From a virus, in IMG/VR virus record IMGVR_UViG_3300025426_000021, positions 1-64,000 of that record: 64,000 bases of DNA; one strand, given 5' to 3'. Below the pieces are notes generated by a model that was given only the letters and a program-made list of their open reading frames with translations, did no database searches and had not been told where the DNA came from. Of this stretch, positions 1-64,000 are shown in pieces. Each line of letters begins with the position of its first letter. The stretch's first letter is position 1. The translations under genes and the position numbers were made by a program.

Positions 1-504
1 ATTAGAAGAGTTACCACCAGTAATATATATTGAAGTGAGTCCTGCGTTCATTAACGCTTTACAGTTTGCACGAGACTGTTTTAAATCTCTATTACTATTA
101 TGAGTTCTTAAAGATTCAGTCGTCATACTCATTGATGACGTGTAAGAAGAAGTACCATTAACTGCACCAGAGTCATTAAACACATACGTGTTATAATCAC
201 TAAACCCACCGTCAATGTATGATGCTCCAGTATCCATCATATCACCTAAGTTAGTGGTTGTATCGGTTAAATGTATAGTTCTATTAGTATTACGCCAAGG
301 ACTACCGCTTTGATAACCGCAATGTACATAACCACGAGTATACACGGTACGATATAAAAATGAGTTTTCAGCTGTAAACCCAGCCATACCTAACCTACCT
401 GTTGTATTCCAGGTATAACCGTCATAAGTGTACACCCACCCTATAGGAGAAATGTACCTTTGTGCACTTGAAGGTGAAGTTGGAAAACTTAGCTGGTTTG
501 CCAT
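1..504 (-). CDS. Phage fibre-region structural protein, 3' end beyond window
   Basis: An open frame of 168 codons starts with ATG at 504 (MANQLSFPTSPSSAQRY) and runs off the left edge without a stop, so only the N-terminal part is seen. It begins 3 bases after the stop of the upstream fibre gene and follows the same direction. The N-terminus has no Gly-X-Ser repeat. The visible sequence is rich in Gly, Ser, Thr, Tyr and Asn, as in phage virion proteins, with a motif IGWVYTYDGYTWN like a short beta-structured module. The role is inferred from position as the last visible member of the fibre block. I do not recognise a family. Confidence 0.6.
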   Translation of the reverse strand, partial: MANQLSFPTSPSSAQRYISPIGWVYTYDGYTWNTTGRLGMAGFTAENSFLYRTVYTRGYVHCGYQSGSPWRNTNRTIHLTDTTTNLGDMMDTGASYIDGGFSDYNTYVFNDSGAVNGTSSYTSSMSMTTESLRTHNSNRDLKQSRANCKALMNAGLTSIYITGGNSSN

Positions 505-507
505 ACT

Positions 508-1539
508 TTAGGCCTTTGCTTTAATGAGTGCTTTAAGTTCCTCTATCTGAGCTTGCTGTTCTTTTATGGCCTCAACAAGTAAAGGAATCATTCTTTCATA
601 TTGTATAGTTATATAGTTTTCACCGCTCTTAGAATATGTTGAACCATCTTCATTGGTTACAGTATCGAACGGTGCTAACTTAATAACTTCAGGTAAAACT
701 ACCTGTACTTCCTGAGCTATTAAACCTACTTCAGGAGTTTCAGATGAATAACCGTAACGTTGAGCAGTTTCATTAGCAGTGTAGTTCACACCATTAAGTA
801 ATAAAACTTTTGACAACGCATTTAAAATATTGCCTTTAATATCTTTAAGTCGTTTATCAGAATAATTAGCAGTAATACTACTAGTAGCTGTAATAGCACC
901 TGTTACGTTTAACGCTCCAGATATACCAACGTTACCAGTTATGTTACCACCAGAAGTTTTAAATATAGTAGAAGGATCAACATATGGCACTGCAACTACC
1001 CAAGAACTAGAAGACGATATCCAAATGTTTAAGGCACCAGTATCTGTGTTCCACCAAAGATTACCATTACCCGCGGCTGTAGGTACACCACTTACTGAAC
1101 CACTTTGTACATACACAGTAGTGTTAGCGCCAAGCTGGCCTGAAAAACCAGAAGTACCGGTTGCGCCTTGAGCGCCTGAAGTGCCTTGAGCACCTGTTGA
1201 GCCTTGAGCACCTGTTGAGCCTTGAGCACCAGTAGATCCTTGAGCTCCAGTAGATCCTTTAGCTCCACTAAAACCAGAATATCCTGACGTACCTGCTGCA
1301 CCTTGAGCACCTGTTGCGCCTTGTGCACCTTGTGCACCGTTCTGCCCAATCGTTCCATTAGTTCCTTGTGCACCTTGTGCACCAGATATACCACTATAAC
1401 CAGAAGTACCTGCAGCTCCACTAAATCCTTGTGGCCCTTGAGGTCCGCTAAAACCAGAATATCCCGACGTACCGGTTGCACCTTGAGTACCAGAAAAACC
1501 AGAAACACCTTGTATACTATATGTAAATGGAGTAGCCAT
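508..1539 (-). CDS. Short collagen-like tail fibre protein with C-terminal S74 chaperone domain
   Basis: 343 aa. Residues 12 to about 135 are Gly-X-Y triplets of two kinds: classical GAQ/GPQ/GST collagen-like units and GYS/GFS units shared with the larger fibres. Residues about 140-225 form a small non-repeat head. Residues 226-343 are an intramolecular chaperone of the S74 (endosialidase) type: the processing motif SDKRLKDI with its Ser and Lys, then EVGLIAQEV, YERMIPLLVEAIKEQQ and a C-terminal coiled coil. Such domains trimerise fibres and cleave themselves off. The N-terminus MATPFTYSIQGVSGFSG matches the starts of the next two fibre genes, suggesting a common attachment peptide. An AT-rich TTAAATATAGAATATG context precedes the start. 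Confidence 0.85.
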   Translation of the reverse strand: MATPFTYSIQGVSGFSGTQGATGTSGYSGFSGPQGPQGFSGAAGTSGYSGISGAQGAQGTNGTIGQNGAQGAQGATGAQGAAGTSGYSGFSGAKGSTGAQGSTGAQGSTGAQGSTGAQGTSGAQGATGTSGFSGQLGANTTVYVQSGSVSGVPTAAGNGNLWWNTDTGALNIWISSSSSWVVAVPYVDPSTIFKTSGGNITGNVGISGALNVTGAITATSSITANYSDKRLKDIKGNILNALSKVLLLNGVNYTANETAQRYGYSSETPEVGLIAQEVQVVLPEVIKLAPFDTVTNEDGSTYSKSGENYITIQYERMIPLLVEAIKEQQAQIEELKALIKAKA

Positions 1540-1548
1540 ATTCTATAT

Positions 1549-4500
1549 TTAACTTAATCTTGCACTTAATTGCGTTATTAATATATTTAGGTTGTTTATT
1601 TGTACTTGTTGTGCTTTAACTGCTTCAGTAAGAAGAGCTGTTATACGGCTATAATCAATACCAACAACTACATCTCCTTCTGTGGAAACTACAGCTGGTA
1701 GTACTGGTAATACATCTTCTGCAATAAAACCAATTTCGTTAGTAGCGGATACATCAATTAAACTATCATACACGACTGCATTTAATAATTGAGTAGTTGC
1801 TAATGGATCTACAATAAAAGATGATAATGGTCTGATATTTGTCTTACCAACTTTAGAAGATGTTGAAGTAAACGATACAGCAGTAGCGTTACCGTTAACA
1901 TCCACTGTAAAGTTTTGAGCTATACTTGCTGTTTTAGCTGACAAAGAACCAGCAACTGTAAGTGTACCGCTAGGTGCAGTCGTACCGATACCGACATTAC
2001 CACCAGTAGTAATACGCATTTTTTCGGTACCACCTGCAGCAAAAATCATAGAAACGCCTATATTAGCATTATTGGCATAACCAGTATTAAACCAGCCATA
2101 AGAAGTCGTAGTAGTACCTGAATCATATGCACCAGAGTTGAGAGCTGCTCCGCTAGTGTTATTACCTACAACTATACCGGTATTCATATTACCGGTCGTA
2201 GCGTAAGTACCATTGTTATTTATTTGTAAGCTTGTATTAGGAGCTGTTAGACCAACACCAACATTAGTACCATTGTCGTATATTAAGCCTGTGCCTAATG
2301 AATTCGTACCTGTAAACTTAGCTACATAATTTGTAGTACCTGTACTACCTGCAAATGCTCCAGAAAAGCCTGAAAAACCGCTATAACCAGATATGCCTGT
2401 AAAACCAGAGTAACCAGAAGTACCGTTAGTACCATTTGTACCACTAAAGCCTGAATAACCAGAAGTACCGTTAGTACCATTTGTACCATTAGTTCCGCTA
2501 AAGCCCGAATAACCAGATGTACCAGTACTACCTGTAGAACCTTGAGCGCCTGTTGAGCCTTTTAAGCCAGAAAAACCACTGTAACCAGATTGTCCTGCAC
2601 CGGAAAAACCAGAATAACCAGAATTTGCATTAGCAGCCTGAATCTGTGAACCAGGATACTCAACTATTAGACCAGCTGTAGTACCTATACCAATCATTAC
2701 TGGTTTAATAATAGAACCAATAGCTGAAGGAGGTGTTGTGGTCATTAGACCTGCTGTAGTATCTGAAAGATAGTATTGTGCAGCGTCTACAATACCGGTA
2801 AAGCCTGAAGTGTAGCCGTTAGCTACATACTGAAATGATGTACCTGTTGCACTTATTACAACACCAATAATATCTGATGTAGAAGCTGCATTTGCTTGTG
2901 CTAAAGCATAACCACCAGAAGTTTTGTATATAACATTGCCTGGACTAAAAGAGTTGCTGTATGTTACGTTTACATTAGTAGCATTTAAACCGCTTGTACC
3001 AGAAAAACCAGATATACCACTAAAACCGGAAACCCCAGCAGAACCAGAGAAGCCAGAATAACCTGATATACCAGTATAACCGGAAATACCAGTAAAGCCG
3101 CTATAGCCTGATACACCTGTAAAACCAGAGTAACCAGAAATACCTGTAAAGCCTGATATACCTGTAAAGCCTGAAAAACCACTAATACCAGAATAGCCTG
3201 ATATACCGGTATAACCACTTATGCCTGTAAAACCTGAGAAACCACTGATACCACTATAGCCAGATATACCGGTGTAACCGCTTATACCACTAAAACCACT
3301 ATAGCCTGAAATACCAGTAAAGCCTGATATACCAGTGAAGCCAGACCAACCAGAAATACCTGAGTAACCAGATATACCAGTAAAACCGCTAAAGCCTGAA
3401 TAACCGCTTATACCTGTAAAGCCTGAGTAACCGCTTATACCGCTATAACCTGATATACCTGTATAACCAGAAATACCTGTAAAGCCGCTATAACCAGATG
3501 TACCTGTAGAGCCTTTAGCACCAGAAAAACCGCTATAGCCAGAAATACCTGTAAAACCAGATATACCAGTAAAGCCTGAATAACCTGAAGTACCAACACC
3601 AGAATAACCAGAAGCACCAGATACACCTTGACCGATTGGAGTTCTAATTACAGAATAATTAGTTGCACCATTATATATAAATGTAGCCGATACTGTTTGT
3701 GTATTCGGTGAATACATTCCTACATTAACAAGTATTCTATCTGTAGCTGAAAGTAAAGTAATATTACTTGTTACATAACTAAACTTAGTATATGTTGGTG
3801 TTGCAGCTGTTGTAAACACTGCTCCTGTATCTGCACTTAAAATAAATGCACTAGTTGAGCTTGTAGCCATTGAATAGCTATACAAACTAAATACAAAGCC
3901 TGCAGAAGGGTTTGGTGTTGTTGCACCCGCGCCTACTTGATAAAACCATTCAATGTCCCAAATACCAGCTGGTATTTCTGCAATACCTGGCTCTCCAATA
4001 GGAGTTAAATAACCACCTATTGATTGTGCACTATAAGCATTACTATTAGTACTGTTAACATAAGCAACATCATCATATTGAGTAACCCCACCACCACCCG
4101 GTGTCAATGCAATTGTTTCATAAGCAGGTTGGTCACTATTGGTTTCATTAAAAAAATATGTTCTACCGTATATAGAAGCACCTGTTGGACCAGATACACC
4201 AGAGAAACCACTATAACCACTAAAGCTAGAAAAACCAGAGTAACCGCTTATACCAGTGAAGCCTGATATACCAGTAAAGCCTGAATAACCACTGATACCT
4301 GTAAAACCGCTAAAGCCGGAATAACCGCTAATACCTGAAAAACCGCTAAAGCCTGAATAGCCTGAATAACCAGATATACCTGTATAACCAGATATACCTG
4401 TAAAGCCTGAATAACCTGAAATACCAGAGTAGCCGCTTGTTCCACTAAAACCGCTGTAACCACTTACACCGGTATAGCCAGAGATGCCTGTAAAGCCAGA

Positions 4501-4818
4501 AAAACCACTATAACCGCTAATACCAGTAAAACCGCTAAAGCCTGAGATACCAGAATAGCCAGATATACCTGTATAACCGGATATACCTGAAAAGCCAGTA
4601 TAGCCAGATATACCTGTAAAACCAGATATACCTGTGAAACCAGAGTAACCGGAAGTGCCGGTAAAGCCGCTATAACCGGATATACCAGTGAAGCCGCTAA
4701 TACCTGTATAACCAGAGATACCGGAATAACCAGAAGTGCCTGTAGCTCCTGCTACACCTTGCGCGCCTGAAAAACCGGATTGTCCTTTAATTGCTGTGTA
4801 TACAAATGTATTGCTCAT
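1549..4818 (-). CDS. Large Gly-X-Ser/Thr repeat tail fibre with C-terminal S74-type chaperone
   Basis: 1089 aa. The N-terminus MSNTFVYTAIKGQSGFSG resembles the neighbouring fibres. Repeats of G-[YFIW]-[ST] occupy roughly residues 13-218, 395-605 and 730-820. Between the first two is a globular module (GASIYGRTYFF to RTPIGQG, about 175 aa) also present in the next fibre; a second module with SNSFSPGNVIYKTSGGY follows the second array. The last ~104 residues (TSSKVGKTNI, EIGFIAEDVLPVLP, ITALLTEAVKAQQ) form an S74-type chaperone with the Ser and Lys spacing kept. Preceding it are short GxxGIGTTAPSG-type shaft segments. It is inferred to be a trimeric receptor-binding or side fibre. A TATAAATA late-promoter match lies just upstream. 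Confidence 0.85.
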   Translation of the reverse strand: MSNTFVYTAIKGQSGFSGAQGVAGATGTSGYSGISGYTGISGFTGISGYSGFTGTSGYSGFTGISGFTGISGYTGFSGISGYTGISGYSGISGFSGFTGISGYSGFSGFTGISGYTGVSGYSGFSGTSGYSGISGYSGFTGISGYTGISGYSGYSGFSGFSGISGYSGFSGFTGISGYSGFTGISGFTGISGYSGFSSFSGYSGFSGVSGPTGASIYGRTYFFNETNSDQPAYETIALTPGGGGVTQYDDVAYVNSTNSNAYSAQSIGGYLTPIGEPGIAEIPAGIWDIEWFYQVGAGATTPNPSAGFVFSLYSYSMATSSTSAFILSADTGAVFTTAATPTYTKFSYVTSNITLLSATDRILVNVGMYSPNTQTVSATFIYNGATNYSVIRTPIGQGVSGASGYSGVGTSGYSGFTGISGFTGISGYSGFSGAKGSTGTSGYSGFTGISGYTGISGYSGISGYSGFTGISGYSGFSGFTGISGYSGISGWSGFTGISGFTGISGYSGFSGISGYTGISGYSGISGFSGFTGISGYTGISGYSGISGFSGFTGISGFTGISGYSGFTGVSGYSGFTGISGYTGISGYSGFSGSAGVSGFSGISGFSGTSGLNATNVNVTYSNSFSPGNVIYKTSGGYALAQANAASTSDIIGVVISATGTSFQYVANGYTSGFTGIVDAAQYYLSDTTAGLMTTTPPSAIGSIIKPVMIGIGTTAGLIVEYPGSQIQAANANSGYSGFSGAGQSGYSGFSGLKGSTGAQGSTGSTGTSGYSGFSGTNGTNGTNGTSGYSGFSGTNGTNGTSGYSGFTGISGYSGFSGFSGAFAGSTGTTNYVAKFTGTNSLGTGLIYDNGTNVGVGLTAPNTSLQINNNGTYATTGNMNTGIVVGNNTSGAALNSGAYDSGTTTTSYGWFNTGYANNANIGVSMIFAAGGTEKMRITTGGNVGIGTTAPSGTLTVAGSLSAKTASIAQNFTVDVNGNATAVSFTSTSSKVGKTNIRPLSSFIVDPLATTQLLNAVVYDSLIDVSATNEIGFIAEDVLPVLPAVVSTEGDVVVGIDYSRITALLTEAVKAQQVQINNLNILITQLSARLS
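2995..3635 (-). repeat. Second Gly-X-Ser/Thr coding array of the 1089-aa fibre
   Basis: Tandem 9-base units encode G-[YFIW]-[ST]; on the plus strand they read as variants of accactataaccagatatacc. Synonymous codons vary between copies, so the protein pattern is kept better than the DNA pattern. Confidence 0.9.
4165..4790 (-). repeat. First Gly-X-Ser/Thr coding array of the 1089-aa fibre
   Basis: About 205 residues of uninterrupted G-X-[ST] triplets directly after the N-terminal attachment peptide. X is almost always Ile, Tyr or Phe. There are no prolines until GPTGAS at the array end. Confidence 0.9.
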
Positions 4819-4836
4819 GATTCATTTAAGCAATAA

Positions 4837-4844
4837 TATTTATA
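4837..4844 (-). promoter_or_regulatory. Candidate T4-type late promoter (TATAAATA)
   Basis: The minus strand reads TATAAATA about 20 bases before the ATG of the 1089-aa fibre. This is the T4 late promoter core. No other promoter element is obvious nearby. Confidence 0.6.
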
Positions 4845-4848
4845 CACT

Positions 4849-7800
4849 TTATATGATAAACCAGTTAGTGCCGTTGTATATTAATGATACAGCTTCGTAG
4901 TTGTAGTTTAACAAGTAAGTAGCTTGACCATCAACGGTTACGCCTGCACCAGATAATGTAATGTTGTTTGTCTTAGCATTACCAGATTCATCTTTAATAG
5001 TTACATACAAGCCCTGTTGTATACCTGCGATTGCTGGTAGATAAACAGTGGTTGGAGTAGCAACGTTAATACCGATATATTCGTCAGTTGATTGTACAAC
5101 GTATGGGTTGCTTGTTACTAGACGTACACCTTGTACGTTTGGATATAGTAACAACGCGTTATCAGAGTTTAGATAACCACGTTCATTTACTACTACAGCT
5201 GTTGAAGATGTAATAGCTCTCATGACCGGTTTCGATACTGTACCAAAAGCACTTGGAGCAACTGTTGTTACAGCACCTGCAACTGTTGGTGATAAGAAGT
5301 AACATTCACCAGGAGTTAAGCTTGCAAGATTTGTAATCAAGCCCATGTATATAATGGTGAAGCCTGTAGCTGAAGCTGATGCGACAACACCTGTTGCTTC
5401 TGCATCTGTTACATTGTCTGCTTGAGCTAAGAACCAACCGCTTGAACCGTTGTCAAGACGTACTACTTGACCAGCGCTAAAGCTGTTCGTGTATGTAATG
5501 ACTTGACTTGAAATATTTGTTGTAGCACCAGACATACCAGTGTAACCACTGAAGCCTGAAATACCACTGAAACCGCTAATACCGGTAAAGCCACTGAAAC
5601 CACTTATACCTGTATAACCCGATATACCAGTAAAGCCACTATAGCCACTAATACCAGAGTAACCAGATATACCGGTAAAGCCTGAGTAACCACTAATACC
5701 AGTGAAGCCACTGAAACCAGAGTAACCGCTAATACCTGTAAAGCCAGAGTAGCCTGAAATACCAGACCAACCACTAATACCAGAGAAACCTGATATACCA
5801 GTGAAACCAGATACACCGGTAAAGCCACTATAGCCACTGATACCAGAGAAACCTGATATACCAGTAAAGCCTGAGTAACCGCTTATACCTGTAAAGCCGC
5901 TAAAGCCGGAGTAACCTGATATACCAGTAAAGCCTGAATAACCGCTTATACCTGTAAAGCCGCTATAACCAGAGTAGCCAGATGTACCTGTGTAACCTGA
6001 AATACCAGTGAAGCCGCTATAACCTGATATACCGGTAAAGCCTGAATAACCGCTTATACCTGTAAAGCCACTGTAGCCACTGATACCAGAATAACCTGAA
6101 ATACCTGTGAAACCACTGATACCAGTATAACCTGAAATACCGGTAAAGCCGCTGTAGCCTGAGATACCAGACCAACCGCTAATACCGCTAAAACCGCTAA
6201 TACCGGTAAAGCCGCTAAAGCCTGAAATACCGCTATAACCGCTAATACCAGTGTAACCTGAAATACCAGTAAAGCCTGAGTAACCGCTAATACCGCTATA
6301 ACCTGATATACCTGTATAACCTGATATACCGCTAAAGCCGGAGTAGCCTGAAATACCAGACCAGCCACTGATACCGCTGAAACCACTGATACCAGTAAAA
6401 CCAGATATACCGCTAAAACCAGAGTAACCAGAAGTACCAATACCGGAATAACCAGATGTACCACTAACACCTTGACCGATTGGAGTACGTAAAGCGGAAT
6501 ATATCGAACTACCATTGTAATGGTATGAAGCGCTAATTGTTGCTGTACTTGTTGTGTAAGCTGCAACTTGTAATAAGATACGATCTGTTGCAGAAAGTTT
6601 TGTAATCGTGCTTGTAACGTAACCTAATTTTTGGAAAGTTGAAACTGTATCTGTAACAGGGCCTGAATCAGCACTTAAGATGAATGCGCTAGTAGCGCTT
6701 GTAGCCATTGAGTAACTATATACGCTAATAACAAAGTTTGCTGCGCTAGCAGAAACGTTACGATAGAAATCGAATTCCCACAAACCAGCTGGAATTTCAA
6801 CTAAGCCTGGTTCCCCAATTGGTGTTAAGTACCAACCGTAAGCGCTTGGGCTACCTGGACCTGCTGTGGTAGAGTTAAGAGCTAATACGTCGTCGTTTAC
6901 ATCTGTACCACCACCGCCTGGTACTAACGACATTACTTCAAATACTGTTGGGTTTTGATCACTTGTTACTTCTTGTAGGTAGTACGTTCTACCGTAAATG
7001 GATGCACCGGTACCACCAGAGATACCAGAGAAACCTGTATAACCTGAAATACCAGTAAAGCCAGAGTAACCGCTAATACCAGTAAAGCCAGAATAACCGC
7101 TAAAGCCTGTAAAGCCGCTGTAACCAGATATACCAGTATAACCTGAAATACCTGTAAAACCACTATAGCCGCTAATACCACTATAACCGCTAATACCGGT
7201 ATAACCTGAAATACCAGTGAAGCCGGAATAACCGCTTATACCAGTGAAGCCGGAATAACCAGAAATACCTGACCAACCGCTAATACCGCTGAAACCAGAA
7301 ATACCTGTAAAACCAGATATACCAGTATAACCTGAAATACCTGTAAAGCCGCTGTAACCGCTTATGCCTGTAAAGCCGGAGTAGCCAGAAATACCTGACC
7401 AACCTGAAATACCGGTAAAGCCTGAGAAGCCAGAATAACCTGAAATACCGGTAAAGCCGCTAAAACCGCTAATACCAGAATAACCAGACCAACCAGAAAT
7501 ACCTGTAAAACCGCTTATACCAGAGAAGCCAGAATAACCTGAAATACCGGTAAAGCCGGAATAACCACTGATACCTGTAAAACCTGAGATACCAGTAAAG
7601 CCTGAAAAGCCGGAGTAGCCACTAATACCACTAAAACCGCTAATACCTGTAAAGCCTGAATAACCTGAAATACCAGTAAAGCCTGAATAACCAGAAATAC
7701 CTGTGAAGCCAGAGTAACCGGAAATACCAGACCAACCACTAATACCTGTAAAGCCGCTAAAGCCGCTTATACCAGTGTAACCACTAATACCAGTATAACC

Positions 7801-8067
7801 AGAAATACCAGTGAAACCACTATAACCACTGATACCACTAAAACCTGAAATACCTGTAAAACCACTATAGCCGCTTATACCAGACCAACCTGAGAAGCCA
7901 CTAAAGCCTGAATAACCAGAGATACCGGAGTAGCCTGATTGGCCTATGGCACCTGATGCACCAGAATAACCAGATATACCTGACCAACCGGACGTACCTA
8001 TTTGCCCGCTGAAGCCGGAAAAGCCGGATGCACCTCTAATTGCTGAGTAGACGAATGAATTTGCCAT
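4849..8067 (-). CDS. Large Gly-X-Ser/Thr repeat tail fibre without S74 domain
   Basis: 1072 aa, starting MANSFVYSAIRGASGFSG. Repeats of G-[YFIW]-[ST] fill about residues 12-350 and 535-850, the longest arrays in the window. The intervening module (GASIYGRTYYL to RTPIGQG) is a paralogue of the one in the downstream fibre. The C-terminal ~220 residues begin NISSQVITYTNSFSAGQ, continue through a small domain with NERGYLNSDNALL and end in a beta-rich cap TYLLNYNYEAVSLIYNGTNWFII. The same C-terminal layout closes the 1523-aa fibre, and no S74 chaperone is present. It is inferred to be a fibre or whisker subunit. A TATAAATA match lies upstream. Confidence 0.8.
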   Translation of the reverse strand: MANSFVYSAIRGASGFSGFSGQIGTSGWSGISGYSGASGAIGQSGYSGISGYSGFSGFSGWSGISGYSGFTGISGFSGISGYSGFTGISGYTGISGYTGISGFSGFTGISGWSGISGYSGFTGISGYSGFTGISGYSGFTGISGFSGISGYSGFSGFTGISGFTGISGYSGFTGISGYSGFSGISGFTGISGWSGYSGISGFSGFTGISGYSGFSGFTGISGWSGISGYSGFTGISGYSGFTGISGYTGISGFTGISGFSGISGWSGISGYSGFTGISGYSGFTGISGYTGISGYSGISGYSGFTGISGYTGISGYSGFTGFSGYSGFTGISGYSGFTGISGYTGFSGISGGTGASIYGRTYYLQEVTSDQNPTVFEVMSLVPGGGGTDVNDDVLALNSTTAGPGSPSAYGWYLTPIGEPGLVEIPAGLWEFDFYRNVSASAANFVISVYSYSMATSATSAFILSADSGPVTDTVSTFQKLGYVTSTITKLSATDRILLQVAAYTTSTATISASYHYNGSSIYSALRTPIGQGVSGTSGYSGIGTSGYSGFSGISGFTGISGFSGISGWSGISGYSGFSGISGYTGISGYSGISGYSGFTGISGYTGISGYSGISGFSGFTGISGFSGISGWSGISGYSGFTGISGYTGISGFTGISGYSGISGYSGFTGISGYSGFTGISGYSGFTGISGYTGTSGYSGYSGFTGISGYSGFTGISGYSGFSGFTGISGYSGFTGISGFSGISGYSGFTGVSGFTGISGFSGISGWSGISGYSGFTGISGYSGFSGFTGISGYSGFTGISGYSGISGYSGFTGISGYTGISGFSGFTGISGFSGISGFSGYTGMSGATTNISSQVITYTNSFSAGQVVRLDNGSSGWFLAQADNVTDAEATGVVASASATGFTIIYMGLITNLASLTPGECYFLSPTVAGAVTTVAPSAFGTVSKPVMRAITSSTAVVVNERGYLNSDNALLLYPNVQGVRLVTSNPYVVQSTDEYIGINVATPTTVYLPAIAGIQQGLYVTIKDESGNAKTNNITLSGAGVTVDGQATYLLNYNYEAVSLIYNGTNWFII
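5525..6470 (-). repeat. Second Gly-X-Ser/Thr coding array of the 1072-aa fibre
   Basis: About 315 residues of G-X-[ST] triplets, with GISGYSGFTGISG-type superunits and occasional GWSG, which recurs at irregular spacing. Confidence 0.9.
7010..8045 (-). repeat. First Gly-X-Ser/Thr coding array of the 1072-aa fibre
   Basis: About 340 residues of nearly unbroken G-[IYFW]-[ST] triplets after the attachment peptide. Charged residues and prolines are absent from the array. Confidence 0.9.
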
Positions 8068-8087
8068 AGTAGTTTGTTATTTGTTAA

Positions 8088-8095
8088 TATTTATA
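8088..8095 (-). promoter_or_regulatory. Candidate T4-type late promoter (TATAAATA)
   Basis: The minus strand reads ATATAAATATT about 21 bases before the ATG of the 1072-aa fibre, containing the exact T4 late core. Confidence 0.6.
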
Positions 8096-8122
8096 TTTCT
8101 TTAGCAGGTTTTGAGAGTGTTT

Positions 8123-11100
8123 TTAAACTAAATTCCACATACCTCCAATATATATTACAGAAACTGTTTCGTAAGGTGTATCGATCACATCAAACGTGCT
8201 TCCATCAATCAGATCTGGGTTTGTTGCGGATATAGTAATAAGATTTGTTGTTGTGTTAGCATTTCCTGACATATCCTTAATGGTGTATGTCTTACCTGGT
8301 GTACCAACCGGTAGTGTAACTGTTGCTTGACCCCCTACATTTACTCCGATAAAGTAATCACTAGGTGTAGCTGTATAGTAGGCATTTGTTACATATGTTG
8401 CCGGAACATAAGAGTTAAGAACATTATCGCTAGTGTTTAATATGCCACGTTCATTAACAACTACTGCAACGTTGCTTGAAACAGCGCGCATTATTGGTTT
8501 TGAAACTGTGTTTAATGCACTTACATTATCTGAAGTTGTAGCACCAGCAACTGTTGGTGAAAGGAATAAGCAATCCCCTGGTACTAAGTTATTAATATCA
8601 GAAGTGTTGAAAGTTATTAATCCGTTATATACAATATAGAATAGACTCGAAGTAGCATATTCTACTACACCAGTTGCTTCAGCATTTACAACGTTATTAG
8701 CTTGAGCTAGGTACCATAAACCGTCTCCGTAGTTTAGTCTTAGTACTTGACCAGCGCTAAACGAGTTAGTAGCCATTATTAACTGACTAGAAATGTTAAC
8801 AGGGTCACCGCTAAAGCCTGAGAAACCAGAGAAGCCTGATTGACCAGAAAAACCTGATATACCAGACCAACCTGAGGTACCAGAATCACCTTTATCACCC
8901 TTTACTTGACCGACATCAGTCCAAGTACCGTTAGCGTATACCCATAAATCACCAGTTGTTTCGTCAATGACACCGTTACCGTTTACAGCTGATGGGTAAG
9001 CAGCATTTAAAGTAGCTTGTGCATTAGCACCAACAGTCGGTACTGTACCGATAATAGTAACTGAAGTACCGTTTACACCAGAATAACCTGATGTACCGCT
9101 AAAGCCGCTATAACCTGAGAAACCACTAAAGCCTGTAAAACCGCTTATACCGCTATAGCCTGAGAAGCCAGTAAAGCCTGATATACCACTAAAACCGCTA
9201 AAGCCTGTATAACCACTAAAGCCTGTATAACCTGAAGCACCGTTAATGCCGTTTATACCGGAGAAACCTGAGTAACCAGTAAAGCCGCTAAAACCTGAAG
9301 TACCAGAGAAACCAGAGAAGCCGCTATAACCGGTCCAGCCTGAGAAACCACTAAAGCCAGAATAACCAGATTGACCACTGAAACCAAAAGGTATATTAGT
9401 TATAACACTACTATAATGTGTAGTACCTAAGAAATAGTATGTTAAGACTTCTGTTTGAGTGTCTGTAGTATAACCACGTATATCTATTACAATACGGTCA
9501 GAAGTATTAATGTATATAGCATTGTCTATATAGTATTGAGTACGAATGTAAGTTGGGTTTGGTGTTTTAACTAACTGATCACTCATTACTGAGAACAGTT
9601 GAGTCTTATTACCGCTTACATCAAGGGTACTTACAATATACGTAAAATAAGTTTGTGCATTATATGCATTTGGACCTGATAATGAATACCAAGTATCAAA
9701 GTACCAGTTGCCTGTATTGATTACACCTCTTAAAGGATAGCCTGATAAGGTTACAGTTAATAGAACAGGTGCTGGGTTTTGAGTTGTATTAAATATACAA
9801 TCAACATATGTTTCAGCTCCGTTTTGTGCATCAGGTCCAATATAGTTGTAACCTACAACATCAGAAGTTAAAGTAGTTGGGTATAATACTACACCAGGTG
9901 TAGAGTCACCACTGTAGCCTGAAGTACCGCTAAAACCACTATAGCCTGAAATGCCAGAATCGCCAGACCAGCCTGAAATACCAGAGTCACCGCTAAAGCC
10001 ACTAATACCGCTGAAACCGCTAATACCGCTAAAGCCGGAGTAGCCTGAAATGCCGCTAAAACCGCTAAACCCAGAGAAACCAGAAGTACCAGAGTAACCA
10101 GTAATACCAGAGTAACCTGACCAACCAGTATAACCTGAGACACCTGTAAAGCCGCTATAACCTGAAATACCAGAAGTACCGGTATAGCCGCTTAAACCGC
10201 TATAACCCGAGAAACCACTAATACCAGAGCCACCGCTAAAGCCTGTATAACCAGATATACCGGAGTTACCGCTATAACCGCTTATACCAGAGTAGCCTGA
10301 GAAACCAGAATAACCGCTAATACCGCTAAAACCAGATGTACCGCTAAAACCAGAGATACCTGTGTAACCAGAAATACCAGAATAACCACTATAACCAGAT
10401 ATACCAGAAAAGCCTGATATACCGCTAAAGCCTGTATAGCCGCTGATACCAGAATCGCCGCTAAAGCCTGAAATACCACTATAACCGCTTATGCCGCTGT
10501 AACCACTAATACCGCTAAAGCCGCTAAAGCCTGAATTACCTTGCGCACCTTGTGCACCGGTGTCGCCTTTTATTTGACCAACATTAGTCCAGGTACCATT
10601 TGCATATACCCATAAGTCACCAGATGTTTCGTCTATAACACCATTACCATTAACTGCACCTGGGAACGCTGCGTTTAATGTAGCTTGTGGGTTACCGCCA
10701 ACAGTTGGTACCGTACCAATAATAGTAACTGAAGTACCGTTTTTACCAGAGTAACCAGATATACCGCTAAAGCCTGTATAACCAGATATACCAGTGTAAC
10801 CACTTATACCTGTAAAGCCCGAGTAACCAGAAATACCAGAGAAGCCAGAATAACCAGAGTAACCAGAAATACCAGAATTACCACTAAAACCCGTGAAACC
10901 AGAAATACCACTGTAACCAGAGAAGCCTGTATAACCACTAATACCGGTGTAGCCAGAGAAACCAGAATAACCGCTTACACCAGAATAACCTGATATACCT
11001 GAGCCACCACTAAAGCCTGATATACCGCTAAAACCAGAGTACCCAGAATAACCACTGATACCAGATGTACCAGAGTAGCCTGAAATACCAGAATAGCCTG

Positions 11101-12694
11101 AAGCGCCTGTGTAACCAGATATACCACTATAACCTGAGTAACCGCTAATACCAGAGGTACCAGTATAACCACTAATACCGCTATAGCCTGAAAAACCGCT
11201 AAAGCCGGTAAAGCCGCTAAAACCGGTGTAACCAGATATACCTGTATAACCGCTAAAGCCTGAATAACCAGACCAACCTGAAGTACCAGAGTAGCCTGAA
11301 TAACCAGACCAACCTGAAGTACCTGTAAAGCCTGAGTAGCCTGAAATACCTGTATAACCGCTAAAACCTGATATACCGCTAAAGCCTGAAAAGCCTGTAT
11401 AACCACTATAACCAGAATCTCCGTCTATACCGCTAAAGCCTGAATAGCCCGATATACCGCTTTCACCAGACAAACCAGAATCGCCACTAAAACCAGATAT
11501 ACCTGAATCACCACTATAACCTGAAATACCAGACCAACCTGATTGGCCTGTAAAACCACTGTAACCAGACGCACCATCTTTACCATCTGCACCAAGTGCA
11601 ATGTTGGTAATGACTCTACTATAGTAATCTGTACCTAAATAAATGTATGTTATGTCTTCTGCATCTGGGTCTGTAGTAATAGCTAAAGTTTCAACTATTA
11701 AACGATCAGTTACATTTAAAGGTATAGGTACGCTTATATAATATGGTGTCCTTGATAATATAGGATCAATATAAGGCGTTTTAGTGATGAAATCACTTGT
11801 AGCAGAGAATAAAGAAGTCTTAGTGCTTGTAGCATCGTCCCATTTGCTTACTACATAAACAAAATATGTATTAGCATTATATGCATTAGGGCCTGATAAA
11901 GCATAATACGTATCAAAGTACCAGGTACCAGTATTAATTAACGACTTATTAGGAGCACCAGAAAGTGTAATAGTACTAATAACACCAACAGGGTCATTAG
12001 CATTAGTAAAGACTACATCTAGAGGTACTTGTGCACCTATTTGAGGTACTGAGTCAGAAAAGTTATAAGGGGTTATGTCAGCTGAGTTAGTAGTTGGGTA
12101 AAGTATTAACCCAATGGCAGCTGAACCAGAAGCACCTGAAAAACCAGACGCACCTTGATTGCCTTGTGCACCTTGTGCGCCGCTAAAACCAGATGTACCA
12201 GAGTCTCCTTTTATTTGACCAACATCTACCCAAGCACTACCATTCCATACATTTAAATGACCGGTATCTTCTACTATATAACCATCACCAGCATTACCTG
12301 TATAAGGAAAAGGTAAAGCTGATGCAGTTGGTACTGAACCAACTATTGTTACTGAAGTACCTGTTGCGCCTGAATAACCAGAAATACCGCGCGGGCCTGT
12401 TGAGCCTTGAGCACCTTGTGAACCCTGTGTACCTTGTGAACCTTGAGCACCTTGTGCGCCAGAAGGACCAGAAGGACCAGCAGGGCCTTGCGGACCTATA
12501 GGACCTGTTGGACCGGTAGGACCAGAAGGACCAACAGCAGAAACTGAAGAAATAGCTATCGAGTAAGTTGTATAGGTTCCATTTCCGTTATTTTGCTCCA
12601 AAAAGAGCAAATCACTAGGTTGTGCCGCTGGAACTGTTGGAAGTTCATGCGGATAAACGATTGATGGGTACTGTGTATACGGATTGTCCGCCAT
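8123..12694 (-). CDS. Giant modular collagen-like fibre with duplicated globular modules
   Basis: 1523 aa, the largest gene here. The N-terminus (MADNPYTQYPSIVYPHELP, then a DLLFLEQNNG module) differs from the other fibres and may be the baseplate adaptor. It is followed by classical GPSGPTGPTG / GAQGSQG collagen-like sequence, which gives way to G-[YFI]-[ST] arrays. A ~60-aa module (GTSVTI[IV]G[ST]VPT to VGQ[IV]KGD) occurs three times. A ~170-aa beta-rich module (LYPTT to VITNI) occurs twice. The C-terminus (NISSQLIMATNSFSAGQ to ETVSVIYIGGMWNLV) is homologous to that of the 1072-aa fibre. It is inferred to be a long tail fibre or whisker that grew by module duplication. The start lies just after TAAGTAATAGGATAATATG. 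Confidence 0.8.
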   Translation of the reverse strand: MADNPYTQYPSIVYPHELPTVPAAQPSDLLFLEQNNGNGTYTTYSIAISSVSAVGPSGPTGPTGPIGPQGPAGPSGPSGAQGAQGSQGTQGSQGAQGSTGPRGISGYSGATGTSVTIVGSVPTASALPFPYTGNAGDGYIVEDTGHLNVWNGSAWVDVGQIKGDSGTSGFSGAQGAQGNQGASGFSGASGSAAIGLILYPTTNSADITPYNFSDSVPQIGAQVPLDVVFTNANDPVGVISTITLSGAPNKSLINTGTWYFDTYYALSGPNAYNANTYFVYVVSKWDDATSTKTSLFSATSDFITKTPYIDPILSRTPYYISVPIPLNVTDRLIVETLAITTDPDAEDITYIYLGTDYYSRVITNIALGADGKDGASGYSGFTGQSGWSGISGYSGDSGISGFSGDSGLSGESGISGYSGFSGIDGDSGYSGYTGFSGFSGISGFSGYTGISGYSGFTGTSGWSGYSGYSGTSGWSGYSGFSGYTGISGYTGFSGFTGFSGFSGYSGISGYTGTSGISGYSGYSGISGYTGASGYSGISGYSGTSGISGYSGYSGFSGISGFSGGSGISGYSGVSGYSGFSGYTGISGYTGFSGYSGISGFTGFSGNSGISGYSGYSGFSGISGYSGFTGISGYTGISGYTGFSGISGYSGKNGTSVTIIGTVPTVGGNPQATLNAAFPGAVNGNGVIDETSGDLWVYANGTWTNVGQIKGDTGAQGAQGNSGFSGFSGISGYSGISGYSGISGFSGDSGISGYTGFSGISGFSGISGYSGYSGISGYTGISGFSGTSGFSGISGYSGFSGYSGISGYSGNSGISGYTGFSGGSGISGFSGYSGLSGYTGTSGISGYSGFTGVSGYTGWSGYSGITGYSGTSGFSGFSGFSGISGYSGFSGISGFSGISGFSGDSGISGWSGDSGISGYSGFSGTSGYSGDSTPGVVLYPTTLTSDVVGYNYIGPDAQNGAETYVDCIFNTTQNPAPVLLTVTLSGYPLRGVINTGNWYFDTWYSLSGPNAYNAQTYFTYIVSTLDVSGNKTQLFSVMSDQLVKTPNPTYIRTQYYIDNAIYINTSDRIVIDIRGYTTDTQTEVLTYYFLGTTHYSSVITNIPFGFSGQSGYSGFSGFSGWTGYSGFSGFSGTSGFSGFTGYSGFSGINGINGASGYTGFSGYTGFSGFSGISGFTGFSGYSGISGFTGFSGFSGYSGFSGTSGYSGVNGTSVTIIGTVPTVGANAQATLNAAYPSAVNGNGVIDETTGDLWVYANGTWTDVGQVKGDKGDSGTSGWSGISGFSGQSGFSGFSGFSGDPVNISSQLIMATNSFSAGQVLRLNYGDGLWYLAQANNVVNAEATGVVEYATSSLFYIVYNGLITFNTSDINNLVPGDCLFLSPTVAGATTSDNVSALNTVSKPIMRAVSSNVAVVVNERGILNTSDNVLNSYVPATYVTNAYYTATPSDYFIGVNVGGQATVTLPVGTPGKTYTIKDMSGNANTTTNLITISATNPDLIDGSTFDVIDTPYETVSVIYIGGMWNLV
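9895..11585 (-). repeat. Gly-X-Ser/Thr coding arrays of the 1523-aa fibre
   Basis: Two long arrays separated by one GTSVTIIG module at about 10562-10745. Unlike the other fibres they contain occasional Asp or Asn (GDSG, GNSG) in the X position. Smaller arrays of the same gene lie at about 9070-9390 and 8800-8900. Confidence 0.85.
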
Positions 12695-12707
12695 ATTATC
12701 CTATTAC

Positions 12708-13715
12708 TTAGTTGTTAGGACTACGAAGACCGAGATAAGTGTCAGGACTATTAGAACTTCCTAATGCACTTGCACCTGGAGTATGAGCTCCACCGCCTGC
12801 ATAAAGATTTACTAATACGCTGCTATCATCATAAGCACCGTAAACCCCTGTATCAGGTTTACCAACAGTGCCGCTATTTCCACTGTAACTAGCATATCCA
12901 GATAGCGGGGCATTTGTATTAGTTAAATAGTTGTAACTATTAGTTCTGCTGTATTTGTCTATATTTTGTGCATAGTTTTTATTTTCTATTACTCTTACAT
13001 CTTCACCAGGAGTACCTGTATTAAGAGGTACAAATCCATCAAACTTGTTATCGTATACTTGTTCAGATAGAGCTTCACGAGGTGCTTGAGGCTCATATGT
13101 GTAGTCATAACGCTTACCTTTTACTGTCCATATATAATGACCTAATAACTGATTACGATCTCCACCCTTTTGATCGACACGCTCAGTTATTTCAAATATT
13201 TGACCGGATCTACCATTTGGTCTTGTTGTTCCGTATTCGGATAGCTCAATAAGATCTCCTGCTTTAGGTTCATATATATATCTAGACGTAATAGCACTCA
13301 ACGGAGAACTCGATAAAGTGTTCGTAAACGTTTGTATAGAAATAACAGCAGTTATATCAGCATCCCCTTGTATACCAAACCTACTCAATATAATACTATC
13401 ATTATTAAGTGTTAGGCACATTACCATTGGTATAGGTGGTAAGAAACCAGCTAAAGGTTGTTCACCGTAGAAAAAGTCATGTCCAGATAATGTATATTGG
13501 TTAACATAATAGTTAACTTGCATACCATATTGAGATATCTGCTCTGCCCACCAGTTATTAAACAACTGGATTTGATATTGGTTGTTAGCAACGTCTAAAT
13601 AACGTATAGGCCCTAGTGCACATTCTGAACCTCCAGGTAGATTAGTGCCAACAGGATAACTAGTACCAGGTGCTATATAAGGACCGGTATCAACACAATA
13701 CTGAGCTATAGACAT
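12708..13715 (-). CDS. T4 gp14-like neck / head completion protein (candidate)
   Basis: 335 aa from ATG 13715 (MSIAQYCVDTGPYIAPG); the open frame continues 49 codons further upstream, but that part is hydrophobic, overlaps the divergent gene and lies before GTAAATATTTTTATG, the context used by other late genes. Residues about 45-95 contain NNWWAEQISQYGMQVNYYV, matching the acidic-aromatic helix plus YG-x-x-x-x-Y pattern seen in T4-type neck proteins. A central part with DLIELSEYG and GQIFEITERV looks beta-rich. The C-terminal ~90 residues are Gly/Ser/Asn-rich and low complexity. The neck call is by pattern and neighbourhood and is moderate. Confidence 0.5.
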   Translation of the reverse strand: MSIAQYCVDTGPYIAPGTSYPVGTNLPGGSECALGPIRYLDVANNQYQIQLFNNWWAEQISQYGMQVNYYVNQYTLSGHDFFYGEQPLAGFLPPIPMVMCLTLNNDSIILSRFGIQGDADITAVISIQTFTNTLSSSPLSAITSRYIYEPKAGDLIELSEYGTTRPNGRSGQIFEITERVDQKGGDRNQLLGHYIWTVKGKRYDYTYEPQAPREALSEQVYDNKFDGFVPLNTGTPGEDVRVIENKNYAQNIDKYSRTNSYNYLTNTNAPLSGYASYSGNSGTVGKPDTGVYGAYDDSSVLVNLYAGGGAHTPGASALGSSNSPDTYLGLRSPNN

Positions 13716-13770
13716 AAAAATATTTACAAAAACCATAGAATTAATCAGTGGAATACTAAATAATATTATA

Positions 13771-14754
13771 ATGAGCAAAATTAAGAATCTATCCGACTTA
13801 GGATCTTTGTATTCAATGGTACAAGAAAATGCAGCAAAACAACCAGTCATTGAGATGGGCAATAATCAGCCTGAAGTTCTCTTAACTGATGCTGCTAGAT
13901 ATATTCCAGTATCAAGTAAGCAACAAAGACTTAATGAAAATGCTCCTAAAACAGGCAATGCTCTTGGTAGTGATAAAGAAAAAGAAGAACTAGTTAAAGG
14001 CACAGGGCCTGAAGCAGCAGAAGGCTTCAAAAAAGGTGAAGCTAAAGAAAAGCAAGAAGCTAAAAAGGAAACGAAACAAGAAAAAAAGGATATGGAAGCA
14101 GCTGAAGAAAATAAAGAAGCTCCAGAAAAAATGGAAGAGAACGTAGATTCTGCTTCCAGAACTCCTAAATATAATAAACAATATTTTACTATGCCTAAAT
14201 CAAAATTCCAAAAATTATACGAAGACGCTATCAATAGCGGTACTTTTGCTCCTATTAGTGAAGAAGAAGCAGTTACTCCAGTAGCTGATGCACCTGCTGG
14301 TGAAGAGCCGATGGGTACAGAACCTGAAATGGGCGGCGAAGAAGAAGCATGCTGCACACATGAAGAAGCAATCGAAATGGTTGAAAAGCTTTTAAAGTTC
14401 CTTAAGAAGGACACAGAATATGATAAAGAGCATGGTGATTTAGGTGATGAAGACCAAGCTTTCACACATGATGGCGGTCCAGAAGAAGAAAGCAACATGC
14501 CAATGGAAGAAGCTGTTGAAACAGAAGATTTAGGACATGCTAACGTTGGTTCCGGTGTTAAAACAAAGTTTACTAAAGACGGTCATAAGATCGAAACTGA
14601 AGGTGACGATGAAGTAAAACCTACCCACAAAAAAGCAGATACAGGTAAAATTGATCTAGCTCCTCAGCCAAAAGCTTTAGGTGATAAATACGACGACGGT
14701 AAGAACAATAAAGTCAGCGATTTAAAACCAGGCAAAGGCCTATTTAAACAATAA
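13771..14754 (+). CDS. Charged low-complexity phage protein of unknown function
   Basis: 327 aa. Residues about 70-130 are dominated by Lys/Glu (KEKEELVKG, EAKEKQEAKKETKQEKK), followed by an acidic middle with a CCTHEEAIEMVEKLLKFLKK helix and a hydrophilic tail ending LKPGKGLFKQ. Composition resembles T4-type prohead core or scaffold proteins, which are rich in Lys/Glu and helical, but no specific motif supports this. It is transcribed away from the neck-like gene, separated by 55 AT-rich bases carrying late-motif-like sequence on both strands, and is closed by a strong terminator. The real role is unknown. Confidence 0.6.
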   Translation: MSKIKNLSDLGSLYSMVQENAAKQPVIEMGNNQPEVLLTDAARYIPVSSKQQRLNENAPKTGNALGSDKEKEELVKGTGPEAAEGFKKGEAKEKQEAKKETKQEKKDMEAAEENKEAPEKMEENVDSASRTPKYNKQYFTMPKSKFQKLYEDAINSGTFAPISEEEAVTPVADAPAGEEPMGTEPEMGGEEEACCTHEEAIEMVEKLLKFLKKDTEYDKEHGDLGDEDQAFTHDGGPEEESNMPMEEAVETEDLGHANVGSGVKTKFTKDGHKIETEGDDEVKPTHKKADTGKIDLAPQPKALGDKYDDGKNNKVSDLKPGKGLFKQ

Positions 14755-14776
14755 GTTTTAAGGCATAGACATTCAC

Positions 14777-14804
14777 AAAGCCCTTAGCAATAAGGGCTTT
14801 TTTT
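14777..14804 (+). terminator. Rho-independent terminator
   Basis: AAAGCCCTTA-gcaa-TAAGGGCTTT stem-loop followed by a T run, 22 bases after the stop of the charged protein. The T run overlaps the end of the convergent terminase gene by two bases. The reverse orientation has only a weak T tract. Confidence 0.9.
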
Positions 14805-16596
14805 ATGGACGTTTATAAGGGTGCCCAACTGGTGTAAGGAAACGCTTATCTAACATGCCAGCAGCTGGACTACCATTTGGTACTCTCCATCCCTGGTCAA
14901 ATAGCTCATCCAAATCAGCATTTGTTTGATTTTGTTGATAAGAAATAACAACTGGATTACGAGCTATAATACCATCGTCTTGTTTTTGTCCGTACTTTCT
15001 GTACATTTCAGAAGGCTTTGGTGCACTAACTACAAATGGATCCCAGTTATTTGGTAACATTTTAAGCGGCTTACCATTAGCATCTTGCTGAGCTACTTCA
15101 TAAAACTGTTCGACTACTTTAGGCTCTAATATGAACATTGCCCATATAAGAGCTTCTACTCTATCATCCAAGTACTTGTCTGATTGTTTTTTCCACACTC
15201 CATTATCTTGACGTATATATGTTTTAAACTCTTCAATAGTTGGTTTATCGTATATCTTAACACACCTTAATACGTTCATCCAGTATCTAAAGTTGGACAT
15301 GGAGTTAAACTTACTATTGGTATGAGAATAGACACCTAAACGATTATCCTTCTCTACCTTTTCAGTGAACGAACCCATACTTGGGGTATACTTTACTATA
15401 TTAGGATACTGATGAGTATTGACTAGTGCATCTACTACTGAAGCACCGCAGTTGTTGCGTTCTACTAATAATGGCGGGTTACCCCATTGACCGGCTATTT
15501 CTACGAGCTTCCCAGCAAAGTTAAATGGGTCCAGTTTATTATTAGAGTATGTAGCTACTTGTTCTATGTTAGTTAAATCTGTTACATCCACTATTTGTAT
15601 AACAGAGTTAGCTCTACCTATACCTTCTCCAACGTCAACCCCTATACTATAGTAATGCCCGTCAATGTGGTCTTTATATATTTTAAAGTTACCATCATCA
15701 TCTTCATATATTGGTTCAGGTGCACTAGCAATGAGTTCATCTAGCTGGTTTTTATCGAAAATGTTTTCACCAGCCGCTCTAAACTCATTACCGTATTCTT
15801 GATTAAAAGCTTCCACTGAACCTAGTGCTCTAGCAGTTTGTTCTTTCCATTGTTCATCTCTACCTGGAACCTCCCACCAATCTACTCGTTCAGCGTGCCA
15901 ACCATTTTTATTTGCAATAGCATCAGTATATGTGTTAAAGAAAAGATTACCTACACCGTTAGGTGTAGATAGCATAAAAATTTTAGACTTTTTAGATGAA
16001 GAAATAACAGGAAATACTGATTCCCAAAAGTCGTCCATAAACTCTGGCGGAATAAATGCAGCTTCGTCAATGAGTAGACAGTTAATAGATTCACCTCTGG
16101 CAGCATCAGATGTGGTGGTACTAATACCAATGGAAGAACCATTTGCTAATACTAAACCTGTTTTAGCATACTCTATTACGCCAGGTTTCATATAGTTTGG
16201 CAACATTTCGTATGCTAAACGAATACGTTTAAAAATATTAATAGCAGTTGTTTCTTTATTTGCAATTAACAGTACTCGAAAGTCATCATTAAAGCAAACC
16301 ATCCACAAAGCAAATATAGTTAAGATGGTCGTTTTACCAATCTGTCTAGAAGCTAGTACAACGTTAAATCTGTTTTCTACCAGGGCTTTTAATATACGTT
16401 TTTGGTATGTATAAAGTTTGATAGGTTGTTTACCTTCATCAAGATTAACAATATAAAAAAAGCGAGAAAAGTGTAATATAGACTTGCGTGCACGCTCCAA
16501 GTCTTCCACCATTTCCGGTGTCCAGTTAAACTGAGTCTCCGGCACAGGTAAGTTTTTATTACCTAAATAAAAAGACTCTCTGGGTGCTTTTGGCAT
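14803..16596 (-). CDS. gp17: Terminase large subunit (T4 gp17-like)
   Basis: 597 aa from ATG 16596 (MPKAPRESFYLGNKNLP). This start is preferred over a longer non-ATG start because TAAGTATTAATATG, the start context of other late genes, sits exactly here. The N-terminal ATPase has the T4-type Walker A SRQIGKTT (83-90), Walker B CLLIDEAAF (173-181) and the coupling motif LSTPNG. The C-terminal nuclease shows the catalytic acids in GVDVGEGIGR, LLVERNNCGA and the KYLDDRVEAL segment. It packages DNA into the prohead. The gene is convergent with 13771-14754 and divergent from the tail operon; in T4, gene 17 is co-directional with 18 and 19. Confidence 0.95.
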   Translation of the reverse strand: MPKAPRESFYLGNKNLPVPETQFNWTPEMVEDLERARKSILHFSRFFYIVNLDEGKQPIKLYTYQKRILKALVENRFNVVLASRQIGKTTILTIFALWMVCFNDDFRVLLIANKETTAINIFKRIRLAYEMLPNYMKPGVIEYAKTGLVLANGSSIGISTTTSDAARGESINCLLIDEAAFIPPEFMDDFWESVFPVISSSKKSKIFMLSTPNGVGNLFFNTYTDAIANKNGWHAERVDWWEVPGRDEQWKEQTARALGSVEAFNQEYGNEFRAAGENIFDKNQLDELIASAPEPIYEDDDGNFKIYKDHIDGHYYSIGVDVGEGIGRANSVIQIVDVTDLTNIEQVATYSNNKLDPFNFAGKLVEIAGQWGNPPLLVERNNCGASVVDALVNTHQYPNIVKYTPSMGSFTEKVEKDNRLGVYSHTNSKFNSMSNFRYWMNVLRCVKIYDKPTIEEFKTYIRQDNGVWKKQSDKYLDDRVEALIWAMFILEPKVVEQFYEVAQQDANGKPLKMLPNNWDPFVVSAPKPSEMYRKYGQKQDDGIIARNPVVISYQQNQTNADLDELFDQGWRVPNGSPAAGMLDKRFLTPVGHPYKRP

Positions 16597-16607
16597 ATTA
16601 ATACTTA
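16594..16607 (-). promoter_or_regulatory. Late motif TAAGTATTAATATG at the terminase start
   Basis: The minus strand reads TAAGTATTAATATG, including the start codon. The identical 14-mer is found at 23196-23209. Its use as a late promoter is inferred from recurrence and similarity to TATAAATA. Confidence 0.45.
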
Positions 16608-16644
16608 CTATGGATATACCAATATACACTGGTAAGTTATTTTC

Positions 16645-17337
16645 ATGAACATAAAGCTATCAGGTAATAAGTTTAATCCAGTGGGTTATTGGGAAACACC
16701 TTTAAAAGCCTTTATTAAGTTTCCTACAGCGGGTGGTCAGGTTATTTACCCTGGTCCAGAACTTTTAGAGTTGTTTGATCAAGAAGGTTATGTGATGACT
16801 ACTCTTGAACAGTATTTTGCAGATGCTAGTGGAGAAGAACTCTCTAAACATTATGAAGATCAAACTTGTTTAAAAAGGCCGTGGATAGTTAAGGATCCAG
16901 TACCGTTAGAAGGAGCAGAAACACCATTTGAAGGTGCTTATTTGAACCATAGTTTATTGTTTGAACGTAGAGCGTTTGCTAAGGGTGCATTAGAACAACT
17001 CAATGAGTGGGTATCTTATAATGTACAACTATACAAGCTTATTAAGTTGAGACCGAAGTGGGGTATAGATTTTTCAGTAGATTATGCAGACAGGGAAGGT
17101 AACGTAATGGAAGTAATACATTATGAGCACGATGAGTTCTTTTTTGACGATATTGAAGCTAGAAGAGAAAGAGTAGAAAACATATTCTTAACTACTGATT
17201 GGAACGATGTAGCAAAACAAATGCTAAAACGTAAAGAGCAATGGGCGCATTTAGATTTATTTGCACAAGGAGATTGGAAATGTGCTTTCTTAGGTATTCC
17301 TACAGATAGCCAGAAAAAGATCTCTTGGAGAGCTTAA
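16645..17337 (+). CDS. Hypothetical phage protein
   Basis: 230 aa, starting MNIKLSGNKFNPVGYWETP after GGTAAGTTATTTTC. The protein is acidic and aromatic, with no signal peptide or membrane segment. Its middle has an ALEQLNEWVSYNVQLYKLIKLRPKWGIDFSVDY stretch whose first part looks helical. The stop overlaps the next start (TAATG), so it is translationally coupled to the SGNH-like gene. I do not recognise a family. The position between terminase and tail genes suggests late expression. Confidence 0.65.
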   Translation: MNIKLSGNKFNPVGYWETPLKAFIKFPTAGGQVIYPGPELLELFDQEGYVMTTLEQYFADASGEELSKHYEDQTCLKRPWIVKDPVPLEGAETPFEGAYLNHSLLFERRAFAKGALEQLNEWVSYNVQLYKLIKLRPKWGIDFSVDYADREGNVMEVIHYEHDEFFFDDIEARRERVENIFLTTDWNDVAKQMLKRKEQWAHLDLFAQGDWKCAFLGIPTDSQKKISWRA

Positions 17338-17945
17338 TGAGTAAGATCTTAATACTCGGTGATAGTTTTGCTGCAGATTGGTCTGTTAAATATAAAAGCT
17401 ATTCAGGCTGGCCTACTTTATTGGCTAAAAAACACGACGTGACTAATATTGCCCAAGCAGGAGTCAGTGAGTATAAAATATACAAACAGTTATTAGCTGT
17501 AAAAAACTTAGAAACATTTGACTGGGTTATAATATCTCATACCAGTCCATATAGGGTCCCGACTGTAAAGCACCCCGTACATAGTAAAGATAGTTTACAT
17601 AAAGACGCAGATTTAATTTTTACAGATATAGAGTATCATAATAATAAGTTGGTTAATCTGTTCAATCGTTCGTTAAAAGCAGCTTATAACTTCTTTTTAC
17701 AACATTACGATAAAGATTATTACGAAACAACATATGCATTATTAAGAAAAGAGATTAACTATATTCTAAAAAATAAAAAAGTCTTAGTAGTATCCAATCT
17801 TGATATACTAGATAAGTTTATTAAAGAAGATAAAGTATTAAACTTTTGTGAGTTATTCAAAAAAGAAAGAGGAATTATCAATCATTTTTCAGAAAAGGGT
17901 AATAATACGATTTTAGCTGCTATAGAAGAAGAGCTTACAACATAG
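17337..17945 (+). CDS. SGNH/GDSL-type hydrolase-like protein
   Basis: 202 aa from the ATG that overlaps the previous stop. The N-terminal block I is ILILGDSFAADW (GDSF with the nucleophile Ser), block II is represented by NIAQAGVSEYKIYKQL with its Gly, WVIISHTSPYR fits block III, and NHFSEKGN near the C-terminus carries the His of block V. SGNH enzymes are esterases or lipases acting on acyl groups, often on carbohydrates. In phages they may deacetylate surface polysaccharide or virion sugars, but the substrate here is unknown. Neighbours are an uncharacterised gene and a nucleotidyltransferase. Confidence 0.7.
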   Translation: MSKILILGDSFAADWSVKYKSYSGWPTLLAKKHDVTNIAQAGVSEYKIYKQLLAVKNLETFDWVIISHTSPYRVPTVKHPVHSKDSLHKDADLIFTDIEYHNNKLVNLFNRSLKAAYNFFLQHYDKDYYETTYALLRKEINYILKNKKVLVVSNLDILDKFIKEDKVLNFCELFKKERGIINHFSEKGNNTILAAIEEELTT

Positions 17946-17961
17946 TAAATATTTGTATAAT

Positions 17962-19044
17962 ATGTTACCTTTAGAGAACAGGCTTACTTTAGAATATCAT
18001 GATAAACTCAATCCAGAGATATGGGAACATGGTAAGCTTAGACCTGAAATAAAAGAAAAACTATTAGAAGTCGCCGAAGCATTTTTAGAGTCTATAGAAC
18101 TGACAGTAGATGTGGAAGATATAACATTTACCGGTTCTTTAGCTAACTATAACTACACCCCTTATAGTGATATTGATTTACACATTATTACCGATCTTGA
18201 TCTATATAAACAAGATAAAGAACTTCTTAAAGATTATTTTAAAGCAAAAAGAACGGTATGGAATAGTGCCCACAGCATTAAAATAAAAGGCTATGATGTA
18301 GAAGCTTATATACAAGACAGGAACGAAAAACATTACGCTACTGGTGTATACTCTATAAAAGATGATAGTTGGTTGGTTGCACCAAGTAAGGTTAAACCAG
18401 CTAATGAAAAGGAGGTTATAGCTAAAGTAGAAGCAATGCGTAGTTCTATTGAACATGCTTTAAGCGACAAGTGTGATGTAGAGTGTGCAGAGAATATAAA
18501 AGATAAAATATTAAAAACAAGAGCTGCCGGACTTGAACGTGCTGGAGAGTTCTCTGTAGAAAACTTAGCATATAAAGAACTAAGACGTGCTGGTGATATA
18601 GAAAGACTTTTACAGGGAGTGATAAACAAAAAAGATAGTGAGTTGTCTTTAAAACAAGAAACTAAAGGTGGTAACTTTAAAACGTTTATGGGTGGGTTTA
18701 GTATGGCACCAGGCGGTAAAGGTAGTAGAGGTCCTAACCATGCACAAAAAGACGGTATGAGTCTTAACGGTGCAAGAAAAATAACTAACCCAAATACGAA
18801 AGGTTCGTTGAGTCCTATTGCTAAAGTACATAGAGAACCAGAGTCACCTTTTAAAGAAATAGAAAACTTAAAAAAGAAAACAAAAGGTAAGACATATATC
18901 ATACCTCAAACCGCACAAGCTATTGCTTATTATTATGGATTGAGTATGGAAAAAGTGCACAAAGAACCACGCGGCATTAGTACTAGTGGTATTGTATTAG
19001 GTCTAGATCCTTTAGTAAATAGGTATTACGTCCACAAAAAATGA
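17962..19044 (+). CDS. Nucleotidyltransferase-fold protein (pol beta superfamily)
   Basis: 360 aa from ATG 17962; a TTG three codons earlier is possible but the ATG follows TAAATATTTGTATAATATG. Residues about 55-80 show the signature GSLANYNYTPYSDIDLHII, that is GS, then D-x-D, the metal-binding pattern of minimal nucleotidyltransferases. A helical region follows. The C-terminal ~130 residues contain a Gly-rich linker (GGFSMAPGGKGSRG) and a small basic domain with TAQAIAYYYGLSMEKVHKEPRG, perhaps nucleic-acid binding. The substrate is unknown; such folds adenylylate proteins or extend RNA. The stop overlaps the next start (ATGA). Confidence 0.75.
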   Translation: MLPLENRLTLEYHDKLNPEIWEHGKLRPEIKEKLLEVAEAFLESIELTVDVEDITFTGSLANYNYTPYSDIDLHIITDLDLYKQDKELLKDYFKAKRTVWNSAHSIKIKGYDVEAYIQDRNEKHYATGVYSIKDDSWLVAPSKVKPANEKEVIAKVEAMRSSIEHALSDKCDVECAENIKDKILKTRAAGLERAGEFSVENLAYKELRRAGDIERLLQGVINKKDSELSLKQETKGGNFKTFMGGFSMAPGGKGSRGPNHAQKDGMSLNGARKITNPNTKGSLSPIAKVHREPESPFKEIENLKKKTKGKTYIIPQTAQAIAYYYGLSMEKVHKEPRGISTSGIVLGLDPLVNRYYVHKK

Positions 19045-19679
19045 GCCTACCTTCAATAAACCCAACTGCAGTACCTCAGCAATCTATTCTTAATAAGAGT
19101 AGAAAAGATAAATTCTTGTTAACTCTGAATCTACCAGATTCATTAAAACAGCTTAATATATTAGACCCACAAGGTAGAAACTCAGAAAAGGTATCATTGG
19201 ATTCTTTACAGTATTCGGTTTACGGTACTGTGGTACCACAAACTACTATTAACTCAGCTGATTTACCTTTTGCTGGTCAATCTTTAAGTGTTACATCAGG
19301 TAAACGTGAAAAGTACCAAGACATTACTATAAACTTTACAGTTGATAACGGATTCAATAACTGGTGGGTTTTATGGAAATGGTTGGATTATATAAACGGT
19401 GCTCAAACAAGCACACTAGATCCAGATAACTTAACACAACTCGGTTACGGAACAGCAGATGGTTTGACGAGGTATCAAGGCTTAACAAATCTACAACCAT
19501 ACCAAACTACCATCGTTGTTGAAGGTCTTGATGAATACAACAATAAGAAAATCCGTTGGACTTACTTCAAAGCATACATAACAAGTCTAACAGGCATAGC
19601 TTATAATTATAGAGATCCTGACCAGTTAGAGGCTTCGTTCTCGTTCTCATTCAGTCAGCTAACAGCAGAATTACTCTAA
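19041..19679 (+). CDS. Tail tube-fold structural protein, upstream of the sheath gene
   Basis: 212 aa. Features shared with the gp19-like proteins downstream: a VVPQTTINSADLPFAGQ strand region, YQDITINFTVDNGFNNWWVLWKW (strand then Trp-rich helix), and a C-terminal ASFSFSFSQLTAEL strand. This suggests the tube/Hcp-like beta-barrel. It precedes the sheath by 50 bases, which hold a GCGAG-gttt-CTCGC hairpin. The position suggests a neck-proximal or tube-terminating role comparable to T4 gp3 or gp15, but that is inference. Confidence 0.55.
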   Translation: MSLPSINPTAVPQQSILNKSRKDKFLLTLNLPDSLKQLNILDPQGRNSEKVSLDSLQYSVYGTVVPQTTINSADLPFAGQSLSVTSGKREKYQDITINFTVDNGFNNWWVLWKWLDYINGAQTSTLDPDNLTQLGYGTADGLTRYQGLTNLQPYQTTIVVEGLDEYNNKKIRWTYFKAYITSLTGIAYNYRDPDQLEASFSFSFSQLTAELL

Positions 19680-19729
19680 AACTTGCGAGGTTTTCTCGCG
19701 GAAAAGCCTAAATAATAGTAAATACTACT

Positions 19730-22063
19730 ATGGCAACTTTACGTTCAATACAATCCCCTGGTGTACAGATTAATGAGATAGATCTAAGCCAAACAACAAC
19801 AGCTCCAAACGGAACTAGCGTATTTATCGCAGGGTTTGCAGCTCAAGGACCAGCTAATGAGATTTTAACATTAACATCTGGTAACGATTTCCAAAATATT
19901 TTTGGTACACCAACTAATGCAGCTGAACGTTATTTCTATTATTCCGTACAACAACAGTTTACAGGTGGTACAAACGCACAAGTAAACGTCTATCGTTTAC
20001 CTTATGGTGATGATATGGGTGAGGGTTACGTTTCTAACAAGTATAGTGCTTTAGTATTTCCAGTATTACCTCTTTCAGCAGGTGAATCAGTATCGACAGC
20101 AACTGGTGCAGGTGGTACATTAGCTCTTTCAGCAGCTTCAACATATTACTTCGGTGCCCCTTCTCTTATTACTTTAACTCAATCTGAATACACTCAGTTA
20201 AAGCAAAACACAGTACAATGGTCAGCACTTGGTGGGGGTTCATGCCCAACAATACATCAGTTCTCAGATTTAAACAGCAACGGTGTAGGTATGATTGTGC
20301 TTAACGAAGCTCAAACAACCATTAATGAAAAGTTTGAAGGTTTATACGTTAACTTAGCAGATAACACAGGTTTAAATCCTACATCTAATTTTAACGAAAT
20401 CAACAACATCTATACTATTGTAAGCGATACAACATACTTTGACCCAACAGTAGGTACTGGTACCCATCAGTATCAAGTTATACCAAGTAGCCGTTTAGAC
20501 TTCCAGTTATCTGCTACAAATACAGACCCTAATGTAAGTCTTTCTCATATTGTTGAAAATATTCCTTCATACGATATTGCTAACATTAACGGTACAAGCA
20601 ACGAGTTTAACGATTTAGGTATCTTATCACTATTTAAGATCAAGACTTCACCTTTTGCTGCTAACCCATTACAGTTAACTTATAACTTAGTAGAAGGTTA
20701 CGCAACATCGTTCTATTCTAACCGTACTGTACAAGATGTTAACGGTGGTGCTCCTAAGAACGACTTTATACAGACAGTTGTTAACAACGCTTCAAAGAAC
20801 TTAACAGTTTACGTTAACCCAAATATTTCAAACCAACTTACTTGGTTAGACAATAACGGTAATGCACAAAAATCAGTAAGAGTTATTAATACAGATCTTT
20901 ACTCAACTGAAGCTTCACTAGCTACAAAAGGGTGGCAGGTAGCTGATAAGTTATTCCCATTAGGTGTTTATGCTCCTACATTAGATACAACTAATAACAA
21001 AGTTATCGGTGATATTGGTGCAAAGTTAGACAATGCTTTAGAGCTAGCTGCAAATGCTGATACAGTAAACATTGACGTTGTAGTTGATGCAGGTCTTTCA
21101 ACTATTGCAGGCGGTACTTGCCAACTTTCCGGCACATTTGACGATACATTATTTGATACAACTGTACAAGCTGCTTTAACTAACTTATCAAAGTCAGATG
21201 GTACTTATAATGCTTCAGCAAATCCTTATACAATAGCTTGGAGCAACATTACAAGCAAGTTCGTTAACTTCACAACAAATACTCGTAAAGATTGTATCTT
21301 TATTTCTGACCCATTACGTCAAGTATTTGTACAAGGTATTAACTATAAAATATTAAGCGACAAGTCTAAGAACTTCTCACAAAACGTTTACTGGCCTTTA
21401 CGTAATCTTTATTCTGGTACAAACTCAAGTTATGCTGCAACTTATGGTAACTGGGTCTTAATACAAGATTCATTTACTAACAAGCCAACATGGTTACCAT
21501 TCTCTGGTTTTGCTTCTGCGTTATACACAACTAACGATTCAGTTGCTTATCCATGGGCTGCACCAGCTGGTTTAAGTCGTGGTGTTATTAACGGTATTGT
21601 TGACATTGCTGTTAACCCAAATCAAAAACAACGCGATTTACTTTATAAGATCTCGGTTAACCCAGTAGTAAACTTCCCTGGTTCTGGCTTCTCAATACAA
21701 GGTCAAAAGACATTATTAGCTACACCAAGTGCATTTGATCGTATTAATGTTCGTCGTTTATTCCTCTTCTTAGAGAAATCAGTTCTTAATACAAGCAGAA
21801 GCTTTGTATTTGAACCAAACACAACATTTACACAGAATCGCTTAGTAAACACAATCGACCCCGTATTTAAGTTAGCTAAGAATACTCAAGGCATTTACGA
21901 CTACTTAATCGTATGTAACTCTACTAACAACACACCTAGTGTTGTTGATGACAACTCACTTGTAGTAGATATCTACATTAAACCAGTTCGTACTGCAGAG
22001 TTTATCTTAGTAAACTTCTATGCTACTAAGACATCTCAGAACTTCCAAGAGTTATTACAATAA
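19730..22063 (+). CDS. gp18: Contractile tail sheath protein (T4 gp18-like)
   Basis: 777 aa, longer than T4 gp18 (659 aa). The start MATLRSIQSPGVQINEIDLS is the classic sheath N-terminus (SPGV-x-x-x-E-x-D). SVFIAGFAAQGP follows. The conserved C-terminal domain includes VYWPLRNLY, WAAPAGLSRG and NVRRLFLFLEKSV, then FEPNTTFTQNRL and a final strand TAEFILVNFYATK that forms the inter-subunit mesh. The extra length lies in the variable middle domains. The gene sits directly before the tube gene, as in T4. Upstream is TAAATACTACTATG. Confidence 0.95.
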   Translation: MATLRSIQSPGVQINEIDLSQTTTAPNGTSVFIAGFAAQGPANEILTLTSGNDFQNIFGTPTNAAERYFYYSVQQQFTGGTNAQVNVYRLPYGDDMGEGYVSNKYSALVFPVLPLSAGESVSTATGAGGTLALSAASTYYFGAPSLITLTQSEYTQLKQNTVQWSALGGGSCPTIHQFSDLNSNGVGMIVLNEAQTTINEKFEGLYVNLADNTGLNPTSNFNEINNIYTIVSDTTYFDPTVGTGTHQYQVIPSSRLDFQLSATNTDPNVSLSHIVENIPSYDIANINGTSNEFNDLGILSLFKIKTSPFAANPLQLTYNLVEGYATSFYSNRTVQDVNGGAPKNDFIQTVVNNASKNLTVYVNPNISNQLTWLDNNGNAQKSVRVINTDLYSTEASLATKGWQVADKLFPLGVYAPTLDTTNNKVIGDIGAKLDNALELAANADTVNIDVVVDAGLSTIAGGTCQLSGTFDDTLFDTTVQAALTNLSKSDGTYNASANPYTIAWSNITSKFVNFTTNTRKDCIFISDPLRQVFVQGINYKILSDKSKNFSQNVYWPLRNLYSGTNSSYAATYGNWVLIQDSFTNKPTWLPFSGFASALYTTNDSVAYPWAAPAGLSRGVINGIVDIAVNPNQKQRDLLYKISVNPVVNFPGSGFSIQGQKTLLATPSAFDRINVRRLFLFLEKSVLNTSRSFVFEPNTTFTQNRLVNTIDPVFKLAKNTQGIYDYLIVCNSTNNTPSVVDDNSLVVDIYIKPVRTAEFILVNFYATKTSQNFQELLQ

Positions 22064-22083
22064 CCTTAACATAAATATTTAAT

Positions 22084-22605
22084 ATGTCACAAACAATACA
22101 AGACTTCTATAGAGTAGCACAGCAAAGAGACTTTGCACGTGACTACATGTTACGGGTAGTTTCTATCGGTAATAACACGTTCAACGAAGACGATTTCGTT
22201 TACATTACTACTGCTACACTACCTTCTAGAGACATTCAAAACCAAACAGCTACTTATATGGGTCTAGATTTTAACTTCCCAGGCACTGTAAAGTACCCAG
22301 GAAGCAATGGATGGAATATTGAGTTCCGTGCTGATAAAGCTAACGTTCTTCGTAACAAACTTGAAGATTGGCAAAGAGGTCAAGTATTCAATGATGCTAC
22401 AAGCACAGGTGACTTATCAGTAAGAGGTCCTGAATCTCTTATCCAACTACATCAAGTAGACGATAAACTCAATGTTCTTAACATTTTTAACCTATACGGA
22501 GCATATGTACAAAAGCTCGGTGAACTAAAGTATGATACTGCTGGTACTGGTAAACCTTTAACGTTTACTGCTACATTAGCATATCACTACTGGACAAGAG
22601 GTTAA
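22084..22605 (+). CDS. gp19: Major tail tube protein (T4 gp19-like)
   Basis: 173 aa, close to T4 gp19 (163 aa). MSQTIQDFYRVAQQRDFARDY, TATLPSRDIQNQTATYMGLDFNFPGTVKYPG and WNIEFRADKANVLRNKLEDW reproduce the family layout of strand, loop and Trp-containing helix. The C-terminus LTFTATLAYHYW is the closing strand. It follows the sheath by 20 bases with CATAAATATTTAATATG before the start, and a strong terminator follows, matching high-level expression of a major virion protein. Confidence 0.9.
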   Translation: MSQTIQDFYRVAQQRDFARDYMLRVVSIGNNTFNEDDFVYITTATLPSRDIQNQTATYMGLDFNFPGTVKYPGSNGWNIEFRADKANVLRNKLEDWQRGQVFNDATSTGDLSVRGPESLIQLHQVDDKLNVLNIFNLYGAYVQKLGELKYDTAGTGKPLTFTATLAYHYWTRG

Positions 22606-22624
22606 TCAGTAGTTATTTGTTATT

Positions 22625-22650
22625 AACCCGACTGCAAAGTCGGGTTTTTT
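22625..22650 (+). terminator. Rho-independent terminator after the tail tube gene
   Basis: AACCCGACT-gcaa-AGTCGGGTT stem-loop running into a T tract, 20 bases after the tube stop codon. The next gene has its own TAAGTATT motif directly afterwards. Confidence 0.9.
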
Positions 22651-22663
22651 ATTGTTCTAAGCT

Positions 22664-22677
22664 TAAGTATTAGTATG
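22664..22677 (+). promoter_or_regulatory. Late motif TAAGTATTAGTATG
   Basis: The motif lies directly after a terminator and includes the ATG of the next gene, so it is the best positional case in the window for this motif being a promoter. Confidence 0.55.
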
Positions 22678-23205
22678 GCATTACAGGATTTTAATACTGC
22701 AGTTCAAGATTTTGGATTCGGCAAAAAATATAGCTTCCAAGTGACTGATCTTCAAGGTCCGCCAAGCTTGGTAAGTTTTAATGCTAAACAATGGCTGTAT
22801 GTAGAATCTCTTACTATACCCTCAAGAAAGACAAATACAACAAAAGTACCGTACAAAGCTTTTGATTTTGTGGTTCCAACCAATACTTCTTTTCCGGAGA
22901 ATGAAAGCTGGAAAGTAAACTTTTTTTCAGATGAAAAATTAAAAATTAGAAGGCTCTTTGACACTTGGAGTGAAGCAACATACAAGTTTACAAATAATTA
23001 TGGTGGTGGTAACTTAGGTTTTGGTAACTGTAACCTAGAAATAACAATAAACGATGATAAAGGTTCTACAAAAAAAGCTTTTACTCTGTACGGAGTGTAT
23101 CCAGTTTTAATAGGTAGTATGGAATATAATGTATCTGATGCAGGTACAACTGTAGCTAAGGTTCCGGTTACTTTAGCATTCCAATATTTTGATAGTAAGT
23201 ATTAA
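22675..23205 (+). CDS. Tail tube-fold paralogue (baseplate/tube-associated)
   Basis: 176 aa. MALQDFNTAVQDFGFGKKYSF, VESLTIPSRKTNTTKVPYKAFDFVVP and WKVNFFSDEKLKIRRLFDTW align by eye with the gp19-like protein just upstream, and VPVTLAFQYFDS is the closing strand. It is a divergent copy rather than the major tube protein because the first copy has the strong terminator. Inferred roles are a tube initiator or baseplate ring, as T4 gp54 and gp48 also use the tube fold. Confidence 0.7.
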   Translation: MALQDFNTAVQDFGFGKKYSFQVTDLQGPPSLVSFNAKQWLYVESLTIPSRKTNTTKVPYKAFDFVVPTNTSFPENESWKVNFFSDEKLKIRRLFDTWSEATYKFTNNYGGGNLGFGNCNLEITINDDKGSTKKAFTLYGVYPVLIGSMEYNVSDAGTTVAKVPVTLAFQYFDSKY

Positions 23206-23209
23206 TATG
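23196..23209 (+). promoter_or_regulatory. Late motif TAAGTATTAATATG
   Basis: Identical to the motif at the terminase start, on the other strand. It overlaps the last codons and stop of the preceding gene. Confidence 0.45.
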
Positions 23210-23833
23210 TCGGATTACACTTCCCAAGATTTAAATGCTTTTTACCGCGCAATACAACTGTACGGGTTCTCACGCGATTTTCAAGCTAGGGTAGATAGTA
23301 TTTCGATTAACAATAAATTTTTTGTAGTTCCAGGTGTTGGTACAGACACACAAGCACCTCTTTTGTATATAAAAGATTTTACTATACCGGGCGTTAAAAA
23401 AGCAGTCGCTTCTGTAAAATATCAAGGGGTAGACTTTCATGCCCCTGGTACAAGAGATTTCGGTGATAGTAAGAACTGGGCAGTTACTTTCTATACAGAT
23501 CAAAACTTAATATTTAAAACTTGGCTACAAAACAGACTTATTGAATCAGCTTCTAATACTTCTAATTCATCAAATCATATACCTAACGATAATGATTACG
23601 CACAAATTTCAGTTTATAATGATAGTCTTCAAAAAGTAGCTAGTTATAAAATAAACGGTTTATTTGTTATAGATGTACCTAGTCAAACATATGATGTGTC
23701 TGGTGGTGGTAAGATACAAGAACTAAAAGTGGTGTTCGGCTATCAAAACTGGACTACATTACCAGTACAAGCAAACTTGGTGAAAACATCTGCTGATCAA
23801 GCTATAACAGCTAATTCATTATTAGGTATTTAA
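23207..23833 (+). CDS. Tail tube-fold paralogue (second copy)
   Basis: 208 aa from ATG 23207 (MSDYTSQDLNAFYRAIQLYGFSRDF); a longer TTG-started frame exists but the ATG lies in the repeated motif. IKDFTIPGVKKAVASVKYQGVDFHAPG and WAVTFYTDQNLIFKTWLQNR match the tube fold, and LKVVFGYQNWTTLP is the closing strand. It has an insert with NTSNSSNHIPNDN and a C-terminal extension (~25 aa), which would fit a specialised ring at the baseplate. Confidence 0.7.
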   Translation: MSDYTSQDLNAFYRAIQLYGFSRDFQARVDSISINNKFFVVPGVGTDTQAPLLYIKDFTIPGVKKAVASVKYQGVDFHAPGTRDFGDSKNWAVTFYTDQNLIFKTWLQNRLIESASNTSNSSNHIPNDNDYAQISVYNDSLQKVASYKINGLFVIDVPSQTYDVSGGGKIQELKVVFGYQNWTTLPVQANLVKTSADQAITANSLLGI

Positions 23834-23834
23834 A

Positions 23835-24491
23835 ATGAATCGTATAACAGATATAAATACGTTTCTGACACAAGTACTGTCAAACCCTAACTTTCATATA
23901 CCTGTTGAAGCGAATTTTATTGTAGGGTTTAGTGACTTACAAGAAAGAATAATTCCGAACTTATCAACTGCAAAAGTACCAGATCAAACCAGCGGGGTGG
24001 CTAATTTGTGGTCTAAGATACCAGATAATGATATCTTTTTTGCAAACGGAGTATCTTTACCAGGAGAAACAATAAAAGCTGGTAGAGCAGGATTCTCGGC
24101 TAGCGGTGAAACCCTGTATGGTGGTCTTTTATCAAGCCCTGTACTGAACGGTCGTACTGATTTAGTACCTTTAGAAATAGACTTTCTAGAAACGAACCAA
24201 TCTTTTGTTGATAACGTTATAAGACCATGGATTATTAATGCATCTCATTTTGGTTTGTTTGCAAGGGATAGCAGTCAGTCTGCACAAAATCAAAATTTTA
24301 AAACAAATATTACTATTAATTTTTTAGATAAACAAGGTAGTGATTCTGACTTTGTAAGTCGTAAAAGAATTTATTACGAAAACGCCGTACCGATAAGTGT
24401 TGCAGCTGCAAACTTTAACTACGGTGGTTCTAAAGCAGGTGTTCGTAGTATAAAAACCACGTGGTTATATTCTACATACTCGATAAGTTAA
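23835..24491 (+). CDS. Tail/baseplate structural protein, distant tube-fold candidate
   Basis: 218 aa, one base after the previous stop. FFANGVSLPGETIKAGRAGFSASGETLYGG and VPLEIDFLETNQSFVDNVIRPWI resemble the strand-loop-Trp-helix arrangement of the tube-like neighbours, and SIKTTWLYSTYSIS looks like a closing strand. The pattern 'SLPG' in place of 'TIPSR' is weaker, so this assignment is tentative. Co-directional with the tail genes. Confidence 0.5.
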   Translation: MNRITDINTFLTQVLSNPNFHIPVEANFIVGFSDLQERIIPNLSTAKVPDQTSGVANLWSKIPDNDIFFANGVSLPGETIKAGRAGFSASGETLYGGLLSSPVLNGRTDLVPLEIDFLETNQSFVDNVIRPWIINASHFGLFARDSSQSAQNQNFKTNITINFLDKQGSDSDFVSRKRIYYENAVPISVAAANFNYGGSKAGVRSIKTTWLYSTYSIS

Positions 24492-24497
24492 TAGGCA

Positions 24498-25418
24498 ATG
24501 CCTTTTAAGTTAAATGCTTATCTCCCTAGTAAACAACTAGAAGTACAGATAAAAGAGCTCTGTTATAAACAATATAGAGAGCTTGTTAAAAGCTTATACA
24601 ACACTGATAAGAAAGAAACCTTACAACAATACAACTCTATACTAGAGGATCTTTGTCCGGATATAGTTGGTAAAGATATAACGTTTGAAGATAAGCTTTA
24701 TTTGCTGTTGACTGTACGCAACTACTGTGTTAGTCCGGATTTAAAGTTAAAATGTACATTACCGGATAAAACTACCTTTAACTATACAATACCAGTTGAT
24801 ACTATCATTACCAAGGTTAAAAATATTAATAAATCCGGTAAGGTAACTGTAGATGACATTGCTGTAGAGTATTCTAGTTATAAAGTGAGAGATGAACATG
24901 TTTTTCTTAGTAATAACAAAGATATACTTGTAGTATTAGCGTCTTATATAGATAACATAAAGACAGATACCCTAAATGTAGATTTTAAGGATTTTCCGTT
25001 AAACGAAAGAACAATGATTATAAACTCATTACCTCAATCCGTTGTAAACGAGCTTATAAAAAGTATAGTTGCTAAAGAAGAAGAACTTAACTTAATAGAC
25101 CTAATATTAGTAAAGGATCCTACAAATGATAAAACGTTGTTGAGACTTTCATGTAGTGTTACTTTTGAAGTATTACAAAAGATGATCGAGTTCTTGTTTA
25201 CAGAGAACTTAAACAACATTTATAGAACTTTATACAATGCTGTTAAACATTTAGATTTTACCCCAGAATACGTAGATAGTATTACTCCTGTTGAAATACA
25301 GGTTTATTGGATGTACTTTATGCAGGATAAAGCTGAAGCTGCTAAAAATAATACTCAAAACCCTTCACCTGGATTTAATCCACCGACTAGCACACCTAAC
25401 TCAGAGCTAGGATTCTAA
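24498..25418 (+). CDS. Baseplate hub-assembly protein, gp26/gp51-like (candidate)
   Basis: 306 aa. The start MPFKLNAYLPSKQLEVQIKELCYKQYRELVKSL matches the T4 baseplate gp26-type family layout, a short beta segment followed by a conserved helix beginning 'KEL..KQYREL'. A mid-region LLTVRNYCVSP and later EVLQKMIEFLF helices follow. The C-terminal ~30 residues are Pro/Asn-rich. The next gene is a related protein, so the pair looks like a duplication. The role in hub or wedge assembly is taken from family and position. Confidence 0.55.
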   Translation: MPFKLNAYLPSKQLEVQIKELCYKQYRELVKSLYNTDKKETLQQYNSILEDLCPDIVGKDITFEDKLYLLLTVRNYCVSPDLKLKCTLPDKTTFNYTIPVDTIITKVKNINKSGKVTVDDIAVEYSSYKVRDEHVFLSNNKDILVVLASYIDNIKTDTLNVDFKDFPLNERTMIINSLPQSVVNELIKSIVAKEEELNLIDLILVKDPTNDKTLLRLSCSVTFEVLQKMIEFLFTENLNNIYRTLYNAVKHLDFTPEYVDSITPVEIQVYWMYFMQDKAEAAKNNTQNPSPGFNPPTSTPNSELGF

Positions 25419-25428
25419 GAATACCGGG

Positions 25429-25442
25429 TAAGTATTTTTATG
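25429..25442 (+). promoter_or_regulatory. Late motif TAAGTATTTTTATG
   Basis: The motif includes the start codon of the following gene; the same 14-mer recurs at 26219-26232. Confidence 0.45.
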
Positions 25443-26198
25443 CCTAATGTAAATGATTTCCTAGCAAGTCTTAATACCCTTGCTGAAAAAAACTCTATCG
25501 ATGTTTATTTGCCTACACTACAAAGAAGTGTAAAGTTTAAACCTGTTACAGCTAAACAACATAAAAGCCTGTACACCTGTGTTAGAGATAATGTAATATA
25601 TAATACAAAGTTTTTTATATTAACACATGATATTATTAAAGATAACTGTCTAGAACCAGATGTTATAAAGCAGCTTACCATTATTGACAGAGTTTTTGTA
25701 TTGCTTGCACTAAGAAAAGATATTCTAGGTACAACTATAAAACAGAAAAATGCTGACTTTAGTAACTGTATACAAGCAGCTACTAGTGTAACATTACCGG
25801 TTAATGAAACATTTGTTAATAGTGGAGTAAAAATAGAAGTACAAGTACCTACCCTTGAAGATGCTTATAACATGGAAAAAGAGTTAAGAGGTAATTTAGA
25901 GCCTAAAACTCTAACTGTTGATATGCTCACTCAAGAAGTTATTTTAAACAGTCTATGCAAATATATTAAAAACATCTGGATAGTAGGAGAAAGCGAGGAC
26001 ACAGATTTAAACTTTAGCTCTTTTTCGTATAAAGATCGTATAACTTTAATAGAGCAGTTACCAGCTACTGTTCTTACTTCTATGCAAAGTTTTGCAGGTA
26101 AAGTAACAAGCATACAAGATAATGCTACTAAAGCACTAGCTAACGACAATACAGAGGTACAGTTCTTTATTAACGCGGATTTCTTTTTATCCGAGTGA
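25440..26198 (+). CDS. Baseplate hub subunit, gp26-like
   Basis: 252 aa. VYLPTLQRSVKFKPVTAKQHKSLYTCVRDN (residues ~22-51) fits the T4_baseplate family N-terminus, where a 'LP..gr.v.f.P.t.k..k.L' segment is diagnostic. IDRVFVLLALRKDILG follows, as does a beta-rich middle (VTLPVNETFVNSGVKIEVQVPTL), then a helical C-terminus. It lies directly before the tape measure gene. Confidence 0.6.
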   Translation: MPNVNDFLASLNTLAEKNSIDVYLPTLQRSVKFKPVTAKQHKSLYTCVRDNVIYNTKFFILTHDIIKDNCLEPDVIKQLTIIDRVFVLLALRKDILGTTIKQKNADFSNCIQAATSVTLPVNETFVNSGVKIEVQVPTLEDAYNMEKELRGNLEPKTLTVDMLTQEVILNSLCKYIKNIWIVGESEDTDLNFSSFSYKDRITLIEQLPATVLTSMQSFAGKVTSIQDNATKALANDNTEVQFFINADFFLSE

Positions 26199-26218
26199 CA
26201 TAAGGACAGTTTAATACC

Positions 26219-26232
26219 TAAGTATTTTTATG
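26219..26232 (+). promoter_or_regulatory. Late motif TAAGTATTTTTATG
   Basis: Same 14-mer as at 25429-25442, including the start codon of the tape measure candidate. Confidence 0.45.
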
Positions 26233-28062
26233 TCCGAAGAGACTGATCAACAGGTATTAGAGTCTAATGCTTCTTTAACTGAAGCAATAGGTAAGCTTGC
26301 GGATGCTTTAACTAAAAGTAGCAAGTTAGGTGCACAAAGTAAATCCCTGGTTGATTTAATAGGAGAGTTAAACGAAAAAGTAGATAAGATCGGTAAGCAG
26401 GTTGCTACTGGTGTTAAGGAAGGTATATCTGGTGTTTCTGGTGCATCTTCTTTTGTTACTACAGATAAAGAAGGTAGATTAGAAGAAATATACGAAAAGG
26501 ATCAAGTCATAAGAGAGGCTTTAAGAATATTATCGGAAAAGGAAAGAAACTTTGAAAAAAGCGGAGAAAAAGAAAAACTCCAAGATGTAGAAACTGCAAC
26601 TAAATCTAGGTTAAGTCAAGTAGAGGGGTTTTTTAGTAGATATATACCAAGCTCTATACAAGGTATATTAAGCTTTTTAGGCGGTAAAGAAATATTAGAA
26701 TCTGTAAACAAATCTGTAATAAACAGTATAACAGGCATGTTTGCAGGGAAAGAAAAAGAGAAAGCTGATGACCTGAAAAGAGCAAGAGAGCAAATTTATA
26801 AAGATAGAGATGAACAAGAGAATAAGAGACGGGAAAGCGACGAGACTAATGAAAACAGAAAAAAAGCTTACGAAACTTATTGGTCAGGAGATATAATACC
26901 GGAAAGCAATTTAAATAATACAGGAGAATCGGTTAAGACTGATATGTCTATAGTACCAGTTAATAGGGAAGATAGTCTAGGAGGTAAAAACAAAAAATCA
27001 GTAAACAATGTTGAAAACGAAGGCTCGTCTGAAGCAGTAACAAAAGATAACGCTATTCTTAGCGAAGAAGCATCAGAGATAAAAGTTTCAATAGTAGATA
27101 TTAAGCCAGAAGTATTAAACAGCTTGGCAGCGGCAATAAAAGATGCATTAACAGAAAAGCGTTCATTAACAAGTGAAAATGATACTTCTACAGCAGGTAA
27201 GGTACCCTCATCCTCAGTTGAGACGGTAAGCACATCTGTACCTGAAGCACCAAGGCCAGGAGAACTTGAAGTATTACCTGAAGAGGAACCGGCAACTCCA
27301 GTCTCTTTTATAAACACTTTAAGAAATGTTACTTCATCAGGTAAAGACTCAGGTAAAGAACAACAAGAAGGAAATCAATCGCCAAACTCTAGTTTAAATA
27401 CTAACATTTTAACTGGGATTGAGCAAGGAGCAGGTAAAGCTGCTACGCAAATGTTATTACCTTTGCTTGTTTCAGCAGCTACAAATCTTTTATTGGGCGG
27501 ACCTGAAAACCCAGTTGCAGATGTTGCTAGTGCTTGGACATACGAAGAAATGTCAACGCTGGGAGGTGCTGCAAAAGGTGGGGATATAAAAAAAGACGTA
27601 CCTATTGTGGTAGGAGAAGAAGGACCGGAAGTATTTGTTCCAAGTAATAATGGTACTGTAATACCTAATGATAAAATAAAAGATACTGATAGTGTTGCAG
27701 CCACCCCTGCAATAGAAAAACTTACTTCTCTGTTTTCTTCTACTAGTACTGATAAGCAAACCACAGTAACAGCTTTACCTTCAGAAGAGCTTAAAACTAT
27801 TTCAAACGTAACTAATATAAATAATGATTCTAATATGTTATTAAGTGAAGTTAATAAAACTTTGCTTGATATAAGCAGTAAGTTAGAAAATAACTTAAAA
27901 AACCCTGTTAATCAACCTGCTACAGCAAATACAGCTGGTGTTATGAGTAGTAGCAGTACTAATAATAATAGTAGTATTAATATAACAACAAATAGTAGCC
28001 CTATAACCAATTCGCGTATAATAACGGATACTATGTTATATAGAAGGAGAGCTCTAGCTTAA
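26230..28062 (+). CDS. Tail length tape measure protein (T4 gp29 equivalent, candidate)
   Basis: 610 aa, near T4 gp29 (590 aa), which would give a tail of about T4 length. The N-terminal half is helical and charged (coiled coil around residues 80-220). A short hydrophobic helix ILTGIEQGAGKAATQMLLPLLVSAATNLLLGG lies near residue 400-430. The segment VVGEEGPEVFVPSNNGTVIP (~457-476) is the hallmark 'GE.GPE...P...G.V.P' motif found in tape measure proteins of many tailed phages. The C-terminus is Asn/Ser/Thr-rich. It lies between the gp26-like genes and the tube cap, as expected. Confidence 0.75.
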   Translation: MSEETDQQVLESNASLTEAIGKLADALTKSSKLGAQSKSLVDLIGELNEKVDKIGKQVATGVKEGISGVSGASSFVTTDKEGRLEEIYEKDQVIREALRILSEKERNFEKSGEKEKLQDVETATKSRLSQVEGFFSRYIPSSIQGILSFLGGKEILESVNKSVINSITGMFAGKEKEKADDLKRAREQIYKDRDEQENKRRESDETNENRKKAYETYWSGDIIPESNLNNTGESVKTDMSIVPVNREDSLGGKNKKSVNNVENEGSSEAVTKDNAILSEEASEIKVSIVDIKPEVLNSLAAAIKDALTEKRSLTSENDTSTAGKVPSSSVETVSTSVPEAPRPGELEVLPEEEPATPVSFINTLRNVTSSGKDSGKEQQEGNQSPNSSLNTNILTGIEQGAGKAATQMLLPLLVSAATNLLLGGPENPVADVASAWTYEEMSTLGGAAKGGDIKKDVPIVVGEEGPEVFVPSNNGTVIPNDKIKDTDSVAATPAIEKLTSLFSSTSTDKQTTVTALPSEELKTISNVTNINNDSNMLLSEVNKTLLDISSKLENNLKNPVNQPATANTAGVMSSSSTNNNSSINITTNSSPITNSRIITDTMLYRRRALA

Positions 28063-28070
28063 GTAATATT

Positions 28071-29507
28071 ATGGCCGACTTATTTCCTCAAGATTCAGTT
28101 GCTGGGTATAGTCCAGATGTTGATACAAAAACTCAACAACTTGATGCGGCTAATAGCATAACTGCAGATATGCAAAGCACCGGGGGAGTATCTGTAGCGG
28201 GGACAGGAGCAAAATCTTTGTTAAATGTTGGTAAGTGGGATGTACATGGTTCTTGGAACTGGGCATTAAATTTAGGTTCCACTACTGATGATGTAAGGCA
28301 GTATGTACCGAGAATAAAAATGATAGAATATAATCTAACATCTAGTTCTCAATTAAATGCTTTTAAACTATTTTTATCCCAAACCCAATCTCAATTAGAT
28401 CTCGCAGGTGTTGATCAAAACATTGAAAGTAATATAGCTACGCTATTTGCTAACAGCGCAATAAACAACCTAAATCAATATGTAGGAGAAAATAATGGAA
28501 CCGCGCAACCAGGCGGCTTTAGTGAAACCGACCCTTATTATGGTTTATATCAAGGTAAAGTTACAGGCAATGAGTACGTTTTACCTTATTTGAGTTCACA
28601 AAATATGACTTCAGTCTTAGGATCCTGGGCTAAAGTTGACGATAAAAATCTTGTGACTGCTTTAGCTAAAGCGGCTATATTTAAGAGTGGTGGATTTACA
28701 GGTAAAATCGCAACTGATATACTTGGTCAAATACAAAGTGCAGGATTAACTTATGAACAGTTTGCTGCCCCAGCCGAGACGTTAGCTAGTTTAAATGCAC
28801 CGGGCATTTCAAAAGAAACTATAAAAATGTTTACACCAAACGAAAACGGAGACACAATAACTACTACGTTTTATTTGTTTAACACTGAAAAAGTTTCTGA
28901 TATATTAGATAACTGGAACTTTTTATTTGCATTGACTTATCAAAACTTGCCTAATAGAAAATCTTTAAGCAGGATGGATCCACCTTGTATTTATGATGTA
29001 ACAGTACCAGGGTTTAAAAGATTCCCAGTAGCAGTTGTTTCTGGATTAAAAGTAGACAATCTAGGTACTACAAGACTAGTAGATATAACTACCGGTGAAA
29101 TGATGTCGGTAAATAAAGCGGAATCTAGTAAAAATGTAAAAATAATACCGGAAGCTTACAAGGTTACTATAACCATACAAAGTTTATTAATAAATTCTCG
29201 TAATTTATTTTATTATAACTATGATCAGACTGATTCAGGAGCAAAAATAAATGTAATAACTTCTCCTGATCAAAACAATCAATCAAAACAAGCATTAACA
29301 AAAAATCTAGAAGATGCAACTAATGCTGCTGCAGCTGCTGCAAAAGCTGCGGAAGAAACTCAAAGTAATTACAATAATACAGTAATAAACGGTACTGCAG
29401 GAGAAGCTACTGCAGCTAACAATGCTAATGTAGCGGCACAAAATGCAGCAGCTGCAGCGGTAGCAAATTTACGATCAGCTCTCAAATCCTCAGGACTAGG
29501 ACCATAA
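28071..29507 (+). CDS. Baseplate tail-tube cap protein, gp48-like (candidate)
   Basis: 478 aa. The stretch SLSRMDPPCIYDVTVPGFKRFPVAVVSGLKVDNLG and IIPEAYKVTITIQSLL (~300-385) matches the C-terminal tube-cap pattern of T4 gp48-type proteins: 'P.iy.V.vPG....P.a.vs.l.v..lG'. The N-terminal ~290 residues include an NVGKWDVHGSWNWALN segment and low-complexity loops. The last ~70 residues form an Ala-rich coiled coil (AAAAAKAAEETQ), odd for this family. It starts after TAAGTAATATT and is followed two bases later by the gp53-like gene. Confidence 0.65.
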   Translation: MADLFPQDSVAGYSPDVDTKTQQLDAANSITADMQSTGGVSVAGTGAKSLLNVGKWDVHGSWNWALNLGSTTDDVRQYVPRIKMIEYNLTSSSQLNAFKLFLSQTQSQLDLAGVDQNIESNIATLFANSAINNLNQYVGENNGTAQPGGFSETDPYYGLYQGKVTGNEYVLPYLSSQNMTSVLGSWAKVDDKNLVTALAKAAIFKSGGFTGKIATDILGQIQSAGLTYEQFAAPAETLASLNAPGISKETIKMFTPNENGDTITTTFYLFNTEKVSDILDNWNFLFALTYQNLPNRKSLSRMDPPCIYDVTVPGFKRFPVAVVSGLKVDNLGTTRLVDITTGEMMSVNKAESSKNVKIIPEAYKVTITIQSLLINSRNLFYYNYDQTDSGAKINVITSPDQNNQSKQALTKNLEDATNAAAAAAKAAEETQSNYNNTVINGTAGEATAANNANVAAQNAAAAAVANLRSALKSSGLGP

Positions 29508-29508
29508 T

Positions 29509-29886
29509 ATGGACGGACAAAAACAAAATAATGTATCTACATTACCTACATTAAGTTTAATAAACTTAGAAAACTTATTTAATGTGTATAGTGAAACTGT
29601 TTATGATCCTAACATACAGAACTACTTTTATAACTTAATAGGTACTGTTAATATACCAGAAAACTTAAACGCTGCTACTTACACGGTATATACAGTAACA
29701 ACAGATAATATGCCCTGGACGTTAATAGCTCAAAAAGTTTACAATGCACCTGGTTTATGGTGGTTAATATGTTGTATTAATAATATACAAAACCCTATAC
29801 AGTTTCCTAAAGCTGGCACCAAGCTGAAAATTTTAACTCCAGATTACGTGTCTAGTGTGCTACAAAAAATAAATCAACCTAGCTAA
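29509..29886 (+). CDS. gp53: Baseplate wedge protein gp53-like (LysM-like)
   Basis: 125 aa. A T4-gp53-type N-terminus (FNVYSETVYDPNIQNYFYNL) is followed by a LysM-like segment, YTVTTDNMPWTLIAQKVYNAPGLWWLICCINNIQNP, with the 'D.PW.la...Y..p.lWW.I...N.I.nP' pattern seen in gp53 homologues, and then FPKAGTKLKI. T4 gp53 is about 196 aa, so this is a shorter form. The stop overlaps the next start (TAATG). Confidence 0.75.
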   Translation: MDGQKQNNVSTLPTLSLINLENLFNVYSETVYDPNIQNYFYNLIGTVNIPENLNAATYTVYTVTTDNMPWTLIAQKVYNAPGLWWLICCINNIQNPIQFPKAGTKLKILTPDYVSSVLQKINQPS

Positions 29887-31442
29887 TGGCAAACTTTGAT
29901 TCCATATTTAATGGTCGACCACCTGCTGAATCTAATACCAAGCTTTATAATAATCAAAAATATCAGTTAGATATTATTTTTGATAACTCGCAAGGTAATC
30001 AGTTTCAACTGGACTTAGCTAGTATGGTTACTTTGGATATAGAAGAAGATACTCGTTGTTGGTACAAGAAAGCAAGTCTAGTTATACGTAACCCGCAAAA
30101 TATATTTGAACAGAAGGTATTTTCGAATGCTAACCTTAATCAATATTATAAGTTTAGAAACGATGGTAGAGACATAGTATATATAAGGTTCCGTATAATA
30201 GAAGACAGTGCAATACTATCTACTAATGCAAAAATAGATTATAATACTTGGGGCATGCAGTATAAGTTTGTAGTATATGATAGAGAAGATATACCAGGAG
30301 AAACACCTTTAACTAAACAACTTAAACTATATTTGTGGGAGTTTGATTATCAAATACTACAAGAAACAAACTTGCTTTGGTCAACTAACGAGTTGTTACC
30401 TTCAGATATTAACCCGGCTTATGCTACCGACGATCAAAAGAAAGTACCTGCTGGTAATGCTATTAAAAGCGCTATTACAAAAGGACTACAAAAATACGGT
30501 GTACAAACATTTACAAGTGAATGGGATGTAGGTTCTAGTAAAATATTTTATACCGCTCCTGCTAACTATACCGGGGCTGATACGATTGAGTATTTGTTAA
30601 AAAAGCATGTAAGCTCTCAAGTAGGTACTGATGGTGGAGCTGATCCATGTATATTGTCTCGTACCCGTTACGACAATGATTGGAAACTGATATCATATAC
30701 TAACTTTTTTTCTAAAGCAATCGAGATGAAAGGGCCTATAGCTACAGCAGGTCCATTACAAAGAGAAATAATAACTTTATCACTGCCTGGTGGAGACGAT
30801 AGTGCAACATACTTGTACAACTTACAAATATCTCCTTCCAACTCAAAAAGTTATTTTGCTAACTTTAAAGATCCTATTACTAGCAACATACGTAACATAC
30901 ACTTTACAGATATGTCTCCTTTAGATAGCGCTAGAGACATGATTCACACTCCTTGCTATAGTAATGATTTAAAAAATAAAATATTTGAACTAGATTTTAG
31001 CAATAATGATATACAAAATGTAAAAAAGTTTGTCAATACTAACTACGCTAATAAGCTTAAGATAAACTCTAACCCTGATACATTAATAACTTTAAACAAA
31101 ACTAAAACAGATGCTTTAGCATTAAGAAACATCTATTCTTACAGTACAGATAAGCTTAGTAGGTTTGCAGAAGGTAGAAACTTTTTATTAACTTCTGCAT
31201 TATATTATAATACTTCATTGAGCTTTACAGCATTTGGTTCTCCAATACGAGAAGCGGGTACGTTTATAAGTATTGAAACAGATGTAGGTAGTGTAAGAGA
31301 TGAGTTCTTTAACAAGCTGTTTGGACAATGGATGGTATACAATGTAGTACATAGTTTCTCTGAAGGAGATTACACAAACAACGTTACTGCATTAAGAGTA
31401 CATGCAAATGATAACATTGATATAAAGAGTAATATAACTTAA
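29886..31442 (+). CDS. gp27: Baseplate hub protein, gp27-like
   Basis: 518 aa (T4 gp27 is 391 aa). The N-terminal part includes ASMVTLDIEEDTRCWYKKASLVI and IVYIRFRIIED, a tube-like barrel with pairing strands. The C-terminal part, SFTAFGSPIREAGTFISIETD followed by KLFGQWMVYNVVHSFSEGDYTNNVTALRVHA, matches the hub domain of gp27 / gpD-type proteins (a 'G.w.v..v.H.f..g.y.n...a.R' end). The gene sits two genes before the gp5-like spike, the expected hub-spike order. Confidence 0.75.
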   Translation: MANFDSIFNGRPPAESNTKLYNNQKYQLDIIFDNSQGNQFQLDLASMVTLDIEEDTRCWYKKASLVIRNPQNIFEQKVFSNANLNQYYKFRNDGRDIVYIRFRIIEDSAILSTNAKIDYNTWGMQYKFVVYDREDIPGETPLTKQLKLYLWEFDYQILQETNLLWSTNELLPSDINPAYATDDQKKVPAGNAIKSAITKGLQKYGVQTFTSEWDVGSSKIFYTAPANYTGADTIEYLLKKHVSSQVGTDGGADPCILSRTRYDNDWKLISYTNFFSKAIEMKGPIATAGPLQREIITLSLPGGDDSATYLYNLQISPSNSKSYFANFKDPITSNIRNIHFTDMSPLDSARDMIHTPCYSNDLKNKIFELDFSNNDIQNVKKFVNTNYANKLKINSNPDTLITLNKTKTDALALRNIYSYSTDKLSRFAEGRNFLLTSALYYNTSLSFTAFGSPIREAGTFISIETDVGSVRDEFFNKLFGQWMVYNVVHSFSEGDYTNNVTALRVHANDNIDIKSNIT

Positions 31443-31450
31443 GTAATAAT

Positions 31451-32707
31451 ATGGCTCTAAGTGCACAACAAGTAATAAAAACGTATGACTATTATAATAC
31501 GCTTACTGTTGTGCCTGGATATTCTGCAGTAGGGTATCCAAATGAGAACAATATAGCTAAAGCTTATTATAGTACCAAGTTTTCTTCTAATCCGATTGGT
31601 TCTCAAATAGACTTTTTTACACACTTAAATGATCCGTGTATTGATATAGTAGCACCACAACCAGTGTTCACTATAACTAAACCTTTATCTGCTTTGAACC
31701 CTCAATGGATAGATGGTTGGTGGGATCAGGCAATGTTTTATTCCCACCCAGAAGTGGTAGCACAGTTAAGTGCTAACTATCCTGACATATATCAAAACTT
31801 TTCAGACTCGGTAGGTACTTTAGCGTATGGTACGAACAATACAGACTATACTAATCCTAACTTTGGTAGAGATCCTATTGCATTACCTATACAGAACAAG
31901 GTTATATCAAATGTGTTTAAAGAGTTAGACTCTCTTAATAACGATTTGTTAAAACTGTATCAAAACGTTACACCTAAAGGCTTTGGTTTAGGTTCAAATA
32001 ACTTTTTACGTCAAGCTTTAGCTTATCAAGGTGCTTCATTTAGTTTACAAGCTGGTATTAAGACAAAGTACGGAGTACTAAAAGTAAAGATACCTTTTGC
32101 TACTAACCTTACCGGTAACTTAGAAAACAACTCGAACTGGAATGTTGATCAGATTACTGAAAACATTAATCATACAGTTGATAAGATTAACAACGCTATT
32201 AAAACACCAGGTAGAATGTTATCTGAAGCTATCTTTAATGTAAAGCAATATATTAAAGATAAGATTAAACAGTTACCTTCAATAGGTAAGTTGCTTGGCT
32301 TAAATGTAGGTAACCCAACTGCAGTAACTAAGGTGTTACAACAGTTACAGAGCTATGCAAGTGCAGCAAAGAGTGTACTGAATACTGCTGAAGGAGTGCT
32401 AGCAGCTACTAAGACAGTTGTAGCTACTGTACAACAGGGTATAGGTAGTATTGCTGGTACTTTAAATACGGAAACCAATCTTCTTAAAAATACTGTTAAC
32501 ACTGTACAACGTTTACCAGCTACCGTGCAAGGCTTTAACAGTGTAGTAAGTGTTGGTGGTACAACAGTAGGATTAAACTATCAAACTAATAATGCCGTAA
32601 CGAACTTAAATAGTAATAAAGTTACTATTATACCAGGTACTGTTAAGAGTGATGGTAATCCTTCAGTGATAAGTATTAATACAGTGCAAAACCCTCCTAA
32701 CACATGA
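31451..32707 (+). CDS. Virion/baseplate protein of unknown function between hub and spike
   Basis: 418 aa, after CTTAAGTAATAATATG. The first 200 residues are aromatic (FFTHLNDPCIDIVAP, WIDGWWDQAMFYSHPEV), and a central helix-rich region (AIFNVKQYIKDKIKQLPSIGKLLGLNVG; VLNTAEGVLAATKTVVATVQQGIGSIAG) looks like an alanine/valine-rich coiled coil. I do not recognise a family. Its stop overlaps the gp5-like start (ACATGA), and its position suggests a hub accessory or a substitute for the missing lysozyme function, the latter speculative. Confidence 0.6.
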   Translation: MALSAQQVIKTYDYYNTLTVVPGYSAVGYPNENNIAKAYYSTKFSSNPIGSQIDFFTHLNDPCIDIVAPQPVFTITKPLSALNPQWIDGWWDQAMFYSHPEVVAQLSANYPDIYQNFSDSVGTLAYGTNNTDYTNPNFGRDPIALPIQNKVISNVFKELDSLNNDLLKLYQNVTPKGFGLGSNNFLRQALAYQGASFSLQAGIKTKYGVLKVKIPFATNLTGNLENNSNWNVDQITENINHTVDKINNAIKTPGRMLSEAIFNVKQYIKDKIKQLPSIGKLLGLNVGNPTAVTKVLQQLQSYASAAKSVLNTAEGVLAATKTVVATVQQGIGSIAGTLNTETNLLKNTVNTVQRLPATVQGFNSVVSVGGTTVGLNYQTNNAVTNLNSNKVTIIPGTVKSDGNPSVISINTVQNPPNT

Positions 32708-34887
32708 CAGAACAATTTAATAGCATATACGTAGGCATAGTTGTACAGAACGATGACCCTGATTACCGTGGTAGAGTGAAAGTATGGGTACCTCACATAT
32801 CTACTATTGTTTATAACAAGTGGAATCAGTTAAAACAAGATCAAACGTTTTCTTTTCCAGGTACACCTAATGGAGAAAACTTAAGTCAAATATTACCAGA
32901 TTTAAAAGCTCAGTTACCATGGGCAGAACAGTGTAGCCCGATAATGGGTGCTTCTACCCCTGGTTATTATAATGCTTATGCAGATGTTAACTCTGTATCA
33001 GATGCTCCTTTAGTATATGGGTTACCTAATAGTAACTATGCTAACTCTTCTTCAGCAACTAGCATTGACCCAGAGAACAAAGGTGGTAAACCTGGTTCGT
33101 ATTTTGAATCTCATCCGGTGAGTGATGCATTTGGTAATACAGCTAAGATAAACAGTCAAAACTTTAATCAGTATTCAGATCTCTATAAACCCTCTACATA
33201 CTCTAATGCTGCTAAGGGTATATTTTCTGTTCCTAATGTAGGTGCACATGTGTGGGTGTTTTTTAGAGATGGTAGTCCATTAGTACCTGTTTACTTTGCT
33301 GCTGCTTTTGGACAAAACGATTTTAGCAGTATCTATCAAGCAGGTAGTGCTTATCCTGATTACCCAGATTCATTTGAAAATAAGGATAAAAACGCTTCTC
33401 AAGGTGCTACAAACGATCATTTAACTTATCGTAATAAGATGGTTATTAACCAGCGTGCAGCTGCTATTGAGTTTATTAATACTACTGATAGAGAAGCATA
33501 TAAGGTGACCCATTTCGGTGGTGGTTATCATGAAATGAATAACTACTTTACTGCTCTGTTTAATCCTAAGAACTTTCAGTTACTAACCCTAGCTGATAAG
33601 TTTGAGACTGTAAAAGGTCATAATAACTTATATGTAGGACGTACTAGTGATAATATCATTAACGGAGATCACTTCTTAAAGGTTGGTAACTTCAGTACAA
33701 AAGCAACATCAATATGGAGTGACATATATAGTACTTTAACAGGTATAACCGATCCAGCAAAGTTAGCTGCGCAGTTAGCTAGTGTGGTGAATCCTTTATC
33801 TGAACAAGAAAAAGAAATGGGGTTTGGTGGTAATAGCTTTGAGTTTATCACAAAACATAAAGTAGTAACAGTGGGTATAAAGCGTAACACTGCTAAAGCT
33901 TATGTATCAGATATAGCTGGTATATTGACTGATGGTTTAAACGGAATACAAAGCATATCCCCAGATTTGCCTACAGGTACGTTTAAAACTAGACCTTATA
34001 ACTTTCCAGCGTTTGCAGAACTATATGTACCGGATATGCCTGGTGGTAACTATACCATACATGCAATGAACAAGTTTAGTGTTGATGCTGGTTCTGGTGG
34101 TATGCAGTTACGTACATTAGGTAACTTGAAGATAGCTAGCGGCACCACTGAAGTAAGAGGCGATCTTATTACGCTAGGCTCTCAAGATGGTCAAATCGCT
34201 ATTAATGGTAGTCTTGTTACCATTGATGCAGATACTTTAAACTTAAGAAATAAAATCGGTGGACAGGTGGTAGTAGATAGCACTTTAGGTGTATCAAAGA
34301 ACGTTATTATCGGGGGTGGTGCTTACGTAGAAGGTGAAATGTTTGTAAATCACGTAACCGCTCCTATAGAATACCAAGTAACAGAAAGTACTCAAATAGT
34401 CGCCAAAGGACCAGCTGCCCCGGGCGGTGTAAGTCCTGCTGGTGCACCAGGTAGTGGTTGGTCTATTTCTAGATCTAATATGCAAGGTAGTATAACTGTT
34501 ATCATACCACCTCTAACAGTAAGCGGTAGTCTTACTAAAGAAACAGCAGTAACATTGCAGATTAATGCAGGTACGGTAGATTTAAATACAGCTGGTGCAG
34601 GTGTATTAACTATTGCACAACCACACACTCACGTATTCAAGAACTTACCACTCACTTTACTTGCACAACCACCAGTTGGACCAAGTCCATTTAACGCTTA
34701 TGCTGCTTCTAAGATTGGTGTTAGCGATAATAAAGCTATCGGTCATGAAGGCCGTAGCGACGGTAGAAGCTCTACTGTTGGTATACCACCACCAACAAAG
34801 TTCTTACTTAAAGATGCACCTACAATAGCTGGCCCTAATGGTCCTGGTTCAACTCTAGTAGGACCAGCTATAGTGCCTACTCCTTAA
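32704..34887 (+). CDS. gp5: Baseplate central spike, gp5-like, without lysozyme domain
   Basis: 727 aa. The N-terminal OB fold is recognisable by IYVGIVVQNDDPDYRGRVKVWVPHIS (residues ~8-33), the gp5/VgrG pattern 'G.V....DP...GRV.V..P', and continues to AHVWVFFRDGSPLVPVYFA. A central region carries IEFINTTDREAYKVTHFGGGYHEMNNY, and a beta-helix-like segment follows (IAINGSLVTIDADTLNLRNKIGGQVVV). The C-terminal part has QPHTHVFKNLP. Lysozyme catalytic motifs are not seen, unlike T4 gp5, which carries one between OB fold and needle. It converges with the minus-strand gene that follows. Confidence 0.75.
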   Translation: MTEQFNSIYVGIVVQNDDPDYRGRVKVWVPHISTIVYNKWNQLKQDQTFSFPGTPNGENLSQILPDLKAQLPWAEQCSPIMGASTPGYYNAYADVNSVSDAPLVYGLPNSNYANSSSATSIDPENKGGKPGSYFESHPVSDAFGNTAKINSQNFNQYSDLYKPSTYSNAAKGIFSVPNVGAHVWVFFRDGSPLVPVYFAAAFGQNDFSSIYQAGSAYPDYPDSFENKDKNASQGATNDHLTYRNKMVINQRAAAIEFINTTDREAYKVTHFGGGYHEMNNYFTALFNPKNFQLLTLADKFETVKGHNNLYVGRTSDNIINGDHFLKVGNFSTKATSIWSDIYSTLTGITDPAKLAAQLASVVNPLSEQEKEMGFGGNSFEFITKHKVVTVGIKRNTAKAYVSDIAGILTDGLNGIQSISPDLPTGTFKTRPYNFPAFAELYVPDMPGGNYTIHAMNKFSVDAGSGGMQLRTLGNLKIASGTTEVRGDLITLGSQDGQIAINGSLVTIDADTLNLRNKIGGQVVVDSTLGVSKNVIIGGGAYVEGEMFVNHVTAPIEYQVTESTQIVAKGPAAPGGVSPAGAPGSGWSISRSNMQGSITVIIPPLTVSGSLTKETAVTLQINAGTVDLNTAGAGVLTIAQPHTHVFKNLPLTLLAQPPVGPSPFNAYAASKIGVSDNKAIGHEGRSDGRSSTVGIPPPTKFLLKDAPTIAGPNGPGSTLVGPAIVPTP

Positions 34888-35378
34888 GATCTTGGTAACA
34901 CATTATTAGTTGTAATAATCTGTACAGGTTCTTTAGTCTTAATCTTTAGATTGTTTGTCTTAAAGAACTTGTTTGGTACATTAGCAATAGCTTGACCAAT
35001 AGATGATACTGGATACTTTTGGCCTTTCTTAGAGGCATTAAAGTTATAAGCACCATTCTTAATAGAATCTATAACAGTAGCTACATCATCATCTTCTGGA
35101 ATCTGTAATACCCAACCTACTAGATCCTTTGTAATAATCTTATTAGTGTCGGATACAAGCATAACGTATTGTTGCTTTGGTTTTGGTTCGCTTTCCTCAT
35201 CATTACCGGTTTCTTCAGAAGCATCAACCGCTTCTTCTTCCGTTTTAGCAGCTTCATCAACAGCTACTGTAGCATTGCTTAAGAGATCAAGGATTTCATC
35301 AATCTTTTCTTGATCTTCAACAGTCTTTTGCAATGCAGCGATAACAGCTTGTAGTTTAACGTATTCTTCTTTTGACAT
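34884..35378 (-). CDS. Hypothetical phage protein with acidic linker
   Basis: 164 aa. The N-terminal helix MSKEEYVKLQAVIAALQKTVEDQEKIDEILDLL is followed by a very acidic linker (TEEEAVDASEETGNDEESEP) and a folded C-terminal part (YVMLVSDTNKIITKDLVGWVLQIPEDDD; PVSSIGQAIANVPNKFF). No known family. The stop overlaps the convergent gp5 stop by a few bases. The 95-base upstream region shared with the divergent radical SAM gene has AT-rich hexamers resembling sigma70 -10 boxes (TATACT) but no clear -35. Confidence 0.6.
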   Translation of the reverse strand: MSKEEYVKLQAVIAALQKTVEDQEKIDEILDLLSNATVAVDEAAKTEEEAVDASEETGNDEESEPKPKQQYVMLVSDTNKIITKDLVGWVLQIPEDDDVATVIDSIKNGAYNFNASKKGQKYPVSSIGQAIANVPNKFFKTNNLKIKTKEPVQIITTNNVLPRS

Positions 35379-35474
35379 AGTATGTATTAGTTATGTTACT
35401 ATAGTATAGTTTATTCTTAGGAAATCAAGCTAATGGTATAGATATTTTTAAACATTTTATAATTAAAATAATAT

Positions 35475-36734
35475 ATGGAAGCTGATAAAGTATTAAAGGA
35501 TAACAACTCATTTTGTCTTGTTCCTTGGATACATTCCTACATTTCTCCACAAGGTAAGAGATGCTTATGTGCTGTTTCAAATGATAACTTTGGAAAAAAC
35601 TTGTCATTAGAAGAGTTTTGGAATAGCGAGCAAATGAAAGAAATAAGACGTAAAATGATGCGAGGAGAGTCGTTATCAGAATGTGAGCGTTGCCACGGAA
35701 AGACTGTTAACGTTTATACATATAAAACATACTTCAATACAGAGTTTGCTCATAGAACAGAAGATATTTTAAAGAACACATCAGAAGATGGCACATACAA
35801 TCAGTTACCTCAAACATTAGATTATAGAACTAATGTTTGTAACTTTAAATGTAAAATGTGTACAGAAGAGTATTCTACACAAATACAAAATGAAAAGACT
35901 CGTAACAATATACCACTACAGTATGGTATGTTAAACAAAGAAGAAAGAGAAAGAAGTGTAGAGATAATAGATAGCGAGTTTAATAATGAAGATATACTCA
36001 AGAACTTATTAGAGTTGTATTGGGCTGGTGGGGAGCCAATGTTTTGGAAAACTCATTGGGACGTATTAAAGAACTTAATAGATAAAAATTACGCAAAAAA
36101 CGTAATATTAAGATATCATAGCAACTTATCTACAATAAAGTATAAAGACTTAGAACTAACTGAATGTTTTAAGCATTTTAAAAAAATTAAGTTTTTCTGT
36201 AGTTTAGATGGTACCGGAGAAATAGGGGAATGGATAAGATCGAATCTTGATTACTTTAAATGGAGGTTAAACTTTGCTAAGTTAGTAGAATACAGAAACA
36301 GTAATGATAACTTAGAGCTAATACTTTCTATTACAGTTAATACACCTACCTTATTTGATTTCGATAATCTGTACAGCTTATGTAAAGAGTTTGCTGTTAT
36401 ACCAGATTTTCAAACATGCCATGCAGACAATGCTACTAACTTGTTATGCCCAAGAACTATACCCAAGAAAATAGTACAAGATATATGTGATGCATTTCTA
36501 CAAAAATATGCTAATGAAAACAACCTTGTAATGGATAAGTTTAAAAGCTACATTAACTTTCTATACAGTCAAGAGTTTTTTGAAGTAGATGCAGATGGAG
36601 AATATAGAAAACAATTAAAAAGAGCCACTGATGAAATAGTTTATTTAGAAGAGAATAGGTCTCATGAAACTATTACTTTTAAAAAAATAATATCTCAAAA
36701 TAAAGACTTAGAAGATTTTTATAACAATATATGA
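35475..36734 (+). CDS. Radical SAM protein with N-terminal Cys-rich (twitch/SPASM-like) segment
   Basis: 419 aa. The radical SAM cluster motif is C122-x3-C126-x2-C129 in VCNFKCKMC, followed by LYWAGGEPMFW (GGEP, SAM binding) and FFCSLDGTGEIGEWIRS. Before the core, CLVPWIHSYISPQGKRCLCAVS and CERCHGK provide Cys14, 30, 32, 70 and 73, the pattern of a twitch domain placed N-terminally, with EEFWNSEQMKEIRRKMMRGE between. Such proteins are known in phages but their substrate is not. The stop overlaps the next gene (ATGA), so it is coupled to an SDR, an SGNH-like protein and an epimerase, suggesting a sugar or small-molecule pathway. Confidence 0.85.
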   Translation: MEADKVLKDNNSFCLVPWIHSYISPQGKRCLCAVSNDNFGKNLSLEEFWNSEQMKEIRRKMMRGESLSECERCHGKTVNVYTYKTYFNTEFAHRTEDILKNTSEDGTYNQLPQTLDYRTNVCNFKCKMCTEEYSTQIQNEKTRNNIPLQYGMLNKEERERSVEIIDSEFNNEDILKNLLELYWAGGEPMFWKTHWDVLKNLIDKNYAKNVILRYHSNLSTIKYKDLELTECFKHFKKIKFFCSLDGTGEIGEWIRSNLDYFKWRLNFAKLVEYRNSNDNLELILSITVNTPTLFDFDNLYSLCKEFAVIPDFQTCHADNATNLLCPRTIPKKIVQDICDAFLQKYANENNLVMDKFKSYINFLYSQEFFEVDADGEYRKQLKRATDEIVYLEENRSHETITFKKIISQNKDLEDFYNNI

Positions 36735-37384
36735 ATGCATTATTATTAGGCACGGGTAGTAAGTGGGGTGTAAATTTCACCCAAACTTTAGTTAATAACG
36801 GCTATCATTGCTATGTAGTAACAAGCAAAGATATGAATATTAATGGAGTTACTACTATTAAGGTAGATTGGAATAATTTAAGTGTACAACAAGCAGAACA
36901 AATAGCAAACACTTTACCTGATTTAGATTTAATATTTTTTAGTCAAAACGGTGGAGATGATCCTGGAGAGTGGTGCTTAAAAAATGGTAATGATTTTAAT
37001 GAAGGTAATGTTAAAATGTGGGCTAATCGTTTTTGGACTGATTGTCAATTACCAGTATTTTTAGTTAAAAAACTAGAAAGTAAAATAAACGATAACACTA
37101 AAATTGGTTGGATGGTAACCGGTTTTATAAAAAATGAAGTTGAACTAAAAGGGTGCTGGCAATGGGCGGGGTATGGTGCAAAAAAATATACAAATGTTTC
37201 TATGGCTCGGGGTTTTGCAAGCGTCAACCATCCAGGTATATTTTTCTGTATAAATCCTCATCCAGGTCTGTTTGAAGAGAAGGTTTGGCAAGAACGTTCA
37301 ACAGCACTGCTCAATACTATTAAAAACATTACAAAAGAGCAAAACGGACACTCTTTATTTATTGACGGTAGTTCCTGGTGGTAA
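36731..37384 (+). CDS. Short-chain dehydrogenase/reductase-like protein
   Basis: 217 aa. The N-terminal Rossmann motif is LLLGTGSKWGVNFTQTL, followed by a nucleotide-binding strand/acid and DLDLIFFSQNGG. The catalytic pair appears as YGAKKYTN (Y-x3-K) within CWQWAGYGAKKYTNVSMARG. The active-site Ser is not obvious, with VTGF in the expected place, so activity is uncertain. It lies between radical SAM and SGNH-like genes with coupled starts. Confidence 0.65.
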   Translation: MNALLLGTGSKWGVNFTQTLVNNGYHCYVVTSKDMNINGVTTIKVDWNNLSVQQAEQIANTLPDLDLIFFSQNGGDDPGEWCLKNGNDFNEGNVKMWANRFWTDCQLPVFLVKKLESKINDNTKIGWMVTGFIKNEVELKGCWQWAGYGAKKYTNVSMARGFASVNHPGIFFCINPHPGLFEEKVWQERSTALLNTIKNITKEQNGHSLFIDGSSWW

Positions 37385-37385
37385 T

Positions 37386-38165
37386 ATGATTTTATTTACA
37401 AACGGATGTTGCTGGACCTGGGGAGCAGGTTATGATTTTGAAGATGATACGTATACTCCGTATGTAGATCCTAACACTACACGTTTTAAAATTACCTGGC
37501 CGTATTTACTGGGTAAAAAGTTAAGTGCAGATGAAGTAATAAACCTATCTATGGGGTGCGGTAGTAATGAGCGTATTATTAGAACCACATTTGATTGGTT
37601 GTGTAACCAAACACCTGAACACTTGAAAGAAACTATAGCCATTATACAATGGACCGATGGGCAGCGGTTTGAATATTACGTACCAAAATCGCCTATAAAC
37701 ACATATGAGCGTAACACTGAAAATGATCCTTTTAGATGGCGATTGGTTGCGCCCAGATTTAGTACAGTAACACTACCGCCACCGTACTACATTACAAACA
37801 CAACTCAAAATAAAATACCATTACCCGATGACGAAAAAGATGGTACAGATATCAATCAGGTATGGATTAAAACAAACTCTAAGCAACAGGAAATGTATAA
37901 AGATATAATGTGTTTTACTTCTATGAGTGATATGTTTAAAAGTTTTGGAGTTAAACATTTTTTTTGGCATAAAACGTATGACCCTGATCATCATGCTTAT
38001 CGCTCTCAAACTATAAAAGATTATATAAAGTATAAACTGCCGTTTATAGATAATGATATTATTTTTAAACCGGAATGGATAGCTCAAAACAAGCCGCACC
38101 CATCTTACGAGGGTTATAAGTATTTAGCAAATATAATATACGAACAAATTAAACCATTAATATGA
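37386..38165 (+). CDS. SGNH-hydrolase-like protein with Cys in place of the nucleophile Ser
   Basis: 259 aa from ATG 37386, one base after the preceding stop. A longer frame is open upstream but overlaps the SDR gene. Block I appears as LFTNGCCWTWGAGY, where related phage proteins usually have GCSWTWG, block II as NLSMGCGSNERI, and block V as KPHPSYEGYKYLAN with its His. The Cys at the Ser position could still be a nucleophile or mark loss of activity. It overlaps the epimerase start by ATGA. Confidence 0.6.
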   Translation: MILFTNGCCWTWGAGYDFEDDTYTPYVDPNTTRFKITWPYLLGKKLSADEVINLSMGCGSNERIIRTTFDWLCNQTPEHLKETIAIIQWTDGQRFEYYVPKSPINTYERNTENDPFRWRLVAPRFSTVTLPPPYYITNTTQNKIPLPDDEKDGTDINQVWIKTNSKQQEMYKDIMCFTSMSDMFKSFGVKHFFWHKTYDPDHHAYRSQTIKDYIKYKLPFIDNDIIFKPEWIAQNKPHPSYEGYKYLANIIYEQIKPLI

Positions 38166-39133
38166 GTAATAAAAAAGTAATAGTGTGTGGAGCGGGCGGG
38201 TTTATAGGTACCCATTTAGTAACCAGCTTAAAACAAAAAGGTTATTATGTTATTGGTGCTGATTTAAAATACCCTGAATATTCTAAAACTGATGCAGATG
38301 AGTTCTACTTATACGATTTAATAGATCAAAGTTTGGTAGATAACTTACTCGGTAATCAAGTAGATGAAATATACCAGCTCGCTGCAGATATGGGTGGTGC
38401 AGGATATATATTTACAGGTAATAATGACGCACATATAATGCAAAACAGCGCTACTATTAATCTTAATATATTACGTTCTTTATTAAAATATAAAACTTGT
38501 AATAAAATATTTTATTCTTCTAGTGCATGCGCATATCCTGCAGAAGCTCAAACAAAAACAGATAGTCCAGCTTTAAAAGAAGAAGACGCATACCCAGCTA
38601 ACCCAGATAGTGAATACGGGTGGGAGAAGCTTTTTAGTGAACGTTTATATATGTCTCATGCAAGAAATCATGGGCTACAGGTAAGAATAGCACGGTTTCA
38701 TAATATATTTGGACCACTAGGTAGTTGGAACAACGGTAAAGAGAAGTCTCCAGCTGCAATATGCAGAAAAGTAGCAGAAGCTACAGATGAAATAGAGGTA
38801 TGGGGAGATGGTACTCAAACTAGAAGTTTTTTATATGTAGATGAATGTGTTTATGGTATACACCAGTTAATGGCAAGTAGTTATGACAAACCTTTAAATC
38901 TAGGTAGTGATAGACAGATAAGCATAAACGAGCTTGCAGCAATAGTAGCTAAAATAGCCGGAAAATCCATTAATATAAAACATGTACCCGGTCCACGTGG
39001 TGTAGTAGGTAGATGTAGTGATAATGGGAAAATCCAAGAAGTACTAGGGTGGAAACCTAAGGATACTCTAGAGTATGGCCTTACTCAAACTTATAACTGG
39101 ATTCTTAGTAGGATTAACCAACAAGAGGGATAA
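38162..39133 (+). CDS. NAD-dependent epimerase, GDP-mannose 3,5-epimerase-like
   Basis: 323 aa, an extended SDR. GAGGFIGTHL (9-18) binds NAD. ADMGGAGYIFTGNNDAHIM is the hallmark of GDP-mannose 3,5-epimerases and is rare outside them. The catalytic Ser is in YSSSACAYP and the Y-x3-K pair in YGWEKLFSERL. GDGTQTRSFLYVDE is the family's substrate loop. The enzyme would produce GDP-L-galactose or a related sugar nucleotide. It is last of a tightly coupled set with radical SAM, SDR and SGNH-like genes. Confidence 0.85.
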   Translation: MSNKKVIVCGAGGFIGTHLVTSLKQKGYYVIGADLKYPEYSKTDADEFYLYDLIDQSLVDNLLGNQVDEIYQLAADMGGAGYIFTGNNDAHIMQNSATINLNILRSLLKYKTCNKIFYSSSACAYPAEAQTKTDSPALKEEDAYPANPDSEYGWEKLFSERLYMSHARNHGLQVRIARFHNIFGPLGSWNNGKEKSPAAICRKVAEATDEIEVWGDGTQTRSFLYVDECVYGIHQLMASSYDKPLNLGSDRQISINELAAIVAKIAGKSINIKHVPGPRGVVGRCSDNGKIQEVLGWKPKDTLEYGLTQTYNWILSRINQQEG

Positions 39134-39143
39134 ATATAGTTAA

Positions 39144-39368
39144 ATGAAATTTGAAGAACTAATGGAACAATACGGAATGCTAGAAAAAAAGCAGCGTATA
39201 TTCTATCCTAAGACTCTTAAGTTATCCGAACCATTTTTAAAAGCTCTTAAAGAAGAGTTTGCTATACAGGAAAAAGCAGGTATGGATCTAAAAAAGTTTG
39301 CTTTGTTGTTAAATAGAGCACTTCAGTTCCATATTAATGAACATAAAAAAACCCCTGCACCGAAGTGA
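39144..39368 (+). CDS. Small hypothetical phage protein
   Basis: 74 aa, MKFEELMEQYGMLEKKQRIFYP, preceded by GATAAATATAGTTAAATG with a TAAATA core. Two amphipathic helices are likely (LKALKEEFAIQEKAGMDLKK; FALLLNRALQFHINEH). No family recognised. Its last 24 bases overlap the terminator of the convergent beta-barrel gene. Confidence 0.6.
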   Translation: MKFEELMEQYGMLEKKQRIFYPKTLKLSEPFLKALKEEFAIQEKAGMDLKKFALLLNRALQFHINEHKKTPAPK

Positions 39369-39374
39369 GGGGTT
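39345..39374 (-). terminator. Rho-independent terminator for the beta-barrel gene
   Basis: On the minus strand AACCCCT-cacttcggtgc-AGGGGTT is followed by a run of T. On the plus strand the T tract is poor, so it mainly serves the minus gene. Confidence 0.85.
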
Positions 39375-39404
39375 AGTTGTTTGAGGGTGTGAAAAGTTCT
39401 AATA

Positions 39405-40136
39405 TTAGAACTTGAATTTGTAGCCGACGTTGTAGCCTGTAATCTGAGCTGCTGAGTCTGTTAATGAAGTGCGTTGAGCAAATAAGTTTGCTGTTACACC
39501 ATGGAACTCAAGGCCAACGCCTGGTTGGTAGTACTTCTTAACGTTCTTTAGTGCAGCAATAGTAGCAGCGCCTGGATCGTTAAAGCCAACAACTAGTGCT
39601 GGGACAACCTTCAATGCACCGAACGTATTGATTGGTGTATTAACACCGAACTCATAGTTGTTGCTGCGATTGACTGTGTCGTTAAGAGCGCGGCCTTGCC
39701 AGTTAAGATGACCACCAAACCAACTACCACTTAATTTTACAAATGGTAAGAAGTTGTGATTAGCTTGACCAGCGGCTTCTGCTGCATTTACGTGTCTCAA
39801 CTCAGCACCGAGTGTTAAGTCAGCGAGAGGGGACGTGAACTTGTAACCAGCATCGAAATAAACGCGCTTTAGACCAGAAGCATCGGTTGTTGATACTGTT
39901 TTACCAGCTACAACTGAAGTTGTGGTTGTGTCGCTAACTTTGTCAAATGCTGTTACAGCAAGATCAATGCCGTATACATTTGTATCAACGCCAGCTGTTG
40001 CATAGTTAGTGCCAACTAATTGACCTTGTTGGATTAACTTTGAAGTAAATCCGAGGTCTAAGTCACCGCTAACTGGAGCAGCATTTACAACGATTGCGAT
40101 TAATGACAATGCGAGGAATGTTAATAGTTTCTTCAT
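39405..40136 (-). CDS. Outer-membrane beta-barrel (porin-like) protein with signal peptide
   Basis: 243 aa. An N-terminal signal peptide (MKKLLTFLALSLIAIVVNA, cleavage likely after NAA) leads into SGDLDLGFTSKLIQQGQ and alternating strands, and the protein ends in GYKFKF, the C-terminal aromatic signature recognised by the BAM complex. This suggests insertion into the host outer membrane. It has an exact TATAAATA late promoter core and a strong terminator, so it looks like an independent late transcription unit. The function might be receptor masking, superinfection exclusion or altered permeability; the sequence does not decide. Confidence 0.8.
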   Translation of the reverse strand: MKKLLTFLALSLIAIVVNAAPVSGDLDLGFTSKLIQQGQLVGTNYATAGVDTNVYGIDLAVTAFDKVSDTTTTSVVAGKTVSTTDASGLKRVYFDAGYKFTSPLADLTLGAELRHVNAAEAAGQANHNFLPFVKLSGSWFGGHLNWQGRALNDTVNRSNNYEFGVNTPINTFGALKVVPALVVGFNDPGAATIAALKNVKKYYQPGVGLEFHGVTANLFAQRTSLTDSAAQITGYNVGYKFKF

Positions 40137-40142
40137 ACTCTA

Positions 40143-40150
40143 TATTTATA
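40143..40150 (-). promoter_or_regulatory. Candidate T4-type late promoter (TATAAATA)
   Basis: Minus strand ATATATAAATATAGAGTATG contains TATAAATA six bases before the ATG of the beta-barrel gene. The 5' neighbour gene also has ATAGAGTATG at its start. Confidence 0.6.
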
Positions 40151-40206
40151 TATTATAAACAAAAAATAGCAACTTCCTTGCAAATATTTTTAGTTTAGTA
40201 TATCTG

Positions 40207-41307
40207 CTACTGTTTAATAAAATTGCTTAAAATGTTGTTAAGCTTAACGTTAACGCTGTTTTTAGCGGTATTTATATGGTTTTGATTATAAAAAAGTCTA
40301 TTATGTAAATTTAAAGTAGAATCTAGTATACTGTGTAAACCTTGCTTAGAAAGCCTCTCTACTTCGTTTGTAACTAAAACCATTCTTTTATAACCATCTA
40401 GTACTTCATCATAACTGTGATTGATAACATCATCAAACACATCGAACCCCATATCTCTTATCTTTTTTACATAACCCGGTGGTGCTAAAAATATCGGTAT
40501 TTGTTTCCAAAAAAAAGCTTTGGTAGTTTTTTCAGTTAAAAATAATCTAGTACTATGGTTGGTAAGGCTTTTAATAACCCCGTTTTTAGTAATATAGGGA
40601 TCATTTGTATAGCTCGACTCAATAACTACATTTAATAGACATTCGGAAAAATACTCATGGTTGTAAGTAAAATTCATCCATATAAGGTGACTTTTTTGGT
40701 TATCAATAGTGCTATCCACAAGTATAGGAAACATACCTTTATATCTATTATCTAACTCTTCATACATTTTTTTATCTTCATCTTGTACGTTAACTCCGCA
40801 AGAAATAATACTGTTATCGTTGTAAAGATTACGTTTAAGTAGTTCTTGTATAAATAAGAGTTTGTAAAGTCTGACTGATCTAGCTAAAGCAGTAAAAAGT
40901 TTTGTTTTTTTGGTAAACAAATACTGCGCTGAAAAACCTTGATCTTCTATCGTTAAAAAATAGGGTAAATAACCGTGATTGTAAATAGTGGGTTCATCTA
41001 AACCGCAATCTAAAAATAAAATATTATCTTTTTTTATCTCGCATTTAGTAGTTATAATATATGTTAAATGCAACCAGAAAGAGTGGTGTACAGCTTCGCA
41101 AGAAGCAACTAATATAACTTTATTTATTTTTTTGTTTAAATTACTATAGTATTTATAGAACATATCTTGTTCCATTTCATTACAAATATTGGAAGAAACA
41201 AAATATATAATAACATCTTCTGTATTGTCTTCAAAAAAATACGGTACAAGTACAGGTAAAGATTTTTTTGATATAGCAACTGACATGTCGAAATTGTTAC
41301 AGTACAT
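40207..41307 (-). CDS. Glycosyltransferase-like protein of unknown specificity
   Basis: 366 aa. The clearest motif is TRLFLTEKTTKAFFWKQIPIFLAPPGYVKKIRDMGFDVF, in which 'TEK..KA....IP.....P......' recalls the C-terminal donor-binding part of GT10-type transferases and a group of phage proteins with 'TEKT.K.....PF'. The N-terminal ~200 residues show EDNTEDVIIYFVSS and LFLDCGLDEPTIYNHGY but no DXD-type motif I am sure of. No membrane segments. Start at ATG 41307 after ATAATAGAGT. The family assignment is tentative. Confidence 0.45.
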   Translation of the reverse strand: MYCNNFDMSVAISKKSLPVLVPYFFEDNTEDVIIYFVSSNICNEMEQDMFYKYYSNLNKKINKVILVASCEAVHHSFWLHLTYIITTKCEIKKDNILFLDCGLDEPTIYNHGYLPYFLTIEDQGFSAQYLFTKKTKLFTALARSVRLYKLLFIQELLKRNLYNDNSIISCGVNVQDEDKKMYEELDNRYKGMFPILVDSTIDNQKSHLIWMNFTYNHEYFSECLLNVVIESSYTNDPYITKNGVIKSLTNHSTRLFLTEKTTKAFFWKQIPIFLAPPGYVKKIRDMGFDVFDDVINHSYDEVLDGYKRMVLVTNEVERLSKQGLHSILDSTLNLHNRLFYNQNHINTAKNSVNVKLNNILSNFIKQ

Positions 41308-41349
41308 ACTCTATTATATATATTAATATGCGTATAAAATAATGCAAAT

Positions 41350-41386
41350 AAAAAAAGGAACCCGGCTCAGATTACTCCAAGCCGGG
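41350..41386 (-). terminator. Rho-independent terminator
   Basis: On the minus strand AGCC-containing arms CCCGGCT and AGCCGGG (12-14 base loop) are followed by TTCC and a T run. It lies 24 bases beyond the stop of the 61-aa gene. Confidence 0.85.
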
Positions 41387-41409
41387 CGTTATTTTTCTAA
41401 CTTATAGTA

Positions 41410-41595
41410 TTAAAATAGATGTTGATGTGGGGCTGAGATAGCGTCTTTCCACGCTTTCTTAAACCCTACCCAAAACTTTTTAACACTTTCAATGAACTTT
41501 GACTTTGTCTTACTGTTACCTATCTTATAGTCCTCGTATGCGAGTCTAACAAGACCACCAACAGCAAGATAACTTGTTATAATTAATACTTGCAT
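41410..41595 (-). CDS. Small membrane-anchored protein candidate
   Basis: 61 aa. MQVLIITSYLAVGGLVRLAY is a plausible N-terminal membrane helix, followed by a basic, helical tail (FIESVKKFWVGFKKAW). Coding is supported by its own terminator and start context, but size makes it uncertain. Function unknown. Confidence 0.45.
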   Translation of the reverse strand: MQVLIITSYLAVGGLVRLAYEDYKIGNSKTKSKFIESVKKFWVGFKKAWKDAISAPHQHLF

Positions 41596-41740
41596 ATGTG
41601 TTGTTTTGTTTAGAACCGCCGCCCGGGGGCTTTGGTTGTTATGCTGGATAAAGTCACCAGCACAAATACTTACTTGTGTTTTTTATATAATAGGGGAATT
41701 TGTCATAGGAATAACCTATCATTTCTATTTGGATTAAAGA

Positions 41741-41814
41741 TGGCTGTCCGACCTGGATTCGAACCAGAACTAGATGAGTCAAAGTCATCTGTGCTACCAT
41801 TACACCATCAGACA
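41741..41814 (-). tRNA. tRNA-Gln (anticodon TTG)
   Basis: The complement folds into a full cloverleaf: acceptor TGTCTGA/TCGGACA with a T-G wobble, anticodon stem GATGA/TCATC with loop CTTTGAC, T-arm GGTTCGAATCC, and an encoded CCA. U1-A72 fits tRNA-Gln. It would read CAA. Confidence 0.9.
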
Positions 41815-41818
41815 ATAA

Positions 41819-41890
41819 TACCCCCACCGGGATTCGAACCCGGATAGTCGCAGTGAAAGTGCGGTAGACTAACCATTATCCTATGAGGGC
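41819..41890 (-). tRNA. tRNA-Glu (anticodon TTC)
   Basis: The complement starts GCCCTCATAGG and carries anticodon loop CTTTCAC and T-arm CCGGG-TTCGAAT-CCCGG. The acceptor pairs GCCCTCA with TGGGGGT, with a wobble at each of several positions, and the anticodon stem has a weak first pair. CCA is not encoded. It abuts tRNA-Gln. Confidence 0.8.
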
Positions 41891-41896
41891 ATAAAG

Positions 41897-42279
41897 TGGT
41901 GGACCTGCCGGGTACTGCCCCCGGGTGTTCTGTGCCGTTTTTATCAGTTTCTACAAGCTTATCATTACTAATAAGATGCATACCCGTAATGCTGATATAC
42001 AAATTGTTTGGTAGTGTTCCTGCTATTCTACTACCATTGAATAGTCAGTCTCGCTGAATGACGGTTATAGTATATAGCGAGAATCTATATTATAACCGAT
42101 CGAGCTTAAGCAGCTGCGAGTGCGAAGCTTTCGCTAGTATTGAATGAATCCATTACTGATGCGACTGCGTTCTTGAGGCTTTGAATAATGCCGGTTGTTT
42201 TTGTGTTAATTTATAAAGGATTTAACAATCCTGCTTGCTTCTAATACGTCTGTCACAGAGTCGAATCTAGTACAGGCCC
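41897..42279 (-). ncRNA. ssrA: Transfer-messenger RNA (one-piece tmRNA)
   Basis: 383 nt. The ends pair as a 7-bp acceptor GGGCCTG/CAGGTCC with G3-U70, the alanine identity pair, then A-CCA. TCTGTG/CACAGA forms helix P2. PK1 is AGGAT/ATCCT with loop TGTTAA pairing TTAACA. If the resume codon is GGC at 42192, 11 nt after PK1, an open tag of 28 codons (starts GIIQSLK, ends SESFALAAA) finishes with TAA at 42108-42106. Downstream, CGGTTATA/TATAACCG with TCTCGCT/AGCGAGA makes PK2, and CTATTC/GAATAG with GGTAGT/ACTACC makes PK3. A further knot (TATCAG/CTGATA) follows. The T-loop GGCAGTA is non-consensus. It rescues stalled ribosomes; smpB is not in the window. Confidence 0.9.
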
Positions 42280-42324
42280 GTATAAAATATGTTAAAGAAC
42301 TATAAGTAATATAACATATTTACA

Positions 42325-42738
42325 ATGAATAGCAACTTAAAACTGTTAGCGGAACAATATCAGTTAATTTTAGAAAAACGAGTTCAACCTGATCCTACTA
42401 CAGAAGAATCTCTTGTACAGTTTTTGGATAAGAGAGCTGCTGGTGCTGCTAAGATTGCTCATAGTTCAAAAGAGAAGGGTGGGTTTGCTACTTTAACTGC
42501 TATTCACTTTGCTGCTAAAGCTAAACCATATGCAGAAGCAGAAAAGATGGAAAAAGCACCTGATAAAGATTGTGATAAATGTAACGCGCATTATAAAAAA
42601 ATGGCAAAAGAAATACACGCAAAATTAGCAGATCTAGATAAGTTATCACAAAAAGAGTTTCAAGCTCTTATGGGCGAGCTAGAAGTTTGGGGTGAGGTTT
42701 ACATACGTGCTATGAAACCTGAAAGCTTAAAAATTTAA
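42325..42738 (+). CDS. Hypothetical phage protein with CxxC
   Basis: 137 aa, mainly helical and lysine/alanine-rich. KDCDKCNAHYKKMAKEIHAKL holds one CxxC and a following His, insufficient alone for a metal site call. Start ATG after ATATTTACA. Converges with the sulfotransferase-like gene, overlapping by four bases. No family recognised. Confidence 0.6.
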   Translation: MNSNLKLLAEQYQLILEKRVQPDPTTEESLVQFLDKRAAGAAKIAHSSKEKGGFATLTAIHFAAKAKPYAEAEKMEKAPDKDCDKCNAHYKKMAKEIHAKLADLDKLSQKEFQALMGELEVWGEVYIRAMKPESLKI

Positions 42739-43703
42739 GACTTCCAGCTATCTCTATCATACCCAAATTTTATAAACCACTCTTTTCTGTCTTCATAAAC
42801 TATATCAGCTAGTTCTTGATTGTAAAAACTTTTCCACTCATTACTAAACAACTGATATAAGTCTATTAACTTAGTTTTTTCTGCAAAGCCTTCCGGTACA
42901 ATAAAATAGTTTTTAATAAACGTTTGCAGCTTATCAGTTGGTAACATTTGTAACTGTTTATATGTTTTCTTTAAAAGTAACTGTGGGTAGGTTTTAGGTT
43001 TAGCATTAAAAAGAGCATTACTTACTTTTTTATTACTCTCTATAAACTTTATAAAATAATCATTATCTAATTTACCATTAATAGCATAGTTAATAATAAT
43101 ATACTTCATAACTGTAGTAAAATACTGTGCTGTACAAGGATTAGCAGTACTAACTTTAGTTATACCCGGTATCTTTAATAGATCTTCTTTAAGGTTCTCC
43201 ACCTTAACCACATAATCAGGTTCTTTATTTGGTAACTTATGCGGGTTAGAGTTTCTATTAAATTTATTACTGTCCTTTTCATTTATACAATGTACCCACT
43301 CATTAAATGTTTTGCATAAAGGGGGTTCATTTAAATACACCTTAGTTAAACCTGTACCGTCTTCTCCTTCTAGTATTTCATCAAATAGTAAAGGCATTCT
43401 ATCGTTAGTATCAGGAAAAGGATTACGAACAGTAGCGTGTGGACGTACCGCTATAGTTTGATTAAGTCTCCATAAAGAAACTGCTTGTATGTATGGGTTG
43501 CGTACATTAATAACTAATGGGTATTGCGAAGATAAATACTTTTCCGGTATATTAGTTTCGTGTGTATAACCTCTACTAAAAACTGGTACGTATCCAATAG
43601 ACTCTATTACGTTTAAGCCGTTTTGTTGTAAAGTGTCAAATGTAGCTCGAGAAGCATGTCTTTCCGGTAACAACCAGATATAACCATTAGATAATAAGTT
43701 CAT
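42735..43703 (-). CDS. Sulfotransferase-like P-loop protein (paralogue 1)
   Basis: 322 aa. IWLLPERHASRATFDTL near the N-terminus resembles the 5'-phosphosulfate-binding loop, and INVRNPYIQAVSLWRL the 3'-phosphate-binding motif (RNPY-x-x-x-x-S). The C-terminal motif IVYEDRKEWFIKFGYDRDSWKS is shared with two genes downstream. A ~100-aa helical insert lies after residue ~170. The donor PAPS and acceptor are inferred only. The Arg/His-rich first loop departs from the usual 'PRSGS', so activity is uncertain. Confidence 0.6.
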   Translation of the reverse strand: MNLLSNGYIWLLPERHASRATFDTLQQNGLNVIESIGYVPVFSRGYTHETNIPEKYLSSQYPLVINVRNPYIQAVSLWRLNQTIAVRPHATVRNPFPDTNDRMPLLFDEILEGEDGTGLTKVYLNEPPLCKTFNEWVHCINEKDSNKFNRNSNPHKLPNKEPDYVVKVENLKEDLLKIPGITKVSTANPCTAQYFTTVMKYIIINYAINGKLDNDYFIKFIESNKKVSNALFNAKPKTYPQLLLKKTYKQLQMLPTDKLQTFIKNYFIVPEGFAEKTKLIDLYQLFSNEWKSFYNQELADIVYEDRKEWFIKFGYDRDSWKS

Positions 43704-43710
43704 TTTTTAG

Positions 43711-43785
<75 letters not shown>

Positions 43786-43812
43786 GCGCTTATTACTATT
43801 TAAGCAGCGGTA

Positions 43813-44529
43813 TTATGATTTCCAGCTATCTTTATCGTAGCCAAATGCAGCAAAATCTGCAGTATATGCATTATAAACTGCATCAGCTAAATCTTGAGTA
43901 TACTGACCTTTCCAGTTAATACTAGAGAGATTTAAGTTATAAGCATCATTATTAATATGCTGAGTAAGTGCTCTTGCTACGTTAACGTTGGTTACATCTA
44001 AACCAATTTTTGTAGTTAAGGTAGCAACATCAGTTGCAAAAGATTCAAGATGTACAACAGTTAAATTATTTAAAGGTATATTAGCATACACGCATTGATC
44101 GGTTACCTGACCAAGAGAAACCCCTGGCCATGTATCGCTTGGGTTTGTCTTTAAATTATTAATATACCAGCAACCTTTTTGATGCCATGGTGCACCTAAA
44201 GAAGTGGCAGATAGTGGAGTTGCCCATGCTCCGGTTTTCCACATATTTACATAGTCTGCAAATAATGGCGGAGTATTATATTTTTGAGAATATAACCAAC
44301 GTGTAAAGAATATTTCATAAGGGTTTCTTACTGTACAAGCAATAGTTGTAACAGGCACGCCTGCAGGTACTGAAAACTCTCTTGTTAAATAAACTGGTGC
44401 AGCTTCAGCTTTTGTTTCTAATAAAGTAACATAGTTGTTAAGTGCATTTAAATAGTTATTAAATGACTGTGAACCGGTATAACTTGTACCGAGTTGTACA
44501 GCTGATAAAGTAGGATAATAAGCAGGCAT
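43813..44529 (-). CDS. Sulfotransferase-like P-loop protein (paralogue 2, degenerate N-terminus)
   Basis: 238 aa. The 3'-phosphate motif is retained as TVRNPYEIFFTRWLYSQ (without the usual Ser), and the C-terminus AAFGYDKDSWKS is nearly identical in pattern to its neighbours. The N-terminal phosphosulfate loop is not recognisable (AVQLGTSYTGSQSFNNYL). It may be a structural or inactive paralogue. It follows tRNA-Gly in the same direction. Confidence 0.55.
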   Translation of the reverse strand: MPAYYPTLSAVQLGTSYTGSQSFNNYLNALNNYVTLLETKAEAAPVYLTREFSVPAGVPVTTIACTVRNPYEIFFTRWLYSQKYNTPPLFADYVNMWKTGAWATPLSATSLGAPWHQKGCWYINNLKTNPSDTWPGVSLGQVTDQCVYANIPLNNLTVVHLESFATDVATLTTKIGLDVTNVNVARALTQHINNDAYNLNLSSINWKGQYTQDLADAVYNAYTADFAAFGYDKDSWKS

Positions 44530-44555
44530 GTTAATATTTACATTTTTTAATGTTT

Positions 44556-44930
44556 TTATTGTACAGACTTTAAATAATCACAATAAAAATTTTTACACAT
44601 ACTCGGTCTGATTTCATATACATTACAACATTTTAGAGTAGAGTTATAAAATATGCAAGGTTTTCTAACATGATTATAATCAACTCTTAACGCAGGATAA
44701 TGAGCCGGGTTTTGATAGTTAAATCTTTCCGGGAACATTTTAGATCCCTCTTCATAGTCTATAAACACATCTTTCCACTCTATTCTTATACCAGGATACT
44801 TCTCTTTCAGTCTTTGTAAAAACAGTACAGGGTCCGAAACTGGACCTATAATATAGTCTCTATCATCAATCTGACAGCAACCACCATGATTACCTGTTTG
44901 ACCTAGACATTTTTCGCAGCAATGATTCAT
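44556..44930 (-). CDS. YkgJ-type cysteine-cluster protein
   Basis: 124 aa. The N-terminus MNHCCEKCLGQTGNHGGCC holds a CCxxC...CC group and the C-terminus CNVYEIRPSMCKNFYC holds the 'C..Y..RP..C..F.C' signature of YkgJ/UPF0153-type zinc- or iron-binding proteins. These are often near methyltransferases or radical SAM enzymes; here the coupled gene is sulfotransferase-like paralogue 3 (stop/start overlap of four bases). Function unknown. Confidence 0.75.
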   Translation of the reverse strand: MNHCCEKCLGQTGNHGGCCQIDDRDYIIGPVSDPVLFLQRLKEKYPGIRIEWKDVFIDYEEGSKMFPERFNYQNPAHYPALRVDYNHVRKPCIFYNSTLKCCNVYEIRPSMCKNFYCDYLKSVQ

Positions 44931-45586
44931 TTTTTCCAGCTATCTCTTGAATAACCAAAAGGTTCAAACTGCCCTTTAAACTTTTCGTACACTATATCAG
45001 CTAGTCTTTGATTAAACCTATAATACGAGCGCCAATCAGCAAATCGGTCGTCTATGTTATCTCTACGTATGTCACCGCGTGGGTCATCTACACCTTCGTA
45101 TTTGTATTTGTTTTTTATTATGGTGTTGTCGTAACTAAACTTAACTTTAGGATCATTTAAGTCTAAAAATGGTATTTTTTTAACATCTTCTGCAAAGTTT
45201 TCATACCTAATAAAAAGGTAGGGTTTGTATGTTGCAGCTGGTTCTTCATAACTGTCCATTATACTTGAGTTTATTACATATTCTTCAAAATCACGCTCTA
45301 CTACTAGTTCGTCATTGTTTTTACGTTTAAAGTTATATAAATGCCAAAATGAAACTGCCCGAGAGTATGGGTTACGTATTTGCATTATTATTTTGTAGTC
45401 TTTATACTTTTCTGATACATCATAACCATGATTGTGAGCCACATTACGTATATCTGATTCAGGAGTAAGGGTGTTTGAAATATTATAGTTAAAAAAATCA
45501 TAATACTGCAGTACTTCGCTCAAAGCTCTACTCCCGCATCTTGGAGTTGCCCACCAAATATGCTGTACTGTTTCGGAGACGTTCAT
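44927..45586 (-). CDS. Sulfotransferase-like P-loop protein (paralogue 3, most canonical)
   Basis: 219 aa. IWWATPRCGSRALSEVL (residues ~10-26) is a good 5'-phosphosulfate loop (TPR-x-GS-R) and IIMQIRNPYSRAVSFWHLY the 3'-phosphate motif (R-x-P-x-S/RAVS). A mid-region LFIRYENFAEDVKKIPFL is typical of the fold. The end FEPFGYSRDSWKK matches the two other copies. Of the trio, this one is most likely active. The substrate may be a glycan, given neighbouring sugar genes, but that is inference. Confidence 0.75.
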   Translation of the reverse strand: MNVSETVQHIWWATPRCGSRALSEVLQYYDFFNYNISNTLTPESDIRNVAHNHGYDVSEKYKDYKIIMQIRNPYSRAVSFWHLYNFKRKNNDELVVERDFEEYVINSSIMDSYEEPAATYKPYLFIRYENFAEDVKKIPFLDLNDPKVKFSYDNTIIKNKYKYEGVDDPRGDIRRDNIDDRFADWRSYYRFNQRLADIVYEKFKGQFEPFGYSRDSWKK

Positions 45587-45642
45587 ATATAGACTTAGTA
45601 AAAAAACTTGTACTTCAAGGGCAATCCAGTAAGTAGTTAAAA

Positions 45643-46248
45643 ATGGAGCATTTTCAACACACTATTGCAGGTTGGTTTACATTTCCAGAACTATACAAAA
45701 TCGCCGCTCAATATGTGCCAGATGGAGGTCATGTAGTTGAAATAGGTGCTTTTTTAGGCAAATCAACATCCTTTATGGCAGTTGAACTGTTTAACTCGGG
45801 TAAACGAGTAAAATTTGATGTTATTGATACTTGGCAAGGCAGTCCAGAACACGTAGAAACGTTTAAAGATCTAGGCTACGAACCTGGAGATAAAAATATA
45901 CTTTACAAAGAATTTTTGCGCCATATGGAACCAGTAAGGCATATTATCAATCCATTGCGTACTGATTCAGTAACAGGTGGTAAACTTTACCCGGATGAGT
46001 CTTTAGATTTTGTTTTTATAGATGCGGGGCACGAATATGAAAATGTAAAAAACGATTTATTAACATGGTATCCTAAGGTAAAAAAAGGCGGGTTTATTGC
46101 TGGGCATGATTATTTTTTTCCGAGCGATCCAGAACACGGACATAAATACCCCGGAGTAAAAAAAGCTGTAGATGAGTTTTTTACAAATATAAAAGCAGAT
46201 GTTTTAATAAGTCCTGCAGAATATTGCTGGTTATACCAAGTGCGTTAA
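45643..46248 (+). CDS. Class I SAM-dependent methyltransferase (Methyltransf_24-like)
   Basis: 201 aa. VVEIGAFLGKSTSFMAVEL is motif I, FDVIDTWQGS is motif II with Asp, and LDFVFIDAGHEYENVKNDLLTWYPKVKKGGFIAGHDYF carries the family's DxxHxYexvxxD pattern and the 'GG...GHD' motif. Such enzymes act on small molecules or sugars (rhamnosyl O-methylation, for example). It stands alone on the plus strand amid minus genes, with a divergent sulfotransferase-like gene 56 bases upstream. Confidence 0.8.
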   Translation: MEHFQHTIAGWFTFPELYKIAAQYVPDGGHVVEIGAFLGKSTSFMAVELFNSGKRVKFDVIDTWQGSPEHVETFKDLGYEPGDKNILYKEFLRHMEPVRHIINPLRTDSVTGGKLYPDESLDFVFIDAGHEYENVKNDLLTWYPKVKKGGFIAGHDYFFPSDPEHGHKYPGVKKAVDEFFTNIKADVLISPAEYCWLYQVR

Positions 46249-46502
46249 TACTTTATTTCAGTTATTCTTATAGAGTTGCCCTGTTTGTCGTATGTAAAGA
46301 TTCTCGGTAGCTTATCAAGTTTAAAAGATCTAGCTACATTTATAGCTTCATTTACACTTGGCTGAGGTGCAGCATCCTCAAAAGACCTACACCATGTGTC
46401 AGTATTATCTTTAAAGCCTGCAAAAAAAAGACCTTCTTCAAGAACCATTTTTGCATTCATACGCACAACAGATGCGTCCATTATAATAGTTTTTTCGTTC
46501 AT
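46245..46502 (-). CDS. Small hypothetical phage protein
   Basis: 85 aa, one base from the upstream gene and overlapping the methyltransferase end by four bases. MNEKTIIMDASVVRMNAKMVLEEGLFFAGF and an ITEIKY end. Short beta-alpha pattern, no motif. Function unknown. Confidence 0.6.
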   Translation of the reverse strand: MNEKTIIMDASVVRMNAKMVLEEGLFFAGFKDNTDTWCRSFEDAAPQPSVNEAINVARSFKLDKLPRIFTYDKQGNSIRITEIKY

Positions 46503-46503
46503 A

Positions 46504-46818
46504 TTATTCTTTTATTTCAAGACGACGTAGTTTGTTTTCGATCTGAAGATTTTTAATATTAATAAGATTTTTTTCAATACCACGAGCGGTTTGAATTTTC
46601 ATTACTAATGTATCTGTACGGTTATCTACATAATCTTGTATATCTAAAGGTTTGATATATTTCATACCTTCTGGACTGTAAAAATCGATGCTTCTGTCTT
46701 CACACTTTTCAGCAATGAGATCAACAGCCTCGATTAAAGCAGCCCAACGGGCAAGTTCATATGTAGTGATCTGGCGAGGACCGGTTTGAGTTACTTCTTC
46801 TAAAGTATAATCTTCCAT
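46504..46818 (-). CDS. Small hypothetical phage protein, helical
   Basis: 104 aa. EVTQTGPRQITTYELARWAALIEAVDLIAEKC and a C-terminal coiled coil (IQTARGIEKNLINIKNLQIENKLRRLE). Acidic, cytoplasmic. Precedes an 85-aa gene by one base. No family recognised. Confidence 0.6.
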   Translation of the reverse strand: MEDYTLEEVTQTGPRQITTYELARWAALIEAVDLIAEKCEDRSIDFYSPEGMKYIKPLDIQDYVDNRTDTLVMKIQTARGIEKNLINIKNLQIENKLRRLEIKE

Positions 46819-46827
46819 AAAATATTA

Positions 46828-47220
46828 TTAGCTCTTATTTGAAAGTGGTTGTGTTACTAAAGCAGCTTCTACGTTAACGTATACTGCATTCTTTGCCTGA
46901 CAATGAACACAATCGAAATATGTATCTTCTTTAGCGTTTATCACAACTTCATTTGTTTGTTTACAAGCAGCACAAGGTACATTAAAAGTGATTTTAGAGA
47001 GTATTTCAAGCTCTTTGAGGTTTTTCTCAGTTATATCTTTAGTAGCTTTATATTCTAAATAAGCACCATAAAGATAGAATAGAATAAACTGAGCAACAAA
47101 AGTCGCCCAAAACCATACTGCGGTAGATTGCTTTGTAAAATGTGCAATAGTTGCGAAAACAGCACTTACTGCAGCCGCCTTCAATACAGAACCCAACAGG
47201 GTTATTAATATTTGTTTCAT
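46828..47220 (-). CDS. Membrane protein with C-terminal zinc ribbon
   Basis: 130 aa. Two membrane helices (about residues 5-27 and 34-56, VWFWATFVAQFILFYLYGAYL) are followed by a charged stretch and a CAACKQTNEVV...FDCVHCQAKNAV pair of CxxC motifs (zinc ribbon) facing the cytoplasm by the positive-inside rule. Function unknown; a 7-bp inverted repeat sits directly before its start codon. Confidence 0.65.
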   Translation of the reverse strand: MKQILITLLGSVLKAAAVSAVFATIAHFTKQSTAVWFWATFVAQFILFYLYGAYLEYKATKDITEKNLKELEILSKITFNVPCAACKQTNEVVINAKEDTYFDCVHCQAKNAVYVNVEAALVTQPLSNKS

Positions 47221-47222
47221 AT

Positions 47223-47242
47223 GTTACTCGTATTAGAGTAAC
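47223..47242 (-). promoter_or_regulatory. Inverted repeat directly before a start codon
   Basis: GTTACTC-taatac-GAGTAAC on the minus strand, ending two bases before the ATG of the membrane protein. There is no T run, so it is more likely an operator or an mRNA hairpin than a terminator. Confidence 0.4.
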
Positions 47243-47246
47243 TTAT

Positions 47247-47654
47247 TCACTTAGGTGCAAGAGTAAAGGAGTTTAATTGTGCAGCAAGTTCTTTGTATGC
47301 TATCATAATGCCTGCCAACTTTGCTCTAAACTTCTTTAAGTCTTTTTCTTTACCTTTAAATAAAGGTAAGTTTGCTGCTGTAGCAGCTTTGTTCTTTAAA
47401 TCTAATGTTTGTAGATATAGATTAGCTAGTTGTACTACTGAATCTTGTAAAGGGTAGGGTAAGGCTTCTGGGTTAGGACCGCCTTGACCGTTGTTCTTGA
47501 GATTAGCTAGTTTTTCTAATGTAGGAGGGCTATCATTAGTTACGTAGCTATCTTTTGTCTCCGGAGTTGAAGTAGAAGGTAGAGCGCCGGTATATGTGTT
47601 ACCGGATTCGTAACTTGCTTCACTTAAGATTTTATCTGTTTTTCTTTTGCTCAC
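47247..47654 (-). CDS. Hypothetical phage protein
   Basis: About 135 aa if it starts at GTG 47654 (VSKRKTDKILSEASYES); a TTG at 47663 is also possible. It overlaps the end of the zinc-finger gene by 23 bases. Low-complexity first half (TYTGALPSTSTPETKD) and helical second half (LANLYLQTLDLKNKAATAANLP; FRAKLAGIMIAYKELAAQL). TAAGTATT lies just upstream of the start. No family recognised. Confidence 0.55.
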   Translation of the reverse strand: MSKRKTDKILSEASYESGNTYTGALPSTSTPETKDSYVTNDSPPTLEKLANLKNNGQGGPNPEALPYPLQDSVVQLANLYLQTLDLKNKAATAANLPLFKGKEKDLKKFRAKLAGIMIAYKELAAQLNSFTLAPK

Positions 47655-47826
47655 GGTTCTCAATACTTACTACTCCAATCTTGAATCTACCGCTACATTT
47701 TGGGCAAATCCAATGAGCTTCGTTAACGATTTGATTGCCTTTGTTAACTCTTACAGCTCTAGGGTGTACTGGTCCATGGCCGCAAATATGGCAGCTTTCT
47801 GGACGCATAAATACTTGTTCGTTCAT
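47632..47826 (-). CDS. Small zinc-binding protein
   Basis: 64 aa from ATG 47826 (MNEQVFMRPESCHICGHG); a longer frame would overlap the exonuclease gene and lacks the start motif. CHICGHGPVHPRAVRV and HWICPKCSGRF supply two CxxC pairs, a four-Cys zinc ribbon. VSIENREQKKNR is the basic tail. Such small ribbons often bind nucleic acid or RNA polymerase, but nothing here fixes the role. Confidence 0.65.
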   Translation of the reverse strand: MNEQVFMRPESCHICGHGPVHPRAVRVNKGNQIVNEAHWICPKCSGRFKIGVVSIENREQKKNR

Positions 47827-47831
47827 AGACG

Positions 47832-47839
47832 AATACTTA
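47832..47839 (-). promoter_or_regulatory. Late-type motif TAAGTATT
   Basis: ATAAGTATTCGTCTATG precedes the zinc-binding gene and overlaps the exonuclease stop, showing that the motif also occurs in the replication module. Confidence 0.4.
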
Positions 47840-48748
47840 TCCAAATAGCTTACAGAAATCAACTAAAGCTTGGTTGTTTGCTTGTTTATTAAATGTTTTC
47901 TTCCAATCATTTATCTTATCTAAAACACTGTTAAACTCTAACTCTTTACACTTTTCTACAAAGTCATTAAAATCCGTATTAGATGCAGATAGAGTGTTTA
48001 ACTGTTCGATATACAAGCTCACTTCTTCAGGATGCACTGCTAAACCATGCGCTAAGTCTACTAAAGGTCTATTGGTAGTAATAGCTTCATTACATAGTTC
48101 TAATGCTTTGGGGTCTTTAGCTACCCATTGTTTAGCTAGTTTTTGACCTCTAATCTTACCTACCCCTTCAATACCCTGTACATTATCGGATTTATCACCA
48201 GCTATACATTTATAAATAACGAATTCTTCCGGAGTTAACCCATAATGTTCTACAAAGTTATTGACATCTACAAGAAGCTTTTTAACTGGGTTATAGAAAG
48301 AAGTATCCGCATTAACCAGTTGTGCAAAGTCGTTATCTACACTAACAATAATCTTTTTACCAAGTATCTCTTTACTCAACCAACTAATAACATCGTCTGC
48401 TTCGAGATTACCTGGAAATATGTTTTTTATTCCGAGTGCAGTTGTTACTTCAACAATAGCATCTGCCTCTCCATACACAGCTTTATTACGTTCCTGATTT
48501 CTATTACCTTTATATGTACCCTCTGTTAAGGTTTTACGGAAGTTCTCTTTATTACCTAACTTCTTATCCCAAGCAATATAAATTTTATCTGCATTAAACT
48601 GGTCAGCATTAGACTTAATTGTCTTAAGAAAGGCAAAAATACTCCCGGTATTAATCCCTTTTGAGTTTACTAGAGGCTTTCCTATGTTGTTTGCCACCCA
48701 GTACGCCCGGTGAAGAGTATTGTTGCCGTCTATCAGGAGTGTTGTCAT
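47837..48748 (-). CDS. rnh: 5'-3' exonuclease / RNase H, FEN-like (T4 rnh-type)
   Basis: 303 aa. LLIDGNNTLHRAYW is the N-terminal metal-binding motif, NLEADDVISWLSKE and IIVSVDNDFAQLVN supply central acids, and KCIAGDKSDNVQGIEGVGKIRGQKL is the H3TH and final acid motif. The family removes RNA primers from lagging strands. The length equals T4 RNase H (305 aa). Its first ~98 bases overlap the upstream small gene in another frame. Confidence 0.85.
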   Translation of the reverse strand: MTTLLIDGNNTLHRAYWVANNIGKPLVNSKGINTGSIFAFLKTIKSNADQFNADKIYIAWDKKLGNKENFRKTLTEGTYKGNRNQERNKAVYGEADAIVEVTTALGIKNIFPGNLEADDVISWLSKEILGKKIIVSVDNDFAQLVNADTSFYNPVKKLLVDVNNFVEHYGLTPEEFVIYKCIAGDKSDNVQGIEGVGKIRGQKLAKQWVAKDPKALELCNEAITTNRPLVDLAHGLAVHPEEVSLYIEQLNTLSASNTDFNDFVEKCKELEFNSVLDKINDWKKTFNKQANNQALVDFCKLFG

Positions 48749-49046
48749 CTTGTTTTAATTTGAGTTTATATTCTTCTAAGCAGGTATTGTAAACGCCTTT
48801 TGGTAAAACGTCAACTATTTCTAGTATTTTATTTTGTAAGCCTGAAGCAACTTCCGTATTAGGTACCGTTCTTACGTGTTTGTCTGGTAAAGAAAAGAAA
48901 ACAGTATGACCAGGTGTATAAGACACTGGTACTAACCATTCCCCTTTAAATGTACCTTCTTTTACGACGTATATGCTTCTCTCTGGAGGATAAAAATAAT
49001 CTTTAATCCTCTTCAGAGTCGTTTTGAGGCTGGTCTTTAAATCCAT
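48651..49046 (-). CDS. Hypothetical phage protein overlapping both neighbours
   Basis: 131 aa from ATG 49046 (MDLKTSLKTTLKRIKDYF); a TTG nine codons earlier also opens the frame. SIYVVKEGTFKGEWLVPVSYTPGHTVFFSLPDKHVRTVPN is a beta-rich core. The last ~33 codons overlap the exonuclease gene and the first ~15 overlap the preceding gene. The hydrophilic tail (DRRQQYSSPGVLGG) is dispensable-looking. No family recognised. Confidence 0.55.
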   Translation of the reverse strand: MDLKTSLKTTLKRIKDYFYPPERSIYVVKEGTFKGEWLVPVSYTPGHTVFFSLPDKHVRTVPNTEVASGLQNKILEIVDVLPKGVYNTCLEEYKLKLKQDDNTPDRRQQYSSPGVLGGKQHRKASSKLKRD

Positions 49047-49455
49047 ATGGGTCGTTACCGTTGGTTTGAACAATATTGTTATTGATCTTAAACATTACAC
49101 GGCGAAACCGCTCTAATAAAGCATCATGCGAAGCAGGGTCTGAAGCAGAAACAATCTCAACTGGCTGATTGTTTAAATCGTAACCAATAAGCATGTAAGG
49201 GCCTAGAAACTCTTTAATTTGCATATCTAAAGAGTCTATTTCTTTACGCTTTTCGTTTACAATGGCGTTCTTTAATGACTTCATGTACTCTAACTTTGCA
49301 AGTTGTATCATTTGGTTGATACTAGCTTGCTCAGTAGGAGTTATCTTTGATTCATTAGCTTTTTCAGGAGCAATAGAAGGAGTAGGCTCAGTAGCGCTTG
49401 GCTGTTTTTTGTTCTGAGCCTTTTTATTACCCTTCGTTGGTTTTTTTGCGGCCAT
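49003..49455 (-). CDS. Hypothetical phage protein, Lys/Ala-rich N-terminus
   Basis: 150 aa. MAAKKPTKGNKKAQNKKQPS is a basic disordered tail; residues ~40-120 form a helical core (ASINQMIQLAKLEYMKSLKNAIVNEKRKEIDSLDMQIKEF) followed by a short strand region with GYDLNNQPVEIVSA. Five bases from the folE stop side. Function unknown. Confidence 0.6.
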   Translation of the reverse strand: MAAKKPTKGNKKAQNKKQPSATEPTPSIAPEKANESKITPTEQASINQMIQLAKLEYMKSLKNAIVNEKRKEIDSLDMQIKEFLGPYMLIGYDLNNQPVEIVSASDPASHDALLERFRRVMFKINNNIVQTNGNDPYGFKDQPQNDSEED

Positions 49456-49460
49456 TAATA

Positions 49461-50126
49461 TTATTTAGTGTTTCTTTCGGCGGAAGCAATAAAGTCGTAG
49501 AACTCTTTTCTAGTCTCAGGCTCGTTCATGAAATCCTTAGATAGTTTAGAAGTAATCATTACTGCACCGTGATGCTTTACACCTCTATGACAAGCACAAG
49601 TATGAGAGCATTTTACTACTACTGCAACACCTTGGTTCTTTTCACATATTTCGTCAATAGCTTTATGGATTTGAACTGTTAAAGCTTCCTGTACTTGTGG
49701 TCGACGAGCATAATGCTCTACAATACGATTTAGCTTTGATAGACCAATAACCCGTCCGTCTTTACTTGGGATATATGCAACGTGTGCTACACCAGTAAAA
49801 GCTAAATGGTGATGGCTACACATTGATACTAAAGGTATATTACACTGACTTACAATACCGTCATAACCATCTGAAGGGAATGAAGTAATCTTAGGCGGTT
49901 GATCGTAGCAACCTTTAATAAGATCACATACATAAGCCTTAGCTACACGCTTTGGTGTACCTTCACTATTAGGATCATTACGCCAGTCAATCTGTAAAGC
50001 ATCTAAGAAGCCTTCATAAGCTTTGGTAGCGTTAAGGATAATTTCTGTCTTTTCTTCTTCGGTACGAGGTATATTACTATTCGCAGTAGGAAGAGGTGGG
50101 TGTTTAACTCTTGATGTTGTTGCCAT
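49461..50126 (-). CDS. folE: GTP cyclohydrolase I (FolE)
   Basis: 221 aa from ATG 50126 (MATTSRVKHPPLP), after TTTAATATGG; an ATG at 50192 adds 22 residues but overlaps the upstream gene. Zinc ligands are Cys103 and His106 in VSMCSHHHLAFTG and Cys177 in CSHTCACHRGVKHHG. GTPKRVAKAY and RVIGLSKLNRIVEHYARRPQVQE are classic. It converts GTP to dihydroneopterin triphosphate, the entry to folate and to the 7-deazaguanine (queuosine/preQ0) pathway. With QueF and a DpdA-like gene in the same module, the second is likely. Confidence 0.93.
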   Translation of the reverse strand: MATTSRVKHPPLPTANSNIPRTEEEKTEIILNATKAYEGFLDALQIDWRNDPNSEGTPKRVAKAYVCDLIKGCYDQPPKITSFPSDGYDGIVSQCNIPLVSMCSHHHLAFTGVAHVAYIPSKDGRVIGLSKLNRIVEHYARRPQVQEALTVQIHKAIDEICEKNQGVAVVVKCSHTCACHRGVKHHGAVMITSKLSKDFMNEPETRKEFYDFIASAERNTK

Positions 50127-50145
50127 ATTAAATGATTTTACGGAC

Positions 50146-50475
50146 TTAAACTTTTCGCCCGTTGTATAACTCTGATTTGTTATTGATTCCATATTTTACT
50201 AAATAGCTTATTATAACCTCGATCGAGTCAGTTTTCAACTTAAATCGCTCAGGAATATATTGACCTCCGTCATATAACTCGAAGAAGGTTTCATTAAAAA
50301 GTTCCTTGTGATTGACATAACAGGTACAAAACACTGATGCATTACCCGGATCAATCATAACTGTCCAGGAACGTGGATCTGCTTCACCATATTGATCAAA
50401 GATCTTATAGACCATATAACCTGAGTCTTTAAGTCTTTTGATGAAATAACTTTGTGTTGTTATCTTATTAGCCAT
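50146..50475 (-). CDS. Hypothetical phage protein
   Basis: 109 aa, starting one base into the clamp gene stop. YFIKRLKDSGYMVYKIFDQYGEADPRSWTVMIDPG and a CTCYVN pair; likely a small alpha/beta fold. The C-terminus (ELYNGRKV) overlaps a longer alternative folE start. No family recognised. Confidence 0.6.
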   Translation of the reverse strand: MANKITTQSYFIKRLKDSGYMVYKIFDQYGEADPRSWTVMIDPGNASVFCTCYVNHKELFNETFFELYDGGQYIPERFKLKTDSIEVIISYLVKYGINNKSELYNGRKV

Positions 50476-51209
50476 TATTTAACTAAACCTGATATTACAA
50501 ATGTAAAGTCGGTTTCGTCAGTAGGCTTAACGTAGAACGACATTACTTTAAACTTTAAGTTAATACCAACGCGTGCAGTTTCAAACTTAACACCAGTTAG
50601 TATACGAAATATATCGAGATTAAAAGGTATAACCTGATTAAACGGTTGACCTTCTACTTTATCAGTAACTTTAAGACTGATGTTATCTGTATTGGCTTTT
50701 TCTTTATCTCCTAACTCACAATATACCCCATCAGATTGACCATACAAGTAAATCTTATTGGTATCTGTGGTAAATGAACTAGCTTTTAATATTTCCTGTA
50801 GTTTCTTTGTATTAATATCAAAGTACGTATCATTAGTAAGAGCTTCAATTTTCTCTCTCTTTAACGTAACTTTAGGTACTACTGAATCGTCTAAAAAGTG
50901 ATACTTAAACTGTAACTTATCAGTTTTATAATAAAGATGATTAGATTCAATAGTAAACACTAGCTCATCTTCATCTATACAATCAATAACTCTTAATAGC
51001 TTTTTTACATCACCAATGTTAAGAGTAATCTCTTGATCTACATTAAAAGACTTATTATACTTTGCTAATAGAATAATACTTGTATCAGGCTTATTACAGA
51101 CAGCGTACAAGCCATCCTTGTTGAGCTTAATAGACACAATATCTATAGCTTTACCTATAACACTTAAAAAGTTATCGGCAAAATCTTTCTTAACGAGCTT
51201 AAGTTCCAT
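50475..51209 (-). CDS. gp45: DNA polymerase sliding clamp (T4 gp45-like)
   Basis: 244 aa (T4 gp45 is 228 aa). MELKLVKKDFADNFLSVIGKAIDIVSIKLNKDGLYAVC, LNIGDVKKLLRVIDCIDEDELVF and YFDINTKKLQEILKASSF fit the two-domain PCNA-like clamp. It is the trimeric processivity ring and, in T4, the mobile activator of late transcription together with gp33 and gp55. It lies close to the gp32, gp59-like and gp33-like genes. Overlaps its upstream neighbour by 11 bases. Confidence 0.85.
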   Translation of the reverse strand: MELKLVKKDFADNFLSVIGKAIDIVSIKLNKDGLYAVCNKPDTSIILLAKYNKSFNVDQEITLNIGDVKKLLRVIDCIDEDELVFTIESNHLYYKTDKLQFKYHFLDDSVVPKVTLKREKIEALTNDTYFDINTKKLQEILKASSFTTDTNKIYLYGQSDGVYCELGDKEKANTDNISLKVTDKVEGQPFNQVIPFNLDIFRILTGVKFETARVGINLKFKVMSFYVKPTDETDFTFVISGLVK

Positions 51210-51729
51210 TTGTTATCTTCGGTTTTTTTTTATTATTAGAGTCAATTAACTGGTTTACTTTATCGGTTAATATGTTAACCTTATTCTCTAATTTATCAAT
51301 AGCATTTATAATATCTTCGTACCGAGTTTGTTTGTTTAAATCAAACTCTAACTGATTAGGATCAGAAGGTGGAAGGTTAGTTTCCTGTATTTGTTGTACT
51401 GGTGGTGCAATAAACTGAAAATCAGGCTGCACTATCGGTTGAGGTGCAGGTTGTTGAACCAGTCTCTGTTGTTGAGGTTGCTTGATACCCATAGCCGGTA
51501 AGATATGAGAAGGCATAACCTTACTCATATCTACATCCGACACTTTAAGACCACCACCTACTTCTGCAGCTTGTTTCTTAATACCATTGATATCACCTTG
51601 TAGCTGCTTTGCGAACATTGCAGCCATCATGATTTCTTGGCTACCTACTTGACTAGTAGATACAGCAAGCCTCTGAAGCTCTGCTTCGTTCAGAGGCCTG
51701 TTTTGCTGTGGTTGTGGTTGATTGGCCAT
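51199..51729 (-). CDS. Hypothetical phage protein, Gln/Pro-rich with coiled coil
   Basis: 176 aa. N-terminal helix (RPLNEAELQRLAVSTSQVGSQEIMMAAMFAKQLQGDINGIKKQAAEVGGG), a Gln/Pro-rich linker (KQPQQQRLVQQPAPQPIVQP) and a C-terminal coiled coil (IINAIDKLENKVNILTDKVNQLI). The end overlaps the clamp start and the start overlaps the gp32 stop. May be an adaptor between replication proteins, but this is a guess. Confidence 0.6.
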   Translation of the reverse strand: MANQPQPQQNRPLNEAELQRLAVSTSQVGSQEIMMAAMFAKQLQGDINGIKKQAAEVGGGLKVSDVDMSKVMPSHILPAMGIKQPQQQRLVQQPAPQPIVQPDFQFIAPPVQQIQETNLPPSDPNQLEFDLNKQTRYEDIINAIDKLENKVNILTDKVNQLIDSNNKKKPKITNGT

Positions 51730-52631
51730 TATAGGTTATCTAACCCGTTTAAGATATCTAATACTTTATCGTCGTTAGAAGTTGTAGCTTCTACTTTAGC
51801 TGCAGGTTTTACTGTAGCTTTAGGTGCTGGAGTATCATAAGGAACATCTTCTTCCTCTTCTACTACAGGTGCTGCAACAGGAGCTGCTTCAGCATTACCA
51901 TAATAGTGTTCGTCGATAAACGCCTTAATCTCTTCACTAGACTTACGATCTATAAATGTATTTAAGTCGTAAACGCTATTTAAGATCTCTTCTACCTTGC
52001 TATCATCTAAACCTTCGATAGCAGATGCATTTAAGAACTTAGAAGCTGTATAAGTTGGGTACTTAGGTGCACCTGGCTTATCAGATACTAACTCTACTTT
52101 AATACGTAAGTTGCAGCCTGCTTCACTTAAGTCAAAGATCTTAGCACCGAACTCTTCTGAATCATCACCATTGATAGCAGATTGAATAATCTTATCTAAC
52201 TGCTTACCATAACGTAATACTTTAATAGTACCGTTATTTTCTGGTTTCTTAGGATCATTAACAACATAAACGTTTACTAACCAGTTTTCTTTACGACGTA
52301 GGTTAGCTTTAGCACGTTCTTTTTCTTCGTTCGTACCATCGCGTAATACTTTAAAGTATAGCTCGCTTACAGGGCAACGATCGCCCCAAGTGGTAGGAGA
52401 AGTAATACTAGCATATTTGCCAGTACTAATGCTATTCCAACCATGATGGAAGTAATGAAGAATAGTTTCTTCTGGGTTCTTAATATTAGGTAATAAACGT
52501 ACTACATAAGGCTTTTCACCTGGTTCAAGTTGTAATAAGTTACGATATGCTGCGCCGTCGCCCGCTTTAGTTTTAGCTTTGTCTAGAGCATTTTTAATGC
52601 TTTCGAACATATTTGAGTTATAAGGTTTCAT
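51729..52631 (-). CDS. gp32: Single-stranded DNA-binding protein (T4 gp32-like), altered zinc site
   Basis: 300 aa (T4 301 aa); an ATG seven codons downstream (52610) is an alternative start. The OB fold is recognisable by VVRLLPNIKNPEETILHYFHHGWN, RRKENWLVNVYVVNDPKKPENNGTIKVLRYGKQ, and the acidic C-terminus (EEEEDVPYDTPAP, DDKVLDILNGLDNL). The T4 zinc ligands His64, Cys77, Cys87, Cys90 correspond to a retained His and one Cys (GDRCPVSEL); the other two are Ser. Next genes upstream match the T4 order 33-59-32. Confidence 0.88.
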   Translation of the reverse strand: MKPYNSNMFESIKNALDKAKTKAGDGAAYRNLLQLEPGEKPYVVRLLPNIKNPEETILHYFHHGWNSISTGKYASITSPTTWGDRCPVSELYFKVLRDGTNEEKERAKANLRRKENWLVNVYVVNDPKKPENNGTIKVLRYGKQLDKIIQSAINGDDSEEFGAKIFDLSEAGCNLRIKVELVSDKPGAPKYPTYTASKFLNASAIEGLDDSKVEEILNSVYDLNTFIDRKSSEEIKAFIDEHYYGNAEAAPVAAPVVEEEEDVPYDTPAPKATVKPAAKVEATTSNDDKVLDILNGLDNL

Positions 52632-52660
52632 ATTGAATGATATGGTATATTAGTATGGTT

Positions 52661-53305
52661 TTATTTTTTATCAAGTAAAAGTTTGTTTATTCTCTTTAAT
52701 CCTTCCATTATAATTTTCTTAGCTCTGGATGAGTTATTCAATCGCATTTTAAACTTAACAATATCTGTTGCAACCGTCTTTAAATAGATTTCTTTATCTT
52801 GGGCTTGCATGCTATTGAATATGTATTCAAAGTTTGAAAGAGATAGTAAAACATATAAATTGATATGTTTGTTTCTATAATCTTCTAGACTTCTCCATGT
52901 ATAACCAGCTTTTTGATTACAGTACTGTTCTAGAGTTATTTGTTCATTAATACAAGTAGTAGCCAGATACTTTAAGGATTCAAGAATATGTTTAATGTGG
53001 CCATCAGTGTCGGGTAGTTCTTCGGCCCTCTGACTTTGTAAGAGAGAGTAACAGGCAATGGCTTTTTGCGTGAGGTAGAAGTTGAGCGGGAAGTGTTCTT
53101 CGTCTTTGTAGATGACATAGGGTGCTAATAAAAAGTCTTTAATGTTTATTTGAGGGAATCGTTTAAAAAACATATCCAAACGAACGCAAAGTATACCATC
53201 TGGGGTTTTATCAAACCCTTCAAAGTCTTTACGTGCTTTCCAAGGCTTGTTTTGATGACCTCTAGATACACTTAAATATGTGTTGTAAACTTGTTCTACG
53301 CTCAT
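52661..53305 (-). CDS. Helicase-loader candidate at the gp59 position
   Basis: 214 aa (T4 gp59 is 217 aa), predicted all-alpha. VEQVYNTYLSVSRGHQNKP and LCVRLDMFFKRFPQINIKDFLLAPYVIYKDE recall the gp59 layout 'Y..YL..K.H.NGKYD' then 'R.D.FF.KL', but similarity is weak. It lies directly upstream of gp32 and directly downstream of a ~100-aa gene, exactly the T4 order 33, 59, 32. gp59 loads gp41 helicase onto gp32-coated forks. The call rests on synteny, length and fold. Confidence 0.5.
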   Translation of the reverse strand: MSVEQVYNTYLSVSRGHQNKPWKARKDFEGFDKTPDGILCVRLDMFFKRFPQINIKDFLLAPYVIYKDEEHFPLNFYLTQKAIACYSLLQSQRAEELPDTDGHIKHILESLKYLATTCINEQITLEQYCNQKAGYTWRSLEDYRNKHINLYVLLSLSNFEYIFNSMQAQDKEIYLKTVATDIVKFKMRLNNSSRAKKIIMEGLKRINKLLLDKK

Positions 53306-53607
53306 TAAGAGCTATATTGTAGTATCTCTCTAACAACTTTGCTACGGCAAAGGTTACTATTGTACTTTAAAAATAGTAATATTGCCTCTCTTTCGCTATC
53401 AGTATCAGTTAGTTCCATGAAGATTTTACGGTACAATTTATTTTTGACTATTAATGAAAATATAGTCACATTGTTAAGTTTTTTATTGTGAATAATAGAA
53501 CAAAATGAACCAAACTTAATAAGTTCAATCTCAAGCTCATCTCTAGCCAGTTGGCTAATAGGAGTTTCTATGACAGCTTCTTGTAGTGCACCTACTATGC
53601 CAGACAT
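53305..53607 (-). CDS. Late-transcription coactivator candidate at the gp33 position
   Basis: 100 aa (T4 gp33 is 112 aa), helical. The stop overlaps the next start by one base. LARDELEIELIKFGSFCSIIHNKKLNNVTIFSLIVKNKLYRKIF looks like a globular helical core and LKYNSNLCRSKVVREILQYSS a C-terminal segment. In T4, gp33 binds the RNA polymerase beta-flap and the clamp. The assignment is from gene order and size only. Confidence 0.4.
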   Translation of the reverse strand: MSGIVGALQEAVIETPISQLARDELEIELIKFGSFCSIIHNKKLNNVTIFSLIVKNKLYRKIFMELTDTDSEREAILLFLKYNSNLCRSKVVREILQYSS

Positions 53608-53608
53608 A

Positions 53609-54529
53609 TTATGTTAGTGGCGTGAGTAGTTTGGTGAAATTTAAAAACGTTTCCGTTACTTTTCCACCCGCTGCATATTCATGTCCGCCTCCTTCGCAGA
53701 TTTTAGCAGCTAACTTTGATAAGTCTACATCACATGACTTGTTTTTGCGAAATGATACATGTGAGTTGTTTGAGTTGACAAAGAATACAATATCAGCTGG
53801 GTGGGTGTTTATCATGTAATCGCAAATCTCGTTAACAAACTTTGTACCGTGAGTGCCGTATATTGTACGCTTAGCACCACCTATAGACACCGTTCCTTGA
53901 TATATTTCAAGAGAAGCTATAGCTTTGTTTTTACGGTCTACATACTCTTTTATAATAGCTTTCTCCTGTGTAGTAAAAGGATAGAAGCCATTGTAGTATT
54001 TTTCTAAAAATATTTCAGCACGCTGTTTTGTAGACGTCTTTTGCGTGTTCGTGTAAAGGCAGTTCAGTTCATATGTTTCAGGTAACTTAAACTGGTAACA
54101 ATCATAATCATCAGCAAGGGCAATAAAATATTTTTGTTGCTGGGTCAGTTTAGTCAACTTACCTAATGTCTTAAAGTGGTTATAAGCTTTTTTAGCACAT
54201 GAAGAAGTTTCACTTACATATACTTCTGCATTTTTATAAACCCCTAATGCATTAACATGTGTTAAATGGTGATCGATAATAACAATATTTTTTCTATCAA
54301 CTAAGTCAGCATTTTTAGCTACATCTAAGTCTAAGATGTAAATCTTATCAAAATCGTTTGGGTTATTTTCATTTAACCAGTTTAAATACTCTTTACGAAA
54401 GTTGGTTACTGTGGTGATCTTAAAAGCTATCTGACCAGGCTCAGCACCGAGTGCCCAATGCAAGGCTAACAAAGCAGCAACTCCATCAATATCGAAGTCG
54501 GTAAAAACGTATATCTTGTTAAAGCTCAC
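53609..54529 (-). CDS. DHH-family phosphoesterase (RecJ/NrnA-like)
   Basis: 306 aa. FTDFDIDGVAALLAL (D-x-D-x-D motif), IYILDLDVAKN, VIIDHHLTHVN (DHH) and FIALADDYDCY give the metal sites, and AAKICEGGGHEYAAGGKV is the DHHA1 substrate motif. Such enzymes cleave single-stranded DNA from the 5' end or degrade nanoRNA or cyclic dinucleotides. Its place between helicase and gp33/59/32 genes suggests recombination or replication. Hydrolysis of a cyclic dinucleotide signal would be an alternative use as an anti-defence function. Confidence 0.85.
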   Translation of the reverse strand: MSFNKIYVFTDFDIDGVAALLALHWALGAEPGQIAFKITTVTNFRKEYLNWLNENNPNDFDKIYILDLDVAKNADLVDRKNIVIIDHHLTHVNALGVYKNAEVYVSETSSCAKKAYNHFKTLGKLTKLTQQQKYFIALADDYDCYQFKLPETYELNCLYTNTQKTSTKQRAEIFLEKYYNGFYPFTTQEKAIIKEYVDRKNKAIASLEIYQGTVSIGGAKRTIYGTHGTKFVNEICDYMINTHPADIVFFVNSNNSHVSFRKNKSCDVDLSKLAAKICEGGGHEYAAGGKVTETFLNFTKLLTPLT

Positions 54530-54544
54530 TATAATCTATTTAAG

Positions 54545-55897
54545 CTACTTGCTTATTTTTTCAAGCTTATTTTCCAAGTCCATTACTTCATCTAAACCAC
54601 TGCCGGATTTATTACCTGTTAAGCCAACATAGCCTTTATCTTCAGTCAAAGATAATGTGGTATAATCAATACGCATTGCTGTAGCAGCATGCTTTGGACC
54701 TAAACGATTCTTTACACCTGCTAGCTTAATAACTCCGAGCTCTTGATCACCTTCTTCTTGATAGATAGCCCAAACCACGTCTGCAGTAAACGCTACACCT
54801 AAAGATTCAGATACTGTGTCTAAGCTTGGTTTCTCCATACCTTCACGGTTAGTTTGAATAGCACTGACTACAGGCATATTGAAGAAGTATGATAGTGCTC
54901 TTAGTTCTTCTGCAGCCACCTTACCTTGCTCGTAAGAGTTCTCACCTTGTGATGCCTTTATTAGTCCAAGATAGTCTATCACGAGTATATCCGGTTTTAT
55001 CCCAGTCTTTACTAAAGACTCAAGATAGGCCTTAATACCTGCTACGGTAATGGATTTCGGTGGGAATTCCTTAATAATAAGTTTGCGTTTATGTGTTTCA
55101 GTAACGCCTTTAAAGTATGAATCTAATGCACCTATTTGACCTTGTATCTCGTTAATAGGGATTTTAGAAAGATGGCTACTAATACGTTTAGCATACATCA
55201 TTTCAGGCATTTCTAAAGATATAAGGACTGTTGTTAAACCTTTTGCAGCCATATTAGAGGCTACGTTACCTAAAAAGATAGACTTACCTACATTAGTTGG
55301 TCCTAAGAACAAATAAAGTGCTCTACCGTTTTTAGCTAAACCGCCACCGATTTTATCGTCAATAAACTCCCAACCTGTTGGTATTACTTCATTCTTTGTA
55401 CCAAGTTCATTAATGATCTTTTCGTATTCACCGAAAAAATCTAAACCGATATCACTTGTTAAGGCTATATTACAAGCCTTTTCAAACATTGATAAGAACT
55501 TAGGGTAATCAGCTTTTTCCTTAGATACGTCATCTACTATCTTCAATACAGTATTGTATACAGCCTTCTCCTTAAAGAACTGCTCTGTATTAGCAATAAG
55601 CTCATCCATATTAAGAGCTGTATCGTATTGTTTATATGTTGTTACCGTATCTTTGAATAGTTTTAGATCTTCTTCTTTACTGAGATACGTTTTAATCTCA
55701 GTAATAGTAGGTAAAACTTTACGTTTAGTGTAAAAATCTTTAATAATACCTACAACGAGTCTGTTACCAGGGTTTTTAAAGTTCTCTGGTGCTAAATAAT
55801 CTAATACTAAAGAAGTATAGTAAGCATTAGTCAAACATTGACATGCTACAATGTTCTCAAAAAAATCGCTATTAACTTGAAGAGAGTTTTTCTTCAT
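54545..55897 (-). CDS. gp41: Replicative DNA helicase (T4 gp41/DnaB-like)
   Basis: 450 aa (T4 475 aa). The N-terminal domain (DFFENIVACQCLTNAYY) is followed by the RecA-like motor: Walker A FLGPTNVGKS (198-207), VLISLEMPEMMYAKRISSHL, Walker B ILVIDYLGLI, and VVSAIQTNREGMEK with the sensor Gln. The C-terminus is IRLDYTTLSLTED-like (AMRIDYTTLSLTED). It unwinds DNA ahead of the fork. A terminator separates it from uvsX upstream. Confidence 0.92.
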   Translation of the reverse strand: MKKNSLQVNSDFFENIVACQCLTNAYYTSLVLDYLAPENFKNPGNRLVVGIIKDFYTKRKVLPTITEIKTYLSKEEDLKLFKDTVTTYKQYDTALNMDELIANTEQFFKEKAVYNTVLKIVDDVSKEKADYPKFLSMFEKACNIALTSDIGLDFFGEYEKIINELGTKNEVIPTGWEFIDDKIGGGLAKNGRALYLFLGPTNVGKSIFLGNVASNMAAKGLTTVLISLEMPEMMYAKRISSHLSKIPINEIQGQIGALDSYFKGVTETHKRKLIIKEFPPKSITVAGIKAYLESLVKTGIKPDILVIDYLGLIKASQGENSYEQGKVAAEELRALSYFFNMPVVSAIQTNREGMEKPSLDTVSESLGVAFTADVVWAIYQEEGDQELGVIKLAGVKNRLGPKHAATAMRIDYTTLSLTEDKGYVGLTGNKSGSGLDEVMDLENKLEKISK

Positions 55898-55918
55898 TCG
55901 TACATTATATATTATAAA

Positions 55919-55950
55919 TTAAAAAAAGCTAAGGTTGCCCTTAGCTTTTC
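55919..55950 (-). terminator. Rho-independent terminator after uvsX
   Basis: On the minus strand AAGCTAAGG-gcaa-CCTTAGCTT is followed by T residues. It separates uvsX from the helicase gene. Confidence 0.9.
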
Positions 55951-55953
55951 TTT

Positions 55954-57090
55954 TTATTCTTTTGTAAGCTTTTCAGCCTCGTCTAGAACTGAGTTACTTG
56001 ACCCGTACCCGACTTTCTCTTTAAGAGTCTGTTCGAGTACCGGTAGTACTTTCTTATCCCAAAACTCGGTATCGTTTTCCCAAGTTTTTCTATAACCGAT
56101 CTTCTCTCCATTAAACTGAAACGTAGAACCGGTTTGTTGAATAACTCCAAACGCTACTGCCATATCAGCTAAGCCAGCATAGCGACTTAAACCAGTACGG
56201 AAGTTATTGTATAGTTCTGCCTTCAAGAAAGCAGGTACAAAGCGGTTCTTAACTGTCATTGCTGACAATGTAACACCGCTTACGTTATGAGCTACCGCGA
56301 TTGATTCTTCTCCTTCGTTCTTGTCGATTTTTTCGTTTCTAGTCGCAAGCTGTACGAGCAGAGAAGCAAGATAAATAGGGCCAGAACCACCGGACTGTTT
56401 TTTAACCAATTCAGGATAGAGTGAAGTTGGGTTATCATAAATGTGATTAGTAAAAAGAATAGGCACACGAGCCTTAGCTGCTTTAAAGGTTAAAGCGCGC
56501 ATCATAGACTTCATTGCTTTAGCTTTTGTACCCATATCTGCTGCGTCCTTACCTTCTGTAACGTCACGAAGCTCTTTAGCGCTTGCTAAATTACCAAGAC
56601 TATCAATAGCTATAATAACCTTTAAGTTAGGGTCATTAGCTGCAATAATCTTATCTAAGAATGTAGCGATTTGGTTACGACAGTCTTCTACTGTTTCTAC
56701 TGGATAGTATTTTAAGCGTTTTGGATCAATACCAACACCCTCTGCAGATTGCTTATCTACTGCTGCTTCCGTATCCCAGACAGCAGCAAAGTAGCCTTTC
56801 TTTTGAGCGTTTGCAATGATCTTATTAACAATAAGCGTCTTACCCGCACCGGAAGGCCCGGAAAAACCAGTAACCCTACCAACAGGAATACCCTTGTAAA
56901 GAGATCCAGAAAAGATAGCATTAAGTGCATAAGAGCCTGTATCGATCCAGTCGCCTACAATAGAAAGAGAGTTATCATCTGAAAGCAGAGATGCATCTGC
57001 ATTTAGTGCATCTACTGCTTCAAAGATATCTTTCATTGACGAAACCTTAGTCTCGTCATTGTTTACGTCTGTACGTGGTTTACGTGCCAT
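55954..57090 (-). CDS. uvsX: RecA-like recombinase UvsX
   Basis: 378 aa from ATG 57090 (MARKPRTDVNNDETKVSS), which avoids overlap with the upstream stop at 57092; a longer frame adds seven residues. Walker A GPSGAGKT (78-85), Walker B IIAIDSLGNL, and LFTNHIYDNP (strand exchange segment), then KKQSGGSGPIYLAS (L2 region). It drives recombination-dependent replication with gp32. Confidence 0.92.
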   Translation of the reverse strand: MARKPRTDVNNDETKVSSMKDIFEAVDALNADASLLSDDNSLSIVGDWIDTGSYALNAIFSGSLYKGIPVGRVTGFSGPSGAGKTLIVNKIIANAQKKGYFAAVWDTEAAVDKQSAEGVGIDPKRLKYYPVETVEDCRNQIATFLDKIIAANDPNLKVIIAIDSLGNLASAKELRDVTEGKDAADMGTKAKAMKSMMRALTFKAAKARVPILFTNHIYDNPTSLYPELVKKQSGGSGPIYLASLLVQLATRNEKIDKNEGEESIAVAHNVSGVTLSAMTVKNRFVPAFLKAELYNNFRTGLSRYAGLADMAVAFGVIQQTGSTFQFNGEKIGYRKTWENDTEFWDKKVLPVLEQTLKEKVGYGSSNSVLDEAEKLTKE

Positions 57091-57091
57091 A

Positions 57092-57439
57092 TTATTTAGC
57101 TTCGTCGTCAAACAACTTTACTACAGGTGTATTAGCGTTAATAGCTGTAGTAGCGAACATTTGTGCGTATTGTAGTTGTAGGTTAGCTTCAAGTTCAACG
57201 TCACTTACTACTACAGTAGACTTAGAATACGTCCAGTTAGCAAACTCATCACGATTTGCTGTAAACTCTCTAAAGAATACAGGATAGAGTTGTACTTGTA
57301 GTTTCTTGTCTGGTGTAGGTGTAACCTGTAAGATAACAGGCTTAGTTACTGTTAAAGTAGTTTTATCTTCACTTACTAGAGTGGCGATAATCGTACGTTG
57401 AATATTATCTAGGAATGTTACTAGTTTATCTTGGCTCAT
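57092..57439 (-). CDS. Hypothetical phage protein of the recombination module
   Basis: 115 aa, beta-rich: RTIIATLVSEDKTTLTVTKPVILQVTPTPDKKLQVQLYPVFFRE, ending VVKLFDDEAK. It lies two bases upstream of the uvsX start. Coupled expression suggests a replication or recombination accessory. No family recognised. Confidence 0.6.
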   Translation of the reverse strand: MSQDKLVTFLDNIQRTIIATLVSEDKTTLTVTKPVILQVTPTPDKKLQVQLYPVFFREFTANRDEFANWTYSKSTVVVSDVELEANLQLQYAQMFATTAINANTPVVKLFDDEAK

Positions 57440-57475
57440 ATGTTTATATTAATATAGTTTTTGTTTTAATCAAGG

Positions 57476-58393
57476 TTATTGACGAGGAAACTTAAAATAA
57501 GGGTACTTTGAGTTTATTAAATGTTGATCTAATAGTTTTTTATCAGATGCACGAGTTGGCACGATGTCCCAGCCACCACGACGGGCATAAAAACAAGTTA
57601 CCATAAGTTCATCTGGTTCTAATAAGTCCCAAAGACGTTTATAAGCAGCTTCACAGATTTCTTCATGGAAATGACATTCATTACGGAATGATACGATCCA
57701 TTCTAGTAAAGATTGTTCAGTTACTTCTTTATCGCTTTTATAGTAGATAAAGATATCACCTGAATCTGGTTGCTTTGTAATCTTACAGTTAGAACGTAAT
57801 AGAGTGCTCATATAGAAGTGCTTTTTATTCACTTCAGATTCATTAGCTACTAACAAATCAGCTGATTCGTTGAATATTGTAAACTTAATACTTTCTGCGC
57901 TCTTAATACTTTCTAACGGTAACCAGATACCAGGATCATAATCTCTTAACCAAACTTCACGAGCAGCAAAGTCTTTTATTTGTACTTGTGGAAATAGATC
58001 AACTTCTACATCTGTCTCTAATAGTTTAGATAGGTCTTCTGAAGCAGTCTTTTTAATATTGTTTAATGCTTCTGCTACAGTCTTACCCATAGGCTGCATA
58101 TTAAATGAGTTCCAGTAGAGCTTCATTGACTTAGACTCTACAATATAAGGGTTAGTAGCTGGATACACTACTTTAGCAACACAGGTAACAGGTAAACCGT
58201 TATTTGTTAATGCACTACATTCATAACCGTTCCAGATATCGTAACCTACGAATGGTAAGGAATCGTTCTGTAAACCTAAGTAGGTACGATTGCGTTGACG
58301 TTCTTCACGCACTAAGATCTCAGGCGTGTAGGTGGTAGGAGAATCAACTCTCTGACCAAGTACTTTGTCAATATTATTAGTATTATAGCTCAT
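57476..58393 (-). CDS. queF: preQ0 reductase QueF (two-domain, NADPH-dependent)
   Basis: 305 aa (E. coli QueF 282 aa). The QueF signature ESKSMKLYW (86-94) lies in the N-terminal domain and separates true reductases from the amidinotransferase QueF-L. The catalytic half has SNC203KITKQPDSGD with the nucleophile Cys and Asp, and FHEE (His243/Glu244), ending CFYARRGGWDIVP. It reduces preQ0 to preQ1. In phages this supports 7-deazaguanine DNA modification. The start overlaps the kinase-like gene by 11 bases. Neighbouring DpdA- and formyltransferase-like genes share the transcription unit. Confidence 0.92.
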   Translation of the reverse strand: MSYNTNNIDKVLGQRVDSPTTYTPEILVREERQRNRTYLGLQNDSLPFVGYDIWNGYECSALTNNGLPVTCVAKVVYPATNPYIVESKSMKLYWNSFNMQPMGKTVAEALNNIKKTASEDLSKLLETDVEVDLFPQVQIKDFAAREVWLRDYDPGIWLPLESIKSAESIKFTIFNESADLLVANESEVNKKHFYMSTLLRSNCKITKQPDSGDIFIYYKSDKEVTEQSLLEWIVSFRNECHFHEEICEAAYKRLWDLLEPDELMVTCFYARRGGWDIVPTRASDKKLLDQHLINSKYPYFKFPRQ

Positions 58394-58958
58394 TGGTAAA
58401 ATCTTTCTTTAAGTTATCAGTTACAATCTTAACTCTATCTTCTACAGAACCCATTACATAAACAAGTTTATCTGTAGGCATTGAATGGTGTTTTAGATAA
58501 AAGTCAAACTGCTTAACAACACCATCAAAAAACTCCTTACCTGTACTTCTCTCACCATCATCTTTTACTTCAAGTTCAGGTACAACATAAAAAATCTTAT
58601 CATATACTTTTAGCAGTTCTTCATAAACAGCTAAAGCAGCTTGATACACATCTTTACTAACTTGACCTTTTTCATAAAAGTAAGTCGTGTAAGCAATACC
58701 ATCTAAAGCACCTCTATCTAATATCCAGTTACCCGGAGTTAAACCGTACTCTAAATGTCTAGCCATTATCAAATACTGAGTTAAAGAAGTACCGCCTTCA
58801 TTAATAGGTACATTTAAATCTTTAAGACCTCTCGTTAGATTAGTTCTAAAACTAAAATGCTGATCGTCTAAAAACAGATCATCTTTTAGTGCTTTTACTA
58901 ACGTTGTCTTACCTTGTGAATGAGCGCCACAGATTGCAGCTTTATAGTTTGATCTCAT
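58383..58958 (-). CDS. P-loop kinase-like protein (AAA_28/NadR-type)
   Basis: 191 aa. Walker A is AAICGAHSQGKTTLVKAL, and GNWILDRGALDGIAYTTYFYE provides a Walker-B/DxxD-type segment. KIFYVVPELEVKDDGERSTGKEF resembles the lid region of nucleoside kinase folds. It could phosphorylate a nucleotide, or a modified one given its position between queF and a formyltransferase, but no substrate motif is diagnostic. Coupled to both neighbours. Confidence 0.7.
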   Translation of the reverse strand: MRSNYKAAICGAHSQGKTTLVKALKDDLFLDDQHFSFRTNLTRGLKDLNVPINEGGTSLTQYLIMARHLEYGLTPGNWILDRGALDGIAYTTYFYEKGQVSKDVYQAALAVYEELLKVYDKIFYVVPELEVKDDGERSTGKEFFDGVVKQFDFYLKHHSMPTDKLVYVMGSVEDRVKIVTDNLKKDFTNEL

Positions 58959-58961
58959 AAG

Positions 58962-59540
58962 TTATTTATTTAATAGGCTTTTGCGCATAAAGCCAACCCA
59001 ATTTTCGATTGCCAGTTTATGCAGTCTTCCAATATAATCGTCTAAGCTATCAAATTCATTGTAGATATTCTTGCTATAAAACTCTTTCTCAGACACTACT
59101 TTACCAGCATCTACTTCAGGTATAACTTCATGTATAACGTGTCCGTGCTGATAGTAAGGTCTTTCGGCGTGACTGAACCACACTTTAGCCTGAGGATCTT
59201 TACCTTTTAACTCAGGAAACTTAGTTATAAGACCTGGATGTCCGTTGTATATCTTGAATCTACCGCAGATCTGTGGCGGTAGTATACGAAGATAACCGTG
59301 AAGAGTAATAATATCGGTATGCTTAATAGCCTCTCTATATTCTTCTACTGTTGGTTTCTTAGGTAAAAATATAAAACGATCAAAACATTTTTCTAGAAGA
59401 TTAGGATTGATTTTGTCCATATCTTCAAAGCTTTTATTAGTTATGATTGCATCTGGAAACCTACCGATATGCTTAGATATCTCATATATCTCAGATCCAC
59501 TCTGAGAGAAAAAGGTTTTCCAGATTAAGGTACGTTTCAT
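58962..59540 (-). CDS. dpdN: PurN-like formyltransferase, candidate dPreQ1 formyltransferase (DpdN)
   Basis: 192 aa, PurN length. The fold's catalytic trio is visible: N99 and H101 in FKIYNGHPGLITKFPELKGKDPQ, D144 in HEVIPEVDAGKVV. LHGYLRILPP is the 10-formyl-THF-side motif. PurN makes purines in hosts, but here it sits between a DpdA-like gene and queF. A dPreQ1 formyltransferase (DpdN) has been predicted for phages with 7-(formylamino)methyl-7-deazaguanine. That role fits and is inferred. Plain purine synthesis is the alternative, yet no other purine gene is near. The start overlaps the 76-aa gene by four bases. Confidence 0.75.
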   Translation of the reverse strand: MKRTLIWKTFFSQSGSEIYEISKHIGRFPDAIITNKSFEDMDKINPNLLEKCFDRFIFLPKKPTVEEYREAIKHTDIITLHGYLRILPPQICGRFKIYNGHPGLITKFPELKGKDPQAKVWFSHAERPYYQHGHVIHEVIPEVDAGKVVSEKEFYSKNIYNEFDSLDDYIGRLHKLAIENWVGFMRKSLLNK

Positions 59541-59767
59541 ATGTTTAGTCGATACCCTATTGTATTATCACTAAAGAAAATTACAAGTGTAAAGTCAACA
59601 ATACCGTGTTTTATTAGGTAAGGTTTAACATCTGCAAGCTCTTTTACCGGGAGTTCATGATTACGAATACAATCCCAGAAAGAATAATCGCGGATATAAA
59701 CAGAATCGGCCAGTAAGTGAGGATAGTTTGCATGTACAGAATTAGTTATAGCTTCTAAAGTTGTCAT
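59537..59767 (-). CDS. Small unknown protein between dpdA- and dpdN-like genes
   Basis: 76 aa. MTTLEAITNSVHANYPHLLADSVYIRDYSFWDCIRNHE and VDFTLVIFFSDNTIGYRLNI suggest a small alpha/beta fold. It overlaps both neighbours by four bases, so its expression is tied to them. Function unknown; guilt by association with base modification. Confidence 0.6.
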   Translation of the reverse strand: MTTLEAITNSVHANYPHLLADSVYIRDYSFWDCIRNHELPVKELADVKPYLIKHGIVDFTLVIFFSDNTIGYRLNI

Positions 59768-60570
59768 CCATTAACATAGTTTCTAAACTGAATCAGATTG
59801 CTTGCAATGATTCTTTCTTGTATTTCATCTGGTACTACATCTAAAAGATCTACAAGTTTGGTAGATTCTTTCTTCCAGTTACCAATAACATCAGAATATC
59901 TTACTCTTTTAATACCATGTACAATAGGAGAAGAAGTATCTAGTGTTTCGATCCAGTTATATTCAGGTCCTTGATAGAAACTAAACTCTCTTGGGTGTGC
60001 ACAACCTAATAAATGATGAGGTTTATCTTTATTAATGATACCGTCATTCATTAACTGAGTTAAAGTTATTACTCTACCCATCATATAAGATACCCACTTG
60101 TTAGGATGAGGAAATGCTTTAAGGTAATAAGAATAGTCAAATGAAATAGCTAGTTTATCTACGCCGATCTCTTGATCTAGTGCTACATAACACTTAACTA
60201 GTTCACCGTAAGTCTTTCCTTGCACAACACCAATAGTTTTAGAGCTACTAACAAAGTCCCAATCTTTCCATAAGCACTTCTTAGCTGAATCAATAGTACC
60301 TTGACAATCTTCTAACACGTCTGGTATAATATATTCTGTAGGGTTAAGCTTTTGTATCCAGTGAGCATAACGTTTAGAGTCAAAAGAGGTACCTAACTCA
60401 AATATAGAGTTATCTAATAAAACATGCCTACCACCTTTAACACTGTCTTCAAAGAACTTGTAGTATTGCGGGTGAGTTTCAAAGAGGTGCACGAGTGCAT
60501 AGCAGTAATCGTTGTATGTACGAGATATCTCGAGCATACTTAAGGGAGATTCGTGTGATATTTTAATCAT
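59764..60570 (-). CDS. dpdA: DpdA-like guanine transglycosylase (7-deazaguanine DNA modification)
   Basis: 268 aa, in the range of short phage DpdA proteins. TGT-superfamily features: LLDNSIFELG with the likely catalytic Asp53, YIIPDVLEDCQGTID (Asp84, Asp88), IGVVQGKTYGEL (base-binding loop), LAISFDYSYYL and HHLLGCAHPREF. DpdA exchanges guanine in DNA for a 7-deazaguanine base. The usual four-Cys/His zinc site of tRNA TGT is not evident. It directly follows DNA polymerase (ATGA overlap) and precedes the formyltransferase. Confidence 0.8.
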   Translation of the reverse strand: MIKISHESPLSMLEISRTYNDYCYALVHLFETHPQYYKFFEDSVKGGRHVLLDNSIFELGTSFDSKRYAHWIQKLNPTEYIIPDVLEDCQGTIDSAKKCLWKDWDFVSSSKTIGVVQGKTYGELVKCYVALDQEIGVDKLAISFDYSYYLKAFPHPNKWVSYMMGRVITLTQLMNDGIINKDKPHHLLGCAHPREFSFYQGPEYNWIETLDTSSPIVHGIKRVRYSDVIGNWKKESTKLVDLLDVVPDEIQERIIASNLIQFRNYVNG

Positions 60571-63128
60571 GAGAATATGTCAAATAAGTCTGTTGTTACT
60601 TCGTTAGTTAAATCTGGTAAACGCCATCCAATAGCTTCATATACAGCTAATATCGGCGGTTTAATTATTGTATCGAACATTTCAATATAGTCTACTTGAA
60701 ATTCATTAAATTCTGGTGGAAAGTTGTAAGGGTAACAAAGAGTATCGATATTATACTTGTTTGGTGCAATATAAATCTTCTTTACTTTGCCACCGGAAGT
60801 AATTCGTTCATACTTTGTTTCCAAATGTAAATGTTTTAGTAGTTGGTTATACCATAATGCACCTTTAACGTGATTAGGTGTGCCGGTACCTATCTTAAAG
60901 CCATCTGCTTTTACTTCGTACTTCTCTAAATCACTAAGACCGCCACGGATAGCTATTTCATCAACATTTAACTTTTTAAATGCATCGTAAACCTCTTTAT
61001 AAAGACTGTTTGCCTTTATTTGATCCTGACCTAACAAAGAGTTCTCAATAACCTTCTTAATCAGTTCTTTTGCTTTCTTTGGCGTTGTAGACCTAGCGAT
61101 TTCAACCCCAACGTACTTAAACTTACTAACATTTGCACCTTCATCGTTTAATACATGAATAATATAACGTTTCTTTTGCAGGTAAACACCTACATCACAA
61201 ATCGACTCCCGTTTAAAGAAGTAACGAGGATCGATAGACTTAAACTCAGAAGCAGACCACTTTTTAATCTCACTATTTAAGTATGTACCAATCTCTTTGT
61301 CTATTAAATCTATACCTTCTGGTGTTACTTTACCGTCTTTAAATATGTTAAGCTTAATTTTATCAAGGATAGGTCTAATAGTAATATGAGTACTATCAGT
61401 ATCACCGTAAATGTTAAGGGACGTATTAACCCCGTATTTGTCTTTAGCGTATTTATCAAGGATGATACCCGCCTGCTTAACCACTGACTGACCAGTAAGA
61501 GTAATACTACCGGCGTGATCACTATCGCAAATAGGGCTAAACTTATTAGCAAAAACACCATAAATAGAATTAAGAAGAATTTTAATAACGTGCTGGATGG
61601 TGTCAGCTCGTTCCATATTAAACTTACACGTTTTGTACTCATCTGTATCTGGGGGTAAATTACTTAGTTGTTTTTTGTATTCAATGTATTGGTTCTTATT
61701 TCTTACACGTTCACTATAAAGACCATCAATCAATGAAGGCACAACGCCTTTTTTCTTTTGAGTATATAAAACATTAGCTTTAGATATAGCTAACTTTTCT
61801 ATCTCCATAAACTTTTCAAGTTTATCGAGTGGTACCGTCTTTTCTGCACCACTAGCTAATAATAACGTTGCTTCTGTATCTGTCTTGCGTACGATTTTGC
61901 CTATTTTAGTTTCTGGTGATATATTGAGAGTAATAATGGTGTTAGGGTATAGAGAGTTAGCGTCATAACTCACAATAGCAGTCTTTAAACCGCGTTCAGG
62001 ATCTCTAACGTACCCACCTTCGATTTCATCTCTAGTAGGACCAGACACAAACGTTGGTATAACCAAACCGTGCTTGTATGCTTCTAAAGCAACACAACCG
62101 GTAACAATTTGAACTTTACCTAAAGCAGCTTCAAAGCTAGTTAAACCTTTGTAAGCTAACATACGTATGATCTTAAAAAACTGTAGTTTCTTTTCCATTC
62201 GTACTAACAGATCAACGTCTTGAATATTATAGTCTACAAAGTTTTTCCAATCGCTACCGGCTAAAGCGGCTAGGTTAGTAGCGTTAATAGCTAGTTTACC
62301 TTCACCTAGTTCATGTTGTGCTACAAAGTTTAGTGCATATGACTCTAATAAACCACGTGCAAAGCCTTTATACACTTCCATGTAGTCCATAGCTGATATA
62401 CCGTGAATGTACCAACGATCTAGCTCTTGACCTTTAACAAAGATACCTTTACGACACCAAAGACTTTTTAATGGAGATAAACGCTTTGCAGCATCTTCAC
62501 CTAATAAGTTATTGATACGATTAATAGTATAAGGAAAGTCGAAAAAGTCCGTGTTCCACCCGCTAAGAATATCTGGGTAATAATCGTTTTCCCAGAACTC
62601 TAGAAACTTATTAAGCAAATCCACCTCACTACGACACTCTGTATATACAACATTGTCGCGTGTTGGTGTATAAGGTTTTTCACCCCAAGTATAAAACGTA
62701 TCAGATAAGTTGTCATATATGGTTATAAGGTTAATAGGGTGCTTTGCATCCTTAGCTTCAGGAAACTCATCTGGCGAGTAAACTTCGATATCAAGAAAGC
62801 AAACCTTTAACGGGTTAGCAGAAAACTCAGGTTTTTCGTAGTCATCTTTATACTTTTCGATAAGAAACTGTTGCTCTACCTGAATATTGTGATATAAACG
62901 TTTAATAGCACCATCTTGTGCAGACTTATTACGTTCATACGAGTTCTTAAATACCTTCTTCTTTAACTTAGTGTTAAAAATAGATATAGCATCGTGATTG
63001 TCCTGATTAGTCTCTACATAAAAGTAAGGACTATACAGTTCTTTCTTAACAACCCGTTTACCGTTTTTGTCCCAGGTAAATAGGTATGCAGAAGATTCTC
63101 TTGAGTTATAATATACGTTACGATACAC
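60567..63128 (-). CDS. gp43: DNA polymerase, family B (T4 gp43-like)
   Basis: 853 aa (T4 898 aa), GTG start at 63128. Exonuclease motif I is CFLDIEVY (D113, E115), II in SGWNTDFFDFPYTINRI, III YNIQDVDLL. Polymerase motifs are A SYDANSLYPN, B KILLNSIYGVF and C YGDTDSTH, so both activities look intact. It replicates the phage genome, and in this module its tail overlaps the DpdA-like gene, implying coordinated expression of synthesis and modification. Confidence 0.96.
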   Translation of the reverse strand: MYRNVYYNSRESSAYLFTWDKNGKRVVKKELYSPYFYVETNQDNHDAISIFNTKLKKKVFKNSYERNKSAQDGAIKRLYHNIQVEQQFLIEKYKDDYEKPEFSANPLKVCFLDIEVYSPDEFPEAKDAKHPINLITIYDNLSDTFYTWGEKPYTPTRDNVVYTECRSEVDLLNKFLEFWENDYYPDILSGWNTDFFDFPYTINRINNLLGEDAAKRLSPLKSLWCRKGIFVKGQELDRWYIHGISAMDYMEVYKGFARGLLESYALNFVAQHELGEGKLAINATNLAALAGSDWKNFVDYNIQDVDLLVRMEKKLQFFKIIRMLAYKGLTSFEAALGKVQIVTGCVALEAYKHGLVIPTFVSGPTRDEIEGGYVRDPERGLKTAIVSYDANSLYPNTIITLNISPETKIGKIVRKTDTEATLLLASGAEKTVPLDKLEKFMEIEKLAISKANVLYTQKKKGVVPSLIDGLYSERVRNKNQYIEYKKQLSNLPPDTDEYKTCKFNMERADTIQHVIKILLNSIYGVFANKFSPICDSDHAGSITLTGQSVVKQAGIILDKYAKDKYGVNTSLNIYGDTDSTHITIRPILDKIKLNIFKDGKVTPEGIDLIDKEIGTYLNSEIKKWSASEFKSIDPRYFFKRESICDVGVYLQKKRYIIHVLNDEGANVSKFKYVGVEIARSTTPKKAKELIKKVIENSLLGQDQIKANSLYKEVYDAFKKLNVDEIAIRGGLSDLEKYEVKADGFKIGTGTPNHVKGALWYNQLLKHLHLETKYERITSGGKVKKIYIAPNKYNIDTLCYPYNFPPEFNEFQVDYIEMFDTIIKPPILAVYEAIGWRLPDLTNEVTTDLFDIFS

Positions 63129-63159
63129 AAAACATATTATGTACCATTTTACAAACTAA

Positions 63160-64000
63160 TCAAGAAGGAAAGTAAACTTTCATATGCTCATCAATGTGAT
63201 CTTCTAACCAATACTTGGTTGCAACCTTACGAGCATCATCCGACTCATTTAAGTACATTCTACGATCTTTTAGTAGCTTCTTAGCTAGATCCATCATTTC
63301 ATCAGGAGTATTAAACCGTAGAGGTGCTACAGGATCTGTATTGTATGGTGGAGCATCTTGGCATAAACATGGAATACCTAATGCACCTGCTTCAAGATAC
63401 TTAATGGGTGCTTTTGCATAGTTAAACCTGTTATTTTGTAAAGGTGCAAATGCTAAGTTTAAGTTTAACGAATCAAACGTATAACTATACTCATACAAGC
63501 TCTTCCAAGGTACATATTCAACTTCACCAGCTGCAATTAAATCTTGCACACCGAAAGGAGCGGCTCCAAAAAACACCCACTTGTAATCTTTGTAAGTCTT
63601 ACGAATAATATCAGTAAATGGTTCAATATCATCTACCACTCCAGGCAAGCGCTGTACATTAAGGTGGGTTGGACTACCAACATAACCGATACGAGGACGT
63701 TTCTTGTTGCGATCAAAGTTCTCCGCCACTCTTTGTTTACTGTAAAAACGATCCATCCAAAACTTAGGTAGGTAGTTAGGTACTACAATAGCGGGTACAC
63801 CAGTCTTTTCTGTATAATAATCTGCCATGTACTTGGTAGGGCAAGTAATAGCATCACAGAGCTTAATAATCTCTATTGCTGTTTTACCAATAATAGGGTT
63901 AACAAATGCTTCTCTAGACTTGTTGTATAATGGAATATCTTCTGGGAAAATAACGTCATCGATTTCATAATACAGTTTAAACTTGCTTCCATTATCAGAA
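63160..64000 (-). CDS. Glycosyltransferase, 5' end beyond window
   Basis: 280 codons visible; the frame is open from 63160 to the right edge, upstream of the internal ATG at 63828. YYEIDDVIFPEDIPLYN and IIKLCDAITCPTKYMADYY, then RPRIGYVGSPTHLNVQRLPGVVDDI and FAPLQNNRFNYAKAPIKYLEAGALGIPCL, fit a GT-B glycosyltransferase: 'K..iK..E..a.G.P' near the C-terminus is the donor site. It might glycosylate modified bases, capsid or host glycans; target unknown. Confidence 0.8.
   Translation of the reverse strand, partial: SDNGSKFKLYYEIDDVIFPEDIPLYNKSREAFVNPIIGKTAIEIIKLCDAITCPTKYMADYYTEKTGVPAIVVPNYLPKFWMDRFYSKQRVAENFDRNKKRPRIGYVGSPTHLNVQRLPGVVDDIEPFTDIIRKTYKDYKWVFFGAAPFGVQDLIAAGEVEYVPWKSLYEYSYTFDSLNLNLAFAPLQNNRFNYAKAPIKYLEAGALGIPCLCQDAPPYNTDPVAPLRFNTPDEMMDLAKKLLKDRRMYLNESDDARKVATKYWLEDHIDEHMKVYFPS

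Follow-up and report, generated by a model that had tools for sequence, protein, structure and literature searches.

A probable 7-deazaguanine DNA-hypermodification operon pairing a DpdA3-type transglycosylase with a P-loop kinase in an uncultivated phage

Which modified base would be made by a phage operon that begins in the stop of a DNA polymerase gene, and would guanine be exchanged in the finished DNA or already on the free nucleotide? The question is raised by five genes on the minus strand (57476-60570) of the window, as we call the whole 64,000-base stretch that was analysed, which covers positions 1-64000 of a virus record 84,228 bases long and leaves about 20 kb of it beyond. The record is an uncultivated contig, and the virus is known here from its sequence. 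A preliminary description had proposed a module containing QueF and a DpdA-like transglycosylase; both were recovered, and the coordinates and direction of the genes were confirmed, but a PurN-like formyltransferase and a P-loop kinase belonging to the same operon had been missed. We consider it likely that this operon serves a tailed phage for DNA hypermodification: preQ1 would be made, guanine would be swapped by DpdA3 and the product would be formylated by the PurN-like enzyme. The operon and the related genes of the record, with their family matches in brackets, are as follows.

60567-63128, minus strand: family-B DNA polymerase (PF00136, 1.4e-22; PF03104, 1.6e-18), its stop overlapping the transglycosylase start
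59764-60570, minus strand: DpdA (DpdA3-type) guanine transglycosylase, 268 amino acids (phrog_19058, 5.5e-51; model and structure matches)
59537-59767, minus strand: 76-amino-acid protein with no assigned function, which close relatives also have between DpdA and the formyltransferase
58962-59540, minus strand: PurN-like formyltransferase, a probable dPreQ1/preQ1 formyltransferase, DpdN-like (PF00551, 4e-7)
58383-58958, minus strand: P-loop kinase of the deoxynucleoside kinase / thymidylate kinase / NadR-RNK type (PF13521, 4.6e-10; phrog_2107, 3e-21)
57476-58393, minus strand: QueF, two-domain nitrile reductase (PF14819, 1.1e-28; PF14489, 8.4e-18)
49461-50192, minus strand: FolE, GTP cyclohydrolase I (PF01227, 7.3e-48; NCBIfam FolE, 3.5e-46)
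77706-78170 of the record, beyond the window: QueD (PF01242, 1e-16)
78193-78999 of the record, beyond the window: QueE (Fer4_12, 5.9e-4; NCBIfam QueE, 4.8e-14, below cut-off)
83161-83883 of the record, beyond the window: QueC (PF06508, 2.4e-62)

The transglycosylase gene starts within the polymerase stop through a 4-base overlap, as had been described, and overlaps of the same length join it to the gene for the 76-residue protein and the latter to the formyltransferase gene, while kinase and QueF genes overlap by 11 bases. The claim of four- to eleven-base overlaps throughout thus stood for four junctions (4, 4, 4 and 11 bases) but not for the one between formyltransferase and kinase, where a 3-base gap was found. 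Chance was excluded as the origin of this order because the same order recurs in many virus contigs. The 76-residue protein gave no family match in Pfam or PHROG searches and has homologues in 6 of 63 DpdA clusters.

Searches of Pfam and NCBIfam were not enough to place the transglycosylase, so that a structure model was needed: its match to the Pfam TGT family (E 0.12) was below threshold, no NCBIfam match was obtained, and phrog_19058 is an unnamed family. The AlphaFold model, made with an alignment of 40 diverse relatives, had a pLDDT of 94.6 and, when compared with the PDB using Foldseek, all 50 of the matches listed were tRNA-guanine transglycosylases (best E 2.0e-8, probability 1.00). 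The model therefore places the protein in the TGT superfamily despite the Pfam value, and the structural comparison that had been named beforehand as a possible refutation of this membership came out in its favour. When the DpdA alignment was used as a profile against PDB sequences, matches stayed at chance level (DNA-guanine transglycosylase 7ui4, E 0.41), and hhalign aligned the protein to E. coli Tgt with an E of 1.5e-4. In this profile alignment VVQGKTYGEL was paired with GIIQGSVYEDL, HLLGCAHPREF with YLMGVGKPEDL and D211 with the nucleophile D264, whereas LDNSIFE corresponds to TDSGGFQ of Tgt, and D53 to D89, by motif only. D53, D84, Q117, R166, H186 and D211 were invariant in the 40-sequence alignment, and the two aspartates and the (I/V)QG loop of the superfamily are thus present (D53, Q117, D211); we propose D53 (in DNS) and D211 (in DTS) as the catalytic aspartates.

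The C-terminal zinc site of tRNA transglycosylases (CxCxxC) was found in none of the 63 DpdA representatives, nor in the DpdA of phage 9g, showing that the window protein is not a tRNA transglycosylase and that the zinc site does not define phage DpdA. The isoelectric point did not separate DpdA3 from DpdA1. The nearest named relative of the transglycosylase is a protein annotated 'DNA guanine transglycosylase' in Flavobacterium phage immuto (49% identity), followed by the DpdA of Campylobacter phages of the CP220 type (43-45%), identity to the two kinds together being 43-50% over the full length. The CP220 and immuto proteins reportedly belong to the DpdA3 subfamily of Cui et al. 2023.

For the synthesis of the base, the preliminary description had reported a QueF signature and preQ1 formation, and this was borne out: the QueF_N and QueF domains both scored over cut-off, and the ESKSMKLYW motif (from residue 86), the nucleophilic C203, its partner D210 and FHEE at 242-245 (HE motif H243-E244) were located. 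The match to the NCBIfam equivalog TIGR03138 (1.3e-65) is nevertheless below that model's cut-off. FolE, which had been noted nearby, was likewise confirmed. No QueD, QueE or QueC was detected among the window ORFs scanned, in line with the preliminary description, but the incompleteness deduced from this was an effect of the window, because the search it had suggested in the rest of the genome found all three elsewhere in the record, QueE being the weakest by family score. The presence of FolE, QueD, QueE, QueC and QueF in one record indicates a complete route from GTP to preQ1.

The nature of the end product depends on the formyltransferase. It aligned with E. coli PurN (hhalign E 6e-12), N106, H108 and D144 of PurN being matched by N99, H101 and D144, and this triad was invariant in all 32 cluster representatives. 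An intact triad in a PurN-type enzyme encoded inside the operon suggests that the end product is probably formylaminomethyl-7-deazaguanine (fdPreQ1) and not preQ1 itself. Cui et al. 2023 reportedly found fdPreQ1 and also predicted an enzyme, DpdN, that formylates dPreQ1. Within the phage collection, immuto phages alone encode the enzyme, again at this position, and among DpdA cluster representatives it almost always accompanies QueF. Its loop FSQ(T/S)GSEI aligns to the PurN loop LISGNGSNL, which binds the substrate phosphate, and this hints at a phosphorylated substrate.

The formyltransferase could also act on another amine, in which case the product would be unformylated dPreQ1, or dG+. Such an outcome would agree with the dPreQ1 that QueF-type enzymes yield in Dp-1 and HVTV-1 (PMC6884629) and with several cluster representatives that have DpdA, kinase and QueF without the formyltransferase; for dG+, a stand-alone glutamine amidotransferase lies directly after QueC in close relatives, so that there may be a branch to G+. 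We nevertheless hold this outcome to be unlikely in view of the position of the formyltransferase within the operon, its conserved triad and its nearly constant association with QueF.

According to the formylated reading, preQ0 would be made by FolE, QueD, QueE and QueC and reduced to preQ1 by QueF. DpdA3 would then exchange guanine by a TGT mechanism, with Asp211 attacking the sugar and Asp53 serving as acid/base, and the PurN-like enzyme would add a formyl group from 10-formyl-THF to the aminomethyl group. The predicted product, 2'-deoxy-7-(formylamino)methyl-7-deazaguanine, may replace much or all of the dG, and DNA modified in this way would block restriction enzymes that read the N7 of guanine. 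By analogy with phages in which 7-deazaguanines protect the DNA from restriction, DpdA being essential for them in CAjan (PMC6884629), the altered guanine probably hides the phage DNA from bacterial restriction enzymes.

The neighbourhoods of related genes were surveyed at 289 DpdA loci obtained from contig scans and isolates, which formed 63 clusters at 80% identity. Neighbours were counted in the 55 clusters whose DpdA gene had 1.5 kb or more on either side, and also in 35 clusters with long flanks; an alignment built from every DpdA3 subtype diverged too much to be used in scanning, and a Bacillus-type scan gave no matches. On the same strand and within 3 kb of DpdA, the kinase was present in 51 of the 55 clusters, as compared with QueF in 36, the formyltransferase in 31, FolE in 26 and a PRA-PH hydrolase in 16. 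Most loci shared the window's arrangement of kinase and QueF. No more than 22 of the 55 clusters, a minority, had a matched polymerase within 3 kb, so that the coupling to DNA polymerase that had been proposed holds as genomic adjacency in the window but is not general among its relatives.

The P-loop kinase is therefore the most constant partner of DpdA3, above QueF and the formyltransferase. It was found within 3 kb in 32 of the 35 long-flank clusters and at 3-6 kb in none of them, and it was kept in 14 of the 18 clusters without QueF and formyltransferase nearby. In three of the four clusters without an adjacent kinase, a close homologue occurred elsewhere in the contig or MAG. On the DpdA tree, whose deep branches are weak, the kinase spans the whole while QueF and formyltransferase come and go. 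Strong matches to the kinase (E <=4e-15) were found in 18 of 50,697 phage records (4 immuto and 14 Campylobacter), the accessions being identical to those of the 18 best matches to DpdA. Three different types of P-loop kinase stand beside DpdA3: AAA_28, AAA_18/33 (phiST, MA9V-3 and relatives) and another in BSP7/Youna2. No kinase of this kind was seen beside five DpdA1 loci of the phage 9g type or anywhere in 9g, CAjan, Dp-1 and HVTV-1, and nt-1 gave only a distant NadR-like match, these controls on the DpdA1 side being few and not all independent.

The P-loop of the window kinase is accompanied by a conserved DR motif and by a DDGxRS segment. The best structural matches of the kinase model (pLDDT 90.4) include deoxyadenosine, thymidylate and NadR / nicotinamide riboside kinases, suggesting that it phosphorylates a nucleoside or a nucleotide, although the fold does not tell the one from the other.

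The constancy of the kinase raises the possibility that DpdA3 swaps guanine on dGMP or deoxyguanosine, that the kinase carries the product to the triphosphate while a PRA-PH, MazG or HD hydrolase drains dGTP, and that the polymerase copies the modified dNTP. A constant kinase and a hydrolase near DpdA in 19 of the 55 clusters (PRA-PH 16, MazG 2, HD 1; for example PRA-PH in immuto, MazG in phiST and HD in CP220) resemble the T4 and dZ systems, so that exchange on dGMP before replication is possible. Such a route would explain the constant kinase, the frequent pyrophosphohydrolase and the complete replacement of dG reported for CP220 (100% of G; PMC8306585) as against about 30% in DpdA1 phages (PMC6884629). 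The three types of kinase, its retention without QueF and formyltransferase and its absence from the DpdA1 controls also speak for the route, and a modified-dGTP route was once proposed for Campylobacter phages (PMC6884629). Published opinion nonetheless favours exchange in DNA, the later papers describing modification at that level (PMC12783734, PMC12707154). MazG, PRA-PH and HD hydrolases were sought in the record of the window and in near relatives and were not found, so that the dGTP-sink part fails for this lineage, and a kinase fold that fits nucleoside and nucleotide kinases alike does not favour the route either. In addition, Crippen 2019 reportedly did not detect phosphates of dADG in infected cells, and Cui 2023 is said to have concluded that insertion is post-replicative. 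We regard exchange at the nucleotide level as conceivable but rather doubtful.

A somewhat better case, still short of even, can be made for exchange in DNA after replication, with a kinase that would serve only guanine salvage or nucleotide supply, for instance as a (d)GMP kinase recycling the released guanine. For other DpdA families it is accepted that guanine is exchanged in the DNA itself (PMC6884629), and the phosphoribosyltransferase found near FolE in immuto would suit salvage. Salvage would leave unexplained, however, why kinases of three different types occupy the place next to DpdA3, also in loci that have neither QueF nor formyltransferase.

These results document a complete guanine-replacement operon, probably for formyl-preQ1, in an uncultivated lineage of phages that has many relatives. 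The nearly universal pairing of DpdA3 with a kinase offers a testable answer to why some phages replace all guanine and others about one third, namely exchange before or after replication, and is, if new, the part worth following. If exchange before replication is true, DpdA3 would be a free-nucleotide transglycosylase acting on dGMP or dG and providing 7-deaza-dGTPs for the phage polymerase, and total replacement of guanine would be explained.

Among known systems, Flavobacterium phage vB_FspM_immuto_2-6A (NC_055915) carries these five genes in an identical order, and the window operon therefore adds to the known immuto type; identity to the window proteins is 49% for DpdA, 43% for the formyltransferase, 42% for QueF and 36% for the kinase. 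Immuto differs in its neighbourhood, which contains DNA polymerase A and a PRA-PH hydrolase as well as FolE, QueD and QueE just upstream, whereas the window has polymerase B directly upstream and QueD, QueE and QueC far away. Campylobacter phages CP220 and CPt10 share a homologous DpdA followed directly by a homologous kinase, but they carry no QueF or formyltransferase beside DpdA, have an HD-domain protein upstream and yield dADG. Enterobacteria phage 9g and CAjan (DpdA1) also have a TGT-superfamily transglycosylase near a replication polymerase and genes of the preQ0 pathway; their DpdA belongs to another subfamily, without an adjacent kinase, and replacement is partial (about 30% of G in CAjan). 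Finally, the hydroxymethyl-dCTP system of T4 and the dZ/PurZ system resemble DpdA3 loci, by analogy and not by homology, in a dedicated kinase beside the base-changing enzyme and sometimes a dNTP hydrolase. In T4 (hmC) and dZ phages replacement takes place at the nucleotide level, before replication; in DpdA3 loci, unlike these, the base-changing enzyme is a transglycosylase.

The 76-aa protein of the 7-deazaguanine operon (window 59537-59767) was kept between DpdA and the formyltransferase in 6 clusters of the window's lineage, and showed no match to a known family. Distant homologues of the transglycosylase, DpdA3, were found in Bacillus phage BSP7 (L061), Weizmannia phage Youna2 (L062), Cellulophaga phage phiST (L065) and Chryseobacterium phage MA9V-3 (L064), where they are entered in the database as "hypothetical proteins" and each lies immediately after a small P-loop protein. 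DpdA3 homologues were also carried by bacterial MAG contigs L296, L298, L299 and L300 (Spirochaetia, Rhodobacteraceae, Winogradskyella and Clostridia bins), which are probably phage contigs inside these bins.

Further genes were localised beyond the window, on parts L005 and L006 of the record:

Record 79428-80147 (L005:16429-17148), second kinase-like gene of the AAA_28 type, lying downstream of QueD/QueE and encoding 239 aa
Record 83885-84226 (L006:3886-4227), stand-alone class-II glutamine amidotransferase, cut off by the record end

Record 80807-81262 (L005:17808-18263) encoded a TnsA-like endonuclease-domain protein (PF08722, 2.6e-17), and a sulfotransferase-like gene (PF00685, 1.7e-6) adjoined an opposite-strand methyltransferase gene (PF13578, 9.7e-18) at window 44927-46248.

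In this virus lineage the amidotransferase directly follows QueC, and the gene is complete in relatives L325-L327 (about 218 aa, starting with MCGIAG). It could supply ammonia to QueC, or represent a split version of the phage Gat-QueC, which in phage 9g makes G+.
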